64,000 nucleotides of DNA from Gemmatimonadaceae bacterium (lineage in GTDB: Bacteria; Gemmatimonadota; Gemmatimonadetes; Gemmatimonadales; Gemmatimonadaceae): NCBI GenBank assembly GCA_020846935.1, contig JADLCY010000002.1:248001-312000 (forward strand). Reading direction: 5' to 3'. Below the pieces are notes generated by a model. The model did no database searches. It worked only from the letters and a program-made list of their open reading frames with translations, and was not told the origin of the DNA. Each line of letters starts with the position of its first letter. Position 1 is the stretch's first letter. This document shows positions 1 through 64,000 of this stretch, one piece after another. Made by a program: the position numbers and the translations under genes.

Positions 1-634
1 CGATCGCGGCGACGAGCTGCGCGCGCAGAACCTCCGCCGATCCGTTCCCCGTCCCCGAGAGCCCCGTGGCGCGCGCGAGCGGCACGGTTTCTGTCCATGG
101 CTCCGGGCGAAAGCCAAGCAGGCCAAACTCCGGAGGGAGTCGATCGCCAACCTGGGCGATCCATGCGTTCACGCCGGCCACGAACGCTCGCACGATCTCG
201 CGCGTGTCGGGTCCGTACGCGGCCCACTCCCGCGCCATGTCACCGCGATACGCAAACGCCCGCGCCCACCGATCACGCTCCGCGGCCGAAGGCCCGAGCA
301 CTTCGGCGAGCCGCCCTTCGCCCTGGCGCCGCCACATCTCCATCTGGAAGAGCCGATCCTGCGCGACGACAAAGCCTTGCGCGAGAAAGAGATCGTGCTG
401 GTTGCTCGCATAGATGTGCGGAATGCCCCATCGATCGCGACGCACCTCGACAGGCGCCCGGAGCCCCGGCACGCGAAGCTCGAGCGTGTCCGGAGCCGGC
501 CGGGACGATGGCGACGGCGCCGGCACCACCGCCAGCGGTTCGTTAGGCAGGCCGGAAGGCGCGGGGAGTGCGAGGGCCCCCGCACCAACGACCGCGGCCA
601 CACCCACCGTGCGAAGAAAGGCGGCAGAAGGCAT
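1..634 (-). CDS. Penicillin acylase family protein, N-terminal part (truncated by window edge)
   Basis: Only the first 211 codons are inside the window; the gene continues past position 1. An N-terminal hydrophobic stretch (residues 7-27, ending in a proline- and serine-rich linker) looks like a signal peptide, so the protein is probably periplasmic. Residues 67-76 read [10 protein letters not shown], followed by an [19 protein letters not shown] segment. This is the classic start of the alpha chain of penicillin amidase (acylase) Ntn-hydrolases, which cleave amides or acyl-homoserine-type substrates after autoproteolysis. The catalytic N-terminal serine of the beta chain lies outside the window, so activity cannot be judged. 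It is downstream of, and on the same strand as, the signal peptidase gene, with a gap of about 280 bases. Confidence 0.88.
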
Positions 635-915
635 GCGTAAGTCTGCGCCCGGTGTCAGAACTCCGAAAGGCGACTGGCGTCGACGCCTTCCAGGAGCAAC
701 TCACGCGGTGATTTCGCGAGACGACAACACGCCCGTCAGGAACACGAGGCGGTCGTCACCCGTGAGTGCTGATCCGCGTCGGGTGTCGCCAGCGCAGCTT
801 CAGACTGGAAGCGAGGACGAAGGGATCCCCTCCATCCGTCCCCGATGCAATGCGTGGCTTTCGCGCGATGACCCGCGAGGCGGCGCTCCGCACGATCGTG
901 CCCCGCAACGGCTCG
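635..915. other. Intergenic stretch between signal peptidase and acylase genes
   Basis: About 280 bases between two minus-strand genes. I see no convincing reading frame, tRNA or strong hairpin. It presumably holds the acylase promoter and leader. Confidence 0.5.
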
Positions 916-1770
916 TTACTTGATCCAGTGCCCGAGCCGACCCCAGCGAATGGCAGTGAGGAACGCGAGCGGACGCGTGCTCTCGGCGTCCCACGAGTAG
1001 TAGACGAAGAGCGGGCGGCCACGGAAGTTCTCGCGCGGGACGATACCCCAGTAGCGCGAGTCCTTCGAGTTGTACCGATTGTCGCCCATCATGAAGTAGT
1101 AGCCGGCCGGGACGACGAGCGGGCCCCAGTTGTCGTGCGTGGGGAGCGTCGGCGCCGGTCCGAAGCGCGAAGCGGTGAGCGCGTACTTCGCCTGCCACTC
1201 GAAGAGTGGTGATGTTTCGTTCGGATCTCCTGGCTCCGATTCGGCACCGTAGCCCTGGCGCTGTTCGATGCCGTCGACGAAGAGCTTCGCGTCCCGCATG
1301 TACAGCGTATCGCCCGGAAGGCCGACGACGCGCTTCACGAGAATCGGCGTCGGATCCCACGGCTGATCGATCTGCGGTGGGGAGACGAACACGGCGATCT
1401 CGTAGCGACGCGGCTCCGTGTACCCGGGCAGATTGATGTTCGTGAACGGAATGTGCGGGCCGTAGGCGAGCTTGTTCACGAACAGCCAGTCACCGATGAG
1501 CATCGACGGGATCATGCTCCCCGAGGGAATCCGATAGGCCTCGAAGAAGAAGATCCGGATGAACAGGAAGATGGCGACCGTGCCGAGGATGCCCTTGAGG
1601 TTCTCGCGCCACGTCGAGGAGGCGGCGCCTTTTGACTTGGCGGCGCGCACGACGTTGCGGGGCTTTGGCGGTGTGGACGACTTCTTGGCCACTCGATGTG
1701 GGGTGATCGGAGGCGACGGCGCGAAGCCCGCGCGGGCGGCGGTCGACTCCGGGATGAGGGCCAACGGCAC
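916..1770 (-). CDS. lepB: Signal peptidase I
   Basis: Type I signal peptidase (S26), which cleaves signal peptides from exported preproteins at the outer face of the inner membrane. A basic, proline-rich N-terminus (1-57) precedes one membrane segment (about 58-76). Then comes the box with the nucleophile, PSGSM (Ser85), and the general base in ILVKRVVGLPGD (Lys146). The C-terminal MGDNRYNSKDSRYWG box is also present. Length (284 residues) is normal. The ATG at 1770 gives a long basic N-tail. A GTG at 1692 (VAKKSS...) is an equally plausible start and would remove 26 residues. Many proteins in this window carry signal peptides or lipoboxes, so it fits the envelope-rich context. Confidence 0.95.
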   Translation of the reverse strand: MPLALIPESTAARAGFAPSPPITPHRVAKKSSTPPKPRNVVRAAKSKGAASSTWRENLKGILGTVAIFLFIRIFFFEAYRIPSGSMIPSMLIGDWLFVNKLAYGPHIPFTNINLPGYTEPRRYEIAVFVSPPQIDQPWDPTPILVKRVVGLPGDTLYMRDAKLFVDGIEQRQGYGAESEPGDPNETSPLFEWQAKYALTASRFGPAPTLPTHDNWGPLVVPAGYYFMMGDNRYNSKDSRYWGIVPRENFRGRPLFVYYSWDAESTRPLAFLTAIRWGRLGHWIK

Positions 1771-1834
1771 GTGGGTCGCTCGCCGCCGGCAAATCTAACT
1801 ACGGCCCCGCTGCCTGCGGGTGTCGTGAACGGCA

Positions 1835-1865
1835 GCGAGGCGCGCCCCTGGGGGACGCGCCTCGC
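1835..1865. terminator. GC-rich hairpin between SWIB gene and lepB
   Basis: A perfect 10-bp inverted repeat (GCGAGGCGCG at 1835-1844 and its complement at 1856-1865) encloses an 11-base loop. It lies just after the SWIB stop codon. No T-run follows on either strand, so termination strength is uncertain. Confidence 0.55.
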
Positions 1866-1887
1866 GGTACCGTCGGGAGGCCGAGGC

Positions 1888-2241
1888 CTACGACAGGTGC
1901 TTGCTGACGAGCTTCGTCATCTCGAACATGGAGACCTGCTTCTTGCCACCGAAGACCGCCTGGAGCGCCGCATCGGCGTTGATGTTGCGACGGTTCTTGG
2001 TGTCCTGGAGCTTGTGCTTCTTGATGTAGTCCCACAGTCCCTTGGCGACGGCGGAGCGCGGGAGCGGCTTGGAACCCACGACGGCGGCGAGGGCCGCGCT
2101 CGGGGTCATCGGCTTCATGAACGCCGCGTTCGGCTTGCGCTTGGCGGCCTTCTTGGCGGCCTTCTTCGGGGCCGCCTTTTTCGCGGCCTTCTTTGGCGCC
2201 TTCTTCGCCGCCTTCTTTGCGGCCTTCTTCTTTGCAGGCAT
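1888..2241 (-). CDS. SWIB/MDM2-domain protein with lysine-rich histone-H1-like N-terminus
   Basis: 117 residues. The first 36 are almost entirely Lys, Ala and Pro in (A/P)KKAAKK-type repeats, like the C-tail of histone H1 or bacterial H1-like proteins, and should bind DNA non-specifically. Residues 37-117 form a SWIB domain (PSAALAAVVG, then LWDYIKKHKLQD, then KNRRNINADAALQAVFGG, then MFEMTKLVSKHL), related to the MDM2/BAF60b fold. In bacteria SWIB is known alone or fused to topoisomerase in Chlamydiae. The likely role is a small nucleoid-associated protein. I chose the ATG at 2241 over an in-frame upstream start because AGGAG sits six bases before it and a sigma70-like promoter lies just upstream. 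Confidence 0.9.
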   Translation of the reverse strand: MPAKKKAAKKAAKKAPKKAAKKAAPKKAAKKAAKRKPNAAFMKPMTPSAALAAVVGSKPLPRSAVAKGLWDYIKKHKLQDTKNRRNINADAALQAVFGGKKQVSMFEMTKLVSKHLS

Positions 2242-2276
2242 GGTCGACTCCTGAGTGTGTTGGTACGTGTTTCCCC

Positions 2277-2305
2277 GGTATAAACAACGAGCAACGCGCC
2301 AACAA
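2277..2305 (-). promoter_or_regulatory. Sigma70-like promoter of the SWIB gene
   Basis: Reading the minus strand: -35 TTGTTG (2300-2305), a 17-base spacer, and -10 TATACC (2277-2282). The expected transcript start near 2270 gives a short leader of about 30 bases before the ATG at 2241, with AGGAG inside it. The match and spacing are good, but this is untested. Confidence 0.55.
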
Positions 2306-2330
2306 GCTATGAGAGCGCCCCGTGCGCGCA

Positions 2331-2382
2331 ATAGGGAAAGCAGGCATTTCCCTAGGGAAAACGCGTTTTTCGCTGGGGAAAT
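2331..2382. promoter_or_regulatory. Cluster of TTTCCC/GGGAAA sites with a 14-bp palindrome
   Basis: Four GGGAAA or TTTCCC/TTCCCC half-sites occur in about 50 bases. They include the perfect palindrome TTTCCCTAGGGAAA at 2347-2360. The cluster begins roughly 25 bases upstream of the -35 of the SWIB promoter, where activators or nucleoid proteins often bind. The binding protein is unknown. Confidence 0.4.
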
Positions 2383-2455
2383 CGCACGGCGCACGCGGTG
2401 CGGCGCCGTCGCGCGTTCATCGCGTGGTCGCGCGCGGCGAGGCGCGAGAGCGCAG

Positions 2456-3343
2456 TCAGCGCGCCGCGAGCTCCCGCATGAGGCTCACCATGTCCGCGTC
2501 CCACGGGTCCGCCGACGCATCGTCCTCAGCGACGGCGTTGTTCGCCTGCGGCGTTTCGAGGATCAGTGGCACCGCGTGCGCGCGCGCGTCGGCCAGCAGC
2601 CAGCGAAACGGCTCGGCGCCGATGCGACCTCGCCCGATCAGCGCGTGACGGTCCCGGTTGGAACCGAACTCGCCCTCGGAATCGTTGCAGTGAAAGAACG
2701 ACGGCGCCTCGCCGATCACCTCGGTGAAGCGATCCAGCGTGCCGCGCTGGGCCTGCGCCGAGGTGTGGATGTCGAGACCGCTGGCAAAGAGGTGGCACGT
2801 GTCGAGTCCATAGCCCGTGCGTCCGCGCAACGCGGCGGGCACGCGCGCCAGCATCCCCGCGATCTCCTCCGGCGTCCGACCCATCGTGCGTCCTGCTCCC
2901 GCCGTGTTTTCAATCAGCACGCGGGCCGTACCTGGGGCCGACTCGATTGCACGCACGATGGCGTCGCCAACGCGATCGATCGCCGCCGCCGGGTCGCCGG
3001 TACCCGCCGAGCCCGGGTGAAAGCAACACGCGAACGCCCCGAGCGCACTTGTCCGCTCCAGTTCCTTCGCCAACCCCAGCGCCGCACGCGCGTACTTGTC
3101 GTCCTCTGGTGACGCGACGTTGATCACGTACGACGCGTGGACGAGACAGCGCGTTCGGTCCAGGCCCTGCTCGGCCATCGCCGCCACGAATCGCTGCACG
3201 CGCTCGGGACGGACGGAGATCTTCTCGTTGTAGAACTGCGGCTTGGCACTAAAGACCTGCAATGCATTTGCGCCGCTCGCCGCCGCGCGCCGCACCGCCA
3301 TGTCGATGCCGCCGGTGTCGTTGGGATGAACGCCGATGAACAC
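2456..3343 (-). CDS. nfo: Endonuclease IV (AP endonuclease)
   Basis: Cuts DNA 5' to abasic sites in base-excision repair; cytoplasmic, three-metal zinc enzyme. The full set of family metal-ligand motifs is visible in order: CLVHASY, CFHPGS, LIENTAG, GLDTCHLFASG, FFHCNDSEGEFGSNRDRHALIG and ILETP. Length is 295 residues, close to the roughly 280 of the family. I chose the GTG at 3343 because it gives the family-like N-terminus VFIGVHPNDTGGIDMAV. An ATG at 3391 in the same frame would add a non-conserved 16-residue extension. Neither start has a clear ribosome-binding site. It is on the same strand as the SWIB gene but 214 bases upstream, so probably separately transcribed. Confidence 0.93.
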   Translation of the reverse strand: MFIGVHPNDTGGIDMAVRRAAASGANALQVFSAKPQFYNEKISVRPERVQRFVAAMAEQGLDRTRCLVHASYVINVASPEDDKYARAALGLAKELERTSALGAFACCFHPGSAGTGDPAAAIDRVGDAIVRAIESAPGTARVLIENTAGAGRTMGRTPEEIAGMLARVPAALRGRTGYGLDTCHLFASGLDIHTSAQAQRGTLDRFTEVIGEAPSFFHCNDSEGEFGSNRDRHALIGRGRIGAEPFRWLLADARAHAVPLILETPQANNAVAEDDASADPWDADMVSLMRELAAR

Positions 3344-3537
3344 GAAAAAGGGAAAGGGGTCGCCGGAATGTATTCCGACGCCCCCTCTCATGACTCGCCA
3401 GTCGCGGGTCGCGAGCCTCGGCTCGCCCCTGAACGCGCGCGGCGTGCTCCCCCCCTACGCTCGACGGCCACTCGCGGTGACCGTGCTTTCGACTCACCGC
3501 AGCACGACGGCCACTGGCACTGCCGCGCGCTTTCGGA

Positions 3538-6180
3538 TCACTGCACGCGGAGGACCACCATGCCGATGCCGTTGGGCGGCAGACCCCCGCTCGTCGAACG
3601 GATCGCCAACACCTGAGGTGCCGTCTGCGTGCCGCTGATCTCCCACGCCGCCCAGCCACCTCCGGGCAGAAAGCTCACGGTGCGGAGCCCGCTGCTGAAC
3701 GTGCCGAACGTGGCCGATCGCACACTGAGCGGCCACGCCCGCGGGAACGCCGGCGTCGTGCTGCCATCCTGGTTCCGGAAGACGAGGTTCGCATTCATCC
3801 CCGAGAACACGTCGCGCGTGTTCCAACTCGGCAGTCGAAGACGCGGGTCGCTGATTGTGCCTCCAGGGTAGTTGTCTGCGGTCGAGGCCATTGAGAACAG
3901 ACCGAACAGCTCGCTCCAGGGACGGCCGGTGCGGTTCAGGACGTTCGTCACGCCGCGGTCGGTGCGCTGGTGCACCAGCGCTCGCGTGAAGGTCGACTCG
4001 CTCCCGTTGTCGAACTGGTCCGTCACCCAGCGCGCGAACGACCACGATCCGCCATAAATGATCAGGTCCGCGTTGTCGAGGATCGATTTGGTTTCGTTCG
4101 CCACGTAGTGCTGATAGAGGAACTGGAACGGGTGCAGAATGGCTTCGACCGGGTCGCTGCACGTGGCCGACGCCACCGCGTAGTCGCAGCGCGGCCCGTC
4201 GGTCCAACGCAGGTCTGCCTTCGAGCCAAACGCCCCGTAGATCTTGCGGGCCCAGAGCTCGGTCGCCATCTGCGCCGTCGCCTCTTCGAGCCACGTCTCC
4301 TCACCCTGTGATGCGTCGAGGAAGATGCGCTGCACGTACATCACGACGTGTTTCATCTCGTGGATCATCGTGCCGCGCGTGTACCGCTTCCACGTGGCCA
4401 GATCGTACTTGCCGCGAACGCCGTTCTCATTGGGAGCGATCGCGTAGAAGTATTCGCCCTCGTTGCTCGGCAGGCACACGTTGTCCGGATCGGGATCCTC
4501 CTGCTCGAAGAAGTCGCACGAGGTGACGTACCCCAGCAGCGACCCGCCGTTGTTGAGCTGGTACTCGTTCACCCGCTTCGAGAAGATCGCGATCACCCGG
4601 CCGTTGTTGTCGGTGAGCGAGTCGAGCGCCAGTGGATCCCCGAACGAACTGAGGACGTCGTACATGTTCGTGTCGAAGTCGGTGCCAACCGCCTGGAACT
4701 CGGCGTCCATCGTACCAAAGTTCTCGTTGGTGGAGTCCTCCATGATGATGAGCTTGGGGCCGACATACACGACGCGCACCCGCACGGAGTCGAACGAGTT
4801 GTAGTTGTTGAACGTCTTCGGCATGCGCTTCCACAGGCGATCGCCCACGTTCGGCGGCGGCACCGGGACCACCGCGGCGCTCGCTCGCGCCGAGGCGCCG
4901 AATGCCTGTCGCGCCGTGGCGCTCACGTCACGCGCGTTTCGACGCGCGCGTTCACGACGCTGCAGCAGCGCACCCCGCAGGCCCGCGCCGCGTGAGATGA
5001 GCGCGGCGTTCGACTCCAGTGCGGCCAGGTGCCCGAGTGCGAACGCCGCGGCGTTACGCGTCACGAGCGCGCTCACCAGTGGGCCGGCGGTGGGCGTGGC
5101 TGACGAGGGCTGCGCCGGTCCTGCGGCCTGCGCGGCCGATGCCCCGCTCGCCGCACCCAGCAACTGGAAGCTCGTCTTCACGTTCGGATTGGTGCTCGCG
5201 TTGAACGCCGTCACCAGATACCGACCGCCGGTCACGGCAAACTCGTTGCACGCCAGGTCGCCGCTGCTCGTGAGCAGCATGTGCTGGCCCACGCCCAGCG
5301 TGCGCGGCGTCGCCACCGCAAGCCCGGCCGCCCCGCTGGCGGTGTCACCATTCACGATCACGGCCACCGGCACCGGACCCGTGGGCGAACAGGGCAGCGC
5401 ATTCGCGGAAGGCACGGTGAACGACACGCTGGTCGCCGTCGACGCCGTGACGGTCGCGCGGATGCCGTTCACCAGCACCTCGTTCTCCGTCGGCACGGCG
5501 GAGAAGTTCGCGCCGGTGACGGTCGCGGCGATCCCCGGCGTCCACTGCGATGGGCTCGCCGTGCCAAACGTCGGCGCCGTCAGGCTGCGCACACGCACCG
5601 AAATGCTGTCACGCTTACCCTCGGCCACCGCGAGCACCCACGTGGTGCCGGCGCCCACGCCCGTCACGAGACCCGTGGTGGAGACGCTGACGGTCGCCGG
5701 AGCCAGAGAACTCCACACGACGGCACGCCCGGTGATCGGGCGACCAATGGCATCCTGTACCTGGGCGGTGAGTTGCGACGTCTCGCCCGAACGCACGGTC
5801 ACGGTGCGTGGACTGATGACCACCGCAAAGACCGGGATCGGAATCACGGTGATCGGCGCGGACCCGGTGACGCCCTCCACCGCCGCCGTGATCGTCGCCT
5901 GGCCAGCGGTCACTCCGGAGACCACGCCGTCAGCGGCCACCGTAGCCACCGTCGGTGCGGACGAAGACCAGGTCACCGTGCGACCGCTCAGCGGATTCCC
6001 CTGTGCGTCGCGCGCCGAATACGAGAAAGCGAGCGTGGCCCCCACCTCGAGCTGGGTCGCGGGCGCCGTCACCGCAACGCTTGCGACCTTTGGAGGACCC
6101 GACGGCTTGTCGCCTCCACCTCCACATGCCGCCAGCACCACCGCCAGTGCCGTCGTGATCGATCGACGAGTTCTGTTCAT
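3538..6180 (-). CDS. Surface lipoprotein with Ig-like/IPT domains and an HExxH metalloprotease-like domain
   Basis: 880 residues. The N-terminus has a lipobox (ALAVVLAAC, then GGGG), so it is probably a lipid-anchored envelope protein. Two Big_2-type bacterial Ig repeats follow (VASVAVTAPATQLEVGATLAF... and AVVISPRTVTVRSGETSQL...), then an IPT/TIG-like stretch (ATVTGANFSAVPTENEVLVNG). The C-terminal half carries MIHEMKHVV, an HExxH zinc motif, followed about 16 residues later by GEETWLEEATAQMATELW. Its conserved glutamates could be the third ligand, as in gluzincins. The same layout is seen in M30-like peptidases. The ATG at 6180 is preceded by CCGGAG at good spacing. Substrate unknown. The C-terminus beyond the protease region is unassigned. 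Confidence 0.8.
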   Translation of the reverse strand: MNRTRRSITTALAVVLAACGGGGDKPSGPPKVASVAVTAPATQLEVGATLAFSYSARDAQGNPLSGRTVTWSSSAPTVATVAADGVVSGVTAGQATITAAVEGVTGSAPITVIPIPVFAVVISPRTVTVRSGETSQLTAQVQDAIGRPITGRAVVWSSLAPATVSVSTTGLVTGVGAGTTWVLAVAEGKRDSISVRVRSLTAPTFGTASPSQWTPGIAATVTGANFSAVPTENEVLVNGIRATVTASTATSVSFTVPSANALPCSPTGPVPVAVIVNGDTASGAAGLAVATPRTLGVGQHMLLTSSGDLACNEFAVTGGRYLVTAFNASTNPNVKTSFQLLGAASGASAAQAAGPAQPSSATPTAGPLVSALVTRNAAAFALGHLAALESNAALISRGAGLRGALLQRRERARRNARDVSATARQAFGASARASAAVVPVPPPNVGDRLWKRMPKTFNNYNSFDSVRVRVVYVGPKLIIMEDSTNENFGTMDAEFQAVGTDFDTNMYDVLSSFGDPLALDSLTDNNGRVIAIFSKRVNEYQLNNGGSLLGYVTSCDFFEQEDPDPDNVCLPSNEGEYFYAIAPNENGVRGKYDLATWKRYTRGTMIHEMKHVVMYVQRIFLDASQGEETWLEEATAQMATELWARKIYGAFGSKADLRWTDGPRCDYAVASATCSDPVEAILHPFQFLYQHYVANETKSILDNADLIIYGGSWSFARWVTDQFDNGSESTFTRALVHQRTDRGVTNVLNRTGRPWSELFGLFSMASTADNYPGGTISDPRLRLPSWNTRDVFSGMNANLVFRNQDGSTTPAFPRAWPLSVRSATFGTFSSGLRTVSFLPGGGWAAWEISGTQTAPQVLAIRSTSGGLPPNGIGMVVLRVQ

Positions 6181-6398
6181 GGGTCTCCGGACCAGGTGAG
6201 GCGCCTCTTCCGCGCCGTGCAAGCTATGATGAGACACGCTCCAGGCAGCTACACCTACCCGGGGTTCGCGCTCCCAGGAGGCGTGTCGGGGGCACGACGC
6301 CAGCGGACCCACCGACCGCGGACTATCTTGTTCGTTCGCACGCAACGTCTGTTCCGACCGGCTGCTGCCGGCCACGACCGCCCCTCACGGATCGACCC

Positions 6399-8093
6399 AT
6401 GACCGCCACTGCTCCCGATCGCGCCGCCTCCCGCGCCGGCGCTGACGCCGTTCGCCCCGGCGCTTCCGGCTTCAACGGCATCCGCAAGGTGCCTGCGCCT
6501 GTCAACGAACCGATTCGGTCGTACGCGCCAGGTTCCCCCGAGCGCGCCTCGCTCAAGGCTCGGCTCGACAGCATGTCCCGGGAACGCGTGGAGATCCCGA
6601 TCATCATCGGGGGCAAGGAGTACCGAACGGGCGAACTCGGCCATGCGGTCATGCCGCACGATCACCAGCACGTGCTCGCCGACTACCACAAGGCCAAGCC
6701 CGAGCACGCGCGCATGGCGGTCGAGGCGGCCGTAGCAGCGCAGCGCGAGTGGTCGCAGTGGCCGTGGGAGGACCGGGTGGCGGTGTTCCTCAAGGCGGCC
6801 GAGCTGCTCGCCACGAAGTATCGCGATACGCTCAACAGCGCGACGATGCTCGGCCAGTCAAAGACCGTGTTCCAGGCCGAGATCGACTCGGCGTGCGAGT
6901 TGATCGACTTCTGGCGCCTCAACGCGCACTACGCGCAGGAGATCTACGCCGACCAGCCGATGTCGAGCGCGGGCATGTGGAACATGCTCGACTACCGCGC
7001 GCTCGAGGGGTTCGTGTACGCCATTTCCCCGTTCAACTTCACCGCGATCGGCGGCAACCTCGCCGGTTCACCGGCGCTGATGGGGAACGGCGTGGTGTGG
7101 AAGCCCGCCGCGACCGCCATGCTGTCGGGGTACTACATCATGCGCATCCTGGAGGAGGCCGGCCTTCCGCCAGGCGTGATCAACTTCATCCCGGGCGACC
7201 CGGTGATGATCAGCGACTACGTGCTGACGCACCGCGAGCTCTCCGGCGTGCATTTCACGGGCAGCACTGGCGTGTTCAACGCCATGTGGAAGACGATCGG
7301 CGCGAACATGTCGAACTACCGCGGCTATCCGCGCATCGTGGGCGAGACGGGCGGCAAGGACTTCATCCTCGCGCATCCGTCTGCCGACGCGCAGGCCGTG
7401 GCCGTGGCGATCGCGCGCGGCGGGTTCGAGTACCAGGGCCAGAAGTGTTCCGCCGCGAGTCGGGCGTACATCCCGCGTTCGCTGTGGAACACCGTGCGTG
7501 ACAGCACGGTGGCGATGATCGGCGACATCCGCATGGGCGACGTCCGCGACTTCCGCAACTTCATGGGCGCGGTGATCGACCAGCGGGCGTTCGACCGGAT
7601 CTCGGACTACCTCGCCGATGCGCGCGCCAACGCTTCGGTGCTCGCCGGCGGCAAGGCGAAAGGCGACACGGGCTGGTTCATCGAGCCCACGCTCGTGGAG
7701 ACGAAGGATCCGGGGTATCGCCTGCTGTGTGAGGAGATCTTTGGTCCGGTGGTCACCGTGCACGTCTACGACGACGCAAAGTGGCACGACATCCTCGGCA
7801 CGGTCGATCGCACGTCGCCCTACGCGCTGACCGGCGCGGTATTCTCCAACGATCGGCAGGGTGTGCGCGACGCGATGACCGGCCTGCGCAACGCCGCTGG
7901 CAACTTCTACATCAACGACAAGCCGACCGGTGCGGTGGTGGGCCAGCAGCCCTTTGGCGGCGCGCGCGCCTCAGGCACCAACGACAAGGCGGGCTCCAAG
8001 CTCAACCTGCTCCGCTGGATCTCCCCGCGCACCATCAAGGAGACGTTCGTGCCGCCGACAGATTATCGCTATCCGTTCATGGGCGCCGAGTAG
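6399..8093 (+). CDS. pruA: L-glutamate gamma-semialdehyde (1-pyrroline-5-carboxylate) dehydrogenase
   Basis: ALDH4-family enzyme oxidising glutamate semialdehyde to glutamate with NAD, the second step of proline catabolism; cytoplasmic. The N-terminus (PAPVNEPIRSYAPGSPERA) matches the eukaryotic/Bacteroidetes-type P5CDH. Catalytic residues are visible: general base Glu316 in GETGGKD and nucleophile Cys350 in YQGQKCSA. The NAD-site GSTGVF (288-293) and the NDKPTGAVVGQQPFGGARASGTN segment typical of this family are also present. Length (564) is normal. Start is the ATG at 6399. No proline dehydrogenase gene is visible nearby. A PhzF-family gene follows after 19 bases on the same strand. Confidence 0.94.
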   Translation: MTATAPDRAASRAGADAVRPGASGFNGIRKVPAPVNEPIRSYAPGSPERASLKARLDSMSRERVEIPIIIGGKEYRTGELGHAVMPHDHQHVLADYHKAKPEHARMAVEAAVAAQREWSQWPWEDRVAVFLKAAELLATKYRDTLNSATMLGQSKTVFQAEIDSACELIDFWRLNAHYAQEIYADQPMSSAGMWNMLDYRALEGFVYAISPFNFTAIGGNLAGSPALMGNGVVWKPAATAMLSGYYIMRILEEAGLPPGVINFIPGDPVMISDYVLTHRELSGVHFTGSTGVFNAMWKTIGANMSNYRGYPRIVGETGGKDFILAHPSADAQAVAVAIARGGFEYQGQKCSAASRAYIPRSLWNTVRDSTVAMIGDIRMGDVRDFRNFMGAVIDQRAFDRISDYLADARANASVLAGGKAKGDTGWFIEPTLVETKDPGYRLLCEEIFGPVVTVHVYDDAKWHDILGTVDRTSPYALTGAVFSNDRQGVRDAMTGLRNAAGNFYINDKPTGAVVGQQPFGGARASGTNDKAGSKLNLLRWISPRTIKETFVPPTDYRYPFMGAE

Positions 8094-8112
8094 CGCGAAT
8101 GCGGCGCCCGGC

Positions 8113-9030
8113 GTGACGGCCTCCTATCGGTATCTCACCGCGGACGTCTTCACGAGTACGCCGTTCGGCGGGAACCAGCTCGCGGTGCTTCCGGACGCCC
8201 GCGGGCTGTCGGCGAGTCAGATGCAGGCGATCGCGAAGGAGTTCAACTACGCGGAATCGACCTTCGTCTTCCCGCCGGACGACCCGCGCCACACACGACG
8301 CGTCCGGATCTTCACACCGGCGAACGAGATGCCGTTTGCCGGGCACCCGACGGTCGGCACGGCCCACGTGCTCGCGGCGATCGGCGAGATTCCGCTGACC
8401 GGCGACAGTACACGCATCACCTTCGAGGAAGGCGTGGGGCCGGTGCCCGTACGGATCCGGTCGAGAAACGGCGTGCCTGAGTTCTGCCAGCTCTCCGTAG
8501 CCAGGCTGCCGGAGACCTTTCCGCCGTTGCCGGCACGTGAGGTGCTGGCCCCCATGTTGTCGCTCGCGAGCGACGACGTACTTGGCGGTCGTTTCCATCC
8601 CCAGGCCGTTTCGGCTGGCGTGCCGTTCGCCCTCATTCCCCTGCGTGACCGCGACGCGGTCGGCAGGGCAAAGCTGCGCGTCGATCTGTGGGAACGCGCG
8701 CTCTCGGACACGCCGCACCCGATGGTGATGGTGTTTGCGCACGACGCCGAGCACGCCGGGCACGACGTGCGCGCCCGCATGTTTGCGCCCAGCGAATCCA
8801 TCCCCGAAGATCCCGCCACCGGCTCCGCGTGCGCCGCGCTCGGCGGCTACCTGGGTACGCGCGACGACCGACGCGACGGCACGCTGCGATGGGTCGTGGA
8901 GCAGGGGTTCGAGATGGGCCGACCCAGCATTCTCGAGGTCGAAGTGGACAAGTCAGCTGGCGACATCACGGCCGTGCGCGTGGGCGGCGCGAGCGTGCTG
9001 GTCTGCGAGGGAACGATCCGGGTACCGTGA
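8113..9030 (+). CDS. PhzF-family isomerase
   Basis: 305 residues, matching the PhzF/diaminopimelate-epimerase-like fold. The N-terminus (YLTADVFTSTPFGGNQLAVLPDA) contains the FGGNQLAV box. YAESTFVFPP carries the catalytic glutamate. FTPANEMPFAGHPTVGTA is the diagnostic PhzF motif, and EDPATGSACAALGGYL is the second-domain mirror. Members isomerise trans-2,3-dihydro-3-hydroxyanthranilate in phenazine synthesis, but most act on unknown substrates and no phenazine genes are near. The GTG at 8113 is used because it opens directly on the conserved N-terminus; longer in-frame starts would overlap pruA deeply. Confidence 0.88.
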   Translation: MTASYRYLTADVFTSTPFGGNQLAVLPDARGLSASQMQAIAKEFNYAESTFVFPPDDPRHTRRVRIFTPANEMPFAGHPTVGTAHVLAAIGEIPLTGDSTRITFEEGVGPVPVRIRSRNGVPEFCQLSVARLPETFPPLPAREVLAPMLSLASDDVLGGRFHPQAVSAGVPFALIPLRDRDAVGRAKLRVDLWERALSDTPHPMVMVFAHDAEHAGHDVRARMFAPSESIPEDPATGSACAALGGYLGTRDDRRDGTLRWVVEQGFEMGRPSILEVEVDKSAGDITAVRVGGASVLVCEGTIRVP

Positions 9031-9317
9031 CCCGCGGGGCGACCGGCGCCCATGCAGAGAACGCCCAGCTTCCATCGCGCCGCACCCGTGCGCGGATCCA
9101 GGCTCGCACACGTGAAGGTAGTGGTACGGTTAGAAGTAGAAGGCCGTCACCGGCCCTCCCTATTTCAGACTGCGACAGTGCCCACGTGAAGCGACGCTGA
9201 CCGGCGTGACTCGCTGGCGGTAAGGGGACGGCGTAGCGTTCCTCAACCGGATCACCGAGTTTGTCAGGTTCGGCGACGCGTAGGCTTCCCCGGGCAGCCA
9301 AACCTCCTTCAATCACC

Positions 9318-10277
9318 ATGTTCTCCCTGACGCTGAGCGACTTTGAGACCGTGCGCGCGCGCATCGCGCCGCACATCAAGCACACCCCGCTGCTCACCTC
9401 CCGTCAGCTGAGCGAGGCGACCGGCTTCGACGCGCGGCTCAAGGCCGAGTGCTTTCAGCGCGTGGGGGCGTACAAGATCCGCGGACCCCTGAACAAGTTC
9501 GCGCTCATGCCGGAGGAGCAGAAACGGCGCGGTGTGGTGTGCTCCTCGGCCGGCAACCACGCGCAGGGTGTTGCGCTGGCGGCGAAGATCCACGGCATCC
9601 GCGCCGTGATCTGTATGGCGGAGAACGCGACACCGGCCAAGATCGCCGCGACCCGGGCCTATGGCGGCGAGGTCGTGCTGCATGGGACCATTTGGGATGA
9701 GGCGAACGAGAAGGCGAAGGAACTCGTGCGCACCGAAGGATTGACCTACGTCCATCCGTTCGATGACGAGCAGCTCATCGCCGGCCAGGGCACCCTCGGC
9801 CTCGAGGTGGTGCAGGACTGGCCCGAGCTGGACGCCATCGTCGTGCCGATCGGCGGCGGCGGTTTGATCGCGGGCGTGTCGATGGCGGTCAAGAGCCACA
9901 ACCCCAGGGTGCGGGTGATCGGTGTCGAGTCGTCCGACGGACCCGCCATGCAGCGCAGCGTCCAGGCCGGGCACCTCGAGACGATCGATTGTCGCACGAT
10001 TATCGATGGGCTGCGCGTCAAGCGGGCCGGCGAGATCAACTTCTCGGTCGTGCAGCGCTATGTCGACGAGATCGTTGCCCTTCCGGACGCCGACATCTTC
10101 GAGGCGATGTTGTGGGTCATGGAGCGCTGCAAGCTGGTCGTTGAGGGTGCGGCCGCGGCCCCGGTTGCGGCGATGCTGCACGGTCTCGTGAAACTGCCGG
10201 CCGGCTCCCGCGTGGTGGCGGTGCTCTCCGGTGGCAACGTGAACCTCAGTCAGCTCCGCGGGCTTCGCTGGAACTGA
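9318..10277 (+). CDS. Threonine dehydratase / serine racemase-like PLP enzyme
   Basis: Fold-type II PLP enzyme of 319 residues without the C-terminal ACT regulatory domain. It therefore resembles catabolic or short threonine dehydratases (threonine to 2-oxobutyrate and ammonia), or serine racemase, rather than feedback-inhibited IlvA. The PLP lysine is Lys53 in QRVGAYKIRGPLNK. SSAGNHAQG is the substrate loop, GGGGLIAG the phosphate loop, and the C-terminal SGGN the pyridine-nitrogen contact. The ATG at 9318 gives the usual family N-terminus; an in-frame ATG 57 bases upstream is less likely. The 287 bases before it show no obvious gene. Confidence 0.88.
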   Translation: MFSLTLSDFETVRARIAPHIKHTPLLTSRQLSEATGFDARLKAECFQRVGAYKIRGPLNKFALMPEEQKRRGVVCSSAGNHAQGVALAAKIHGIRAVICMAENATPAKIAATRAYGGEVVLHGTIWDEANEKAKELVRTEGLTYVHPFDDEQLIAGQGTLGLEVVQDWPELDAIVVPIGGGGLIAGVSMAVKSHNPRVRVIGVESSDGPAMQRSVQAGHLETIDCRTIIDGLRVKRAGEINFSVVQRYVDEIVALPDADIFEAMLWVMERCKLVVEGAAAAPVAAMLHGLVKLPAGSRVVAVLSGGNVNLSQLRGLRWN

Positions 10278-10296
10278 TCGCCCCCCGGGGGCGGTC
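10276..10296. terminator. Hairpin at end of threonine-dehydratase gene
   Basis: A 9-bp stem (10276-10284 with 10288-10296, one G-T pair) overlaps the stop codon. It sits between convergent genes. No T-run follows, so it is a weak candidate. Confidence 0.3.
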
Positions 10297-10399
10297 GCCA
10301 CGCGACGCTATCCGGCGCACAGGAACCACGTGCGCTTCACGTGCTCGGTGCGCCGGACGCAACGCTGGCAGCTCCCCGGGGGTTGGATGCCCTACACGA

Positions 10400-10783
10400 C
10401 TAGAGCTGGCTCGTGCAGAATCCGCAGCGCGTGGCCGCGGCGGGAATGCTGCTGACGCAGAAGGGGCAGCTCTTCGTCGGGGGCGCAGGTGGCGCCGGCG
10501 GATCGGGCTTCACGAAGATCTTGCCGATCTGCCAGGCGATGAAGCTGATGATCGCGAAGTTGAGGAATGCCCCCGCAAAGTCGCCGACGCCGAACTTGAT
10601 CGATCCCACGTCGAGCGTCCACGTGCGCCAGTTGCCCTCCGGCAGCGCGGCTCCGACGATGGGCATGATGAAGTCGTTCGTCATCGCCGTGACCAGGCCG
10701 CCTGCCGCACCACCGACGATGACGGCGAGAGCCAATCCGACCACGTTTGCCTTCAGCAGGAATGCCTTGAAGTCATCCCACAT
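10400..10783 (-). CDS. mscL: Large-conductance mechanosensitive channel MscL with C-terminal zinc ribbon
   Basis: 127 residues. The first 91 are a canonical MscL subunit: MWDDFKAFLLKANVVGLALAV (N-terminal helix and TM1), FIMPIVGAAL, a periplasmic loop (46-65), then TM2 (LNFAIISFIAWQIGKIF). The homopentamer opens under membrane tension to release solutes in osmotic downshock. The usual charged C-terminal helical bundle is replaced by a proline linker (PDPPAPPAPP). After it comes a CxxC-x10-CxxC zinc-ribbon-like tail (Cys106, Cys109, Cys120, Cys123). A reasonable ribosome-binding site (GGAGG) precedes the ATG. Confidence 0.93.
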   Translation of the reverse strand: MWDDFKAFLLKANVVGLALAVIVGGAAGGLVTAMTNDFIMPIVGAALPEGNWRTWTLDVGSIKFGVGDFAGAFLNFAIISFIAWQIGKIFVKPDPPAPPAPPTKSCPFCVSSIPAAATRCGFCTSQL

Positions 10784-10946
10784 GAGCCGACCTCCTTCGC
10801 AAGTCCAATGACGCGCGGCACGCCCGCACGCCGGGACGGAACGTAGCCCGCGGTCGACGTCGCGAAAGGGGAGCGCGCCTGACGCGAGGGCGCGCGAAAG
10901 TGGTTCACGGTGACGCAGCTCACGCGCGCGTCACCGTGGGTCGCCG

Positions 10947-13487
10947 CTAGAAGCGCGCCTCCACGTACAGGTCGAGGCGGTTACGCTTGCGAGGATGGAG
11001 ACCGCGTGACAGGTCGAGGCGAATCAGCCCGTCGAGCACCGACGTCCCAAGGCCGACGCCACTGATCGGGCGCCCCGGATGCGAGCGCTGCGCCCACGGA
11101 CCCGCCCATCCCACGTCGCCAAAGAGCACCGGACGCACGGCGCCCACGGCGTGTCCCATCTCGAGGCGGCCGAGCCAATACGCCTCGCCGGCGGCCGATC
11201 CGAGCAACTGACCGCGCACCGTCTGCGCCCCACCGAGAAAGAACTGGCGTTGGACCGGCGCTCCGTGGCTGTAGCCCGCGCCGAGCGTGAGCGCGGCGGC
11301 AAACCGCGGACCGACCGCGCGGGAGATCGTGAGGTCACCCGCCGCGCGCCCATAGGCACCGGGCGCCGTGTCGCCCAGCGCGCGATCGAGCAGCAGGCCA
11401 CCTTCGAGTCGCGCGTCACCGTAGAGCCGCCACCCGAGGGGGTCCAGTCCACGATTCAGCTGGTTGCGCAGCGCGATGCCGGCGACGGTGGCCCGTTCGG
11501 TCGTGATGTTCGGCTGAAACTCGGAGCGGCCACCAAACGCGCGTGAAACGTTCCAGGTGGTGTTCGCCGTCGCGTTGTGTTCGCGCTCGAGGAACGCCTT
11601 CATCGACAGGCCGCCGCCACGGGCCAGCGCGCGTTCGAGCTCCATCCCCGAGGCACGGTAGAAGTAGCCTTCGTCGCGACCGTACAGCGCCGCACCTAAC
11701 GACGCACCAAACGAGAGCGGATTGCCCCAGTCGCTGTTCGCGACGCCGAGCCTCCGGTAGCCGCCGACGCGCCAGGTATGGCGACCATTGGTGCGCGACA
11801 CCGACAGATCGCCGTACAGGCTGTGATCCGCGGTCCCCGCGCGCGCCTCTGCGCCCCACGAATACCCCTTGCCAAGGACCTGCGACGCGCGCGCACCGAA
11901 CGACAGGCCTTCCACACGATTGTACCGGAGGTGCGAGAGGCCATAGTCGAGCTGGACGGGCATCGGCGCCCACACCGGCTGCAGGCTGAAGTCCAGCGCC
12001 TTGAGCAGCTCGTTGCGCTCGGTCACCCCGAACAGATCCTCGCCCGCGTCATAGATCGAGGGCGACAGTTCCGGCGCCCGGGCGAGCGCTGCCGTGTCGC
12101 ATGGCGTGCGCACCGTCGCGCGCACCGCACCGTCGAACCGTGACTGCGTCGCGGTGTAGAATCCGTCGGCTGCACACTCCGCCTTGCGCCGCTCGGCGCG
12201 GGCCGCCGCTCGCGACGAGATGAGGGCAGCCAGCTCTTTGGTCCGCGCGGCACGCACGTCGGGCGCGAGGGCCATCCATCGCGTGCTGTCATGGCCAAAC
12301 AGCGAATCGCGCAGCTCGCGATACGTCTTCTCGCGCGAGGCCGTTGGCAGCGAATCCGTGCCGTTCACGCTCGCATACTTGAAGCTCTCCTCCAGCTTGA
12401 ACGGGACACGCATGAACGACGCCTTGGCGTATCCTTCGGCGTATTGCGTTTGTGGCAACCAGTAGCGGCCGCCGTACAACCCGTATTCCACGGTGACCGC
12501 CTCGAGGTTCGCCTCCATCGGCGACATCATCCCCTTCACCCAGCCCGGCACGTCATCATCGTCGTCACGGTTCCGCCGCCGACCGCGTGACGTGGTGTCG
12601 CCCGCCGCATCCGCGTGCCGCTCGGCGCGCTCGCGGGCAGACTCCTCGTCGGCCACCGCCCAGATGTTCATCGGGGCTGCCATGCGATACACCGCGCGGA
12701 CCAACCGCCCGCTCTCCTGGTCGAACCAGAACGAGCCCACCGAAAACTTCCACTCGGGGCGCCGCGGCTCGATGCGCAACTCCCGCAACCGGATGGCCTT
12801 CCCGTCGGAGAGCGTGATCGTGAGCGAGTCACCCGCTTCGTATCGGTAGTACGCCTCGGCACCCGTCGCGATCGGGTGCACCAGTTCGTTTTCGTCGACT
12901 TCGGCGCGCGCGAGGCCGGATCCCACCCACAGCGCCTCGCGGCCCGGGAAATACGGGATCGGCCCGATCTCATCCATGTTCACGTCTCCCGAGTGCTCGT
13001 CCACCATCGGAAAGACCGTGCGTCGCCCCTTCAGATCCACGTACACTCCCCCGCTCCGCGACCACCGAACGCGCGTCGCATTCTCCGAACGAAACAGCAA
13101 CCGGTCGCGTCCGATGGCGCGAAAACCCAGGCCCGCCGAGATCCGCTGGTATGCCGTGGCGTCGTAGGAGAGGAGCGTGGAGTCCTGTTCAAAGCGCGCG
13201 GCGCGGGCGCGCAGCAGGAGCTGGCGCGCGTCGGGGTCCTTGAACGCCGAGCGTTCGAGATCGGGCGTCACTGGAATGCGACGGACCGGTCGCCGACGGT
13301 TGTCCTCGGACCGATTGATCATCTCGGCGCGAATGGAATCCCGCACCGCGGCGCGACGCGCGCTGTCTTCCCTGGCCTTTGACGTGCCGACCTGAACGGA
13401 GACGGCTTGCAGAACGAGCGCAAACGGAAGGGCAACGACCATGGCGGACGCGGTGAAACGGATGAGGCGCCGCCGCATCGACGGCAC
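10947..13487 (-). CDS. Outer-membrane protein with Omp85/FhaC-type C-terminal barrel
   Basis: 846 residues with an N-terminal signal peptide (MRRRLIRFTASAMVVALPFALVLQAVS). The C-terminal 350 residues are rich in alternating barrel strands. They contain the FFLGGAQTVRGQ motif typical of the Omp85/FhaC/ShlB barrel (the L6 VRGY-like element) and end in a terminal aromatic strand (LDLYVEARF), a BamA recognition signal. The N-terminal half (about 50-470) is not recognisable POTRA by eye. It has a basic/acidic low-complexity stretch (RGRRRNRDDDDD). The likely role is protein or lipid translocation/assembly at the outer membrane, but the substrate is unknown. It is separated from the downstream mscL by 163 bases. 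Confidence 0.75.
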   Translation of the reverse strand: MPSMRRRLIRFTASAMVVALPFALVLQAVSVQVGTSKAREDSARRAAVRDSIRAEMINRSEDNRRRPVRRIPVTPDLERSAFKDPDARQLLLRARAARFEQDSTLLSYDATAYQRISAGLGFRAIGRDRLLFRSENATRVRWSRSGGVYVDLKGRRTVFPMVDEHSGDVNMDEIGPIPYFPGREALWVGSGLARAEVDENELVHPIATGAEAYYRYEAGDSLTITLSDGKAIRLRELRIEPRRPEWKFSVGSFWFDQESGRLVRAVYRMAAPMNIWAVADEESARERAERHADAAGDTTSRGRRRNRDDDDDVPGWVKGMMSPMEANLEAVTVEYGLYGGRYWLPQTQYAEGYAKASFMRVPFKLEESFKYASVNGTDSLPTASREKTYRELRDSLFGHDSTRWMALAPDVRAARTKELAALISSRAAARAERRKAECAADGFYTATQSRFDGAVRATVRTPCDTAALARAPELSPSIYDAGEDLFGVTERNELLKALDFSLQPVWAPMPVQLDYGLSHLRYNRVEGLSFGARASQVLGKGYSWGAEARAGTADHSLYGDLSVSRTNGRHTWRVGGYRRLGVANSDWGNPLSFGASLGAALYGRDEGYFYRASGMELERALARGGGLSMKAFLEREHNATANTTWNVSRAFGGRSEFQPNITTERATVAGIALRNQLNRGLDPLGWRLYGDARLEGGLLLDRALGDTAPGAYGRAAGDLTISRAVGPRFAAALTLGAGYSHGAPVQRQFFLGGAQTVRGQLLGSAAGEAYWLGRLEMGHAVGAVRPVLFGDVGWAGPWAQRSHPGRPISGVGLGTSVLDGLIRLDLSRGLHPRKRNRLDLYVEARF

Positions 13488-13583
13488 ACGTGGCGACCTG
13501 TCCGACGGGAGAGTCGGGGGTTGAGTCGCGTCCGCCCTTCTACGACGCGGCGCGCGTCGGGGTTTCCCGACGCACGTCGGACC

Positions 13584-14831
13584 TCAGCGAGCCGGGCGTG
13601 GCAGGGAGTCGACGCGGGGCGGGCGGCCTTCTCGCAGCCCCTGCTGGGTGCGGCGGTGGTTCTCCAGCAGCGCGTTCCGCAGAGCGCGCTCGCGTTCAGC
13701 CGCGCGCTCGTCGGCTCCGCGCAACGACCACCCCACCATGCCGAGTGCAAAGAGCACCGGTAACCATGAAAGCATCGGCGGCCACGTGGGGCCCCGATGC
13801 GTGCCGCCGAGGCGCGCGATGAACGCGGGAATGCGCCGTTGCAGCCAGACCGTGGCAAACACCATGGCGATGCCGAGCGCAGCCAGGACGAGCGGGAACA
13901 AGGCGCTGTCCTCGAAGACTTCGGACGCGAGCCAGGCCAGGTACCCAAACACGCCCAGCATGCCAACGATCGAGATGAACTTGCGCCCCGAGACGATCGA
14001 GAGCAGCAGGAGCCCGGCGGCGACCACCGGCATGAGATGCTTCCAGCCGTTGGCGTCGGACCAGAGGATCATGTAGGCGATGGAGAACGCCGCGACGCCG
14101 CAGTACCACATCGGTTCGGCAAAGTCGCCCTCCCGCCTCGCGCCGGTGCGTCGCTGCCAGCGTTCGATCCCGTCGGCGATGGCGAGGAGCGTCAGCGCCG
14201 CCGTCATCACGATCCAGTTCTGATATCCGTCCGACGCCGCGCCGACCTCCAGTACGCGCGCCAGGTGGAAGAAGGTCCACCAGAGCGCGATCGCCAGCGG
14301 CAACATCAACTCGGGAAAACGCCTCCGGCGCCAGACCACGAGCGCGACCAGCACGGTCGCGAGGTCGAGCACGAGGAAGCGCGTCGAGATGTACGGCGTG
14401 TACCGCCACAACGCGTCCTCTGCCGGCCGCGCGGGCCATTCCCCCGTGAGGTCGAGCAGACTCCATGCGACCAGCGGGGTTAGGGAGACCGCGAGCATCC
14501 ACGCCACTCGGGCCCCGAGGACGAAGCCGTGACGCGCAGCCCATACGCCACCGACGGTGAGCAGGGCCGCATAGAGGAGTGCGACAGCGAGAACGCCCGC
14601 GCCTCCCAGAGCGTCCCACTGCTTCGCGAGGAACCATCCCGCCGCAAACATTACCAGGAGCGCACCGAGGCTGTAGGCCACCGTGACGATGGTGACCTGC
14701 GCGCGCGCTGGTGCCTGACCTTCGGGGGCGGCGCTCGTTTGCCCAAGCCGCAACAGGGCCTCGCGTTGCTCCGCGGTGATGATGCCGCGGGCGACGCCGT
14801 CATCCAGAAGGGTGGGGAGGGCGGGCTCCAT
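13584..14831 (-). CDS. Polytopic membrane protein (DUF2157-like)
   Basis: 415 residues. A short cytoplasmic N-terminus (LLDDGVARGIITAEQREALLRLG) resembles the leading helix of DUF2157-type proteins. It is followed by around ten hydrophobic segments from residue 45 to about 375 (for example TIVTVAYSLGALLVMFAAGW and VLAVALLYAALLTVGGVW), with a basic tail. Function unknown. It lies 96 bases upstream of the barrel-protein gene on the same strand and is divergent from the ABC exporter genes. I see no catalytic motif. Confidence 0.72.
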   Translation of the reverse strand: MEPALPTLLDDGVARGIITAEQREALLRLGQTSAAPEGQAPARAQVTIVTVAYSLGALLVMFAAGWFLAKQWDALGGAGVLAVALLYAALLTVGGVWAARHGFVLGARVAWMLAVSLTPLVAWSLLDLTGEWPARPAEDALWRYTPYISTRFLVLDLATVLVALVVWRRRRFPELMLPLAIALWWTFFHLARVLEVGAASDGYQNWIVMTAALTLLAIADGIERWQRRTGARREGDFAEPMWYCGVAAFSIAYMILWSDANGWKHLMPVVAAGLLLLSIVSGRKFISIVGMLGVFGYLAWLASEVFEDSALFPLVLAALGIAMVFATVWLQRRIPAFIARLGGTHRGPTWPPMLSWLPVLFALGMVGWSLRGADERAAERERALRNALLENHRRTQQGLREGRPPRVDSLPRPAR

Positions 14832-15055
14832 ACGTTCGGTGCAATCTAGGTGTTTGCAGCGCGGATGTCCTGCACTGACACCGTGCGGGAGTGGGCCCGT
14901 TTCAACTCAATGAGACGCCACCACCCACCGTGCCAACGCGGAGGTCCGGCCTGGACGAGACCCTCCGCAACCGGAGACGCTGGTTCCCCGTCGCCTGTCA
15001 GCGGATGATGAGCGCCCGCCTTTCTGTGTGTGACCTCTCCGGCTACTGTTCCGCG

Positions 15056-16000
15056 ATGCCTTCCGCGCCCGCGCTGTCCGTCCGGCACCTCGTCAAGCGC
15101 TACGGCAGCGTCACGGCGGTGGACGGCCTCGACCTCACGGTCGCCGCCGGTGAGTGCTTCGGCCTCCTTGGCCCGAACGGAGCGGGAAAGACTACCACCA
15201 TCGAGATCTGCGAAGGGCTGCTGGCCCCCGACGCCGGCGAAATCCAGGTCCTCGGGCTCGACTGGCGGAAGGACGAGCGGGCGCTGCGTCAGCGTCTCGG
15301 TGTGCAGCTGCAGGAAACACAACTCGCCGAGAAGGTCACGGTCGAGGAGACCGTCCGCTTGTTCCGTTCCTTCTACGACCGCGGCCGCGAGGTCGACGAC
15401 GTCATCCAGATCGTCCAGCTCGACGAGAAGCGACGCGCACGCGTTGGCACGCTTTCCGGCGGGCAGAAGCAGCGGCTCTCGGTGGCGTGTGCGCTCGTCG
15501 GCGATCCGGATCTCGTGTTTCTCGATGAGCCCACGACCGGCCTCGATCCGCAGGCGCGTCGCCAGTTGTGGGACGTGGTGGACCGCCTCAAGCAGCTGGG
15601 GCGCACCATCATGCTGACGACTCACTACATGGATGAAGCCGAGCGTTTGTGCGACCGAGTGGCGATCGTCGATCGCGGTCGCGTCATCGCGCTCGGGACG
15701 CCGAGGGAGCTGATCCGATCCCTGGGGGCCGAGCAGGTGCTGCAGTGCACGCTGGCTCCGCCGGACACGATCGTGGCCGACGAACTCGGCGTGCTTCCTG
15801 GCGTACTGGCCGTCCGAATGGACGCGTCGTCGTGGACGATGCAGGTGAACGCGGCGCACGAGACGATTCCCGCGCTGCTCGCGCTCGTCACCGCGCGCGG
15901 CGCCACGCTCACCGAACTGACGACGCATTCCCCCACGCTCGAGGATGTTTTCGTCTCGCTGACCGGCCGACACCTCCGCGAGGGTGGTCCGGTCGCCTGA
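15056..16000 (+). CDS. ABC-2 transporter ATP-binding protein (DrrA-like)
   Basis: 314 residues. It supplies ATP for the export permease encoded next. Walker A is GPNGAGKTT (39-47), the signature is LSGGQKQ (133-139) and Walker B is LVFLDEPT (153-160), followed by the H-loop MLTTHYMDEAE. The C-terminal 90 residues (LTTHSPTLEDVFVSLTGRHLRE) are the typical tail of DrrA/multidrug or polyketide/lipid exporters. I use the ATG at 15056, which opens on the conserved ALSVRHLVKRYG; further in-frame starts upstream add a non-conserved leader. The permease starts 41 bases after the stop. Confidence 0.93.
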   Translation: MPSAPALSVRHLVKRYGSVTAVDGLDLTVAAGECFGLLGPNGAGKTTTIEICEGLLAPDAGEIQVLGLDWRKDERALRQRLGVQLQETQLAEKVTVEETVRLFRSFYDRGREVDDVIQIVQLDEKRRARVGTLSGGQKQRLSVACALVGDPDLVFLDEPTTGLDPQARRQLWDVVDRLKQLGRTIMLTTHYMDEAERLCDRVAIVDRGRVIALGTPRELIRSLGAEQVLQCTLAPPDTIVADELGVLPGVLAVRMDASSWTMQVNAAHETIPALLALVTARGATLTELTTHSPTLEDVFVSLTGRHLREGGPVA

Positions 16001-16041
16001 GGACTGATCCTGTTCGAGAGCCTCCCCGCACTCCAGAATCC

Positions 16042-17157
16042 ATGGGCACGACCGGCGCGCCACCATCCCGAGGTTCCGGGTACTTGACCGACGCATCGAC
16101 GCGCCCGGGTTCAGGCTCGCGGCGTTACTCGGCGCTGGTCGAGCTGACGCGCGTTCGATTCCTGGAGTTCCTGCGTGAACCCGAAGCGGTGTTCTGGACC
16201 TTCGTGTTCCCGATCCTGCTCGCCACGGGTCTCGGCGTCGCGTTTCGCTCGCGCCCGGCCGAGGTCGTGCCAGTCGCCGTCGTCGCGGGTGCATATGCCG
16301 AGCGTGTGCGGGTCGCGCTCGACGGGGATTCGCTGCTGAACGTGTCCGTGCTCAGCGACAGCGCGGCGACCGAAGCGCTGCGCCTGGGCACGGTCGCCGT
16401 GGTCGTCGCCGCGTCAAGCGAGGCATCGGTGGAGTACCGCTTTGACGACGCCCGGCCCGAAGCACGCAACGCCGGGCTGCTCGTCGATCGCGCCATTCAG
16501 CGCGCCGGCGGCGGCACACACCCGGTGGCAACACGTGAGACGCTCGTCTCCGAGCCGGGGTCGCGGTATGTCGACTTCGTCGTTCCTGGCCTGCTCGCCA
16601 TGAACCTCATGGGGAGCGGCATCTGGGGCATCGGGTTCGCCATCGTCGATGCGCGGCGCAAGAAGTTGCTCAAGCGGCTGGTCGCGACCCCCATGCGAAA
16701 GGGCCATTACCTGGCATCGTTCCTGTTCATGCGACTCGGCCTGATGATCATCGAGGTCACGGTGATCAGCGCCTTTGGCCATTTTGCGTTCGGCGTCCCG
16801 ATGCGCGGCTCGCTCCTCGTATTCATTGTCGTGGCGCTGTTCGGCACCCTTGCATTCGGGGCACTCGGGCTCCTCATCGCCGCGCGGGCAAAGACCATCG
16901 AGGCTGCATCGGGCATGATGAACCTCGTGATGCTTCCCATGTGGGTCGCGTCAGGGGTGTTCTTCGCGTCGTCGCGCTTTCCCGAGGTTGTACAGCCCTT
17001 CGTGCAGGCGCTGCCGCTCACCGCGGCGGTCGATGCCCTGCGGTTCAACATGCTGCAGGGGCAGGGCTTTGCCGGCGTGGGGAGCGAGCTGGCGATCCTG
17101 GGGGCCTGGCTGCTCGTCGCGTTTACGCTCGCGATGCGTCTGTTTCGCTGGCGATGA
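16042..17157 (+). CDS. ABC-2 type export permease
   Basis: 371 residues. One N-terminal membrane segment (AVFWTFVFPILLATGLGVAF) is followed by a periplasmic domain of about 120 residues. Then come five C-terminal membrane segments (from FVVPGLLAMNLMGSGIWGIG to the end), including the ABC-2 motif RRKKLLKRLVATPMRKGHYL. Paired with the upstream ATPase it should export a hydrophobic compound or lipid. Its TGA overlaps the ATG of the EamA gene (ATGA at 17154-17157), so the three are translationally coupled. The ATG at 16042 is the most reasonable start. Confidence 0.9.
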   Translation: MGTTGAPPSRGSGYLTDASTRPGSGSRRYSALVELTRVRFLEFLREPEAVFWTFVFPILLATGLGVAFRSRPAEVVPVAVVAGAYAERVRVALDGDSLLNVSVLSDSAATEALRLGTVAVVVAASSEASVEYRFDDARPEARNAGLLVDRAIQRAGGGTHPVATRETLVSEPGSRYVDFVVPGLLAMNLMGSGIWGIGFAIVDARRKKLLKRLVATPMRKGHYLASFLFMRLGLMIIEVTVISAFGHFAFGVPMRGSLLVFIVVALFGTLAFGALGLLIAARAKTIEAASGMMNLVMLPMWVASGVFFASSRFPEVVQPFVQALPLTAAVDALRFNMLQGQGFAGVGSELAILGAWLLVAFTLAMRLFRWR

Positions 17158-18092
17158 CGCCATCGCGCGGGCGGCTGCTGCTCGCCTACATCACCGTCTA
17201 CGTGGTCTGGGGGTCATCGTACCTCGCGATCAAGTTCGCCGTCGAGTCGATGCCGGCCTTTCCCATGGCCGGCGCGCGCAACCTTCTGGCGGGCGCGATC
17301 CTCATCCTCGCCGCTCGTCTGCTCACGCAAGCGCGCGGAACTCCGGCAGAGTGGAAGGCGGCCGCCGTGGTTGGGGTGTCCCTCATGAGCTCCAACGCTG
17401 CGGTGGCGTTCGCCATCACGCGAATCCCGTCGGGCGTGGCCTCGTTGCTCACCGCGATGACACCATGCTGGATGGTCCTGCTGGAGTGGCTGCGCGACCG
17501 GCGACGGCGACCACACGCGGGAACCCTCGCCGGCGTCGTGGTTGGTCTCGCCGGCATCGCGCTCCTCGTGGGCCCCGCTGAACTCCTTGGCGCGGACCAT
17601 ATCGATCCCCTCGGCGCGGCGGCGGTGCTGGCTGGAACGCTGGTGTGGGCCGCGGGCTCGCTCTACGCGCGCACGGCCGCGAAGCCAGCGTCCGCTCAGA
17701 TGATGAGCGGCATGCACATGCTCTCCGGCGGCGCGATGCTGCTCATCGTGAGTTCGTCCCTGGGCGGCTGGTCGGGCTTCGATGTCGCGGACGTGACGCT
17801 GCGGTCGTGGTTCGGCTTTGCCTATCTGGTGCTCGTGGCGTCGCTCGCGGGCTTCACCGCGTACGTGTACTTGCTGACACACGCCTCGGCCGCGCGCGCG
17901 TCCACGTACGCCTTCGTGAACCCGGTGGTCGCGGTGACGCTCGGCGCGCTCTTTGGCGGTGAGCCGCTCACGCCGCGCGTCGGCATTGCTGCTACGGTGA
18001 TCGTCGGGGCGGTGGCGCTGATCATCGTTGCGGGTTCACGCGAGGATCTGCCTGCGATCCGCGACAGCGTGGCCGAAGAGCCAGCGGCCTGA
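17154..18092 (+). CDS. EamA/DMT-family permease
   Basis: 312 residues with ten hydrophobic segments arranged as two EamA repeats. The first begins AYITVYVVWGSSYLAIKFAVES, and the second ends in ASTYAFVNPVVAVTLGALFGGEPLT, a hallmark of the family. DMT carriers export amino acids, nucleobases or toxic metabolites; the substrate here is unknown. The start overlaps the stop of the ABC-2 permease by four bases (ATGA), implying coupled translation and possibly a shared physiological substrate class. The end is convergent with the dedA gene. Confidence 0.92.
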   Translation: MTPSRGRLLLAYITVYVVWGSSYLAIKFAVESMPAFPMAGARNLLAGAILILAARLLTQARGTPAEWKAAAVVGVSLMSSNAAVAFAITRIPSGVASLLTAMTPCWMVLLEWLRDRRRRPHAGTLAGVVVGLAGIALLVGPAELLGADHIDPLGAAAVLAGTLVWAAGSLYARTAAKPASAQMMSGMHMLSGGAMLLIVSSSLGGWSGFDVADVTLRSWFGFAYLVLVASLAGFTAYVYLLTHASAARASTYAFVNPVVAVTLGALFGGEPLTPRVGIAATVIVGAVALIIVAGSREDLPAIRDSVAEEPAA

Positions 18093-18351
18093 CGGCGTCA
18101 CGTGCCAAGGGCTCGACGCGGCGGAGCCATGGCGAGATCGAGCCATGGACAACCCGGACGCTGCATCGGCGCGCACGCGAAACGAACAGGAAGGCATCGA
18201 TCCGCGACACGGCGAGAGATGCGCCGAGGCCATGCCGGCATGTCGCGCCGCAGGTACGGGTGCATACCCAGCGCTTTCCAGGCGGCCTGCCGCAGCAGCT
18301 GGCGCCACGACGCCCGGGAGTGTGGAGGACGCTCCCCTGTCTGCCGAACGG

Positions 18352-18942
18352 TCAGATCGGGGGCGGCGTACCTGCCGTGGGATCCTTCGCCCTCGCCTCG
18401 CGCTCCTTCTTCTTGAGCCACCAGAACACACCCGCCACCGCCAGCACGAGCACCGCGCCGATCACCCACTCGAAGCGGCGCACCTCGCCCACGACCAGCA
18501 CGGCCCCTTCACCAAAGACCCATCCCAGGCCAACGAACACCGAGGCCCAGATCACCGAGGCGATCGCCGTCCCGGTGAGAAAGATCCACGAGGGGACGCG
18601 CGCGGCGCCGCACGCGAGCGGAAGGGGGATGCGCGCGCCAAAGGCAAAGCGCGAGATGATGGTCGCGCGCCACGGGCTGTAGCGCATCGATCGCAGCAGC
18701 CGACGCGCGACGGGCGACGCCTTGCGCAGACGGAGCCGCACCCACGCCGCGTTCCAGCGACCAAGCGAATACAGCGCCACCGACTCCACGAACACCGCCG
18801 TCGCGCAGGTAATCAGCACGAGCGTGAGGTCGAGGTGGCGCTGCTCCGCGGCGAACCCGCCCACCAGCGCGCCCAGCTCCTGCGTGACCATCGTGGAGAC
18901 CCCGAGCGTCAGGTATCCCCAGATCGCTGTCAGGATCTCCAT
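18352..18942 (-). CDS. DedA/VTT-family membrane protein
   Basis: 196 residues. Characteristic DedA segment: TIISRFAFGARIPLPLACGAARVPSWIFLTG (about 91-120; SRF..G.R....L.AG in the family), flanked by hydrophobic helices and ending in a basic tail. DedA proteins move undecaprenyl phosphate or phospholipids across the inner membrane or affect membrane potential; the exact role here is unknown. The gene starts 24 bases after the ATP-grasp gene on the same strand, so it is probably the last gene of a metallopeptidase / ATP-grasp / dedA operon. Confidence 0.85.
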   Translation of the reverse strand: MEILTAIWGYLTLGVSTMVTQELGALVGGFAAEQRHLDLTLVLITCATAVFVESVALYSLGRWNAAWVRLRLRKASPVARRLLRSMRYSPWRATIISRFAFGARIPLPLACGAARVPSWIFLTGTAIASVIWASVFVGLGWVFGEGAVLVVGEVRRFEWVIGAVLVLAVAGVFWWLKKKEREARAKDPTAGTPPPI

Positions 18943-18966
18943 CGCGGCCCCCTCGCCATCAAAGGC

Positions 18967-19992
18967 TCACGCCTCACGTGAACCGGTGCCCCGCAAGCCG
19001 AGCCCAACGATTCTCTGCAGCAGCTCCGGATAGTCGATGCCGTGCTGCTGTGCCGCCGACGCAAACTCTTCCCCTTCGGCCAGCTCGGGATTGGGGTTCG
19101 CCTCGAGGAACCAGAGCTGTCCGTCAGGTCCCAGCCGATAGTCGACGCGCGCATATCCGGTGAGGCCCAGCGTCCGATAGATGCGCTTGCTCAGGTGCCC
19201 GATGCGCGTCGCGACGTCCGGCGGCAGCTCATCCGCGGCGCGCTGTTCGATCCCGTGGCGCTGCTGATACTCGAGATTGTGCTTGGCCCGCGCCGTGGCG
19301 ATCACCGGCGTGTCGGCCGGCGCCTTTTCGAACACCAGCTCCCGCGGCGGCAGCGAGACGAGTCGATCGTTGCCCAGCACTCCGACATACAGCTCCCGGC
19401 CAACGATGAACTGCTCGACCAGCGCATCCGTGCCCAGGCGCCGGTGGATGAAGGCCACGCGCTCCGACAGTTCCTGGTCGTCATGCACCAACGACGCCTG
19501 CGAGATGCCGAGCGAGGCGTGTTCGGTGAGGCTCTTCACGATCAGCGGGAAGCCCAGCGCGCGGGGACGGCGCACCCTGCGACCGAGGGGTGCGACGTGA
19601 AAGGCCGGGAGCCGGATGCGATGGTAGATCAGCACTTTCTTGGCCAGCGACTTCTCGCCGGTAAGAATCAATCCGCGCGGATTGCACCCGGTGTACGGCA
19701 CGCCCATCAACTCCAGAAATCCCGCGACGTTGTACCCCATGAGGGTATTGCTCGCGAACTCCTCGAGGAGATTGAAGACGATGTCGGGCCTGAACTCGTC
19801 GATCGCGAGCCGGATCGGCCGCAGTTCGTCGTACACGCCGAGTGGCTGCACCTCGTGTCCGATCTTGCGGAGCGTGCGGATCACGTCCCATTCCGTGCGG
19901 TACGCCATTGCCTCGGCCTCGGAGAGCGATTCGATGTTCTCCGGGGGAATGCAGCGCGGATCGGTCAGCAGCAGGACGCGGAGCTTTCGCAT
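18967..19992 (-). CDS. Ddl-like ATP-grasp ligase
   Basis: 341 residues with the D-Ala-D-Ala-ligase fold: N-terminal Rossmann part (MRKLRVLLLTDP..., VFNLLEEF), VPYTGCNPRGLILTGEKSLAKK, then KSLTEHASLGISQASLVH. The ATP-binding VEQFIVGRELYVGVLG and the metal/ATP motif YARVDYRLGPDGQLWFLEANPNPEL follow. Ddl has EINTxPGMT at the last position; here it is EANPNPEL, so this is probably not the cell-wall Ddl but a ligase joining another carboxylate to an amine. The ATG at 19992 is 7 bases after the stop of the metallopeptidase gene, which strongly suggests co-expression. Substrates unknown. Confidence 0.85.
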   Translation of the reverse strand: MRKLRVLLLTDPRCIPPENIESLSEAEAMAYRTEWDVIRTLRKIGHEVQPLGVYDELRPIRLAIDEFRPDIVFNLLEEFASNTLMGYNVAGFLELMGVPYTGCNPRGLILTGEKSLAKKVLIYHRIRLPAFHVAPLGRRVRRPRALGFPLIVKSLTEHASLGISQASLVHDDQELSERVAFIHRRLGTDALVEQFIVGRELYVGVLGNDRLVSLPPRELVFEKAPADTPVIATARAKHNLEYQQRHGIEQRAADELPPDVATRIGHLSKRIYRTLGLTGYARVDYRLGPDGQLWFLEANPNPELAEGEEFASAAQQHGIDYPELLQRIVGLGLRGTGSREA

Positions 19993-19999
19993 TGAGGGG

Positions 20000-21025
20000 C
20001 TAGAGGGCGATCCAGTTTCGGCGACCCTGCTCGTACAGGAAGTGCATCGTCTTCACGGTAAGCAACACACTGAAATCCGTCACCACCTGTCGCTCGCCGC
20101 CCACCACACGGAGCCGCAGGTCACCGCACCGACCGATGATGTTCCCCAGCACCTGGTCGAGCGTGTACTGGTACTCACCCGTCCATTTGGCCACCAGCGA
20201 ACGGATCTCCGACCGGTGACGCCGCAGAAACGTCGCCGCGGCCTCGCGACGACGATGATGCGGCTGGTCCGAAAAGAGCCGCCGCAGATCGGCGTCGTAG
20301 ATGTTCGGGAACACGACCGTGTACTTCCGGCGACGCGACGTGTAGTGCTCGTCCAGCGTCCTGGTCATGCGGTCGACGCGCTCCACCGTGCGTCGCGTCA
20401 CCACCAGGGGTTTCTGGCCCGCCAGGTCCGACATCAACTGGTCGACGTATTCGAGCTTCCGGAGTGCCGGCCACCCCCGATAGCGCTGCCGCCAGTCGGA
20501 CCGTGGTCGCAGCCACTCAGCGAACGTCTCGGCAAAATCCTCGTCCGGGTGACTCTGCGCGTACCAGAGCCGCAGGTGTTGGACGTATCGCTTGCTGGCC
20601 GGGTTGGGCTTGTAGTACTCGGGATACGTCTCGGACGACTTGCCAAAGTGCTGCTGCCATCGACGCCGACGATGCAGCTGATACGCGTGCTGGATGGCGT
20701 GCCCCGTCTCATGCCGCATGATGCGGAGGCAATCGGAGCGCGACGCGCCCTCGACGTCGAGCAACTGCCGCTGCTCCAGACGCCGGAGCCGCTTGTGGGC
20801 CAGGTAGAACGGAATCGCGAAGCCCGGCACGCCTGCGGGTGAGAACCACTCGTCCGACAACCAGACGTGTGGCCTGACCTTCAAGCCTTTGGCCTCGAGT
20901 TCGCCATACAGCTTCTCGACGAGCCCCTCGAGGTGTGTGCCCTCGATCGAGAGCCCCAGGTCGCGCAGGCGCACGCGCATGAGCTTCTCGTCGGAAAGGC
21001 GGGACCAGGCGATTCGGGCAGGCAT
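20000..21025 (-). CDS. Putative zinc-binding metallopeptidase (HETGH)
   Basis: 341 residues. MRHETGHAIQHAYQLHRRRRW contains an HExxH zinc motif. About 75 residues later, PDEDFAETFAEWLRPR supplies a likely third ligand (Glu) and resembles the FAETWAxY signature of putative zinc-binding metallopeptidases. No signal peptide or membrane segment is visible, so it is probably cytoplasmic. The C-terminal third is basic and has no recognised domain. I chose the ATG at 21025 (MPARIAWSRLSDEKL); the in-frame extension upstream reads through non-conserved Cys/Gly-rich sequence. It is first in a tight operon with an ATP-grasp ligase. Confidence 0.75.
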   Translation of the reverse strand: MPARIAWSRLSDEKLMRVRLRDLGLSIEGTHLEGLVEKLYGELEAKGLKVRPHVWLSDEWFSPAGVPGFAIPFYLAHKRLRRLEQRQLLDVEGASRSDCLRIMRHETGHAIQHAYQLHRRRRWQQHFGKSSETYPEYYKPNPASKRYVQHLRLWYAQSHPDEDFAETFAEWLRPRSDWRQRYRGWPALRKLEYVDQLMSDLAGQKPLVVTRRTVERVDRMTRTLDEHYTSRRRKYTVVFPNIYDADLRRLFSDQPHHRRREAAATFLRRHRSEIRSLVAKWTGEYQYTLDQVLGNIIGRCGDLRLRVVGGERQVVTDFSVLLTVKTMHFLYEQGRRNWIAL

Positions 21026-21165
21026 GTCCGGGGGAAAGTTCAGCCGCGGCGGTCGTATCCCGACCAGCCAGGCGCACCAGGTTCGGCCCGGAGAATCTCT
21101 CCGTCCGGACGCACAAAAGAAATGACCCCTCCCGCCGCAAGCCACCGGAACGGCCCCAAACGCGA

Positions 21166-21214
21166 CAGGTGGCAGAACGAGGATGCGAACGGTGCACCCC
21201 CCTCCTGCCACCTG
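21166..21214. terminator. Long-loop inverted repeat downstream of the RND gene
   Basis: A perfect 10-bp inverted repeat, CAGGTGGCAG (21166-21175) and CTGCCACCTG (21205-21214), with a 29-base loop. It lies between the end of the efflux operon and the start of the metallopeptidase operon. It may be a terminator or an operator-like site; there is no T-run. Confidence 0.35.
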
Positions 21215-21254
21215 AGCCCCTCCCCCTCACCCCAACCGATCCGGCGGTGTGACC

Positions 21255-24200
21255 TCAGTCCCCGTGCTGGGGAACCAGGTCCCCCGGGACGGCGTGCTCC
21301 GCGGTCTTCTGTGACACGTTGAAACCCAGGCGACGCGAAAACCACGTACGCATGTCGTCAAGGATTTCGTAGAACGTCGGGATCGCGATGAGCGTCAGCA
21401 GCGTGGACGTGATGACGCCGCCGATGACCGCCACGCCCAGCGGGGCGCGGAACTGCGAGCCCTCGCCGCGACCCAGCGCCGTCGGCACCATACCGGCGAT
21501 CAGCGCGAAGGTGGTCATGAGGATTGGCCGCAACCGGATCGCTCCCGCCTCGATCAGGGCGTCACGAAGGGACTTGCCGTCCTTTTCGCGCGCCCATTTG
21601 GCGAAGTCGATCAGGAGGATCGCGTTCTTGGCCACGATACCCATCAGCAGGATCACGCCGATGAGGCTCATGATGTTGATCGTGTTCCGCGAGAGGGACA
21701 GCGCGAGGAACACTCCAATGAGCGACAGCGGGAGCGAGAGCATGATCGCCAGCGGATCGAGGAACGACCCGAACTGCATGACCAGGATCAGGTACATGAG
21801 CCCCACCGCAATGCCGAGCGCGATGAAGATCTGAGAGAACACCTCGGCCTGCTGCTCGGCCTCGCCGCCGGTGGTCACCCGGACGCCTTCGGGCTTCGTC
21901 AGGCTCTGCAGCGTGGCCATGGCATCGTTCGTCACCTCGCCCATCGAGCGGCCCGAGGTGTTGAACTCCACGTTGACCACGCGATCGCGGTTGAGGTGGT
22001 TGATCACCGCCGGTCCCACGCCTTCGGTGATCGTGGCGACCTGGCCCAGGGGCATGGTGCTCGGCGCTCCGTCGGGGCCCTGCACGACGAGCGGCAGGTT
22101 GCGCAGGTCCGTCGAGCGACGCCGCGCTTCGGGTGAGAGGCGCACGACCACGTCGCGCATCTCGCCACTGGGATCCTGCCAGTCACCGGCGTCGATTCCT
22201 GCAAAGGCCGGCCGCAACGCCTGGGCGATCTGCCCCACGGTAACGCCAACGCTGCCGGCAAGTCCGCGGTTCAGCTCCACGTTGAGCTCCGGCCGCTGCC
22301 CCTTGGACGACAGGCCCACGTCGACCGCGCCGCGCACCTTGCGCACCTCGGTCAGCGCGGACTGCGCAAAGGCGTTCAGTTCGTCAGTGTTGGTGCCGCG
22401 CAGCTGGATCATCACCTGCTTGCGGCCACCACCCCAATCGGTGGCAAACACTGACACCGTCGCGCCGCCAACCGCGGCCAGATCGTCACGCAGCATGGTG
22501 GCAAACGGCTCCACCGTCATGCTGCGCTCCTCTTTGCCCACGAGCTTGACGTACAGCCGACCGATGTCCACCGCGCCGGCGTCGCCGCCACCCAGGGTCG
22601 TATAGATGTAGAGCACCTCAGGGTGCTGCATCACGCGACGTGCCACTTCCTCGGACTTGAGTCGTGTGTAGTCCAGGTTCGAGCCGGGTGGCGTTTCCAC
22701 GTTGATGTTGAGTTCCGCGTTGTCGTCCTCGGGGAAGAAACCAAACCCGACGTTCATGAACTGCGGCACGATCGGCAGAAGCACCACGGGAACCGCGATG
22801 CCCGCGGCCACCGCACCCAGCTTGATGAGTCGCGAACGAAACATGGTGAGTCCGGCCACCGCGATCGCGATGCCGAGAAACACGACGCCGATGCCGAGCA
22901 GGCCCTTGGGTAGCAGCACGAACGAGCCGAGGAACGTGCCGAGCGACATGATCACCACGGCGAGCCGGTGGTCCAGCGCCCACGCGATGACGCGCTTGTA
23001 GCGCTGCGCCATGCGGTTGAACCAGGCGTTGAACCGATCGAGGGTCTTTGTGATCACGCCCTTCTCGTGCTCGGCGCGATGCGGATCGGGCCAATACGCC
23101 GAGAGCATGGGGTCGAGCGAAAACGAGACGAAGAGCGAGACCGCCACCGAGCACGCCATGGTGAGCGCGAAGGGCCCCATCCACTGTCGAGTCACACCGT
23201 ATACAAAGCCGATCGGAATGAACACCGCGAGGATCGAAAACGTCGTCGCCGCCACGGCCAACCCGATCTCCGAGGTGCCCTCCCGTGCCGCCGTGTAGTG
23301 GTCTTTCCCCATCTCCACGTGCCTGACGATGTTCTCGCGAACCACGATGGCATCATCGATCAGGATGCCGATCGCCAGCGAGAGGCCGAGCAGGGACATC
23401 GTCTCCAGCTTGTATCCGAGGGCGTAGACCGCGATGAACGAGGCCAGCACCGAGACGGGCAGCGCCAGGCCGGTGATGACCGTGGATCGCCACGAGTTGA
23501 GGAAGACGAACACCACGAGCACGGTGAGCAGGGCGCCCTCGAGCAACGCCTCCTCCACGTTGAGCACCGAGTTGCGCACGTTGACGCCGCTGTTCTTCAC
23601 GACGTCGATCGTCGTGCCGGCGGGCAGCGTGGTCCTGAGACGTTCGATGCGCTGGAGGATCTGGTCGCTCACCTCGGTCGTGCTGTATCCGCTGGCCTTC
23701 TTGATGTCGAGGCCGACGGCTTCGCGGCTGCCTGGGTCCTCCCGCTTCTGCCACAGGGCCATCGTGCGCGGCTCTTCGGTCGCATCGATGATGTCCGCGA
23801 CCTGGCTGAGCCGAATGAGGTTGCCGTTTCGCTCGGCGACCACGATCTGACCAAACTCATCGGGGCGCTCGAGGCGGCCCTTGAGCCGGATCGCGCGCTC
23901 GTCCTGCACGCCGTTCACACGGCCCACCGGAGCCGCGAGGTTCTGCAGTTGTAGCGCCTGCACCACTTGCGACACCGCAATGCCCGCGCTCTGCAGCGCC
24001 TCCGGCCGGATCTGCACCGTGAGTTCGCGCTCCACCTTGCCCGGGACGCTCACTTCGGCGACGCCCGGTATCGAGCGCAGTTCACGCGTGATGTGCGGAT
24101 CGACCAGGCGCGTGAGCTGACCCGACGACAGGTTCACCGACGACACGGCCAGCGACACGATCGGCCGATCCGTGTCGTTGAACTTCTTGATGATCGGCTC

Positions 24201-24572
24201 CTCGAGCTCCGGCGGGAGGTCCTGTCGGATGCCCGAGATCGCGTCGCGGATATCCTGCGTGGCCTCCTGCAGCGGCTTCTCGAACTGGAACTCCACCATC
24301 ACCGAGGCAAAGCCGTCCTGCGCCGTGCCCATGACGCGCTTCACCCCGGCGATCGACGAAATGGCCTCTTCGACGGGATCGAGGATCTCGCGTTCCACAC
24401 CATCGGGCGACGCGCCGGGATAGACCAGCCCGACGGTCACTACCGGAGGTGCGACCTCCGGGAACTCGTCCGTCTGCAGTTTGACCAGCGCGATCGTTCC
24501 GCCCACCGCCAGCGCCAGCATGCTGACGATGGTGATGATCGGTCGCTTGATCGCAAAATCCGAAATGAACAT
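21255..24572 (-). CDS. RND efflux pump inner-membrane transporter (AcrB/HAE1 family)
   Basis: 1105 residues, inner-membrane proton-driven trimeric pump. The N-terminus is canonical (FISDFAIKRPIITIVSMLALAVGG). The proton-relay pair lies in GLSLAIGILIDDAIVVRENIV, and the relay lysine in MGIVAKNAILLIDFAKWAREKDG. The large periplasmic porter loops follow TM1 and TM7 as expected (GFGFFPEDDNAELNINVETPPGSN begins the second). The C-terminus extends into the cytoplasm. It follows the adaptor gene by 25 bases and forms a complete tripartite pump with the TolC-like and MFP genes. The substrate range cannot be told from sequence. Confidence 0.96.
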   Translation of the reverse strand: MFISDFAIKRPIITIVSMLALAVGGTIALVKLQTDEFPEVAPPVVTVGLVYPGASPDGVEREILDPVEEAISSIAGVKRVMGTAQDGFASVMVEFQFEKPLQEATQDIRDAISGIRQDLPPELEEPIIKKFNDTDRPIVSLAVSSVNLSSGQLTRLVDPHITRELRSIPGVAEVSVPGKVERELTVQIRPEALQSAGIAVSQVVQALQLQNLAAPVGRVNGVQDERAIRLKGRLERPDEFGQIVVAERNGNLIRLSQVADIIDATEEPRTMALWQKREDPGSREAVGLDIKKASGYSTTEVSDQILQRIERLRTTLPAGTTIDVVKNSGVNVRNSVLNVEEALLEGALLTVLVVFVFLNSWRSTVITGLALPVSVLASFIAVYALGYKLETMSLLGLSLAIGILIDDAIVVRENIVRHVEMGKDHYTAAREGTSEIGLAVAATTFSILAVFIPIGFVYGVTRQWMGPFALTMACSVAVSLFVSFSLDPMLSAYWPDPHRAEHEKGVITKTLDRFNAWFNRMAQRYKRVIAWALDHRLAVVIMSLGTFLGSFVLLPKGLLGIGVVFLGIAIAVAGLTMFRSRLIKLGAVAAGIAVPVVLLPIVPQFMNVGFGFFPEDDNAELNINVETPPGSNLDYTRLKSEEVARRVMQHPEVLYIYTTLGGGDAGAVDIGRLYVKLVGKEERSMTVEPFATMLRDDLAAVGGATVSVFATDWGGGRKQVMIQLRGTNTDELNAFAQSALTEVRKVRGAVDVGLSSKGQRPELNVELNRGLAGSVGVTVGQIAQALRPAFAGIDAGDWQDPSGEMRDVVVRLSPEARRRSTDLRNLPLVVQGPDGAPSTMPLGQVATITEGVGPAVINHLNRDRVVNVEFNTSGRSMGEVTNDAMATLQSLTKPEGVRVTTGGEAEQQAEVFSQIFIALGIAVGLMYLILVMQFGSFLDPLAIMLSLPLSLIGVFLALSLSRNTINIMSLIGVILLMGIVAKNAILLIDFAKWAREKDGKSLRDALIEAGAIRLRPILMTTFALIAGMVPTALGRGEGSQFRAPLGVAVIGGVITSTLLTLIAIPTFYEILDDMRTWFSRRLGFNVSQKTAEHAVPGDLVPQHGD

Positions 24573-24597
24573 GACCGGAATCCTTGCCCTGGGGGAA

Positions 24598-25758
24598 TCA
24601 GCTCTTGGGTGACGTGCTGGCCTGTGCCGCGGTCCTGGTGTCCGTTGGCGCGCTCACCTTCACGAGCGTACCGGCGGAGATGCCCTGCGCCGCGCCGACG
24701 AGCAGCGTATCGCCGGCGCTGACGCCCTGCGTGATCTCGACGCGTTCACTGTCCTCATCGCGGAGGCCGAGCTCCACCTCGACGCGCTCGACACGCCCGC
24801 CCTTGATGCGCATCACGACGGGTCGCAGCCCGCGCACGTCGACGGCCGTTGCGGCCGCGGTCAGGCCCTGGCGCTTCTCTGCCGCCACGCGCCCCTCGGC
24901 GAACAGACCGCCGACCAGCCCGCCGCGTTCGTTCGGGATCGACACGACCACGCGCACCTGACCCGTCGACGCATCGGCCTGGGGATTGATGCGGCTGATC
25001 TTTCCCTGGAACGGCTTGTCAGGATAGCCGCTCACCTTGAAGGTGACCGGAGCGCCGATGCGCAACGCCGTGAGCTGGGCGGCCGGCACCGCGCCCTCGA
25101 GCCGCATGCTCGACGGGTCGATGATCGTGAACATCGCACCACCGGGCTGCACGACGTCGCCCGCGTTGACCTGGCGCAGGCTCACGATGCCGCCGAAGGG
25201 CGCGCGCACCTGCGCATCATCGAGCTGCTTCTGCGCAAAGGTGAGGCGCGCCTTCGCATCGGCGAGCGCGGCCTGGGCCGCTTCGTGGTTGAGCTTCACG
25301 TTCTCGTACTCGCGGTCGGCGATCGCGCCCGCTTCTTTCAGTTTGGTGAACCGGTCCAGCTCGCGCTGGGCGAGGTTGAGGCTGCTCGTCGCCGTCGTGA
25401 CGGCGCCGCGCGCGGAGAGCATCTGGTCCTGTAGCGTGCGATCGTCGAGGCGGGCGAGGACCGTGCCGCGGGCCACGCGAACGCCCTGGTCGGCGTGCGT
25501 CGACAGCACCGGGCCCGAGATCTCGGCGCGCACCGTGGCCTCGCGCTCGGCGGCAAGCGTGCCGGAGATCCCCGGTCCGGACGACACCTGCTCGCGCACG
25601 ACGAGCGTGATGTTTTCCGGCCCCACGGTCATCGTCACGGGCGCGGCGCTGTCCGCGTCCTTCGCGGCAGCGTTCTCGCCACCACAGGCGGCGAGCGCGG
25701 CGCCAAGCACGGCGGCGCCGAGGAGGGAGCTGTATCGAAAGGCGGTGGTCATGGTCAT
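24598..25758 (-). CDS. RND efflux periplasmic adaptor (MFP) lipoprotein
   Basis: 386 residues. Lipobox LGAALAAC then GGE at the end of the signal peptide: lipid-anchored adaptor. Domains in order: lipoyl half-motif (VSSGPGISGTLAAEREATVRAEISGPV...GVRVARGTVLARLD), an alpha-hairpin (about 120-180), the second lipoyl half (DAQVRAPFGGIVSLRQVNAGDVVQPGGAMFTI), a beta-barrel and the membrane-proximal domain. It bridges the RND pump and the TolC channel. The ATG at 25758 lies 7 bases after the TolC-gene stop; a second in-frame ATG two codons later is also possible. Confidence 0.94.
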   Translation of the reverse strand: MTMTTAFRYSSLLGAAVLGAALAACGGENAAAKDADSAAPVTMTVGPENITLVVREQVSSGPGISGTLAAEREATVRAEISGPVLSTHADQGVRVARGTVLARLDDRTLQDQMLSARGAVTTATSSLNLAQRELDRFTKLKEAGAIADREYENVKLNHEAAQAALADAKARLTFAQKQLDDAQVRAPFGGIVSLRQVNAGDVVQPGGAMFTIIDPSSMRLEGAVPAAQLTALRIGAPVTFKVSGYPDKPFQGKISRINPQADASTGQVRVVVSIPNERGGLVGGLFAEGRVAAEKRQGLTAAATAVDVRGLRPVVMRIKGGRVERVEVELGLRDEDSERVEITQGVSAGDTLLVGAAQGISAGTLVKVSAPTDTRTAAQASTSPKS

Positions 25759-25765
25759 GGTTCCG

Positions 25766-27436
25766 TTATTGTCCCTGTGTACCCGTTGTGGTCGACGCCG
25801 TGGGAGCGCCGCGCTGCACCTGCGTTCGTGGCGCCTGCACGCCACCCGGAGCCGCACCGCCGGTCGCGCCGGCTCCCGGCATCGCTCCGGCTCCCGCCGG
25901 CGAGCCAAAGCCTGCCCCGCCAGCGCCTAACGGCAGATCCCTGAGCAGCGCCAGCCGCATGCGCGCCACCTGAACGTTCCGCGCCGAAAGCGCCCGATTG
26001 GCACGCGCCTGTTCGAGCAGCAACCGCGACTCCGACAATTCGAGCTGCGTGGACACGCCTTCGCGGAACCGGACCTCCGCGATCGTATAGGCTCTGGACG
26101 CTTCTTCGGCGGTGCCGAGGCTCGCGGCCAGGGCGGCTTCGGCCTGCTGGAGCTGCGCGACCGACTGCCGCGCGTCGAGCGCGGCGAGTTCGCGGGTCTG
26201 GTCGAGGCGTGCGCGCGCCTCGTCCAGCGAGGCCTGTGCCACCAGCTGCTCACCTCGGATGCGCCCGCCCGTGAACAGCGGGAACGACGCGCCGAGCGAC
26301 ACCGTCCAGTTGTTCACCCAGTTGCCCCAGGTCGGGATGCCGCTCGCGCCGAAGGCCACGCGACTGTACGCCGTGCTCAGGCTCACCGTCGGAATCCACC
26401 CGCTGTTCGCGATGCTCAGATCGGCTTCCTGCGCCCTGAGCCCTTCCTCGAGCTGGCGCACGGGAGCGCGCGCGCCTGCGCTCGTATCGGGCGCCGCGCC
26501 GCGCAGGGTGGTGCCGGCCACGAGCTGCACCGGCGCCATCGATTGGTCCTCGATGTCACTCGTCAGGCGCAACGGCTCGGTGTAGGGTACGTTGAGCAGC
26601 TGTTTGAGCCTCAGGTGCGCGATGTCGCGTTCTGCCTGCCGCTGGATCACGATCGGCCGCTGGTTGTCGCGCGTGACTCTCGCCCGCAGCAGTTCGAACT
26701 CCGACTGGTTGCCGACCTGTCGCGCGACCGTCGTCTGTCGCAGCGTGCCTTCGGTCTGCGCCAGCGACGACTCGGCGATGGCCACCAGACGCTCCGCGAG
26801 CACGGCATCGAAGTAGGCCTCCGTCACCGAGAGCGCCATCTGTGCGCGCTGCGCAGAGAGTTCGATGTCTGCCGACCGACGGCCGGCGCGTGCGGCCCGG
26901 TTCTGTGCCTGCACGCGCCCGCCAGAATACAGCGTGAGCGATCCGTTGGCGGCCAGCTGGTACTGGTTCTTCGCGCCAAAGCCGGCGCGGGAGAAGTCGA
27001 GGCCTCCGCCACTGGACGAGCAGCGCGCGTACGCCTCGAGGCCCTGCACGCGTTGCGCCTCGCTCGCTCCGCCCGGCGCCAGGTACCGCGTGCACGGCTG
27101 GAAGTACGACGTTGTGTCCATCGGCGGCACCGGCGGCGCCGTGGGTGGTACCACCGGTGGGTCCGTCTGAAAGACGGAAAACTGCGTGGCCAGCGTGCGC
27201 GAGTATCCGGCCGAGCCGTTGAGCTGCGGGAGGTACTGGGAACGCGCCTGCATCAATTGTCCGTCGGCACGACGCACGCCGGCCTGAGCGATGCGCACGG
27301 CCTCGCTCTGTGACTCGGCGAGGCGCAACGCCTCTTCGAGGGAGAGGGCGCGGCCGGACTGGGCGCCGGCGCCCGACGCGAGCAACGTCACGGCACCGGC
27401 CGCGGCCGCGGCGAGCAGTCTTTGATATGAAGTCAT
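25766..27436 (-). CDS. TolC-family outer-membrane efflux protein
   Basis: 556 residues with a signal peptide (LLAAAAAGAVTLLASGAGA, then QSGRALSLEEALRLA). Two repeats of the outer-membrane-efflux domain are visible: first SLEEALRLAESQSEAVRIA to LSVTEAYFDAVLAERLVAIAESSLAQTEG, second from LRAQEADLSIANSGWIPTVSL through the FPLFTGGRIRGE box. An insertion rich in Pro and containing a Cys pair (about 85-130) is unusual. The C-terminal tail is low-complexity Gly/Ala/Pro. It forms the outer-membrane duct of the adjacent RND pump. It starts 34 bases after the tetR stop. Confidence 0.93.
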   Translation of the reverse strand: MTSYQRLLAAAAAGAVTLLASGAGAQSGRALSLEEALRLAESQSEAVRIAQAGVRRADGQLMQARSQYLPQLNGSAGYSRTLATQFSVFQTDPPVVPPTAPPVPPMDTTSYFQPCTRYLAPGGASEAQRVQGLEAYARCSSSGGGLDFSRAGFGAKNQYQLAANGSLTLYSGGRVQAQNRAARAGRRSADIELSAQRAQMALSVTEAYFDAVLAERLVAIAESSLAQTEGTLRQTTVARQVGNQSEFELLRARVTRDNQRPIVIQRQAERDIAHLRLKQLLNVPYTEPLRLTSDIEDQSMAPVQLVAGTTLRGAAPDTSAGARAPVRQLEEGLRAQEADLSIANSGWIPTVSLSTAYSRVAFGASGIPTWGNWVNNWTVSLGASFPLFTGGRIRGEQLVAQASLDEARARLDQTRELAALDARQSVAQLQQAEAALAASLGTAEEASRAYTIAEVRFREGVSTQLELSESRLLLEQARANRALSARNVQVARMRLALLRDLPLGAGGAGFGSPAGAGAMPGAGATGGAAPGGVQAPRTQVQRGAPTASTTTGTQGQ

Positions 27437-27470
27437 GGATCTCGGGTGGTGTAAGCGAACCGGCGTGGCG

Positions 27471-28124
27471 TCAGGTCGACCTGGCACGCGCCACCGACCT
27501 GCGGCGCCGGGGCCTCGTCGACGGTGTTGCGCCCAACATTTTGAGAAAGAGCTGTACGTACTTGCGTGCTGCGCGCTCCGGAGGCGACGGATATGCGGTC
27601 GGCACGACCTCGCGACCCAGCGCGTCGGCGAACAGCGCCGACGAGAGCATCGTGCATGCGGTGCGCGTCTCCTCGCGCTCGGCCGCGTTCGTCGGCTGTC
27701 GCACACGCGTGGCGTACGACACCAACTGGTTGAAATACGGTGTCTTGGCGTCGCACACGAACTCGCTCATCTCCGGGTGCTCCTCGAGTTCGGCCATCGT
27801 CTTGCGGATCAGGTGTCGGATCTGGCGCATCCCGAGCAAGTGCGCCTCGGCCCAGGTCACCAACTCGGCCTCGACATCGCTCCCGGGTCGGGCCGGCAGC
27901 GCGGCTCGAAGCGTCGGGTGTACGCACTCGAACGCCTCGCTCATGAGCTGCGACTTGGAGCCAAACAATCGAAAGAGTGTGACTTCGTTGACGCCTGCGG
28001 CCTCCGCAATGCGGCGCGTCGTCGCGCCGCGAAACCCGGCCTCGGCAAACACCGCCGCAGCCGCCTCGAGCAATCGCTGGCGGCTCTCCGGTGGCGCGGC
28101 AGGCCGTAACGCTTCCCTGGTCAT
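27471..28124 (-). CDS. TetR/AcrR-family transcriptional repressor
   Basis: 217 residues. N-terminal HTH: SRQRLLEAAAAVFAEAGFRGATTRRIAEAAGVNEVTLFRLFGSK (about 16-60), a textbook TetR DNA-binding region; the C-terminal helices form the ligand pocket. It is the first gene of the tetR-tolC-mfp-rnd operon and presumably represses it until an inducer binds. I chose the ATG at 28124; a TTG at 28193 in the same frame would add a basic 23-residue extension. A promoter with an overlapping inverted repeat lies upstream. Confidence 0.92.
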   Translation of the reverse strand: MTREALRPAAPPESRQRLLEAAAAVFAEAGFRGATTRRIAEAAGVNEVTLFRLFGSKSQLMSEAFECVHPTLRAALPARPGSDVEAELVTWAEAHLLGMRQIRHLIRKTMAELEEHPEMSEFVCDAKTPYFNQLVSYATRVRQPTNAAEREETRTACTMLSSALFADALGREVVPTAYPSPPERAARKYVQLFLKMLGATPSTRPRRRRSVARARST

Positions 28125-28214
28125 CTCGTGTCCATCGTCCTTCGTGGTGTCCTGTTGCTTCGACGCGCGTCGTCGCCGCGCCTCGCTCAACAAGCCCTGA
28201 ACAGCGGGGGTGAA

Positions 28215-28243
28215 GGGATAGCAGGGCCTGGCGCTTCAAGCAA
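28215..28243 (-). promoter_or_regulatory. Promoter of the tetR efflux operon
   Basis: Minus strand: -35 TTGCTT (28238-28243), spacer of exactly 17 bases, -10 TATCCC (28215-28220). The -35 overlaps the inverted repeat at 28240-28255, so repressor binding there would block RNA polymerase. Confidence 0.5.
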
Positions 28244-28255
28244 GCACTCGCTTGC
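28240..28255. promoter_or_regulatory. TetR-type operator
   Basis: Inverted repeat GCAAGC-ACTC-GCTTGC overlaps the -35 element of the operon. Size and sequence resemble operators of TetR-family efflux regulators. The likely ligand is the TetR protein of this operon (autoregulation). Confidence 0.6.
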
Positions 28256-28265
28256 ATCGAACGGC

Positions 28266-28279
28266 TTCTGCCGGCAGAA
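28266..28279. promoter_or_regulatory. Second palindrome upstream of tetR
   Basis: Perfect 14-bp palindrome TTCTGCCGGCAGAA, 10 bases beyond the TetR-type operator, with an unrelated half-site. It may bind a second regulator. Confidence 0.35.
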
Positions 28280-28720
28280 AGTTTCGTCATCGTGGAGGCT
28301 CCATCAGACGGCCTTCACACATACCTGTCGAACAGAACGGCGCTCGTTCGACATCGACGGGCGGATCGTACGCGACCTCTGGCTGCGCTCCGGCTCGCCA
28401 CCGCGTTGCGACGCGGCCAACACGTCCGTCATTCTGTCGCCTGGGTGCGCAGCGGCAACGACGTAGGATGAGGATCGCGTGGAGCGGGATGAACCGAGGT
28501 GCCAGGTCGGGTTCTCCGAGGTGACCGTTCGCTGGCGCACACTCGCCAACCCGTTGCCCGGCAGGGAGTTGGCCATCGCCTTCGCCCCTGCACGGCTCGC
28601 GTCACGGGGCTCGGCACTCAAGCCCGGCGATTAGCGGCCGACCCTTTTGTGAGCCAGGACACGACGGCACCGGTCCTGCATAGCACAGGAGTCACAGGAC
28701 GCAACACTCCCACGGACGGT
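28280..28720. other. Non-coding stretch between tetR operon and pilin gene
   Basis: About 440 bases without a convincing gene. It includes a 7-bp inverted repeat GTCGAAC/GTTCGAC (28327-28333 and 28346-28352) and must hold the pilin promoter. The reading frames present have codon use and composition unlike the neighbours. Confidence 0.45.
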
Positions 28721-29143
28721 ATGATCATGTCGCGCAACAGCCGGGGCTTCACGTTCGCCGAGATCCTGGTGGCCATGGTGGTGTTTGGCGCACTCACGGC
28801 CATCGCCGTCCCTCGCTATCGCACGTTCAAGGAACGCGCGTTCATCGCGTCCATGAAGACCGACCTCGGTTCGCTGCGCGTGGCCGAAGAAGCGTTCTGG
28901 GCCGAGCACATGACGTATTCGGCAGACACGGCCCAACTCGACTGGAACGGCTCTTCACTCGTGAACGTCTCCATCACGAGCGGGGACTTCAACCACGGCT
29001 TTGCGGCACTCGCGACGCACGCCAGCGCCCCGAGCATGACGTGCCAGACGTTCGTCGGACGTGAAGCGACCACGACCGCGTCCGGCGATATCATCTGCAG
29101 CCCGGCTGCTGGCCTCCCACCCGGGAGCGCGCTCACGCCGTAG
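28721..29143 (+). CDS. Type IV pilin-like protein (class III signal)
   Basis: 140 residues. The leader SRNSRG is followed by FTFAEILVAMVVFGALTAIAVP. Gly is at -1, Phe at +1 and Glu at +5 of the predicted prepilin-peptidase site, and the hydrophobic spine is typical of pilins and type II pseudopilins. The globular part has a C-terminal cysteine pair (MTCQTF... and IICSPAA), likely a disulfide loop. No pil or gsp genes are in the window, so it is an orphan. The ATG at 28721 is used; the ATG at 28727 (MSRN) is equally possible. Confidence 0.88.
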   Translation: MIMSRNSRGFTFAEILVAMVVFGALTAIAVPRYRTFKERAFIASMKTDLGSLRVAEEAFWAEHMTYSADTAQLDWNGSSLVNVSITSGDFNHGFAALATHASAPSMTCQTFVGREATTTASGDIICSPAAGLPPGSALTP

Positions 29144-29168
29144 GTTGGCCTTCCCCCTCGGGTCCCTC

Positions 29169-29194
29169 GCGCCCCGGCCTCACCGCCGGGGCGC
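29169..29194. terminator. Terminator hairpin after the pilin gene
   Basis: Perfect 10-bp stem GCGCCCCGGC (29169-29178) / GCCGGGGCGC (29185-29194), with a 6-base loop, 25 bases after the pilin stop. There is no long T-run. Confidence 0.6.
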
Positions 29195-29248
29195 TGTCGT
29201 CTGGCGACGGGTTAGCTTCAGCGATCGCTTCGACGCGGCCCAACCTTC

Positions 29249-29803
29249 GTGGACGTTCATTTCCGGCTCGCCCGCCCTGACGATGTCGATGCGCTCAACG
29301 CGCTGATCCACGTCTCCGCCGAGGCGCTCAGCCAGGGCTTCTACACGCCCGAAGAGATCGACGCGGCCAACCGGTACGTGTTTGGCGTGGACACCACGCT
29401 CGTTGACGACAGGACGTACTTCATCGGCGAATGCGACGGTCGACCGGTCGCGTGTGGAGGCTGGAGCCGACGCGGTGCTCTGTACGGAGGCGACCAACGA
29501 CGCATGGACGCCGCGCCGGTGCTCGACCCGGCACACGACCCGGCGCGCATCCGCGCGTTTTTCGTACACCCGGACTTTGCACGACGCGGCCTGGGTCGCC
29601 GACTCCTCGAGTTGTGCAGCGACGCCGCGCGCGCCGAGGGATATCAGGCGCTCGAACTCATGGCCACGCTCCCCGGCGTACCGCTGTACGCCGCCGCCGG
29701 ATTCGCGGAAATTGCCGCGGTGCGTGATCGCATGCCTAACGGCGTCGAGGTGCGCTTCGTCCGCATGCAGCGCGCGCTCCCGCCGGTTGCTCCCCCGTCC
29801 TGA
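29249..29803 (+). CDS. GNAT-family N-acetyltransferase
   Basis: 184 residues. The N-terminus MDVHFRLARPDDVDALNALI is a typical GNAT start. IRAFFVHPDFARRGLGRRLLELC (about 101-123) is motif A, with the acetyl-CoA pyrophosphate loop RRGLGRR. LMATLPGVPLYAAAGF is motif B. It transfers an acetyl group to an unidentified amine. GTG start at 29249; no strong ribosome-binding site. The acyltransferase gene begins 6 bases after its stop, so it heads a compact operon. Confidence 0.88.
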   Translation: MDVHFRLARPDDVDALNALIHVSAEALSQGFYTPEEIDAANRYVFGVDTTLVDDRTYFIGECDGRPVACGGWSRRGALYGGDQRRMDAAPVLDPAHDPARIRAFFVHPDFARRGLGRRLLELCSDAARAEGYQALELMATLPGVPLYAAAGFAEIAAVRDRMPNGVEVRFVRMQRALPPVAPPS

Positions 29804-29809
29804 ACGTCC

Positions 29810-30676
29810 GTGCTGCCGTCTGCCGCCCTGGTTCGAGCTGCCGTGTCCGCGGCGCGCTGGATGCCGCCCCCGCTTTTTCGCGCGCTTGGCACACTCGCGG
29901 GTTCCGTGGGGTGGCTCGTGGCGGCGCGTCGCCGGCGCACGATCCGGAAGAATCTCGCGCACCTGACCGCGGGAAACGGCACAGCATCGCGCCACCACGG
30001 ATCCGCGAAAGTCTTCCGTCAACTCTTCGAAGACGCATCGGACCTGTTTCGCCTGCCGGCGCTTTCCCGCACAGCGATCCTCGACCTCGTCGAGACCAAG
30101 GGACTGGACGAGCTCCGCCGCGCGCAGGCATCGGGTCGAGGCGTGATCGTCGTGACACCGCACCTCGGTCCGTACGAGCTGGGGGGCGCCGTGCTCGCAC
30201 TCCTTGGCTTCGCCGTCCACGGCCTGGTCGAGGACATCGATCCCGACACCAACGCCGCGCTGGCGGCGTATCGTGCAGCCACGGGCCTGCAGCTCCTGTC
30301 GCGGAACACCGGCCTGCGACAGCTGTACCGCCTGCTGACCCAAGGGAGCATCGTGCTACTGGTGGCAGATCGAATGGTTGGAGGGGGTGAGGGACTCGTG
30401 GTCCCGTTCGGCGATGCGGCTCGCGAGGTTCCGACCGGGCCGGCCGCGTTTGCGCTTGCCACGGGCGCCCCGATTGTTCCGGGATACATCGTGCGCGGGC
30501 CGCGTGGAGCGCCCCGCTATGTTCTTCACGTGGATCCGGCCATCGAGCCCGATGGACACACCAAAGAGTCGCTGACGCGCCTGGTCGCATCGCGCCTGGA
30601 AACCTTCATTCGCGCACACCCCGACCAGTGGTACGTCTTTCAACCGGACTGGCGCGCCCGTGACGGTCGTCCCTGA
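29810..30676 (+). CDS. LpxL/HtrB-type lysophospholipid (lipid A or PIM-like) acyltransferase
   Basis: 288 residues, membrane-associated acyl-CoA/ACP-dependent acyltransferase. The catalytic box is TPHLGPYELGG (about 115-125), equivalent to the HxxxxE motif. IVLLVADRMVGGGEGLVVPFGDAAREVPTGPAAFALATGAPIVPGY follows the LpxL/PatA pattern of the second conserved block. The first 30 residues include a hydrophobic anchor. It could acylate lipid A or, given the neighbouring PimA-like transferase, a glycolipid as PatA does. GTG start at 29810; its end overlaps the MFS gene by 17 bases. Confidence 0.85.
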   Translation: MLPSAALVRAAVSAARWMPPPLFRALGTLAGSVGWLVAARRRRTIRKNLAHLTAGNGTASRHHGSAKVFRQLFEDASDLFRLPALSRTAILDLVETKGLDELRRAQASGRGVIVVTPHLGPYELGGAVLALLGFAVHGLVEDIDPDTNAALAAYRAATGLQLLSRNTGLRQLYRLLTQGSIVLLVADRMVGGGEGLVVPFGDAAREVPTGPAAFALATGAPIVPGYIVRGPRGAPRYVLHVDPAIEPDGHTKESLTRLVASRLETFIRAHPDQWYVFQPDWRARDGRP

Positions 30677-32000
30677 CGCACGCGTGGTGTCGTCGGCGAC
30701 ACCGACGCTCAGCGCCGTGCTGCGCCGGCCTGCCTTCCTGCTCCTCGTCGCGGGACAGACGCTTTCGCAGTTTGGCGACAAGCTGCACCACATGGCCCTG
30801 ATCGCGCTCGTTGGCAGCGGCGCGCGCGCCGACACGGGGGGCATCGAACTCGCCAAACTGTCGGTCGTCTTCACCGCGCCCGTCGTGCTCTTTGGCCCGC
30901 TCGCCGGAGCGCTGGTCGACCGGTGGAACAAGCGCGTAACCATGATCGTCTGCGACGCGCTGCGCGCGATCCTCGTGTTGGCCATGCCCGCCCTGTACCT
31001 CCGAACCGGCCACCTCTGGTCGGTGTACGTCGCCGCGTTCTTCGTCTTCCTGCTTGGCCTGTTCTTCAACAGCGCGAAGATGGCGCTCATTCCGGATCTG
31101 GTGCAGCGCGACGAACTGCTGCCGGCCAACGCCGCACTCACGTCGATTGGCCGCGTCGCCACGGTCGTGGGGATCGTGGGCGGAGGCATCATCCTCGGCG
31201 CCGACGTCTGGACGCAGTTTGGATGGACGTCATGGGCTGCGGGCTTCTACCTCGATTCCGCGTCCTTTGTGGCGTCGGTCATCACCCTGCTCGGCATCCT
31301 CGCGGTCGCGCAGGCGAAGGGAAACGGTGTGCGCCCGGTCGCACCGCGCGAAACGGTGAAACGAAGTCCCCGACACCTCGTACAGGAAGTTCGGGAGACG
31401 ATACGGGTCGTAGGTCGCACCCCAGGCCTTCGCTTCGCGTTCACCTCGCTCGTACTGCTCGCACTCTTCGCCAGCACGGTGTACGTCGCGATGACGCTTT
31501 CGGTGCAAACGGTGATGGGGCGCGGCACCGAGGGCGTGGGGTACCTGGGCGGCCTGCTGGCCGCAGGAATGGTCGTGGGTTCCCTGACGGTGGGGAGTGT
31601 GGGAAGCCGCTGGCGGAGGGAGCAGCTCATTGTGTGGGGCACGTGCGCCATTGGGCTGCTGATGATCGGCGCGGGGGTGTGGTTTTCGTTCCGGGCCTTC
31701 GTTCCGGTCGCCCTGGTTGGCGGAGCGTTGCTCGCGCCGGTCATGGTGGCGCAGGACACATTGCTGCACGAACATGCGCCGGCCGAGAGCCGCGCCGTGA
31801 TCTTCTCCACAAAGGACCTCCTGGTGGCAGCAGTCTTCGCCGCCTCGGCGTTCATCGTTGGCGGCGGGATCTATCTTTCGGGAACCTTTGGGGTACGAGA
31901 GCCGTTCCGATGGGCACTCGGACTCGTTGGTGCGACCATCGCGGTCATTGCCCTCGCGGTCGAAGGCTGGAGCCTTCGCCGGAGGCCCTCGCAGGTGTAA
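30660..32000 (+). CDS. MFS transporter
   Basis: 446 residues with about 12 hydrophobic segments. It starts with RRPAFLLLVAGQTLSQFGDKLHHMALIALV, similar to lysophospholipid or drug MFS carriers (MFS_3/LplT-like). The family loop between TM2 and TM3 reads LAGALVDRWNKRVTMIVCDALRA (GxxxDRxxRR-type). A basic cytoplasmic loop separates the halves. The gene overlaps the acyltransferase gene by 17 bases (GTG at 30660), which recalls the LplT-Aas partnership, but the substrate is inferred, not shown. Confidence 0.85.
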   Translation: MTVVPDARVVSSATPTLSAVLRRPAFLLLVAGQTLSQFGDKLHHMALIALVGSGARADTGGIELAKLSVVFTAPVVLFGPLAGALVDRWNKRVTMIVCDALRAILVLAMPALYLRTGHLWSVYVAAFFVFLLGLFFNSAKMALIPDLVQRDELLPANAALTSIGRVATVVGIVGGGIILGADVWTQFGWTSWAAGFYLDSASFVASVITLLGILAVAQAKGNGVRPVAPRETVKRSPRHLVQEVRETIRVVGRTPGLRFAFTSLVLLALFASTVYVAMTLSVQTVMGRGTEGVGYLGGLLAAGMVVGSLTVGSVGSRWRREQLIVWGTCAIGLLMIGAGVWFSFRAFVPVALVGGALLAPVMVAQDTLLHEHAPAESRAVIFSTKDLLVAAVFAASAFIVGGGIYLSGTFGVREPFRWALGLVGATIAVIALAVEGWSLRRRPSQV

Positions 32001-32051
32001 GGCACGAACCTCGGCTCAAACTCCTGCCACGAGACACGGATCAAAGGCGGC

Positions 32052-33287
32052 ATGCGCATCGTCCAGATCTCGCCCTATAGTTGGGATGCGCCTGGGGGTG
32101 TCCAGGTGCATATCGGCCAGCTCTCGCATCACCTGCGCGAGCGCGGCCACGACGTGATCGTGCTCGCCCCGGGTGATGCACCCGGCTTTCGCGAGGGCGC
32201 CCGGATCGTGGGCCGCCCGTACCCGGTGCGGGTGAACGGTTCGGTGGCCCGGCTCTGCTTCTCGCGCCGCAGTTCGCGTGTCGTGCGCAAGGCGCTCGAG
32301 GTTTTCACGCCGGACATCATCCACGTCCACGACCCGCTGACACCGAGCACGTCGATGCTTGGGGTGCTGCACCGCAATGCCCCGGTCGTTGCCACGTTCC
32401 ATTCGTATTTTGCGCGCGATCACTTCGAGGGCCGCGTCTACTCGGCCATCGCGCCGCTTCTCCGTCCGGTGTGGCGCAAGGTCGATCGGCGGCTTGCCGT
32501 GAGCACCGCCGCGCGGCACTCCGTGTGTTCGCGCATGGGTGACGATCCCGTGGAGATCGTGCCGAACGGTGCAGACGTCGATGTGTTCGCGTCTGCTGCT
32601 CCGGCAAACTTGCCGCCCGGGCGACACCTGCTGTTCGTGGGGCGTCTGGAGCCACGGAAGGGATTTCCCGTGGCGGTGCAGGCGTTCGCGCAGCTCGCGC
32701 CGCGCTATCCGGACCTGCAACTGGTGGTCGTCGGCGACGGCGCGGAACGCGACGCGATCACTGGCCTTCCGGCCGAGGTGCGCGGCCGCGTGCACATGAT
32801 GGGGCGCGTGTCGTACGAAGCACTGCCCACGTACCACAAGGCCGCCGACATCTTCATCAGTCCGGCGACGGGCAGCGAGAGCTTTGGAATTGTGCTGGTC
32901 GAGGCGATGGCCGCGGGCCTGCCGCTCGTGGCGAGCGACATCGCGGGCTACCGCGAAGTGGCTCGCGACGGTCGCGAGGGGTTGCTCGTGCGACCGTCCG
33001 ACCCCCAGGCCCTGGCCGCGGGTGTGCAACGACTGCTCGACGAGCCGACGCTCGCCCGATCGTTAGGCGCTGGCGGCGCCACGCGCGCGCGTGCCTTTGG
33101 ATGGGACCGGATCATCGACCGCCTCGAAACGGTGTACGACTCGCTGATGATCCGGGAGCGCCGGCCCGTCTCGGTGGAAGTGTCGCGCCCCCTCACTCCG
33201 GTGGTCGACGGCGCCGGCGAGCCACGGCTCGGCGCGATCGTCGACGGCCGGAGTGCGCCGGAGTGGGTCGGCGGCGGAAGTCGTTAG
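32052..33287 (+). CDS. GT4 glycosyltransferase, PimA-like
   Basis: 411 residues, GT-B fold. The N-terminus MRIVQISPYSWDAPGGVQVHIGQLSHHLRERGHDVIVLAP follows the PimA (phosphatidyl-inositol alpha-mannosyltransferase) pattern. VNGSVARLCFSRR, PVVATFHSYFAR, IVPNGADVDVF, LLFVGRLEPRKGF and GSESFGIVLVEAMAAGLPLVASDIAGYREV also match it; the last contains the sugar-nucleotide EX7E. The C-terminal 40 residues are low-complexity. It should transfer a sugar from GDP- or UDP-sugar to a lipid or saccharide at the inner membrane face. It ends 9 bases before the convergent PimB-like gene. Confidence 0.88.
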   Translation: MRIVQISPYSWDAPGGVQVHIGQLSHHLRERGHDVIVLAPGDAPGFREGARIVGRPYPVRVNGSVARLCFSRRSSRVVRKALEVFTPDIIHVHDPLTPSTSMLGVLHRNAPVVATFHSYFARDHFEGRVYSAIAPLLRPVWRKVDRRLAVSTAARHSVCSRMGDDPVEIVPNGADVDVFASAAPANLPPGRHLLFVGRLEPRKGFPVAVQAFAQLAPRYPDLQLVVVGDGAERDAITGLPAEVRGRVHMMGRVSYEALPTYHKAADIFISPATGSESFGIVLVEAMAAGLPLVASDIAGYREVARDGREGLLVRPSDPQALAAGVQRLLDEPTLARSLGAGGATRARAFGWDRIIDRLETVYDSLMIRERRPVSVEVSRPLTPVVDGAGEPRLGAIVDGRSAPEWVGGGSR

Positions 33288-33296
33288 GCCTCCGGC

Positions 33297-34424
33297 TCAC
33301 CGCGGACGCGCGACGGCCTCGGCGATCAAGCAGCCCAGGCGCGCCGCCATCACGTCCCAGCTCCACTCGGCGTGTACCCACGCCGCCCCGGTGGCGCCCA
33401 TGCGCTCGCGGCGGTCGCGATCCGCGAGCAGTTCGATGACGGCGTCGCCCACCGGGCCGGGCGCGTCCGGCTCGACCACGAGGCCGGTGTCGCCGTGTCG
33501 CACCGCCTCGGGCGCGCCTCCCGACCGTCCGGCGATCACCGGCCGACCGACCGCGGCGCCCTGCAGAAACACGGCGCCAAGCGCTTCCACGTCAAAGCCA
33601 AACCACCGCGAACGGCACGGCATCGCAAAGACATCGCCGGCACGAAAGTAGGCCGGGAGTTCGGCGTACGGCACGGCGCCAGAAAACACGACGTCGCCTG
33701 CCACACCCTCGCGGGCCGCGAGCGCGCGCAACGCCTCGTCGTGAGGCCCGTGCCCAACGATCAGCAGCTTCGCCCCGGGAACCGCCGCGCACACCGCGGA
33801 CCACGCGCGGATCAGCATGTCCTGCCCCTTGCGAGCCACGAGACGCGAGACGCAGCTCACCACGGGCGCGTCGCCCAACGCGTGCCGCTCGCGCACCAGG
33901 GCGTCGGAGACCCCGGGATGGAAGTGCGCGGTATCGATCCCCGACGGGAGGAGCGGCATGCGCCCTCGCCAGCCAAATGCCGGCTCGAGGCGCGCGCGCG
34001 CCCACGCGCTCACCGCCGTGAGCAGCGAGGCACGGTGCCCGACATGGCGCAGCACTCCGGGGACGATCGCACCGGTCAGCTCCAGGCCGTGCGCAAACCC
34101 GCCGTACGGAATACCGAAGCGGCGCACGATGCCAGGACCCAGGTGGCCCAGCGGCCACGCCGCGCCAAAGAGCACCAGATCGGGGCGTCGCGCGGCGAGC
34201 AGGTCGTGCAGCGCGCGCCGCACGCCGGGCACCGGCAGCATCATCTCGGTCGGCAGGCGGATCACCTCGTGAGGATAGGTCCGATCGAACGCCTCGGCGC
34301 CCGCGTAGTTCGACGTGAACACGGTCACCTGATGTGCCGGCAGTCGGCGCACCAGACGGTCCACGTAGTCGTTGATCCCGCCGATCCGCGGCGGAAAATC
34401 GTTGGTGACGACGAAGATCTGCAC
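33297..34424 (-). CDS. GT4 glycosyltransferase, PimB-prime-like
   Basis: 375 residues, GT-B fold. N-terminus QIFVVTNDFPPRIGGINDYVDRLV, then LFGAAWPLGHLGP, LPSGIDTAHFHPG and SRLVARKGQDMLI. The C-terminal block is CRSRWFGFDVEALGAVFLQ followed by AAVGRPVIAGRSGGAPEAV. From memory these match mycobacterial PimB-prime (second mannosyltransferase of PIM synthesis) motif by motif. GTG start at 34424, 14 bases after the CHAD-CYTH stop, so it is the last gene of a sixA / CHAD-CYTH / GT operon. Donor and acceptor are unproven. Confidence 0.88.
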   Translation of the reverse strand: MQIFVVTNDFPPRIGGINDYVDRLVRRLPAHQVTVFTSNYAGAEAFDRTYPHEVIRLPTEMMLPVPGVRRALHDLLAARRPDLVLFGAAWPLGHLGPGIVRRFGIPYGGFAHGLELTGAIVPGVLRHVGHRASLLTAVSAWARARLEPAFGWRGRMPLLPSGIDTAHFHPGVSDALVRERHALGDAPVVSCVSRLVARKGQDMLIRAWSAVCAAVPGAKLLIVGHGPHDEALRALAAREGVAGDVVFSGAVPYAELPAYFRAGDVFAMPCRSRWFGFDVEALGAVFLQGAAVGRPVIAGRSGGAPEAVRHGDTGLVVEPDAPGPVGDAVIELLADRDRRERMGATGAAWVHAEWSWDVMAARLGCLIAEAVARPR

Positions 34425-34438
34425 GATGATACCGTTGC

Positions 34439-35893
34439 CTAACGGGCGAGGTTGGCGTTCACGTACTCCGGCTCTCCCGTCACGTCACGCACGAGCACCG
34501 GAGCAAGCCACGCCGGGATCTCCACCGGCTCATCGACGCTCGCCAGTTCGATCTCGGCGAGCACGAGATCGCGGTCAGTGAACTCGTCGACTTCCCAGAA
34601 CCGCTGCCCCTCGGCCACGCGATGCCTTCGCTTGCGTACGCGGCGACCGGTGGTGAGCGGCCACATCGCCGCGAAGATCTCCGGCGTGGTCGCCTCCTCC
34701 AGCTCCACGCGGGCCACCCCACGGCCCGACTTCACCGTGCGAAACCAGGTCTCTCCGTCCGGTGTGACCACGCGCCGCAGTCGCTCGACGAGTCGCTCGC
34801 CAGGGACGTAGCCCTGTTCGATCTCCCACACCTCGGCGCGCGGCATCGACGGAGGAACTCGCGACAGCAGGTACTTCCGCTCGATCTCCACACCGCCCGC
34901 CCTGTGTGCATCGAGGATCTCAGCCACGTCCTCGACGGCGGCGAAGAAGGTGTCGCGCGCATCAGTGGACCATCGCGACGCCCACGCCGCAAACGCGTCG
35001 CGCGTCTCATGCAGCAGACGCTCGGTGAGCGCCTCGACTCCCGGTTGCACGTCAGGTGGGGAACGCCTCGCGCGCCGTGCGCCTCCCTCATCGACCGACG
35101 CAGCCCCCCGCAGAGCGCGTTCGACGCGCGCGCGCTCGGCGTGCGTGTGCAGGTGGTGGCTCCAGACATGGGCATCGTGCAAACCACCCAGAGCGTCCTG
35201 CATGGCCTTGAGCGCCGAGATCAACGCGGGCGCACCCGTAACCCACGGCGTCACTGGTTCGATCAGGTAGCGCAGACGCTTGCCGGCGATCCGCGCGCGA
35301 TGAATGGCCGCGTCGTCGGCCGACTCGTGTATTCGCTCCAGTCGACGCCGAAACACCGTGGCGTGTGAGCGGACAGCGGTCGCCATGGCGGTGGTGAACG
35401 GCACCTCGCGCGGCCCGTCTTCGACATGGTGCGCCACGCGGTACCAGGTCATCGCTTCCCGCAGTTCATTCACCGCGCCCTCGAATGCGGCGATCGATGC
35501 CGCGTCGAGCGTGGCGCCATCGCGCCGACCTTCATCGACGGCAGCCATCACCCAGCGGATGCCCGGCCGGTGGCGCCGCTGGGCCCGGGGGAGCGTCGTT
35601 TCGAGCCAGGCATGAAACACTTCGGCATCGCGACGTCCGCTCGTCGAACGCGCCACGCGGCGCAGCGTGCGCACGGCCCGAGGTGGACCGCCGCGACCGA
35701 GCACCTCGCGCCAGGCGCGGAGCCAGCTGCGCAGCCGGCGCACGGCCACGCGGAAGTCGTGCAGGGCCTCGTTGTCGCCCGGCATGTCGAGCCGTGTTCG
35801 TGCCGCGGCAGCGTCGGCCAGCATGGCGAGCGCCACCAGGCGGATGCCTCGCGGTTCTGCGGTATCGAGCAACGACGCCGGGAGCTCTCGCAC
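34439..35893 (-). CDS. CHAD-CYTH protein (CHAD N-terminal, CYTH C-terminal)
   Basis: 484 residues. Residues 1-310 are a CHAD domain, a helical bundle with conserved His/Arg (LHDFRVAVRRLRSWLRAW, AAIHRARIAGKRLRYLIEP, LGGLHDAHV) that binds polyphosphate. Residues 335-484 are a CYTH domain with the ExExK signature EIERKYLL (336-343) and basic strands (GERLVERLRRV, WFRTVKSG), a triphosphate tunnel fold. Common fusions have CYTH first; here the order is reversed. GTG start at 35893 directly abuts the sixA stop codon, so translation is coupled. Likely role: inorganic polyphosphate or triphosphate metabolism. Cytoplasmic. Confidence 0.9.
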   Translation of the reverse strand: MRELPASLLDTAEPRGIRLVALAMLADAAAARTRLDMPGDNEALHDFRVAVRRLRSWLRAWREVLGRGGPPRAVRTLRRVARSTSGRRDAEVFHAWLETTLPRAQRRHRPGIRWVMAAVDEGRRDGATLDAASIAAFEGAVNELREAMTWYRVAHHVEDGPREVPFTTAMATAVRSHATVFRRRLERIHESADDAAIHRARIAGKRLRYLIEPVTPWVTGAPALISALKAMQDALGGLHDAHVWSHHLHTHAERARVERALRGAASVDEGGARRARRSPPDVQPGVEALTERLLHETRDAFAAWASRWSTDARDTFFAAVEDVAEILDAHRAGGVEIERKYLLSRVPPSMPRAEVWEIEQGYVPGERLVERLRRVVTPDGETWFRTVKSGRGVARVELEEATTPEIFAAMWPLTTGRRVRKRRHRVAEGQRFWEVDEFTDRDLVLAEIELASVDEPVEIPAWLAPVLVRDVTGEPEYVNANLAR

Positions 35894-36400
35894 CTATTCA
35901 CCCAGCCGACGAAGCTGAGCCGGCGCCATGGCCCAGACGAGGGTTGCAGCCCCCGAGGTCACCTGACCTGGAAAGTCGAGGAGGAGCGCGCCGCCCTTCT
36001 TGAACGCCACGGCCGGATCCTCCATCCCGGTCATGAGCCACGTCACCAGCGAGCCAAGGTAGGGCTCATGCCCGACGATCGCGACGATCTCGTGTTCATC
36101 GTGCGACGCCAGCCAGGGAAGGAAGTCGCGAATGGGCCGTGACGGACGCAGCTCGTCGATCTCCCACGTGCGCGAGAGCTGATACTCCTCGGCGAGAATC
36201 GCGGCCGTCTGCGTCGAGCGCGTGAGGGGACTGCACGCGAGGCGGGAGATCGACGGAAGGACGCGACGCAATCCGCGAGCGCTGCGTTTCATCTTCTCGC
36301 GACCCTTGTCGGTGAGTGGGCGTTCTTCATCGGTCGCGCTGCGCCTGGCGAAATCGGCGCGCTCCTCGGCAATGGCGTGACGCACGACGAGCAGCTGCAC
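35894..36400 (-). CDS. sixA: Phosphohistidine phosphatase SixA family
   Basis: 168 residues, histidine-phosphatase superfamily. LLVVRHAIAEERADF contains the RHA/RHG catalytic box; SPLTRSTQTAAILAEEY is the second conserved arginine region; AIVGHEPYLGSLVTWLMTG supplies the second histidine. It removes phosphate from phosphohistidine proteins or other phosphomonoesters. GTG at 36400 is chosen because AGGAG lies five bases upstream. The stop codon is immediately followed by the GTG of the CHAD-CYTH gene, a pairing that fits phosphate metabolism. Confidence 0.9.
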   Translation of the reverse strand: MQLLVVRHAIAEERADFARRSATDEERPLTDKGREKMKRSARGLRRVLPSISRLACSPLTRSTQTAAILAEEYQLSRTWEIDELRPSRPIRDFLPWLASHDEHEIVAIVGHEPYLGSLVTWLMTGMEDPAVAFKKGGALLLDFPGQVTSGAATLVWAMAPAQLRRLGE

Positions 36401-36503
36401 ACAAACTCCTGGGAATGGGTGGGTGCGCGCTGACGGGCGCCGCGGGCGGCAATCTACACGGGACGGAGCGGCGGCGCGGGCTTCCCGTCGCTCGTTAGGT
36501 GGG

Positions 36504-37934
36504 CTACTTGAGGCCCACCTGTCCCTTGACGGACGCCACCAGCTTCGCGGCATCGTACCCGATCCCGAGGCGGAAGGTCGTGACCACGTTGCGGATGTCT
36601 CCGGGGTTCTGTGCCGGGTTGCCGCGGAGGACGACGAGGTCCGCCTGCTTGCCGGCGGCGATCGACCCGGTGCGTCCGTCGATGCCGAGTACCCTGGCGC
36701 CGTTGAGCGTCATCACCTGCACGGCTTCGGCGGGCGCGAGTCCCGCCTCGACGAGCAACTCGTAGTTGCGCTGGTCGCCGTACCCGGCGATGACGTGGAG
36801 GCAACACGGGTCGGAGCCCGCCGCCAGGAGCCCTCCGGCGCGCATGAAGGCCACCTCAAAGGCCATCGTCTTGCGAAGCACGTCTCTGGCCACACGGTCA
36901 TTGGCGGTGGCGGCGTTGTCGTACCAACGGCCAACGGCCGCCGCGGCCTCGGGCATGAGTGCGTCGAGCACGCGCTGGTCCTTCTGCAATCGCGACGGGG
37001 TGCTGGTCTCGTACACGGCCAGCGTCGAGGTGAGCGATACCTTGCGATCGACCATCTCCCGGATGGTGCGTTGCACGTCCGGGTTGGAGACGTCGGCCGA
37101 AGCGAAGATCGCGGAGTCCCCCGCGGAGGGGCAGGCGTCGGGCTGCTTGTTGGCGTAGAACTCGGTATTCGCGAACAGCCCGTGCTCCAGGTTGTCGATA
37201 CCAAGAGCGACCGCCTCGCGATAGCCCACGGAGCACAAGTGCGCGGTCACCTTCACTCCGTGCTTGTGTGCCTCGTCGATCGCGGCGCCGAGGGCGGCGC
37301 GCGAGACCTGCGTGTAGGCCTTGAACCAGGTGACGCCCTCCTCGGCCCAGTACTTCACCATGCGGCGGGCGTCGTCAGGGCCGTCGACCGGGTGCATTGC
37401 CCCGGGGCCCGGGCCGGGCCCCTGCAGATACGGGCCGGTCACGAACATCTCCGGCCCCACCATGAGCCCGCGCGTGATCGCGTTCCGGACGTTGATCTCC
37501 TGGTACGAGTCGGTACTCCCGGCCGTGCGCACCGTGGTGATCCCGGCGCCAAGAAACAGCCGGGGATAGCTCTGCAGCATCATCTTCATCGAGCCGCCTG
37601 CTGCAGAGCTGTAGTACATGTGGTCGTGCAACCCGACGATGCCGGGGATGACCGTATGGCCCGAGAGATCGATCACGCGGGCATTCCCCGGGATCGTGAC
37701 GCTGCCCATGGGACCGGTGGCGCGGATGCGCTCGCCCTCGATGAGGACCACCTGGTTCTCCCTCGGCGCCGCGCCCGTGCCATCGATCACACGCACGTTG
37801 GTGAGGGCCACGATCGGCGCGTCGACCGAGACGAACGTGCGAACCTGTGGCGAGAGCTGACGTTCCTGCGCCGTGACGAGGGCCGGCACGCAGGCGAACG
37901 CCGCGACGAATCGGAGGAGCGCTGAGGTCTTCAT
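36504..37934 (-). CDS. Secreted amidohydrolase (imidazolonepropionase-like)
   Basis: 476 residues with a signal peptide (LLRFVAAFACVPALVTA, then QERQ), so probably periplasmic. Metal-dependent amidohydrolase: VIPGIVGLHDHMYY (HxH), a lysine in WFKAYTQ, His in VTAHLCS and NLEHGLF, and Asp in LLAAGSDPCC. The C-terminal LNGARVLGIDGRTGSIAAGKQADLVVL is standard. Family members hydrolyse cyclic amides or dipeptides (Xaa-Pro type); the substrate here is unknown. It starts 85 bases after the multicopper oxidase stop on the same strand. Confidence 0.9.
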   Translation of the reverse strand: MKTSALLRFVAAFACVPALVTAQERQLSPQVRTFVSVDAPIVALTNVRVIDGTGAAPRENQVVLIEGERIRATGPMGSVTIPGNARVIDLSGHTVIPGIVGLHDHMYYSSAAGGSMKMMLQSYPRLFLGAGITTVRTAGSTDSYQEINVRNAITRGLMVGPEMFVTGPYLQGPGPGPGAMHPVDGPDDARRMVKYWAEEGVTWFKAYTQVSRAALGAAIDEAHKHGVKVTAHLCSVGYREAVALGIDNLEHGLFANTEFYANKQPDACPSAGDSAIFASADVSNPDVQRTIREMVDRKVSLTSTLAVYETSTPSRLQKDQRVLDALMPEAAAAVGRWYDNAATANDRVARDVLRKTMAFEVAFMRAGGLLAAGSDPCCLHVIAGYGDQRNYELLVEAGLAPAEAVQVMTLNGARVLGIDGRTGSIAAGKQADLVVLRGNPAQNPGDIRNVVTTFRLGIGYDAAKLVASVKGQVGLK

Positions 37935-38019
37935 CGTGTCGTGGGTCGAGACGGTGAGTCAAGCTGCATGCGTCGTGCTGCGTCGATCCTGCCTCGTGCC
38001 AACCTCCCGCCCCGCGCCT

Positions 38020-40158
38020 TCACCGCACCTCGAACATGCCCATCATGCCGGTGCCCAGGTGCTCGGCGACGTGGCAATGCATCATCCAGCGGCCGGGGTT
38101 CGTGAGCTCGAGCAGGATGTCCATGGTCTCACCGGCCGGCAGGACCGCCGTGTCCTTCCACACCATGTTCGTATTCGGGGCGCCGTTGCGCGAGGTGACG
38201 AGAAAGCGCTGGCCGTGGAAATGGATCGGGTGTGCCATGGCGTGCGTGACCGACGGGTCGTTCACCAGGCGGATCTTCGCGACCTGCCCGACATGGAACT
38301 GCCAGGCGATGGCCATGTTCTCGCGGCCCTGTTCGTCTCGCAAGATCCACGTGACGTCGCGCGCCGTGAACGGGAAGTTCATCATGGGCATGGCGTCGTT
38401 CCAGTCCACCGGCACCGCGATGCCGGTGAGCATGGCCACGGTCGCGGGCGGGACGGCCGGGTCGAGCCGCATGCCCAGCGTCAGGACGTGATCGGGCTCG
38501 CGGTCCGCCAGGTGTCGGTAGCGCGCCACCTCCGCGCGCACCTCCGCATGCTCGCGCAACCGTGCGAACGACGACGCGAGGTCCGGGGCGGCACGTTCGG
38601 CCCCGACCTCTACCACGCCAAGCGTATCATCGACGGGCTTGGCCGTGCCCCGCATGTGATCGAGCCATCGCACGCTGTTGAGCAGCGGGTAGCGGCCCGG
38701 GCGGTCGAATCGCGCTTCGACCACATAGCGTTCGGCGGGCGCCATCACGATCGATTCGACCCAGGCCTCGCGTTCGAAGTCACCGAGGTCGGATCCGATG
38801 AGCTTGAGGCGCGCGCCGGGCAGCCGGAGGTTGAAGAGGCGGGCATTGGCGACGTTGGTGAAATGGAAGCGGACGACCTCTCCGCGCCGTACCTGCAAGT
38901 GATAGTTGGGCTCACCGTTCACCAGCAGCAGGTTCCCGAACCGCCCCATGAGCGCGTGCGTGACCGTATCGGCGCCATAGGGCATGAGCGTGCCGGTGTC
39001 GGTCAGCAGGAAGTCGTCGAGCGCGAGCACCTCTTCGCGGTGAACGGGCACCTGCGCGCGCGCACGCCGGGCGACGAGGATGTTGCCGTAGAGACCGAGG
39101 TCCTGCTGGATGTCCTCACGAACGTGCGGGTGGTACCAGTAGATGCCGGCGTCGGGGAAGCGCAGGTGATAGGTGAACGAGTCGCCGGGCGCGACGGGAT
39201 CCTGCGTGACGTGCGGGACGCCGTCGCTGCGATTGTCGAGCCGCAGTCCGTGCCAGTGGATCGTGGTGGGGAGGTCGAGCGCATTGCGGAACTGCACGGT
39301 GACGTTCGCGCCCTGCCGCACGCGAATCAGCGGGCCCGGGTACTGGCCGTTGTACCCGTACATGACGAAGGTGCGACCGGCGACGGTGCGCCTGACGAGT
39401 GACGCGGTGAGCTGCAGCGTATCACCGTTCCGCACATCACGCACCTCGCGCGGCCTGGCGGGCGTGACCAGGCGGCCCGTGGTGTCTGGCAGCCACGCGC
39501 GCGTCGATGGCGGCGTGTGCGTCATGGAGGTGGGGGCGATGCGCGGATCGACCCACGGCATGGGCCACCCGGTCGCGTGGCCGGCGTGTTCGCTGGCCGG
39601 GGCGCCGGCCAGCATGGTCGCCATGGCGTCGCGGTGGGCGAGCAGGAGCGCACCAGGGCTCGTGGCGCGCACGACGAGCCGCCCGCTCCGCGTGCGCACC
39701 ATCGCCGACGACTCGGCCGACACCAGGACGCGGAAGTTCTCGAACGGAAGTTCTCCGAGGGCGTTGGCGCCATTGCGCACCACGCCGAGCTTCACCTCGC
39801 GGGCGTGCGTGAGATCGTAGCCCCAGGCGACGAATGCGCGATAGGCACCTAACGATGCCGGTGGCGGGAGGCCTTCGAGACGAGCCACCAGGAAGTGGCG
39901 CAGCTGGCCATCCGGGCGTACCGCTACCCCGAACGGGGTGGGCACCCAGCGCAGCTCGAGCATGCCACGCACGCCGTCGAGTCCCGGGGTCGGCACCAGC
40001 TCGGCGCAGAACGGCGTCGCGAAGGGCGGCAGGTCCATCGCACAGCGCGGCTCCTGCCAGCCGGGCGGGGGGAGCTGAGCACGTGCCGCCGTCCCCCCAA
40101 AGAGGAGGGCGAGTCCGCAACCCATCGCGAGCCCCCGCAGTCGCGCGTACCGTCGCAT
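38020..40158 (-). CDS. Multicopper oxidase with N-terminal extension
   Basis: 712 residues with a signal peptide (AMGCGLALLFGGTAARA). The copper motifs are complete: IHWHGLRLDN (301-), IYWYHPHVRED, HPIHFHGQRFLV, and the C-terminal WMMHCHVAEHLGTGMMGMFEV, in which the type-1 axial position is Met-like. The cupredoxin domains only begin near residue 245. Residues 30-200 form an extra domain without copper ligands, and 180-220 is His/Pro-rich (HAGHATGW, SMTHTPPSTR). Periplasmic oxidase of metals, phenols or other reductants. Divergent from the DUF4403 lipoprotein gene. Confidence 0.92.
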   Translation of the reverse strand: MRRYARLRGLAMGCGLALLFGGTAARAQLPPPGWQEPRCAMDLPPFATPFCAELVPTPGLDGVRGMLELRWVPTPFGVAVRPDGQLRHFLVARLEGLPPPASLGAYRAFVAWGYDLTHAREVKLGVVRNGANALGELPFENFRVLVSAESSAMVRTRSGRLVVRATSPGALLLAHRDAMATMLAGAPASEHAGHATGWPMPWVDPRIAPTSMTHTPPSTRAWLPDTTGRLVTPARPREVRDVRNGDTLQLTASLVRRTVAGRTFVMYGYNGQYPGPLIRVRQGANVTVQFRNALDLPTTIHWHGLRLDNRSDGVPHVTQDPVAPGDSFTYHLRFPDAGIYWYHPHVREDIQQDLGLYGNILVARRARAQVPVHREEVLALDDFLLTDTGTLMPYGADTVTHALMGRFGNLLLVNGEPNYHLQVRRGEVVRFHFTNVANARLFNLRLPGARLKLIGSDLGDFEREAWVESIVMAPAERYVVEARFDRPGRYPLLNSVRWLDHMRGTAKPVDDTLGVVEVGAERAAPDLASSFARLREHAEVRAEVARYRHLADREPDHVLTLGMRLDPAVPPATVAMLTGIAVPVDWNDAMPMMNFPFTARDVTWILRDEQGRENMAIAWQFHVGQVAKIRLVNDPSVTHAMAHPIHFHGQRFLVTSRNGAPNTNMVWKDTAVLPAGETMDILLELTNPGRWMMHCHVAEHLGTGMMGMFEVR

Positions 40159-40249
40159 GGCGCGGAATCTCGCTGGCGGACCTCCATCGCACGAGCGCCG
40201 TCAGGCCTTACGTCGGCCGCTCCGCGCACCGAGCTTAGAAACAGGACCG

Positions 40250-41791
40250 ATGCGCGCTCCCACACACCGCCTACCCGCCGGCTCCGGTCGGCGCCGCATG
40301 CGACGTCTGTTCGGCGTTGCGGCGGTGTCCATGGGCGCGATCGCCTGCTCGGGCACGCCGGACCTCGAGGCACCGCCGCCCCTCGTCGTCGACGATCCCG
40401 TCGATTCCCTGAAGCCCATCGAGCCCTCGGTCATCGAGTCGGAAGTGCGCTACGACCTCGCACCGGCGCTGGCCGCGCTCGAGCAGGCGGTGCCGCGACG
40501 CTTCGGCGACATCGGTCAGAGGCTCGACGTCGAGACAAACCGTCGACTGCATGTGGCCTTTGCCGCCACCCGCGCGCCTTTTCGCATCGACATCGACGGG
40601 CTTCGCGTCACCGTGTCCACCGTCGTGGAGTACGAAGGCCGCGGCTGGTACAAGCCACCGATCGGCCCGGAGATCAGCTCGGCGTGCGGCACCGGCCCCG
40701 ACGTACCGAGGCCGCGTGCGCGTGTGCGGCTGGTCAGCCAGATCGCGATCAATCCCACGTGGGCCCTCTCGGCCCGCACCCGCATCGCGAGTGTCGAACC
40801 CGTCACCACCACCGAGCGCGACAAGTGCCGCGTCACGATCTTCCGCGCCGATGTCACGGACAAGGTGATGCAGGCGACGCGATCGGTGCTCCAGCAGCAG
40901 ATTCAGCGGCTCGATCGATCCATCGCCCAGGTCCAGACGCGCGATCGCTTCGAGCGATGGTGGCGGGACATGTCGCGCGCCATTCGACTGACCGACAGCG
41001 TGTGGTTCACGATCAATCCCTCGGACGTACGGCTGATCGGTGTGCGCACCGACTCCGGTACCATGGTCGCGAGCCTGCGATTGACCGCCCGACCACGTAT
41101 CGAGACGGGCAATCGGCCGAATGATTTCGACCTGTTCACGCCGCTTCCGCGGCTCGAGCGGTCGGACTCGACCGGTGGGCGCCTGCAGGTGACGCTCGAC
41201 GGCGAGATCGACTACGGCGTGGCCACCGGGATGCTGCGGCGCGCGCTCGTCGGAAAGGAGATCCCGGTCGCCAACCGCACGGTGACCATCCGGTCCATCA
41301 CGTTGCTCGGCATCGGTGGGGGACGCGTGGCGCTCGGCGTGCGCTTCAGCGGTGGCGTGACCGGGCAACTCTACCTCACCGGAACGCCACGTTACGACAC
41401 CGACGCGGATCAACTCCTGGTGCCCGACCTCGCATACGATCTGCGCACGAGCGACGCCCTGGCGCGGGGTCTGGCATGGCTCAAGGATGATGCCATCCAG
41501 AACTTCCTCCGCGACCGCGCGCGCTTTCCGGTGACGGGGCAGCTCGATCGCCTGCGGGTGCTGGCCGAGCAGGGCATGAACCGCGAACTGGCCAGCGGGG
41601 TGCGACTGGTCGGTCAACTTGACCGCGCCGAGGCGGTGGCTGTCCGCGCCACACGAGCGGCGCTTCGCGTGAGGGCCGTGGCGTCCGGATCAGCGTATCT
41701 CGATATAGACAAGCCACTTACGTTCCGGCGTCCCGTGCCAGGTCGACCGGCGTCATCCGGCAGGGCCGCCGGTCCCCCCGCCAACGACTAG
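40250..41791 (+). CDS. DUF4403-family lipoprotein
   Basis: 513 residues. The N-terminus has a hydrophobic stretch and lipobox-like VSMGAIAC, so it is probably lipid-anchored. LAALEQAVPRRFGDIGQRLD, AFAATRAPFRIDIDGLRV and VVEYEGRGWYKPPIG match the repeated pattern of DUF4403 proteins, whose two tandem domains resemble lipid-binding tubular (TULIP/BPI) folds; function unknown. The ATG at 40250 follows AGGA at suitable spacing and starts right before the basic signal region. It shares a 91-base divergent promoter region with the multicopper oxidase gene. Confidence 0.82.
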   Translation: MRAPTHRLPAGSGRRRMRRLFGVAAVSMGAIACSGTPDLEAPPPLVVDDPVDSLKPIEPSVIESEVRYDLAPALAALEQAVPRRFGDIGQRLDVETNRRLHVAFAATRAPFRIDIDGLRVTVSTVVEYEGRGWYKPPIGPEISSACGTGPDVPRPRARVRLVSQIAINPTWALSARTRIASVEPVTTTERDKCRVTIFRADVTDKVMQATRSVLQQQIQRLDRSIAQVQTRDRFERWWRDMSRAIRLTDSVWFTINPSDVRLIGVRTDSGTMVASLRLTARPRIETGNRPNDFDLFTPLPRLERSDSTGGRLQVTLDGEIDYGVATGMLRRALVGKEIPVANRTVTIRSITLLGIGGGRVALGVRFSGGVTGQLYLTGTPRYDTDADQLLVPDLAYDLRTSDALARGLAWLKDDAIQNFLRDRARFPVTGQLDRLRVLAEQGMNRELASGVRLVGQLDRAEAVAVRATRAALRVRAVASGSAYLDIDKPLTFRRPVPGRPASSGRAAGPPAND

Positions 41792-42133
41792 TAGTTGCCC
41801 CAGTGTTCAGGCCGCGTCGAGGGCTGGCATCCTTCGGTCCGACGGGGCCAGGGGTAGCCCCAGTGTCCAGCCGCCGAACCCGTTCTCAGCTTTGGCGTCT
41901 GGGTCAGATGGGTGCGGACGCTGGGTGGCGGGGCGAGTGAGGGGCAGGGATCGACGCGCGGACGTCACGGGCGGTGCGTGGGGCCGGAACCCCGGCCAGG
42001 GTTATCCGGGCGCGTCGTTCTCCTTCGCCGGTGACGCGGAGAAATCGTCGGGGATACGTGGGGAGCAGAACGCGAACGGCGCGGCGATCGAGTGATCGCC
42101 GCGCCGTTTCGCTACCCACGGGTTCGCAGGAGA
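41792..42133. other. Intergenic stretch with a short direct repeat and a terminator
   Basis: About 340 bases between the convergent DUF4403 and Ig-repeat genes. GCCCCAGTGT occurs at 41797-41806 and again exactly 60 bases later at 41857-41866, with flanks partly conserved. A strong hairpin lies near 42075-42108. No convincing gene. Confidence 0.55.
42075..42108. terminator. Strong bidirectional hairpin
   Basis: Perfect 15-bp stem AACGGCGCGGCGATC (42075-42089) and its complement (42094-42108) around a GAGT loop. It lies 26 bases beyond the stop of the minus-strand Ig-repeat gene. On the plus strand TTTC follows. Confidence 0.75.
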
Positions 42134-45082
42134 TCAGGGCACGTTGAAATCGGTCGAACGCGTGGATCCGCGCAGCAAGTCTCCCGCACGGGGCTGCGGG
42201 GTGATGATGCCGGCGCCCGTCCATCCAAACGCGGTCGTGCCTGTCGTGTTCTGCCCGGCTTCGAGCCGCGACCCCACCGGGAAGCCATTGAGACCAGCGA
42301 TGTCCGGCATCGCGAGGTCGTACGTGCTCGCGCTGCCTACCGCCGCGAGATAGCCGCCCGTCGCGCTGATAGTGAGGCTGTTTGACGTGGAACCGGCGGA
42401 TGAGGTGATGGAGAAGCTCACCAGTTGACGGTATTCGGTCGGCAGCGCACCCTGGAACCGGAAGCGCGGATAGGCACCGACGGCGAGCGACGTGATCGTG
42501 GGCTCGGTGATCTTGGGGCCCAGGTCCATGGTCTGATTGGCGACGGCGCCCACGTACTTGAGCAGGATCCTGGCGTCGCTGGAATTGCCACCCGCCGGAG
42601 ACGCGAAGGCATAGAGGCCATGCACGTCGCCGCTGATCATGCGGCTCCCCGGCAGTCCAGCCCAGGTGCGTGCCGGATCGACACTCGGGGAGAAGTCATT
42701 GGCAAAGCCCAGCGTCTCGCCGTTCGCGGTGGTGAGGAGCGTGTTGAGCATGAGCTCTTCATTCATCGTGTTCGTGAACGTGGCCGTCGCGGTGGCCGGT
42801 GCGAAGGCGCTGGCCGCGTCGAAGTCGATCACGCTCGGCATTGCGCCTCCATCGGGAATGCTGAGGTTGCGGAAGAGCACGACCTTGTCCGCCGGCATGC
42901 CGACGGTCGAGCGCGTGCCCACGAAGTCGACGGCGCCACTGGCCACACCGCGGAACGTCACGGTTGGACTCCCGGTGCCGGTGTACATCGCCAACGCCCC
43001 ACCGAGCGACAGCACGGCAAGCTGCCCGACGCCGACTCCGGCCACGGTGCCGGTGATGGTCTTGGTCGACTGCGTATCGTTGCAGTTGTCCGTGCCGACG
43101 GTCGTGAGCTCGGTCGCGGTGCCGTAGAAGACTTCAGTCGTGTACGTCCCGGCGAGTCCGGCGCGGGCATAACTCCCCCGCGCGCGCCGGTTGGTGCTCC
43201 GCTGCTGCTCGAACAGGGCCCGCCCCCTCACAAGCCGCGAGCGCGAGCCACGCACGGTGGCATCGGCTGCGATGCGCGCGCTGGTCTCCTGGAGCACATA
43301 CGCGACCGCGCCGCGACCGGAACTGATGGTGAAGTTGAACTTCGTGACCGTCCCGGCGGTCGATGGTGTCACCCGCTGCCAGGCGTTGGTGCCATCCTGA
43401 TAGGCAAAGAACACCGGCGTCTCCGACGCGCTGCAGAACTGCCACTCGGCGTTCCCGCCGGAACCCGGCGTGGCGACGGTGAGCGAAAGGGAGGTATTGA
43501 CCGGCGTGAGTCCCGCACCCGTGCCGGTGATCGTGACCGAATATGTCCCGGCGGGCGTGCCGGCACCGACCGCGATGTTGGCCGTACTGCTGCTCGCCGT
43601 CGTTGGTGACGGAGTGAAGCCGATCGTGACGCCGCCCGGGGCGCCGGAGGACTGGAGCGTGACGTCACCAGGATAGTTCGTGCGCGTGATGTTCACGGTC
43701 GTCGATCCGCTCGCGCCCTGCTGCACGGTGACCGCGGCCGGTGACAGCGAGAGCGCAATGCCGCCCGGCGCTGCCGACACGGTGACGGGGAAGAACAGCA
43801 CGCGATCGGTGAGCCCGGTCGCCGTCGCCCGCAGCGACAGGTTGTAGGTGCCAAGCGGCGTGTTGCTGGCCACGTTGACCGTGAAGGTCGACGACGTCCC
43901 GGTGGTCGTTCCCGGCGCGAACGTGCCAGAGATGCCGGCCGGAGGACTGTCGAACACCAGGCTCACGGCGCCGGTAAAGTTCGTGCGACTGATCGTGAGC
44001 GTTGCCGTGCCCGCGTTCCCCTGCTGCACGGTGAGCTGCGTCGGCGCGATGGCGATGGTGTAGGCCGGCGCGGAGACATTCAGCGTGAACTGCGCCGTGC
44101 GATCAGCGAGGCCCGTCGCGGTGCCGCGCACCGTCACGGTGTACGTGCCCGGTGCGACCGCGGCACCAACGCTGACGGTCATCGTCGACGCGTTGGTGGT
44201 CGAGGCGGCCGGAAGGAATGTGGCCGAGATGCCGGCAGGCGGACTGTCGAGCGACAGCGTCACCGCGCCCTGGAAGTTGGTGCGGTCGATGTTCACCGTG
44301 GCCGTCCCGTTGCTCCCCGGTGCGAGCGCCATGGTGGCCGGCGCTACAGCGAGCGTGTAGCCCGCGGCCGCCGTGACCGTGATCGCCAGCGCCGCTGACT
44401 TTGGTGCGATGCCGGTGCCCGTGCCCTGGATGGTCACGTTGTATGTGCCCGGCGCGACCGTGGCCGCGACCGCGACCGAAAGCGCCGAGGCGTCACCCGT
44501 GGGCGCTGCCGGCGTGAAGGTGCCGGTAATGCCGGCCGGAGCGTTCTGAAGTGCGAGCGCGACGGCTCCGGCGAAGTTCGAGCGCGTGATGGCGATGTTG
44601 CTGGTCCCGTTGCCGCCCTGAGCGATGGTCAGCGCTGCCGGTGTCGCTGCGAGCGTGAAGTCCGGCGCTGCGGTCACCGTGAGAGTGTAGGTCGTGGTGG
44701 CTTCACCGATCCCGGCCGCCGAGCCTCGCACGGTGGCCGTGTAGGTGCCGGCGGGCACGGTGCTGGCTACGGCCACGAGCACTGTCGCCGAGGTGGTCGC
44801 ACCGGACAGCGAGGCCGGGGTCACGGTGGTCGTCACGCCAGAAGGGAGCCCGGCGATGGCGAGCGACACGGCACCGCTGAATCCACCGCCGCGCGTGAGG
44901 GCGATGTTCACGGTACCCGTCCCGCCCTGCTGAACGGTCAGGGCACCGGGATTCACCGCGACGGTGATGGAACCGGGGTTACCGGTCGGACCTTCGTCGC
45001 CCCCTCCTCCACAGGCCGTACCAATGGCGAGAACGAGCAACACTGCTGACGAGACAGCGCGGTTCCTGATGTGCGACCACAT
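42134..45082 (-). CDS. Large Ig-repeat lipoprotein, paralogue A
   Basis: 982 residues. The signal peptide ends in VLLVLAIGTAC, then GGGGDEG, a probable lipobox. Residues about 38-510 are five Ig-like repeats of roughly 92 residues, each opening in the style of DFTLAATPAALTIAQGGNGT and containing xRTNFxGAV and (P)AGTYTVTVRGTATG. The C-terminal 450 residues begin WQFCSASETPVFFAYQDGTN; I recognise no family. They share many short blocks with the paralogue at 49690-52656 (RMISGDVHGLYAFASP, GWTGAGIITPQPRAGD). It was probably translocated to the cell surface. The ATG at 45082 is preceded by GGGGAGG; an upstream in-frame start is less likely. Confidence 0.82.
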   Translation of the reverse strand: MWSHIRNRAVSSAVLLVLAIGTACGGGGDEGPTGNPGSITVAVNPGALTVQQGGTGTVNIALTRGGGFSGAVSLAIAGLPSGVTTTVTPASLSGATTSATVLVAVASTVPAGTYTATVRGSAAGIGEATTTYTLTVTAAPDFTLAATPAALTIAQGGNGTSNIAITRSNFAGAVALALQNAPAGITGTFTPAAPTGDASALSVAVAATVAPGTYNVTIQGTGTGIAPKSAALAITVTAAAGYTLAVAPATMALAPGSNGTATVNIDRTNFQGAVTLSLDSPPAGISATFLPAASTTNASTMTVSVGAAVAPGTYTVTVRGTATGLADRTAQFTLNVSAPAYTIAIAPTQLTVQQGNAGTATLTISRTNFTGAVSLVFDSPPAGISGTFAPGTTTGTSSTFTVNVASNTPLGTYNLSLRATATGLTDRVLFFPVTVSAAPGGIALSLSPAAVTVQQGASGSTTVNITRTNYPGDVTLQSSGAPGGVTIGFTPSPTTASSSTANIAVGAGTPAGTYSVTITGTGAGLTPVNTSLSLTVATPGSGGNAEWQFCSASETPVFFAYQDGTNAWQRVTPSTAGTVTKFNFTISSGRGAVAYVLQETSARIAADATVRGSRSRLVRGRALFEQQRSTNRRARGSYARAGLAGTYTTEVFYGTATELTTVGTDNCNDTQSTKTITGTVAGVGVGQLAVLSLGGALAMYTGTGSPTVTFRGVASGAVDFVGTRSTVGMPADKVVLFRNLSIPDGGAMPSVIDFDAASAFAPATATATFTNTMNEELMLNTLLTTANGETLGFANDFSPSVDPARTWAGLPGSRMISGDVHGLYAFASPAGGNSSDARILLKYVGAVANQTMDLGPKITEPTITSLAVGAYPRFRFQGALPTEYRQLVSFSITSSAGSTSNSLTISATGGYLAAVGSASTYDLAMPDIAGLNGFPVGSRLEAGQNTTGTTAFGWTGAGIITPQPRAGDLLRGSTRSTDFNVP

Positions 45083-45286
45083 AGCCAACCTCCCCTCGAA
45101 TCGATGTATGAGCAGCATCGGGGGATCGGCGCGCACACTCGCGCATGCGACGACGTCCCGGTGCGCCGAACCAGTCAACGCGACGGTGGCTGCCTTCGGG
45201 GCATTTGCCCGAACCACCTCGCGTGCCGTTCAACGAACCGAGACGTCTGTTTTTCTCGCGTTGCCTCAGGCCTGGTCGCGAACTCG

Positions 45287-45721
45287 CTAGCCAGCGACCT
45301 CGACCGATACATCCGGGCACGCCGCCGCCACGGTCCCGTAGAGCGGGCAGCGCTTCTGGAATTTCTGCACGAGCTGGACGGCGGTGTCGCGCGGGGTGTT
45401 GGCGATCCTGAACGTCACGGCCACCTGGTTGAACACCGTGAGATCGGCGCGCACGGGATGGTCGCGATCGACCATGCCACGGATCGTCGCGTGAATCGGG
45501 CCAATCGCGACACCATCCTCCTTCGCGATCACCTGCACGAGTTCCACTCCGCACGCGGCGACGCCGGCCAGAAAGCTTTCCGCGGGCGTCAGGGCTTCAC
45601 CGGGACACTGATTCTGTACCGGTCCGTCGATGACGAAGTGGTGCTGGCGCGCGTTGAGCAGCACACGACCGAAGGTGTCGGTCGTGGTCGCGTGGACGGT
45701 ATGTTCTCGGATGTTGCTCAT
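45287..45721 (-). CDS. OsmC-family protein
   Basis: 144 residues, OsmC/Ohr fold. The two catalytic cysteines are in ESFLAGVAACGVELVQVI (Cys57) and RCPLYGTVA (Cys125), as in the YhfA-type subgroup. Such proteins reduce organic hydroperoxides or serve as thiol-dependent detoxifiers; cytoplasmic. It follows the M14 peptidase gene on the same strand with an 18-base gap, so co-transcription is likely. Start is the ATG at 45721. Confidence 0.88.
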   Translation of the reverse strand: MSNIREHTVHATTTDTFGRVLLNARQHHFVIDGPVQNQCPGEALTPAESFLAGVAACGVELVQVIAKEDGVAIGPIHATIRGMVDRDHPVRADLTVFNQVAVTFRIANTPRDTAVQLVQKFQKRCPLYGTVAAACPDVSVEVAG

Positions 45722-45739
45722 GGGGAGAGTCGGGTAGGC

Positions 45740-48085
45740 CTACTGGGTGGTGGTGCGGCCGATGGCATCCCAGATCAGCGGGTAGGTCGCGTTGGTCTGC
45801 CCGCGATACTGCGGGCGGAATCCGAAGAGAACGACCTTGCCCTTGCCAACGGTAGCCTCGACCATCGCGGCCTTGCCGTTGAGCCGCTGACCACCAAGGA
45901 GCCAACCTGAAAGCAGCGGGTTGCCGGTCGCAGGATAGGTGAGTACGGCGGTCGCGCGCGTGGGATCGGTGATCTCGAACGCGGGAGAGTCCTCGAACCA
46001 GACGCCGAGCACGGGCGCGGTGAGCCCGCGCGCTGCGGGGTGTGCTGGAGTTGCCTCGGCGGCAAGGATCGATCCGGGCGCGTAGAAGTCCGTATTGCGG
46101 ACGCCGTTTAGGACGTTTCGCACGGGCAGTTTCATCGCGTCGATGGCGAAGAGGCTCGCGTCGTTGAATGTGAGGAGCGTACCGCCCTGTTCCACGAACT
46201 CGACGAGGGCGCGAGTTCCCGTTTCGCCGAGTCCACCGCGGACGGAGTCGGGGTAGGCGCTGGGCAGGCCGCGCGTGATGGCCGCGGCGGACTGGTCGGG
46301 GATGATGATCGCGTCGAAACGCGCGTTGAGGTTGCCCGCCTTGATATCGCGATCGACGAGACTGGTGAAGGGAATGCGATTCACATCAAAGACCCAACGG
46401 GTCCAGCCTTCGTCCATGGAGGCCGTGTAGCTCCGATAGATGCCGATGCGACGGCCGCGGTTCTCGGTGAGTCCTGCGACGCTGTAGTGCGGTTCGGGGA
46501 TCGCCGCGATGGGCGCGCTCGTGGCCGGGGCCGGGCCCATGACCGTCGCGACGTCGACGCCGAACAGCAGTGGGAGTGTGTGGGCGGTGACGTCGTACGG
46601 GCGCTTGGGCGGTCCGCCGGGATACTCCTTGAGGTCGGGGTAGCGCTGACGCTCGAGCAGGGCCTTGGCGTAGCTGCCGAAGTTCTGCCTGACGAGTACG
46701 GCGTAGCTCCCCGCGGGGTACGCCTTGCCATCGATGGTCGTCGGTGCGGTGGTCTCGCGAATCTCGACCTGGCCGTGTTGCAGCGTCCAGATCAACCGAT
46801 CACGCGCCTGCACATCACGCTGCATTTTCGGGACGATGAACGCCGATGGCACGGCGACGCCGTTGGCCCAGGGCGCGTGGTCGGCGAGCGCACGTTCGCC
46901 GAGGGCGGCATAGCTCTCGAGCCACATGCGGCGATCGCGAGCGGCAGCCGCGAGCATGGCCCAGGACGCGCTCGTCTGGTAGTCGACGATGTTGCCGATG
47001 CCCCACGTGCCACCGCGCCAGACGGCGGGATGATTCCAGCTCGCGACCTTGGCGTCGTAACCGCGTCCGGTGCCTAACGCCTGGAACGCGATGCTGATGG
47101 GCGTGGCCAGTCGGGCGCTCGCGGTCTCGGTGAGGATGCGGACGCCGCGGTGGTTGAGCGAATACTGGCGCGCCGGTGACCACTGGTCATACGACGCGTT
47201 GGTGGCGACGCCGGTCTTGCCTTCGGCGAGCAGGCGCCAGGCCATCTCCATGCCGAGCGCGTTGGTGCCGGCGGTGAGCACCGGGTCGATGTTGGGTTCG
47301 ACCGGGTCCATGTACGGCGGGATGAAGATGCGACCGGCGTTGGAGCCTTGCTGGTGGATGTCGTTGACGATCTGCGGGTTCCAGGGCGTGTAGAGCGAGT
47401 CGATGGTGTAGCGCGTTTCGGGCTGGGTGAAGGCGTACCAGTCGCGATTGTTGTCGTGGCCGGTGTAGTGGTGGTAGAGGTCCGGCGGCGACGAGCCTTC
47501 GGCCGGCGTGCCTAACGTGGCTCGGTACCAGTTGCCGACAATGTCGACGCCATCGGGGTTCTGCGACGGCACGAGCATGATGATGGTGTTCTGGAGGATC
47601 GCGCGTGTTTCCGCGGTGGTGCCACGAGCGAGTCGATCGGCCAGAAGCAATGGCGTGAGGAACCCGCCGACCTCGGTGGAGTGGATGCTCGAGGTGATGA
47701 GGATGATGGTCTTGCCCTCGTCCAACAGCTGGCTCTTTTCGGCGGCCGTGCGGAGGGACGGGTCCATGAGCCGGCGCTGGATGGCACGGTACTTCTCGAG
47801 GTTGCCGAGGTTGGCCGGGTCGGAAATGAAGGCCACGAGGAAGGGGCGTCCCTGGACGGTTTTCCCGAGCGTGCGGACGGACACGCGGGGCGAGGCGTTG
47901 TCGAGGGCGGTGAAGTACGCGGTGACCTGTTGCCAGCTGGGGAGCTTCCGATCGGCCCCGGGCTCGAAACCGAGGATGGAGGCGGGGGTGGGGACGCGCT
48001 CCTGGGCGGGGGTGGGGACGCGCTCCTGGGCGGGGAGCGGCGTCCCGAGCACCAGGAGCAGGACGAGGGGCAGTGTGTGGCGCAT
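45740..48085 (-). CDS. Secreted M14-family zinc carboxypeptidase-like protein
   Basis: 781 residues with a signal peptide (LPLVLLLVLGTPLPA, then QERVPTPA). M14 zinc ligands are visible: HSTEVGG (HxxE), and the third His in QIVNDIHQQGSN. VPSQNPDGVDIVGNW, HDNNRDWYAFTQPET and ILTETASARL carry the substrate-binding Arg region and the catalytic Glu. The C-terminal 350 residues (from about 430) have no peptidase motif and look like a glutamine-amidotransferase-like or beta domain. It trims peptides in the periplasm or outside. An 8-residue unit (QERVPTPA) is duplicated at the mature N-terminus. Confidence 0.9.
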   Translation of the reverse strand: MRHTLPLVLLLVLGTPLPAQERVPTPAQERVPTPASILGFEPGADRKLPSWQQVTAYFTALDNASPRVSVRTLGKTVQGRPFLVAFISDPANLGNLEKYRAIQRRLMDPSLRTAAEKSQLLDEGKTIILITSSIHSTEVGGFLTPLLLADRLARGTTAETRAILQNTIIMLVPSQNPDGVDIVGNWYRATLGTPAEGSSPPDLYHHYTGHDNNRDWYAFTQPETRYTIDSLYTPWNPQIVNDIHQQGSNAGRIFIPPYMDPVEPNIDPVLTAGTNALGMEMAWRLLAEGKTGVATNASYDQWSPARQYSLNHRGVRILTETASARLATPISIAFQALGTGRGYDAKVASWNHPAVWRGGTWGIGNIVDYQTSASWAMLAAAARDRRMWLESYAALGERALADHAPWANGVAVPSAFIVPKMQRDVQARDRLIWTLQHGQVEIRETTAPTTIDGKAYPAGSYAVLVRQNFGSYAKALLERQRYPDLKEYPGGPPKRPYDVTAHTLPLLFGVDVATVMGPAPATSAPIAAIPEPHYSVAGLTENRGRRIGIYRSYTASMDEGWTRWVFDVNRIPFTSLVDRDIKAGNLNARFDAIIIPDQSAAAITRGLPSAYPDSVRGGLGETGTRALVEFVEQGGTLLTFNDASLFAIDAMKLPVRNVLNGVRNTDFYAPGSILAAEATPAHPAARGLTAPVLGVWFEDSPAFEITDPTRATAVLTYPATGNPLLSGWLLGGQRLNGKAAMVEATVGKGKVVLFGFRPQYRGQTNATYPLIWDAIGRTTTQ
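47981..48028. repeat. 24-bp tandem duplication in the M14 gene
   Basis: Two identical 24-bp units (47981-48004 and 48005-48028), plus a partial third, encode QERVPTPA twice just after the signal peptide. The length is a multiple of three, so the frame is kept. Confidence 0.8.
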
Positions 48086-48377
48086 GTCTGACGGGCGTGG
48101 GTCGGGCGAAGCTGGTTGCCGGTTCCATGCGGGTCAATGCCGACCGCGTCCTTCACGTGACGCTGACGTGACGCGGCGCGCGAGGTTGGCTGAGGCTGGA
48201 GGGGATGTGGGGTGCGAGAGCGGCGCTGCGGCGTCCGCAACTGCGTGAGACCCCATCTCGACGGATGATCGACCTGCGCAACCGCGCAGGGCAGCTCTTG
48301 TACGAGATGGAACCATCCAAATGCACAGACACGAGAACCAACACGGAGTACATCGCACCCACGGTCCCGCAGCGCTC

Positions 48378-49283
48378 ATGCCCCGACGGACGGCGATCGG
48401 GACTCTGCTTGGCGCCGCGGCATCGCTGATCATGGTCAGCGCGTGCAACGATCAACTGCCAAACCAACCGATTCCGGTCACTGCGATGCCGGGCCTGCTG
48501 TCCGACGCTGGTGGTGCCGCGGGCACGACGTTCCGGGCATCGGGACGCGGCGTGATCGAGCTCAAGGATGAGAAGGGCGGGTGGAAGCGCGAGGTCTACC
48601 AGCCGTGGACCCTGGCGGCGACGATGGGGGCCGGGGGTGTGGCAGCACTCGATGTCGGCGCGTCGCCTGCGCTTCCCTCAGCGGGGACGGCTGCGACGAT
48701 CCAGAACTACCTCAGGTACCTGACGCCGATCGTCGCGGTCTCGGGCGATCGTCGGGCCGCGGCGTTCTTCGAAGGATTCAGCCGCAAGTCGATCGACTCT
48801 GCCGGTAAGGTGGTCGAGATTCGAGGAGTGGCGGACAACTCCGGAAAGCCGCTCTCCGAGATCCAGGTGCTCCATGACGGGGTTCTGATCTCCCGGGTCC
48901 GGCTGACGTGGGCAACGGAGGCCGGCGGGTACATCCTTGTGAAGCAGGTCGCCTCACTGCATCGGGGCCGGCAGGCCGAGCCGTTTGCGGTGATGACCGC
49001 CGAGATCAAGTACAGTGAAATCAGTCCGGCCGGGATGGCCGCCCGGGCGGCTCGGTTGCTTCAGCGGTACGCGATCGCGGCCGGCTTGCCCGCGACGGCG
49101 TTCGCCCAGAGTTGCGCACGCGGCGTGTTGGATGCCACACTCGGGTTCGCGGGACTCATCGTCACCGCCCCCGCCGCCGGTTCCAATCCGGCAACCGCCG
49201 TCATGTGGGTCATCGGATGGGTGAAGTGGACCGAAGTGCTGTACGACGCCGTGGATGCCTGCGACGACGCGCGTCAGGAATAA
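48378..49283 (+). CDS. Lipoprotein of unknown function
   Basis: 301 residues. The basic N-terminus and hydrophobic core end in SLIMVSAC then NDQL, a good lipobox. A central part (ELKDEKGGWKREVYQPWTL, FFEGFSRKSIDSAGKVVEIRGV, EIQVLHDGVLISRVRLTW) looks beta-rich. The C-terminal 60 residues include a hydrophobic helix (LDATLGFAGLIVTAPAAG) and a cysteine pair (QSCARG, DACDDA). I do not recognise a family. The start at 48378 is the ATG directly before the signal; an upstream ATG adds a His-rich leader. It is followed after 18 bases by a small membrane protein. Confidence 0.7.
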   Translation: MPRRTAIGTLLGAAASLIMVSACNDQLPNQPIPVTAMPGLLSDAGGAAGTTFRASGRGVIELKDEKGGWKREVYQPWTLAATMGAGGVAALDVGASPALPSAGTAATIQNYLRYLTPIVAVSGDRRAAAFFEGFSRKSIDSAGKVVEIRGVADNSGKPLSEIQVLHDGVLISRVRLTWATEAGGYILVKQVASLHRGRQAEPFAVMTAEIKYSEISPAGMAARAARLLQRYAIAAGLPATAFAQSCARGVLDATLGFAGLIVTAPAAGSNPATAVMWVIGWVKWTEVLYDAVDACDDARQE

Positions 49284-49301
49284 CCCGGAGGAGTCAACTC
49301 G

Positions 49302-49631
49302 ATGGCTGGCGAACAAGTCCTGGACCGGTTTCAGCTCATACTCGCGTGGATCACGATCGCACTTTCTGCGCTCACGTTTGTTTGGGTGATCCTGCGCATC
49401 ATGCGCACGACGCGGGGGCCGTACTACACCGAGTTCAACATCATCGTTGGACTGACCGGGTGTACGCTCTCCGTACTCAAGTACCTCGTGACTCCCGAAG
49501 CGCGCGGCGTCCTCGAGACACTGAGCGTGATCGGCCACTACATGTGGCTGGCATCGTGTGCGGTCGCGGTCGCGCTGCACCGGGCGGCGCCCGCTCAACC
49601 CCTTGGCTCTGAACGCACGCACGTGGGATAG
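49302..49631 (+). CDS. Small membrane protein of unknown function
   Basis: 109 residues with three hydrophobic segments (FQLILAWITIALSALTFVWVIL, FNIIVGLTGCTLSVLKYLV, YMWLASCAVAVALH). GGAGGAG lies upstream of the ATG. It starts 18 bases after the lipoprotein gene and is probably expressed with it. No family recognised. A strong terminator follows. Confidence 0.7.
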   Translation: MAGEQVLDRFQLILAWITIALSALTFVWVILRIMRTTRGPYYTEFNIIVGLTGCTLSVLKYLVTPEARGVLETLSVIGHYMWLASCAVAVALHRAAPAQPLGSERTHVG

Positions 49632-49637
49632 AAAAGA

Positions 49638-49669
49638 CGCGCGGCGCAGGAGTCATCCTGCGCCGCGCG
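49638..49669. terminator. Bidirectional terminator between convergent genes
   Basis: 14-bp perfect stem (49638-49651 with 49656-49669) around a GTCA loop. On the minus strand it is followed by TCTTTTC, a good U-tract for the Ig-repeat gene. On the plus strand it follows the small membrane protein stop directly. Confidence 0.85.
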
Positions 49670-49689
49670 CCCTCGGTGTCAGCTCGCCG

Positions 49690-52656
49690 CTACGGCACCA
49701 CCACGGTGATCCCTCGTGCCCCGATCCGCAGCTGGTCACCGGCCTGCGGACGCGGCGCGACGATGCCCGTCCCCGTCCAACCCAGGCCCGAGACACGCAG
49801 GTCATTGGTCCCGGCCGACAGCCTCGACGCGGTCGGGAAACCGGTCAGCGCTGCCAGGGCAGGCATCGACAGGTCAAACCCCTGCAGCTGCGCCGAGTTG
49901 GTCAGCCACTGCCCGGTCGCCACCAGGCGATATGAGTTGCCGGTCGCCGTCGGCAGGTTCACGAACAGCTCCACCGCGTTGCGGATCCCCTGTGGCAGGG
50001 TGTTGGCCTGCACGCGATAGCGGGAATCGCCAAAGCTGCCGATCGGCGTCACTGCGATCAGATCCATTTCCGGCCCCATCGCCAGGTTCGTATTGGCCAC
50101 CGGACCCACGTACTGCAGCAGCGAGCGGAAGTCGTTCGCTCCACCGCCGGTCGGCGTCGCGATCGCGAGCAGCCCGTGCACGTCCCCCGAGAGGAACTTC
50201 GACGCGGGGACGCCCGACCAGAGCCGCGATGACGCCGTGCTCGGGCTCTCATCGAGGCCAAACAGGCCGGCCTGTCCGTTCCCGGTGAAGAACACCGAAT
50301 TGAGAACCAGCGTCTGCGCCAGCGAATTCGCGATGTTCGCGGTGGCGACGGCCGGCACGAATGCATTGGCGCCCTCGAAGTCGGCCACCGTGCCAAGTGT
50401 CCCGCCGTTCGCGACGTTCAGGTTGCGAAGCACGAGGCCCTTCTCGAAGCCTTCCGATGCCGAGAAGCGCGTGCCGACGAGATCCACGGCGCGCGAGGGT
50501 ACACCCGTGAACGTCAGCGGCGACGTCGTCGCGCCACCCACGAAAGACTGGCTCACGCCCCCCATCGAAAGCGTGGCCACCTGCCCCGCCCCGACCCCCG
50601 CCACGTTCACGAGGTTGGTCTTGGTGTCCACGACCGTGGTGCAGAGATCCTGCCCGAGTGCGCTCATCTCGGACTTCGCCAGGAAGTAGACGAAGGTGTC
50701 GTACACATCGACGTTGCCGGCAAAGGCCAGCGTCCGGGAGAGTGTGGCCTGCCGCGACGAAACGCGCACCGCGTCACGTTGCTGCTGGAGTGCAAAGGTC
50801 TGCAACAGTCGGTTGCGACGCAGTGAGAACCCGGACGCCACGCGCGGCGTCGTCACGACACGCTTGGTGATGAACGCGACGCCACCGCGATCTGACACGA
50901 GGTCGAAGTAGTACTTGCTCACCGTCCCGGCCGTGACGGGCGTGACCGGCGTCCACGTCCCGGTGCTGTCCTGCACCGCAAAGAACACGGGCGTGCGCGC
51001 CGGATCGCAGAAGGTGAACGACAGCGAGCCGGTACCGGCCGCGGTCACGTTCACCGGCACCTGGAGCGTGGCGGCAGTGATTCCCGTACCGGCGCCGGTC
51101 AGCGTCACGACGTGGCGCCCCGCGGGCGCGGTGGCGTTGGCGGTGACCGTCATGACGCTCGAGGTTCCGGTCGCCGGGTTCGGCGCAAAGGACACGGCCA
51201 GCCCGGTCGGCGCGCTCGCCGAGAAGGTGACGTCGCCGGCAAAGTTGTTTCGCGCGATCGCAACGGTCGTGGAGACCTGCGCGCCCTGGAACACCGACAC
51301 GGACTCCGGCGCCGCCGAGAGCGTGATCGATTGCGGTGCGGCGGTCACGGTCAGGGTGATCGGCAGCGTGCGATCGGCGAGGCCGGTGGCCACGCCGCGC
51401 GCGGTGAGGTTGTAGGTGCCGGCCGCGACAGACGTCGCGACGGAGAGGGTGAGCTGCGATGCGCTGGTGGTGGTGCTGGCCGGCGCGAACGTCGCGGTGA
51501 TGCCCGCCGGCGGTGCGTCGAGCGCTAACGCCACGGCGCCGGTGAAGTTGGTGCGCGCGATCGCGATCGCGCTCGTGCCGGACTGGCCGCCCTGGACGGT
51601 GAGCGCTGCTGGCGTGGCGGTCAGTGCGTACGCGGGCGCCGGGAGTGCGACGTTCACGGTGAGCGTTGCGGTGCGCTCGGTGACGCCGGTCCCGTTCGCA
51701 CGCACCGTTGCGGTGTACGCGCCCGCCGGCACGTTCTGCGCGACCGCGACCGTGAGCACGCTGGCGTTCCCGCCCGTGGCGCCAGGAACAAAGCTGCCGG
51801 TGATGCCGGGGTGTGGCGCATCGAAGGCAAAGTTGACTCCATCACCGTAGTTCGTGCGGACGAGCGTGACGTTGGCCGTTGCGGACGCACCGGTGGTGAT
51901 CGTGAGCGCCGTCGGCGCCACGCTCAGCGCGAAGCTCGGCTCCGCCGAGACCGTGAGGTTGAACGTGGCCGTGCGGTCGGTCATGCCTGACGATTGGGCC
52001 CGCACTGTTACGGGATACGTGCCAAGCACCACCGTCGGTCCAACGGTGAGCTGTAGCCCTGAGGTTGTTCCCGTGACCTGAGATGGCGTAAAGACTCCGC
52101 TCACGCCAGGCGGCTGATCCTCGATGGAGAGGAGCACCGGCGCGGCGAAGTTGGTGCGTGTGAGCGTCACCACCGCGCCCCCGGTGCCGTTCTGGTTTAC
52201 GGTCTGGGACGTCGGCGTGACCGCGATCGTGTAGCTCGGTGGCAACACGACCGTGAGCGACGCTGCGGTGGTCTTTGCGACACCGGCTTTGGACGTTGCG
52301 GTGACGGTGATCGTATAGATGCCTGGTGCGACCGTCGTACCCACCTGGACGGCCATTGTCGCCGTGGCCGAACCCAGGGTCGGCGCTGGGAGCGGGCCCG
52401 GGGGGAAGGTGATCGTCACCCCGGTTGGCGCGCCGGTGGCGCTGAACGTGAACTCCGACGCCGGGCCGGAGGTGATCGTCGCCCGCACGTTGAGCAGGAC
52501 GTTTTCTCCTTGCCGAGCCGTGACCGCGCTGGTGACCATGGCCACGGTGAACTCCGTGGGCTGGGGCGCATTCGAACCATCGCCTCCGCACGCCGCGAGC
52601 ACCGGCAGCAGCATGACGGCGAGGCGTGCGTGCGACGGGCGGGAGAACCAACGCAT
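49690..52656 (-). CDS. Large Ig-repeat lipoprotein, paralogue B
   Basis: 988 residues. Lipobox MLLPVLAAC then GGDG. Five Ig-like repeats of about 90 residues follow (TEFTVAMVTSAVTARQGENV; SYTIAVTPTSQTVNQNGTG; SFALSVAPTALTITTGASA; AYALTATPAALTVQGGQSG; SITLSAAPESVSVFQGAQV). The 450-residue C-terminal region opens SFTFCDPARTPVFFAVQDST and shares blocks with paralogue A, for example SKFLSGDVHGLLAIATP and GLGWTGTGIVAPRPQAGD. No known catalytic motif. The ATG at 52656 is preceded by GAAGGAG. The coding sequence is GC-rich like its neighbours. Confidence 0.82.
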   Translation of the reverse strand: MRWFSRPSHARLAVMLLPVLAACGGDGSNAPQPTEFTVAMVTSAVTARQGENVLLNVRATITSGPASEFTFSATGAPTGVTITFPPGPLPAPTLGSATATMAVQVGTTVAPGIYTITVTATSKAGVAKTTAASLTVVLPPSYTIAVTPTSQTVNQNGTGGAVVTLTRTNFAAPVLLSIEDQPPGVSGVFTPSQVTGTTSGLQLTVGPTVVLGTYPVTVRAQSSGMTDRTATFNLTVSAEPSFALSVAPTALTITTGASATANVTLVRTNYGDGVNFAFDAPHPGITGSFVPGATGGNASVLTVAVAQNVPAGAYTATVRANGTGVTERTATLTVNVALPAPAYALTATPAALTVQGGQSGTSAIAIARTNFTGAVALALDAPPAGITATFAPASTTTSASQLTLSVATSVAAGTYNLTARGVATGLADRTLPITLTVTAAPQSITLSAAPESVSVFQGAQVSTTVAIARNNFAGDVTFSASAPTGLAVSFAPNPATGTSSVMTVTANATAPAGRHVVTLTGAGTGITAATLQVPVNVTAAGTGSLSFTFCDPARTPVFFAVQDSTGTWTPVTPVTAGTVSKYYFDLVSDRGGVAFITKRVVTTPRVASGFSLRRNRLLQTFALQQQRDAVRVSSRQATLSRTLAFAGNVDVYDTFVYFLAKSEMSALGQDLCTTVVDTKTNLVNVAGVGAGQVATLSMGGVSQSFVGGATTSPLTFTGVPSRAVDLVGTRFSASEGFEKGLVLRNLNVANGGTLGTVADFEGANAFVPAVATANIANSLAQTLVLNSVFFTGNGQAGLFGLDESPSTASSRLWSGVPASKFLSGDVHGLLAIATPTGGGANDFRSLLQYVGPVANTNLAMGPEMDLIAVTPIGSFGDSRYRVQANTLPQGIRNAVELFVNLPTATGNSYRLVATGQWLTNSAQLQGFDLSMPALAALTGFPTASRLSAGTNDLRVSGLGWTGTGIVAPRPQAGDQLRIGARGITVVVP

Positions 52657-53051
52657 GGAGGCGACTCCTTCTGGTGTGTAGTGTCAGACCGCAGAGCTTG
52701 GCTCAACGAGTGCCCTGCTTGCCGTGACCCAAGCTACACTGCGAGGTCGTGACAGGCGGACCGGCAGGCGGGCATGCGTCTGCCTGACGAGCCGGGCATC
52801 GACAGCGCCGATGCTCGGCACGCCGCTCTGCCTCATGCCCTGACACCGCGCGCCCTGCGGCCGCGTGTGCGACGCGGTGCGACCGTTGCCCGCGCACGGA
52901 GGCCCCGACCATTGGCGTCGACGCACGCAGATCGACGACCCGGTCTCCGACAGCAGCTCGGCGTATCGCTGTCCCACCACGAAGAACGGCCCAGATCGCC
53001 GAGGGGGATCTGGACCGTTATCTCTCTCTGTTGCAACGAGTTGGAACGACA
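52657..53051. other. Intergenic stretch between paralogue B and tRNA-Asn
   Basis: About 395 bases. It holds the promoter region of the Ig-repeat gene and the tRNA terminator at 52985-53019. No gene seen. Confidence 0.55.
52985..53019 (-). terminator. Terminator of tRNA-Asn
   Basis: On the minus strand, a 13-bp stem (53007-53019 with 52985-52997, one U-G pair) with a 9-base loop lies 32 bases after the tRNA. CTTC follows. Confidence 0.65.
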
Positions 53052-53124
53052 CTGGGGCGGCTGGATTCGAACCAGCGACTTCCTGATTAACAGTCAGGCG
53101 CTCTGCCAGCTGAGCTACACCCCA
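53052..53124 (-). tRNA. tRNA-Asn (anticodon GUU)
   Basis: 73 nucleotides folding as a clean cloverleaf: 7-bp acceptor stem (TGGGGTG with CGCCCCA, one G-T), D-arm GCTC...GAGC and anticodon stem CCTGA/TCAGG with loop CTGTTAA. The anticodon is GTT (Asn). The T-arm is CTGG TTCGAAT CCAG, and discriminator base G73 is usual for tRNA-Asn. CCA is not encoded. Confidence 0.97.
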
Positions 53125-53182
53125 TCACCGGATTGCGGCGAGCGGGTAATCTCTCGACCGCGACCCGCGGAATCAACCGGCG

Positions 53183-53912
53183 ATGCTGCACCGGAGGTAT
53201 CGGCGCGCTACGGCTTTCCCGGACCTGCAGACACCCAGCGATGCGCGCACGCACGCTCGCGCCCGCTTCGGCGGCTCTCCACATGTACGCACCCCGGACC
53301 ACATCGAACGCGGACTCAGGTCCTGGGAGCAGCAGGTTGTCGATGCGTACTTCGATCGGTCCGGATCCCTCCTTCTCGGGTCGGCCGGTGGGGGGCGCGA
53401 GGTGGTCGGCCTGCGGCGGCTCGGTTACGACGTGGACGCGTTCGAGTGCCACCCCGACCTGGTCACGTATGCCAACGCGCTGCTCGAGCGGCTCGGGTTG
53501 GGCGGCACGGTGACGCTGGCCGCTCGCGACGAATGCCCGAACATGGGTCGGCCGTACGGAGAGGCAATCGTTGGTTGGGGTGGCTACATGCTCATCCGAT
53601 CACGCGAACGGCGGGTGCCTGCGACAGGTCGCTACGCACCTCGTGCCCGGAGCGCCGCTGCTGGTGTCCTTTTTCGCGCTGGAGGCCGAGTTCGACCGCT
53701 TCCGTCACGTCGCCCGCATGGCCAACGCCCTACGGCCGCTGCTCGGCGGGCCACGCGTCGAGGTGGGCGACTACCTCGTGCCAAACCTCGTGCACTGCTT
53801 CCGACGCGATGAACTCGCGGACGAACTCCGCGAAGCGGGATTCGAGCTCGTGTACTGGAACGCACAACCATACGGCCACGCCGTCGCTCGCCTGACGGAT
53901 TCGCGAGCCTAG
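53183..53912 (+). pseudogene. SAM-dependent methyltransferase-like gene with an internal frameshift
   Basis: The first frame (53183 to about 53614) encodes LLLGSAGGGREVVGLRRLGYDVDAFECHPDL, a Rossmann SAM-binding start, then GEAIVGWGGYMLI. The natural continuation (CLRQVATHLVPGAPLLVSFF, then LREAGFELVYWNAQPYGHAV) is in another frame, starting near 53616. One extra G in the GGG run at 53613-53615 (codons CGG CGG, then G TGC CTG) explains the shift. It is either a real disabled gene or a base-calling error. Methyltransferases of this pattern are seen in related bacteria. The start is uncertain. Confidence 0.78.
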
Positions 53913-54451
53913 GCGTCGGCACGCGTGCTCAACCGCTTGCGGTACTTCGCGAGCTTGGGAGCGATCACGAACGCGCAGTAGGGCTGCGACGTGTGCTGCC
54001 GGTAGTAGTTCTGGTGGTACTCCTCCGCCGGATAGAACTCCGGCAGCGGCCGAATCTCGGTGACGATGGGGTCGCGAAACACCTGCTCACGCGTCAGTTC
54101 GTCGATGACGGAGCGTGCGGTCGCAACCTGCATATCATCGTGCGTGAAGATCACGGATCGATATTGCGGACCCACATCGTTGCCCTGCCGGTCCACCGTC
54201 GTCGGGTCGTGCGTCGCAAAGAAGGTCTCGAGAATCTCGCGATAGCTGACCTTCCCGGAATCAAAGCTCACCTGCACCACCTCGGCGTGGCCCGTTCCCT
54301 TGCCGCACACCTGTTCGTAGGTCGGATGCGGAACGTGGCCACCCGCGTAGCCCGAGACGATGCCCGTCACCCCGGGCATTTCCTGATAGACCGCCTCGAG
54401 GCACCAGAAACACCCGCCACCGAGCGTGGCCACTTCCTGTTGATTGGTCAT
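53909..54451 (-). CDS. msrA: Peptide-methionine (S)-S-oxide reductase
   Basis: 180 residues. The catalytic GCFWC box (Cys14) lies near the N-terminus in ATLGGGCFWCLEAVYQ. GVTGIVSGYAGGHVPHPTYEQVCGKGTGHAEVVQV and FFATHDPTTVDRQGNDVGPQYRSVIF are both diagnostic of MsrA. It repairs oxidised methionine. The ATG at 54451 gives the family N-terminus; a longer in-frame start adds a non-conserved leader. The stop overlaps the end of the convergent methyltransferase gene by 4 bases. Confidence 0.95.
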   Translation of the reverse strand: MTNQQEVATLGGGCFWCLEAVYQEMPGVTGIVSGYAGGHVPHPTYEQVCGKGTGHAEVVQVSFDSGKVSYREILETFFATHDPTTVDRQGNDVGPQYRSVIFTHDDMQVATARSVIDELTREQVFRDPIVTEIRPLPEFYPAEEYHQNYYRQHTSQPYCAFVIAPKLAKYRKRLSTRADA

Positions 54452-54732
54452 TGGCGTGGTTGCTGTCGCCACACTAACGCCAGGGATGCTCTCTTGATTC
54501 CCGGAGCGACTCGGGGCAATTGCCCGGCTCGAGGTCGTCGTGGGCGACAACCAGCCTCACTGGCCCCCACGGACAGCAGCCCGGCCTTCATCGGCGACCC
54601 GGCCATCGTCACTAGACGCGCATGCTCTCCGGCGCGAGCGCTGCCGAGCATGCCAAGCCCAGCTCGTCTCGCGACACGCGGGGCGCGGGGGTGGACCGCA
54701 GGGTATCTTGCCCGTCGCCCCTTCCCCCGCCC

Positions 54733-55374
54733 ATGCGCCTCCTCGTACTGCTCGGCCTGCTTGCCTCGCCCCTGTCCCTGCCGGCTCAGGGCATGCGGGT
54801 AAACGTGGCCGGCGGCCGGCCGATCTCACTCGAAGGCTACGGCGTTGCAAAGGGAAAGGCGACCGCGCCGATCTGGATCGTGGAAATGGCAGACTTTGGC
54901 TGCGGCTATTGCGCGAAGTTCGCCGCGGAGACCATGCCGGCACTGGACTCACTCTACACGAAGCCCGGCAAGGTCCAGTGGCGATTCGTGCCCTTTGTGC
55001 TCGGGATGTTTCCCAACGCTCGCGAAGCCGCCGAGGGGGCGATCTGTGCCGCGGAGCAGGGCAAGTTCTGGCCGATGCACGACAAGCTCTACGCCAACCG
55101 CAAGGCATGGATGGCGTCGCGCTCCCCGCAGATGCTCGTGGCGCGTTATGCCAGCGAAGCGGGCGTGAACCCTGCGGCGTACGGCGCCTGCGTAAAGGGC
55201 AAGGCGGTGAGCGCGACCCTCGCGCGCAACAATGCGCTGGCCCAGTCGCTCCTGGTCCGTGGAACCCCAACCTTTGTGATCAACGGGGAGATCGTCCCCG
55301 GCGCACTCCCTCGCGACGTGTTCGTGAAGGGACTGGACGCTGTGTATCAGTCAGTGACCGCGCGGCCGCGCTGA
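54733..55374 (+). CDS. DsbA-like thioredoxin-fold oxidoreductase
   Basis: 213 residues with a signal peptide (LLVLLGLLASPLSLPA, then QGMR), so periplasmic. VEMADFGCGYCAKFAAETMPAL holds a CGYC active site. GTPTFVINGEIV is the cis-proline loop. An alpha-helical insertion with Cys residues (ICAAEQGKFW...) fits DsbA family 13 / thioredoxin_4. It oxidises or isomerises disulfides of secreted proteins. The ATG at 54733 is chosen because the signal peptide follows at once. Confidence 0.9.
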   Translation: MRLLVLLGLLASPLSLPAQGMRVNVAGGRPISLEGYGVAKGKATAPIWIVEMADFGCGYCAKFAAETMPALDSLYTKPGKVQWRFVPFVLGMFPNAREAAEGAICAAEQGKFWPMHDKLYANRKAWMASRSPQMLVARYASEAGVNPAAYGACVKGKAVSATLARNNALAQSLLVRGTPTFVINGEIVPGALPRDVFVKGLDAVYQSVTARPR

Positions 55375-55545
55375 TCCCTCCTGGCCGTCGCGTACCTCGG
55401 AGCGCCGCGGGCGACTCGGCACGAGGCCGCGACCGGCGCCGCACACCGGCGGGTTCGAGCAAGGACGCAGGCGTGTGGGTGTCCCGACCCTGCGCCACTC
55501 CGTAAGTTGTCCGGCCACACCTGAATTCATCTGTAACTCATCATC

Positions 55546-57789
55546 ATGACACTCCAGGGGTTTCGCGCCGCCGCCGGCGTCGTTCTGCTCGCGTCGTCCG
55601 CGATGGCGCAGTCACAGGGGCCGACCACACCCGGAGCCGGCGCTTCTGCGGGCCGCGCGGGCAAGGTTGCAGTCACGACCTCACCGCCGACGATCGACGG
55701 CCGCCTCGACGACGCGGTCTGGCGCGAGGCGGAGCTCTTTACCGACTTCGTCCAGCGGGAGCCCCTGGAGGGGACGCCGGTTTCCGAGCGGACCGAGGTC
55801 CGCGTGGCAACCGACGGACAGGCGCTCTATGTCGCGGCCTGGCTTTATGACCGCGACGCCGCATCCATTGTCCCGAGCGAGAAGATTCGCGACGTCACGC
55901 TCACCAACTCGGACTACTTCGGCTTCATCCTCGACACGTATCACGATCGGCAGAACGGCTTTCTGTTCGGGACCACGCCGTCAGGCGTCGAACACGATGC
56001 GCAGATCGTTCGAGAGGGCGAAGGGGGCGGCGTGTTCGCGGGCGGGCAGACCAGGGCGCAGGCGGGGTCGATGGGTGGCGTGAACCTGAACTGGGACGCC
56101 TCCTGGACGGTCGCCACCTCGACGGACTCGGCGGGCTGGTACGCGGAGTTTCGCATTCCGTTCTCGACCATCCGCTACGGTGCCGGCGCGACGCAAACGT
56201 GGGGCTTCAACATCATGCGAGGCATCCGTCGCCGGAACGAAGAAGCGCTGTGGTCGCGCGTGAACCGGCAGTTCAACATCCATCGTCTTTCGCAGGCCGG
56301 GACGCTCGAGGGTGTGCAGGTACCGGTGAAGCGCATCGCGACGGTCACGCCCTATGTCCTCGGCCAGTCGACGCGCACGTACGCAACGCAGTCCGAGTTC
56401 AGGTATCCGGCGGAGTGGGGCCTGGATGCCAAGTACGGTGTGACGCCGAGCCTGACGCTCGACCTGACCTACAACACCGACTTTGCGCAGGTCGAAGTCG
56501 ACGAGCAGCGCACGAACCTCACGCGGTTTCCGATCTTCTTCCCCGAAAAGCGCCCCTTCTTCCTCGAGAACGCGGGCGTGTTCTCGGCGGGCACTCCGCA
56601 GGCCGTGGACCTGTTCTTCACCCGACGCATCGGGATCGACTCGTTAGGGCAGGTGACACCGATCATCGGCGGCGGTCGACTGACGGGCCGCGTGGGCGGC
56701 CTCACCGTGGGCGCGCTGCAGATGTTCACCGACGACGTCGGGCAGGTGAACGGCAACTCGTACACGGTGGGTCGTGTGCTCAAGGAGATCTCCTCGCGCT
56801 CGCGGATCGGCGTGATCGGCGTGCAGCGGCAGCGCATGGGTGACAGCGACGACTACAACCGCGTATTCGGCGTCGACGGCCGACTCGGCGTCGGGCAGGC
56901 GTGGACCTTCGATGCGTGGGCGTCGAAGTCGCAGACGAAGGGCCGCGACGGCGACGATGCCGCGTTCAGCGGCCGCGCCGAGTTCCGCACGCGGGACTGG
57001 AACAACAACGTGCGCTTTCTGCAGGTGGGCGAGGACTTCAATCCTGAAGTCGGCTTCATGGGACGCCCTGGCGGGTACCGGTTCTACGACATCTCCACGA
57101 TGCGCCTGGTGCGCAGCACGAAGTGGACGCGGGTGCGCCAGTGGAACCCGCATGTGAACTTCCGCGGCTACTACGACATGGACGGCTACTACCAGAACGG
57201 CACGATCCACGTCGACGTGACCGAGGTGGAGCTGAACAGCGGGGCGCGGTTTGGTCCCGAGATGAACGTGACGCACGAGGGCCTGCAGGTGCCGTTCGCG
57301 ATCGCTCCGGGGGTGAACATTCCGGTGGGGTCGTACGACTGGGCGCAGCTCGGATTCGATTTCAACTCCAACCCGAGTGCCCCGCTGTCGTTCAGCGGAC
57401 GCACGGACTTCGGGCCGTTCTACAACGGCACGCGCAACGGTGGCAACCTCACACTCACCGCGCGCAAGGGTTCGTCGATCTCCTCGTCGCTGCTGCTGGA
57501 CTACCAGGACGTGAACCTCGACCAGGGCAGCTTTATCCGGAAGCTCGTGGGCCTCAAGTTCGCGTACTTCTTCACCCCGCGCGTGTTCTTCCAGTCGCTG
57601 ACGCAGTACAACAACCAGCAGCAGGTCTTCACGTCGAACCTGCGGTTTGCCTGGCTCAACACCGCAGGCACCGGGCTCTTCATCGTCTTCAACGACGGGC
57701 AGACGGCAGACGGCTTCACGCGCTGGCGCGACCCGATCGCGCGGTCGTTCACCGTCAAGTACACGCGGCAGATCGGTTCCGGCGGCTAG
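55546..57789 (+). CDS. CBM9/DUF5916-type outer-membrane protein
   Basis: 747 residues, signal peptide (AAAGVVLLASSAMA). PTIDGRLDDAVWREAELFTDFVQREPLEG is the CBM9-like N-terminal domain (binding of carbohydrates or other ligands). The next 500 residues (LTLDLTYNTDFAQVEVDEQRTNLTRFPIFFPEKRPFFLEN...) match the DUF5916 beta-barrel-like region. It ends in alternating aromatic strands (RSFTVKYTRQIGSGG). Probably an outer-membrane protein of unknown substrate, common in Gemmatimonadota and Bacteroidota. It starts at the ATG at 55546. Confidence 0.88.
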   Translation: MTLQGFRAAAGVVLLASSAMAQSQGPTTPGAGASAGRAGKVAVTTSPPTIDGRLDDAVWREAELFTDFVQREPLEGTPVSERTEVRVATDGQALYVAAWLYDRDAASIVPSEKIRDVTLTNSDYFGFILDTYHDRQNGFLFGTTPSGVEHDAQIVREGEGGGVFAGGQTRAQAGSMGGVNLNWDASWTVATSTDSAGWYAEFRIPFSTIRYGAGATQTWGFNIMRGIRRRNEEALWSRVNRQFNIHRLSQAGTLEGVQVPVKRIATVTPYVLGQSTRTYATQSEFRYPAEWGLDAKYGVTPSLTLDLTYNTDFAQVEVDEQRTNLTRFPIFFPEKRPFFLENAGVFSAGTPQAVDLFFTRRIGIDSLGQVTPIIGGGRLTGRVGGLTVGALQMFTDDVGQVNGNSYTVGRVLKEISSRSRIGVIGVQRQRMGDSDDYNRVFGVDGRLGVGQAWTFDAWASKSQTKGRDGDDAAFSGRAEFRTRDWNNNVRFLQVGEDFNPEVGFMGRPGGYRFYDISTMRLVRSTKWTRVRQWNPHVNFRGYYDMDGYYQNGTIHVDVTEVELNSGARFGPEMNVTHEGLQVPFAIAPGVNIPVGSYDWAQLGFDFNSNPSAPLSFSGRTDFGPFYNGTRNGGNLTLTARKGSSISSSLLLDYQDVNLDQGSFIRKLVGLKFAYFFTPRVFFQSLTQYNNQQQVFTSNLRFAWLNTAGTGLFIVFNDGQTADGFTRWRDPIARSFTVKYTRQIGSGG

Positions 57790-57886
57790 CCGTCGTCGCG
57801 CTCGCCGCGCCAGTCGGCGTCCAGAGGGCTTTCGTGCTTCGTGTCCCGCGCGTCGACCCCACTGCTTAGCGGCAGGATCGACGCGC

Positions 57887-58300
57887 TCATGAGGTCGGCG
57901 GTGGGTCGTCGCGCTGGGCGGGCGGAACCATCGGGGGCAGGATACCCGCGTCGGTGACCATGCCTTCGATGGCTTCGGGGATCATCGCGGGCCAGAGCAC
58001 GAACCCCTGCAGCAGGATGAGCGGCCGCGGTGAACGGCCCGTCCCGGCATAGCGGCGGCGTGCCCAAAGTTCGTACGCCAGCACGAACAGGCCACCCGCG
58101 GCGGCAAAAACGCACCACGTGACGACGGCAACTTTCCACGGCAGCAGCAGCACCATCGCGAGCCCCGCCGCGTAGCACGTCACGAGTCCGACCGTTCGCA
58201 TGCCCCGCATGGCACGGTTCACGACCACGACACAGCTCGTGAAGAGCGTGACCCCGAAGAGCATCATGGCCCACATGATGTCGACGTTCCAGATCGTCAT
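57887..58300 (-). CDS. Small polytopic membrane protein of unknown function
   Basis: 137 residues with three to four hydrophobic segments (IMWAMMLFGVTLFTSCVVVV, VGLVTCYAAGLAMVLLLPWKVAVVTWCVF, LILLQGFVLWPAMIPEAI) and a proline-rich tail. The ATG at 58300 is used; a GTG at 58423 would add a hydrophilic leader overlapping the divergent promoter region of the PepSY gene. No family recognised. Confidence 0.55.
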   Translation of the reverse strand: MTIWNVDIMWAMMLFGVTLFTSCVVVVNRAMRGMRTVGLVTCYAAGLAMVLLLPWKVAVVTWCVFAAAGGLFVLAYELWARRRYAGTGRSPRPLILLQGFVLWPAMIPEAIEGMVTDAGILPPMVPPAQRDDPPPTS

Positions 58301-58440
58301 GGCGGCGTGGCGGGGGCGATCACGGGTTCGGACCAGCGGATCGTGGAGATACGTTCGCGGGCCTTCGAGCCGCAACGTGCCGATGGCTGCGCGGAGGTCG
58401 CCCTGCGTGTAGTTTCGCGACACTCAAACCTGAATGAATC

Positions 58441-59013
58441 ATGAGTTCGCGAACTGCGTGGTGGCGCCAGTGGCATCGCTGGATCGCCTTTCCTGCCTCG
58501 GTCTTTATCCTTTTCGCTGCCGTCACGGGCATTTTGACGGCGTTCACCGAGTTCTTCGGCGAGGAGGAGACCATTCGCGAGCGGACTCGGCAGCTGGTGA
58601 GTCCGGTGACCCTTGCTGCGCCGGCAGCGGCGTGGTCGGAGCCCATCGGCCGGGCGCTGGCCGCGGCCCGCGAGACGGCTGGTGACGCGCCGATCGACAA
58701 GGTGACGATCGAATTCAAGGGTGATGCGCCGCGCGTGATGGTTTTCACGGGTAAGCCTGAGGGCGGCGAGGATCGCAAGTTCGTGATCGATGAAAAGACC
58801 GGTCGATTGCTCGCCAACGAGACGTACGCGGACAAGCCGTTGCTCTACCGGATCCACTCCGGCGAATTCCTGGGCGACGGTGGCCTGGTGGTCGCGATGG
58901 GCTGGGGGCTGGCGCTCGCGTTCGTCGGCCTCTCAGGCGTCGTGATCTATCTGCGGATCCTCCTGCGACCTCGCACACCCGAGCCAGTTGGCCTGAAGCG
59001 ATTTTTCTGGTAG
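58441..59013 (+). CDS. PepSY-domain membrane protein
   Basis: 190 residues. N-terminal membrane helix WWRQWHRWIAFPASVFILFAAVTGILTAF, a periplasmic PepSY-like part (VTIEFKGDAPRVMVFTGK, KFVIDEKTGRLLANETYADKPLLYRIHSGEFLGDGG), then a second helix GWGLALAFVGLSGVVIYLRILL. Such proteins relate to the PepSY-TM ferric reductase-like family or bind divalent metals. Short version: two helices. No strong ribosome-binding site seen. Confidence 0.82.
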   Translation: MSSRTAWWRQWHRWIAFPASVFILFAAVTGILTAFTEFFGEEETIRERTRQLVSPVTLAAPAAAWSEPIGRALAAARETAGDAPIDKVTIEFKGDAPRVMVFTGKPEGGEDRKFVIDEKTGRLLANETYADKPLLYRIHSGEFLGDGGLVVAMGWGLALAFVGLSGVVIYLRILLRPRTPEPVGLKRFFW

Positions 59014-59108
59014 AACCGATGGTAGAGTAGATCGATGGCAGGAGGTTCGCAAACCGAAGGAACGCGCCCCACCGCACATCTGTCCCGGTCCGTCCATGCA
59101 TCCGTCCG

Positions 59109-61730
59109 TCATTGGACGGGCCGAAGCGCCACCTCAAACGGCGGATAGCCACGAAGGGCCCGGAGGGGGTAGGAGGCATGCCACAGGCTCTTTGGAACAC
59201 CCTGCTTGTAGGCCTCGGCTAGCCCTGTCATCGCCGCCTCGCGGTCGCCAAGCTCGGCCATGATTGCCGCTCGCCAGAACGTGTGATTGCCAAAGAGCCA
59301 CGGCCGCGTCAGTGCACCTAACGAATCAGCGACCGCCATCGCTCCGGCGCGGTCACCCTTGCGCGCGAGCGCTAGGCCGCGGTAGCCCGCGAGCGTCAGC
59401 AGAGGCGCCGAGGATGGCTCGGGTTCCGTCGGCCCAGTGCGTGAGAACACCTGGAGCGCCGAATCCACGAGGCCCTGCACGAGGAGGGCCGATCCCAAGG
59501 TGACGCGATGGAAGGCGTCCGGTCGCCCTCCTCGCTGGGCAGCATACCAACGCGTGACCTGTCCAGCGATCTGTCGAGCGGTCACCGAGTCACCGTGGGC
59601 GTCGAATTCCAGCGCTCCAGCCTGAACGGAGTGCACGACGCGGTCGAGACCCGCCGTGCCTCGAAGGAGAGAGTCCGCGAGCGCAGCTCCCCAGGCCCCC
59701 TGCCCAAGTCCTGCCAGGGGCATCATGTGCGATGCAAGGAGACGACGATCATCCGGATACGCGCGACGCCGATCCAGCAGCATAGCAAGTTCGTGTGCGT
59801 AGTCGGAACCCAGATGATACGTCCCGGCGAGCACTGAAGTCTGAAATCCCAGCGGCCATCGCCGTGCCAGAGACATCGAGTCTACTTCCAACAAGGCGCG
59901 GAGCGCTTCGCCATGACGCAGGGACCAGAGTGCATAGAGCCCGGTCAGGTACGCCGGAAGCCCACGTGGATCGCGCTTCATCAACCTGCGAGCGGCCACG
60001 AGTTCCGCCTCGATGTCTCCCGCCAGGATGCCTCTGTTCATCGCGAGCCAGTCGCGCTCATCGGCCGACAGGCGATTCTGAAATCGGCCAAATAGGCTGA
60101 CGACAGCGGCGCTCGAATCCCACATGGCGACGTTCGCGTACGCCGTGGCAAGCGTCACGTACGCTGCGAACAGGGTGGAGTCGATGGCGATTGCGCGATG
60201 CAGATGCCGGCGGGCACGTGGATAGTCGACGCCGAAGAACGCCAGGCCCTCGCTGAACTCGAGATACGCCTCGATCTTCGGCGCGCGAGTCATCACCCAA
60301 TTGCCGTCGATGGCAAACGCGCCAAGCACGCGGTCACGCAGCACGTCGACGGCCTCGCTCGCTGCGGTGCGCACGCCCACCACGGGATCTATGGCTCTGG
60401 GCATGGTTCCGCCTGCCGCGCGGGTGATCGTTGCCTGCAAGCGCAGAGAGTCCCCCTGAAGGTAGATGGAGCCATGCACGATCACCGACGAGTTCGTTGC
60501 ATTCGCCAGGTAGGAGGCGACGTCCACGTCGCGTGGCGCATTGCTGAGCGCTGCCTGAACCGCCGTCGCGGAGAGCACGACCAGCGTATCGTCCCGCGAG
60601 AGTTCACGGGTCAGCACGTCGGCCGTGTAGCGTCCAAGAACGTCGAACTGCGGTTCACCCGTCTCGTTCGCGAACGGGGCAACAGCGATGAGCTGCGCCC
60701 GAGGCACTACTTCGCGGGGACGCGTCCCGGCAAACCAGCCGCCGACGGCGGCGAGCGCGAGGACCGCCCCGCTCGTCCAGAGCACGACGGCGCGACGAGT
60801 GCCCGGAGTCCGCACCGGCGCCGGATGGCCGACGGACGACGCCGCACCAGCGCGTTCCGTGACCGACGAAGGCAACGTGCCGCTGGGTGTGGCGAGCGCA
60901 TCGAGGGTTTGAATCAGCTCCGACGCCGCCTGCGGTCGGTCCGCGGGTGACTTCTCGAGGCAGCGCATCACGAGAGTAGCCAGCGCGGGCGGCGTGGCCG
61001 GCCGCGCCTGCTGAACAGGGACGGGCACCTCGTTCACGTGCGCCGCCAGCGTCGCCTGAGCTGAACGGCCCGCGAAGGGCGTGTGCCCGACGAGCATCTC
61101 GTAGGCAACCACGCCAAACGCATAGACATCCGCACGGTGATCAGTCCGCGGGTCAGCGGTGCCCTGCTCCGGGGACATATATGCCGGCGTGCCCAACGCC
61201 ATTCCCTGCGACGTCAACGAAGCTTCGCCGGCGTCGGCGATCGCCTTGGCGACGCCGAAGTCGGAGACGAAGGCTGCACCATCGGACAGCAGGATGTTTT
61301 CTGGCTTGATGTCTCGATGCACGACGCCGCGTGCATGTGCGTGAGCCAGCGCGCTCGCGATCTCCCGCAGCGTGGGAACAATCGCGCCAATCGGCAGTTC
61401 TCCCTGGTGTTCGAGCCTTGCTCGCAACGACTCGCCAGCAACGAACGGCATGCTGTACCACGGCACGCCGGCCGCCTCGCCCGCACTGAGAAGCGGGACG
61501 ACATGTGGGTGCTGGAGCTGCGCAGCCACTCGGATCTCGCGCATGAAGCGCTGGATCGAGACGGCGCCCGCCATCTCCGGCGGCAGGACCTTGAGCACCA
61601 CTTTGCGACCGAGTGCCGTCTCCGTTGCGACAAAGACGCGCGCCATCCCTCCAGGAGCAAGCTCGCGCTCAAGCCTGTACCGCTCCCCCAAGGTCTCCTG
61701 CAGCCGTTCTGTGAGGTTCTGACCGTCCAC
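59109..61730 (-). CDS. Transmembrane Ser/Thr protein kinase with TolB-like and TPR tail
   Basis: 873 residues. Kinase domain 18-285: LAPGGMARVFVAT loop, Lys47, Glu65, HRDIKPEN (138-145), DFG (157-159), GTPAYMSPEQ and the C-terminal RPQAASEL. A membrane helix follows (AVVLWTSGAVLALAAVGGWFAG). Then come the TolB/FlgO-like LIAVAPFANETGEPQFDVLGRYTADVLTREL and about 400 residues of TPR-like helices, which are extracytoplasmic. It resembles Hanks-type PASTA-less kinases common in Gemmatimonadota and Acidobacteriota. I chose the GTG at 61730 since it opens just before the kinase domain. The target is unknown; the TPR part may bind a ligand or partner. Confidence 0.9.
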   Translation of the reverse strand: MDGQNLTERLQETLGERYRLERELAPGGMARVFVATETALGRKVVLKVLPPEMAGAVSIQRFMREIRVAAQLQHPHVVPLLSAGEAAGVPWYSMPFVAGESLRARLEHQGELPIGAIVPTLREIASALAHAHARGVVHRDIKPENILLSDGAAFVSDFGVAKAIADAGEASLTSQGMALGTPAYMSPEQGTADPRTDHRADVYAFGVVAYEMLVGHTPFAGRSAQATLAAHVNEVPVPVQQARPATPPALATLVMRCLEKSPADRPQAASELIQTLDALATPSGTLPSSVTERAGAASSVGHPAPVRTPGTRRAVVLWTSGAVLALAAVGGWFAGTRPREVVPRAQLIAVAPFANETGEPQFDVLGRYTADVLTRELSRDDTLVVLSATAVQAALSNAPRDVDVASYLANATNSSVIVHGSIYLQGDSLRLQATITRAAGGTMPRAIDPVVGVRTAASEAVDVLRDRVLGAFAIDGNWVMTRAPKIEAYLEFSEGLAFFGVDYPRARRHLHRAIAIDSTLFAAYVTLATAYANVAMWDSSAAVVSLFGRFQNRLSADERDWLAMNRGILAGDIEAELVAARRLMKRDPRGLPAYLTGLYALWSLRHGEALRALLEVDSMSLARRWPLGFQTSVLAGTYHLGSDYAHELAMLLDRRRAYPDDRRLLASHMMPLAGLGQGAWGAALADSLLRGTAGLDRVVHSVQAGALEFDAHGDSVTARQIAGQVTRWYAAQRGGRPDAFHRVTLGSALLVQGLVDSALQVFSRTGPTEPEPSSAPLLTLAGYRGLALARKGDRAGAMAVADSLGALTRPWLFGNHTFWRAAIMAELGDREAAMTGLAEAYKQGVPKSLWHASYPLRALRGYPPFEVALRPVQ

Positions 61731-61880
61731 GCCGCCCTCGGGGATGCAATGTCCAGCTCCTCGAATGCACAAAGTCTGCAAAGCGTGCGAAGGACAAGCA
61801 AGGCGTGTGGCGCGAAGCGGTAGAGGTTGCCACCGGTCCGCTGAACCTGTCATCCCAGCCGTCCATCCCTCGACCCTATG

Positions 61881-63596
61881 CTAATACCGCCAGCTCCGCA
61901 GGTCCGCGCCCGTCGGCGCCGTCGTCAGCATGCGCTCCACGAACCATGGCGTCGCCATCTGCACGTAGCGCAGACGAGACCACGCGTTTCCGCGCGTGTG
62001 ATCGCCGTTCCAGCAATGCTCGTCGCGATCGCCATAGTCCACCACCGCATCCGCCGCAGGGTTCGCAGTCTTCAGGAACTTCTCCACCTCGTAGACCGCG
62101 TTGTTCAGGTAGTAGTTGTCCATGTCGCCCACGTAGATCCGCAACTTGCCCTTGAGCTTCGGCGCCAGCCGCGGCCAATCGCGCTGCAGGATGTGCGAGA
62201 GATCGTAGTGTTCCTTCCAGTACGCCGCGGTCACGGGGTCGATCTTCCCTGTCTCCTTGTCCCACAGGCGCCGCGGATAGCCGTCATCCCCCACGGGCGA
62301 ATACACGCTCTCCCACACGTCCCACTGGTCGCCCGAACGGCCCCTGGTGCCGAGCGTGAGCTCGTACTGGTTCACCTCGGCGAGCGTGGCATCGACGTGA
62401 CCGAGGTAGTTCCGATGCCCGGGACGCGGAGTCTTCTTGAAGCGCGAGGGCATGAAGTACGCGTTCGTGTCCTTGTAGATGTCCACGACGGTGTAGTGCC
62501 GGAAATCAATCGGGTCCGGGCAGGCCACCCACGCACCGTTGTACTCCTCAGGATAGAACATCTGCACGGCCATGGACTCCCAGCCGCCGGTGGATCCACC
62601 GAAGACAAACCGCGCCCAGCCAGCGCCGATGCCACGGAACCGCTTCTCGATCTCGGGAATCAGCTCGTACTGGATCGCATCGCCATAGGGCCCGTTGTTC
62701 GCCGAGTTCACCGCGTACGAGTCGTCGTAGTAGGGCGTCGCATGCTGGATCTGCACGAGCAACACGCGCGGAAACCCGGGGCCGGTCCAGTCCTTGTACA
62801 GTTGATACGATTCCGCCTGCTGGATGCGGTTGTACCCGGCCAGCGAGAAGCGCTCGGAGTAGTCCGGAGCGAGGTTCGGGTCCGGTGGCGTCTCCCGCCA
62901 GTTGTCCGGCGTCGTCGAGAAGTGCCCGTGGTTGATGACCAGTGGATAGCGCGACCCGGGGTGATCGTTGAAGCCCCACGGCAACGTCACGAACGCCGCG
63001 ACGTACATGTCGCGTCCCCAGAACTTCGAGAGCCGCTCGCTCCGGATCCGCACGTGCTTGACGTATTCGGTCTCCCTGAACGCCGGGATCGGCGGGATCT
63101 CCTCCTCGAGGCTCAGGCGAATCACATCGGCACGCCGCGGATCGACCGCCGTCCATGTCGGGCGGGAGTAGAGGTTGCCCGGCTTGATGTTCCAGTGCTG
63201 CCCCTCGCCCTTGTCGGGGGGCAGCTTCACGGTGTGGCCATCGCCGCGGACAAACGTTTCGTAGCGATTGATGATCGCCTGCACGCGATAGCGCCCGGCC
63301 GCGAAATCGGCGAGATGCCTGACGGGGAACCCGTGCGCGCCGGCGTCGACGTACCGCACCTCGCCGGGCTTCCAGTTTTCGACGTCGATCGCGAACGCGG
63401 CACTGGTGCCGAGGCCCCACGAGAACTGATCCTTGGGCTGGCCGGTGCTGTCCGCCGAGAGCAGCACGAGGAGTCGACCGTCAATCGGCGCGGCACTGCG
63501 CGTTGCCGGAAAGGTGACAGCAAAGCGCAGGCGCGCGACGGGCTGCTGCGCCCCGAGCACCGTGGCCGTCGCGAGGAGGAGCGGGAGAAGGCGCAT
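61881..63596 (-). CDS. Secreted alpha/beta-hydrolase esterase-like protein
   Basis: 571 residues with a signal peptide (LLPLLLATATVLGA). ARFVFGGSTGGWESMAVQMFYPEEYNGAW carries the GxSxG nucleophile elbow (GSTGG). PLVINHGHFSTTPDN is the oxyanion region, and GDMDNYYLNNAVY plus YGDRDEHCWNGDHT supply the acid and base (probably D and H). It resembles putative esterase-type (D-family) hydrolases. The ATG at 63596 precedes the signal. The extracytoplasmic substrate is unknown. Confidence 0.82.
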   Translation of the reverse strand: MRLLPLLLATATVLGAQQPVARLRFAVTFPATRSAAPIDGRLLVLLSADSTGQPKDQFSWGLGTSAAFAIDVENWKPGEVRYVDAGAHGFPVRHLADFAAGRYRVQAIINRYETFVRGDGHTVKLPPDKGEGQHWNIKPGNLYSRPTWTAVDPRRADVIRLSLEEEIPPIPAFRETEYVKHVRIRSERLSKFWGRDMYVAAFVTLPWGFNDHPGSRYPLVINHGHFSTTPDNWRETPPDPNLAPDYSERFSLAGYNRIQQAESYQLYKDWTGPGFPRVLLVQIQHATPYYDDSYAVNSANNGPYGDAIQYELIPEIEKRFRGIGAGWARFVFGGSTGGWESMAVQMFYPEEYNGAWVACPDPIDFRHYTVVDIYKDTNAYFMPSRFKKTPRPGHRNYLGHVDATLAEVNQYELTLGTRGRSGDQWDVWESVYSPVGDDGYPRRLWDKETGKIDPVTAAYWKEHYDLSHILQRDWPRLAPKLKGKLRIYVGDMDNYYLNNAVYEVEKFLKTANPAADAVVDYGDRDEHCWNGDHTRGNAWSRLRYVQMATPWFVERMLTTAPTGADLRSWRY

Positions 63597-63847
63597 ATAG
63601 AGGGGGACTCCGCGCACGAGGGAAACGTGAGGAACTTCAGGCCGCTGACGTCGCCCAAACACTGAGGCGCTGTACCGGATCAGGCAAGCCGATGCCGCGC
63701 CCGGTACCCCCGGGACGCCACCGTTGCGCGCGCCGCGCGTGACCCCGCGCACGGCCGCTGCTCAGGCGTCAGCGGGTCCGTCGCCCCCAGAGCGTTCAGA
63801 CACCAGGTACGGAGCACCTCCACCCGTTCGGGTCAGGTCGGAGATGC
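63597..63847. other. Intergenic stretch upstream of the esterase gene
   Basis: About 250 bases between two minus-strand genes. No gene or strong hairpin seen; it should contain the esterase promoter. Confidence 0.5.
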
Positions 63848-64000
63848 CTAACGCGCGGTTGGCAGGATGCCTCGTTCGATTGCCGTCGTGACGGCCGCCG
63901 TCCGGTCGTCCACGCCGAGTTTCCCGAAGATGTGCAGCAGGTGCGTCTTGACCGTTGCCTCGCTGATCCCCAGGTCGCGCGCGATGAGCTTGTTGCTGGC
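63848..64000 (-). CDS. LuxR-type (NarL/FixJ) response regulator, C-terminal part
   Basis: Only the last 50 codons plus stop are in the window; the gene continues beyond 64000. NKLIARDLGISEATVKTHLL followed by HIFGKLGVDDRTAAV is the helix-turn-helix of the LuxR/NarL DNA-binding domain (GerE fold). The N-terminal receiver domain, if present, is outside. It is probably part of a two-component system; the stop TAG is within a CGTTAGG motif. Confidence 0.9.
   Translation of the reverse strand, partial: ASNKLIARDLGISEATVKTHLLHIFGKLGVDDRTAAVTTAIERGILPTAR

Follow-up and report, generated by a model that had tools for sequence, protein, structure and literature searches.

Genes resembling those of early phosphatidylinositol mannoside synthesis in a lipid A-bearing member of the Gemmatimonadaceae

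A cassette of four genes in a lipid A-bearing Gemmatimonadaceae bacterium probably encodes the first steps in the making of phosphatidylinositol mannosides (PIMs), those at the cytoplasmic face. PIMs are regarded as an actinobacterial hallmark and are the anchors of LM and LAM; mycobacteria cannot do without two of their transferases, PimA and PimB'. A literature search found no paper on PIMs or PI in Gemmatimonadota. Our reading draws on orthology and the keeping of catalytic residues, on the linkage and co-occurrence of the genes, and on precursor genes in the same genome; from these we infer the substrates, the order of steps, the site of acylation, and transport.

The window, by which we mean the whole 64,000-nucleotide stretch of DNA that was analysed, belongs to a 4.5 Mb genome with an estimated completeness of 100%, and the closest homologues were found in records labelled Gemmatimonadetes or Gemmatimonadaceae. 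An LpxC gene (304 bits) is present in this genome, so the organism is a Gram-negative (diderm) of the lipid A type, in keeping with the outer membrane that the first-pass annotation had ascribed to it. The cassette and the gene preceding it are laid out as follows:

29249-29803, + strand: GNAT acetyltransferase (open reading frame call), ending 6 bases 5' of the PatA-like gene
29810-30676, + strand: PatA-like acyltransferase of the Lip_A_acyltrans fold, proposed to acylate PIM1 or PIM2 (PDB, NCBIfam, AF2)
30660-32000, + strand: MFS transporter, a candidate lipid flippase or exporter (position; weak LplT-type likeness)
32052-33287, + strand: PimA-type GT4, the proposed PI alpha-mannosyltransferase, GDP-Man to PI (PDB, tree, residues, AF2)
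33297-34424, - strand: PimB'-type GT4, proposed to add an alpha-(1-6)-linked mannose to PIM1 or Ac1PIM1 (PDB, tree, residues; E298Q)

The start of the MFS gene overlaps the end of the acyltransferase gene by 17 bases, and the PimA-like and PimB'-like genes do converge, as first described, across a gap of 9 bases (GCCTCCGGC). The coordinates of all five reading frames stood as originally given; the placing of the GNAT gene in the operon did not. That gene adjoins the cassette in the closest relative (L103) only and is absent from the other five neighbourhoods; being not conserved, it was dropped from the conserved unit and is probably a mere neighbour. No sigma-70-type promoter was found in positions 28900-36600, and terminator-like matches in the same interval were at chance level.

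The genes on either side were read from the sequence as well. On the 5' side lie a type IV pilin-like protein (28499-29143, + strand; N-terminal motif GFTFAEILVAMVVFG), with pilin-like reading frames also 5' of the cassette in three relatives, and, farther out (21255-28193, - strand), a cluster whose reading frames look like an RND efflux pump, a membrane fusion protein, a TolC-like protein, and a regulator of the TetR type. On the other side (34439-36553, - strand) are a CHAD-domain protein, its C-terminal part CYTH-like by eye, and then a SixA-like phosphatase. This pair, which possibly has a link to polyphosphate, adjoins the cassette in most relatives too.

The best PDB match of the 32052-33287 protein was M. 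smegmatis PimA (2gej/4n9w; E 2e-66, 228 bits, residues 1-365, 37% identity), as compared to 101 bits for the next family. The likeness to PimA first noted in its motifs holds over the full length of the protein, and profile and structure comparison placed it with PimA, not with capsule or LPS GT4 families. The window protein, like all the cassette copies that were aligned, keeps residues Y9, G16, N63, S65, H118, R196, K202, E274, and E282 of PimA; in PimA structures these are catalytic and acceptor residues, of the inositol and GDP-Man sites. The basic patch R77/K78/K80/K81 varies in part in the window protein. PimA was also the first match of an AF2 model; the AF2 input alignments contained actinobacterial sequences and the models are supporting evidence only. 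In the tree, cassette PimA and two actinobacterial MAG proteins formed a single clade (100/99), outside the group of mycobacterial and streptomycete PimA, and its deeper branching relative to classical PimA and the other gemmatimonad GT4 clade was weakly supported (85/67).

The PimB' likeness of the 33297-34424 protein held up as well. Its full-length best match in the PDB was C. glutamicum PimB' (3okc; E 1e-78, 268 bits, 43% identity), again not a capsule or LPS GT4 family, and MshA followed at 81 bits. The tree united it with actinobacterial PimB' (100/99), apart from other GT4s of the phylum, and its nearest outside relative was a protein from an actinobacterial MAG (52% identity). The active-site residues D13, H118, R206, K211, and E290 were kept. 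The second Glu of the EX7E motif, E298 in C. glutamicum numbering, is Glu in all sampled actinobacterial PimB' and Gln in all Gemmatimonadaceae copies; we therefore call the protein PimB'-type, not a strict member by the EX7E feature, and count the substitution against the PIM reading.

With orthologues defined by at least 60% identity for PimA and at least 65% for PimB', the two occurred in an identical set of 6 of the 150 Gemmatimonadota genomes sampled. Under independence the probability of this by chance is ~7e-11, a value made too small by shared ancestry. In one of these genomes (G101) PimA and PimB' sit on different contigs, so linkage alone is insufficient to explain their co-occurrence. 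The order PatA-MFS-PimA was kept in all six (the host and five sampled relatives), with PimB' convergent after PimA in five. As a control for the PatA link, ~75 actinobacterial PimA loci were inspected; most have the order PIPS-PatA-PimA.

A PIM pathway would need an inositol lipid and GDP-mannose. The first-pass annotation saw no phosphatidylinositol synthase in the window; a search of the genome for PI and inositol lipid genes located a PIP synthase (PIPS) elsewhere in it (C6), adjoining an inositol-1-phosphate synthase (Ino1). The host encodes four CDP-alcohol phosphatidyltransferases, of which, from reading frames and neighbours, one is PgsA-like (C11), one PssA-like and next to a Psd-like gene (C14), and one another member of the family (C15). 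The fourth (C6:217797-218513) had PIP synthases as its best solved relatives (92 bits) and PIPSynth as its best NCBIfam model (149 bits, under the cut-off of 170). It carries DX2DGX2AR...GX3DX3D, given as the PIP synthase motif (PMC9246714), and keeps R153 and R191 (RsPIPS numbering) at their exact spacing of 38 residues; both are described as absolutely conserved in PIP synthases and missing in eukaryotic PI synthases (PMC4634129). Ino1 (PF01658, 116.7 bits against a cut-off of 27) starts ~33 bases 3' of the PIP synthase, the pair spanning G000:C6:217797-219883. PIPS and Ino1 lie close by on one contig in all six cassette genomes, host included, and matches were widespread in the sampled Gemmatimonadota (PIPS in 142 and Ino1 in 138 of 150 genomes), a reason to look for inositol phospholipids throughout the phylum. 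Two mannose-1-phosphate guanylyltransferase-like genes in the host (240 and 185 bits to TIGR01479) make a supply of GDP-mannose plausible.

GT4 enzymes switch donor and acceptor readily; Rv0557, originally named 'PimB', proved to be MgtA, acting on GlcA-diacylglycerol (PMC3229680). The two transferases might then build a lipid that is PIM-like and not identical, either PI or another inositol lipid bearing a sugar other than mannose, or a different anionic lipid (e.g. PG or glucuronosyl-diacylglycerol) that is mannosylated. The modest identity to M. smegmatis PimA and the E298Q change in PimB' would fit such a product. So would the lipids of two cultured relatives: PE, DPG, an aminolipid, and, in Gaopeijia only, PG are the major polar lipids listed for Gemmatimonas groenlandica and Gaopeijia, and PI is not among them (PMC7844134, PMC11651109). 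We count this, too, against the PIM reading, bearing in mind that TLC can miss minor lipids and that these strains may not carry the cassette. On balance we judge a PIM-like lipid of this kind unlikely, given that the PimA residues presumed to bind inositol and GDP-Man (the Y9 to E282 set) are all kept, that the strict co-occurrence of PimA and PimB' together with the PatA linkage matches the PIM set, and that PIPS and Ino1 accompany the cassette in every genome that has it.

The acyltransferase was at first described both as LpxL-type and as PatA-like, and of these descriptions the second is favoured. By sequence, the protein is closer to PatA than to LpxL or LpxM: PatA was its best PDB match (64 bits), ahead of LpxM (29 bits), and a profile of seven gemmatimonad copies widened the difference (100 and 43 bits). 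Chance would not come near the matches of the three enzymes to PimA, PimB', and PatA. Among NCBIfam models PRK07920 (PIM acyltransferase) came first, whether the query was the window protein or the seven-copy set, PatA was the best match of the AF2 model, and the C-terminus bears a WxxFQPxW block as in PatA. Against the NCBIfam PatA model the window protein scored 124 bits, under the curated cut-off of 209, and is accordingly named PatA-like only. It keeps the catalytic His, E149, R164, and, as Asp, the acid of block 3; its HX4E motif is HX4D in PatA, and a Tyr occupies the position of H284, which contacts PIM in PatA. The sub-cut-off score and these two differences also weigh against the PIM reading. 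The two sequence differences, which set it apart from actinobacterial PatA, would suit a lipid A enzyme of the LpxL/LpxM type that merely adjoins the mannosyltransferases, and the PatA/LpxL tree, being unrooted and with no neutral outgroup, does not discriminate between descent from either side. We nevertheless find a lipid A enzyme improbable, in view of the PDB and NCBIfam results, the linkage of the acyltransferase to PimA in six of six genomes, and the separate LpxL-type gene that the genome has of its own at C1:114133. In the cassette clade the MFS gene always lies between PatA and PimA. Its product is similar to TIGR00900 (137 bits) and less so to lysophospholipid transporters of the LplT type; no close solved relative was found.

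Other GT4 proteins of the phylum were set apart from the cassette enzymes. Twenty-four PimA-like proteins of other Gemmatimonadota (L029-L052), first considered as PimA, form a separate clade (100/100) of mostly 33-40% identity, found in many Gemmatimonadota without the cassette; three checked members keep H118 and E282, lack E274, with which the EX7E motif opens, and carry N in place of K202. Nor was a PimB'-like GT4 of the host (C1:115050) retained as PimB', at 27% identity to C. glutamicum PimB' and with N for H118. A second LpxL-type acyltransferase adjoins this distant PimB'-like gene (G000:C1:114133-116165, L201); the group is widespread in the phylum, and loci L093, L100, L227, and L228 have the same LpxL-type neighbour. 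That the cassette GT4s are ordinary envelope enzymes (capsule, LPS core, exopolysaccharide) with a superficial likeness to PIM transferases, as the roughly dozen other GT4 proteins in the host and an NCBIfam scan with no PIM transferase model over cut-off might suggest, is very improbable and was rejected on PDB gaps to the next family of >120 bits (PimA) and >180 bits (PimB'), on trees that split both proteins from the host's own GT4 paralogues and the 33-40% clades of the phylum, and on the K202 and E274 residues that the checked PimA-like members of those clades lack.

The mycobacterial route to Ac1PIM2 runs through PimA, PimB', and the acyltransferase at the cytoplasmic face (PMC3229680). 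The PIM-like glycolipid pathway suggested by the first-pass annotation finds support in the genes, and the predicted lipid would arise as follows. Ino1 would form inositol-1-phosphate, which the PIP synthase would join to CDP-DAG to give PIP; a putative phosphatase would convert PIP to PI. The PimA-type protein (32052-33287) would add the first mannose from GDP-mannose and the PimB'-type protein (33297-34424) the second, and the PatA-like protein (29810-30676) would acylate the mannosylated product. The MFS protein (30660-32000) is the candidate transporter, which would carry the lipid across the inner membrane to its outer face. An acylated phosphatidylinositol mono- or dimannoside on the inner membrane would best explain these genes. 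PF09594 (GT87, the PimE family) was not found in the host genome, with a positive control in C. glutamicum; the pathway thus probably stops at PIM2 or Ac1PIM2, and long mannans are less likely.

A Gram-negative bacterium with PimA and PimB', its own supply of inositol lipid, and no sign of GT87 would offer a PIM system that is minimal by nature, with the pathway on view in a cell that has neither mycolic acids nor LAM, and a mannose-decorated class of inositol lipids may occur far outside its known home. A 2011 review named the PIM flippases only as unidentified (PMC3229680), and the cassette MFS protein offers a concrete transporter candidate for this step. We advance only tentatively, as possible and somewhat doubtful, the full proposal that acylated phosphatidylinositol dimannoside is a product of an outer-membrane, lipid A-bearing lineage, which transports it by a dedicated MFS flippase; if true, PIMs would be no actinobacterial speciality, and a candidate PIM flippase could be read from a four-gene cassette.

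Judged by its genes, the system would be a known pathway in a new form, and in a phylum where it was not expected. The Bacteroides inositol lipid cluster (BT_1522-1526) is likewise that of a Gram-negative with MIPS and PIPS genes; its route ends in PI and phosphoinositol dihydroceramide, and the text of that paper does not mention mannosides, unlike the proposal here (PMC9246714). PatA (Rv2611c; 5f2t, 5oce) and the window acyltransferase share a fold, a C-terminal WxxxQPxW block, and linkage to PimA, at ~25% identity, and differ in the HX4E motif and Y284 of the window protein. PimA (Rv2610c and its M. smegmatis counterpart) is, like the window protein, a full-length GT4 with the same catalytic and inositol-site residues and an adjoining PatA-type gene; the difference lies in the host, which belongs to a lipid A-making Gram-negative phylum. 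PimB' (Rv2188c; C. glutamicum, 3okc, 3oka) has the same five active-site residues as the window copy and differs from it at E298. In M. tuberculosis, Rv2188c and Rv2610c are far apart, whereas here PimB' is the convergent neighbour of PimA. The actinobacterial PIPS-PatA-PimA operon links PatA and PimA in the same order as the cassette but includes PIPS, which in the gemmatimonads lies beside Ino1, away from the cassette; the gemmatimonad cassette, for its part, has an MFS gene between PatA and PimA and usually PimB' at its end.
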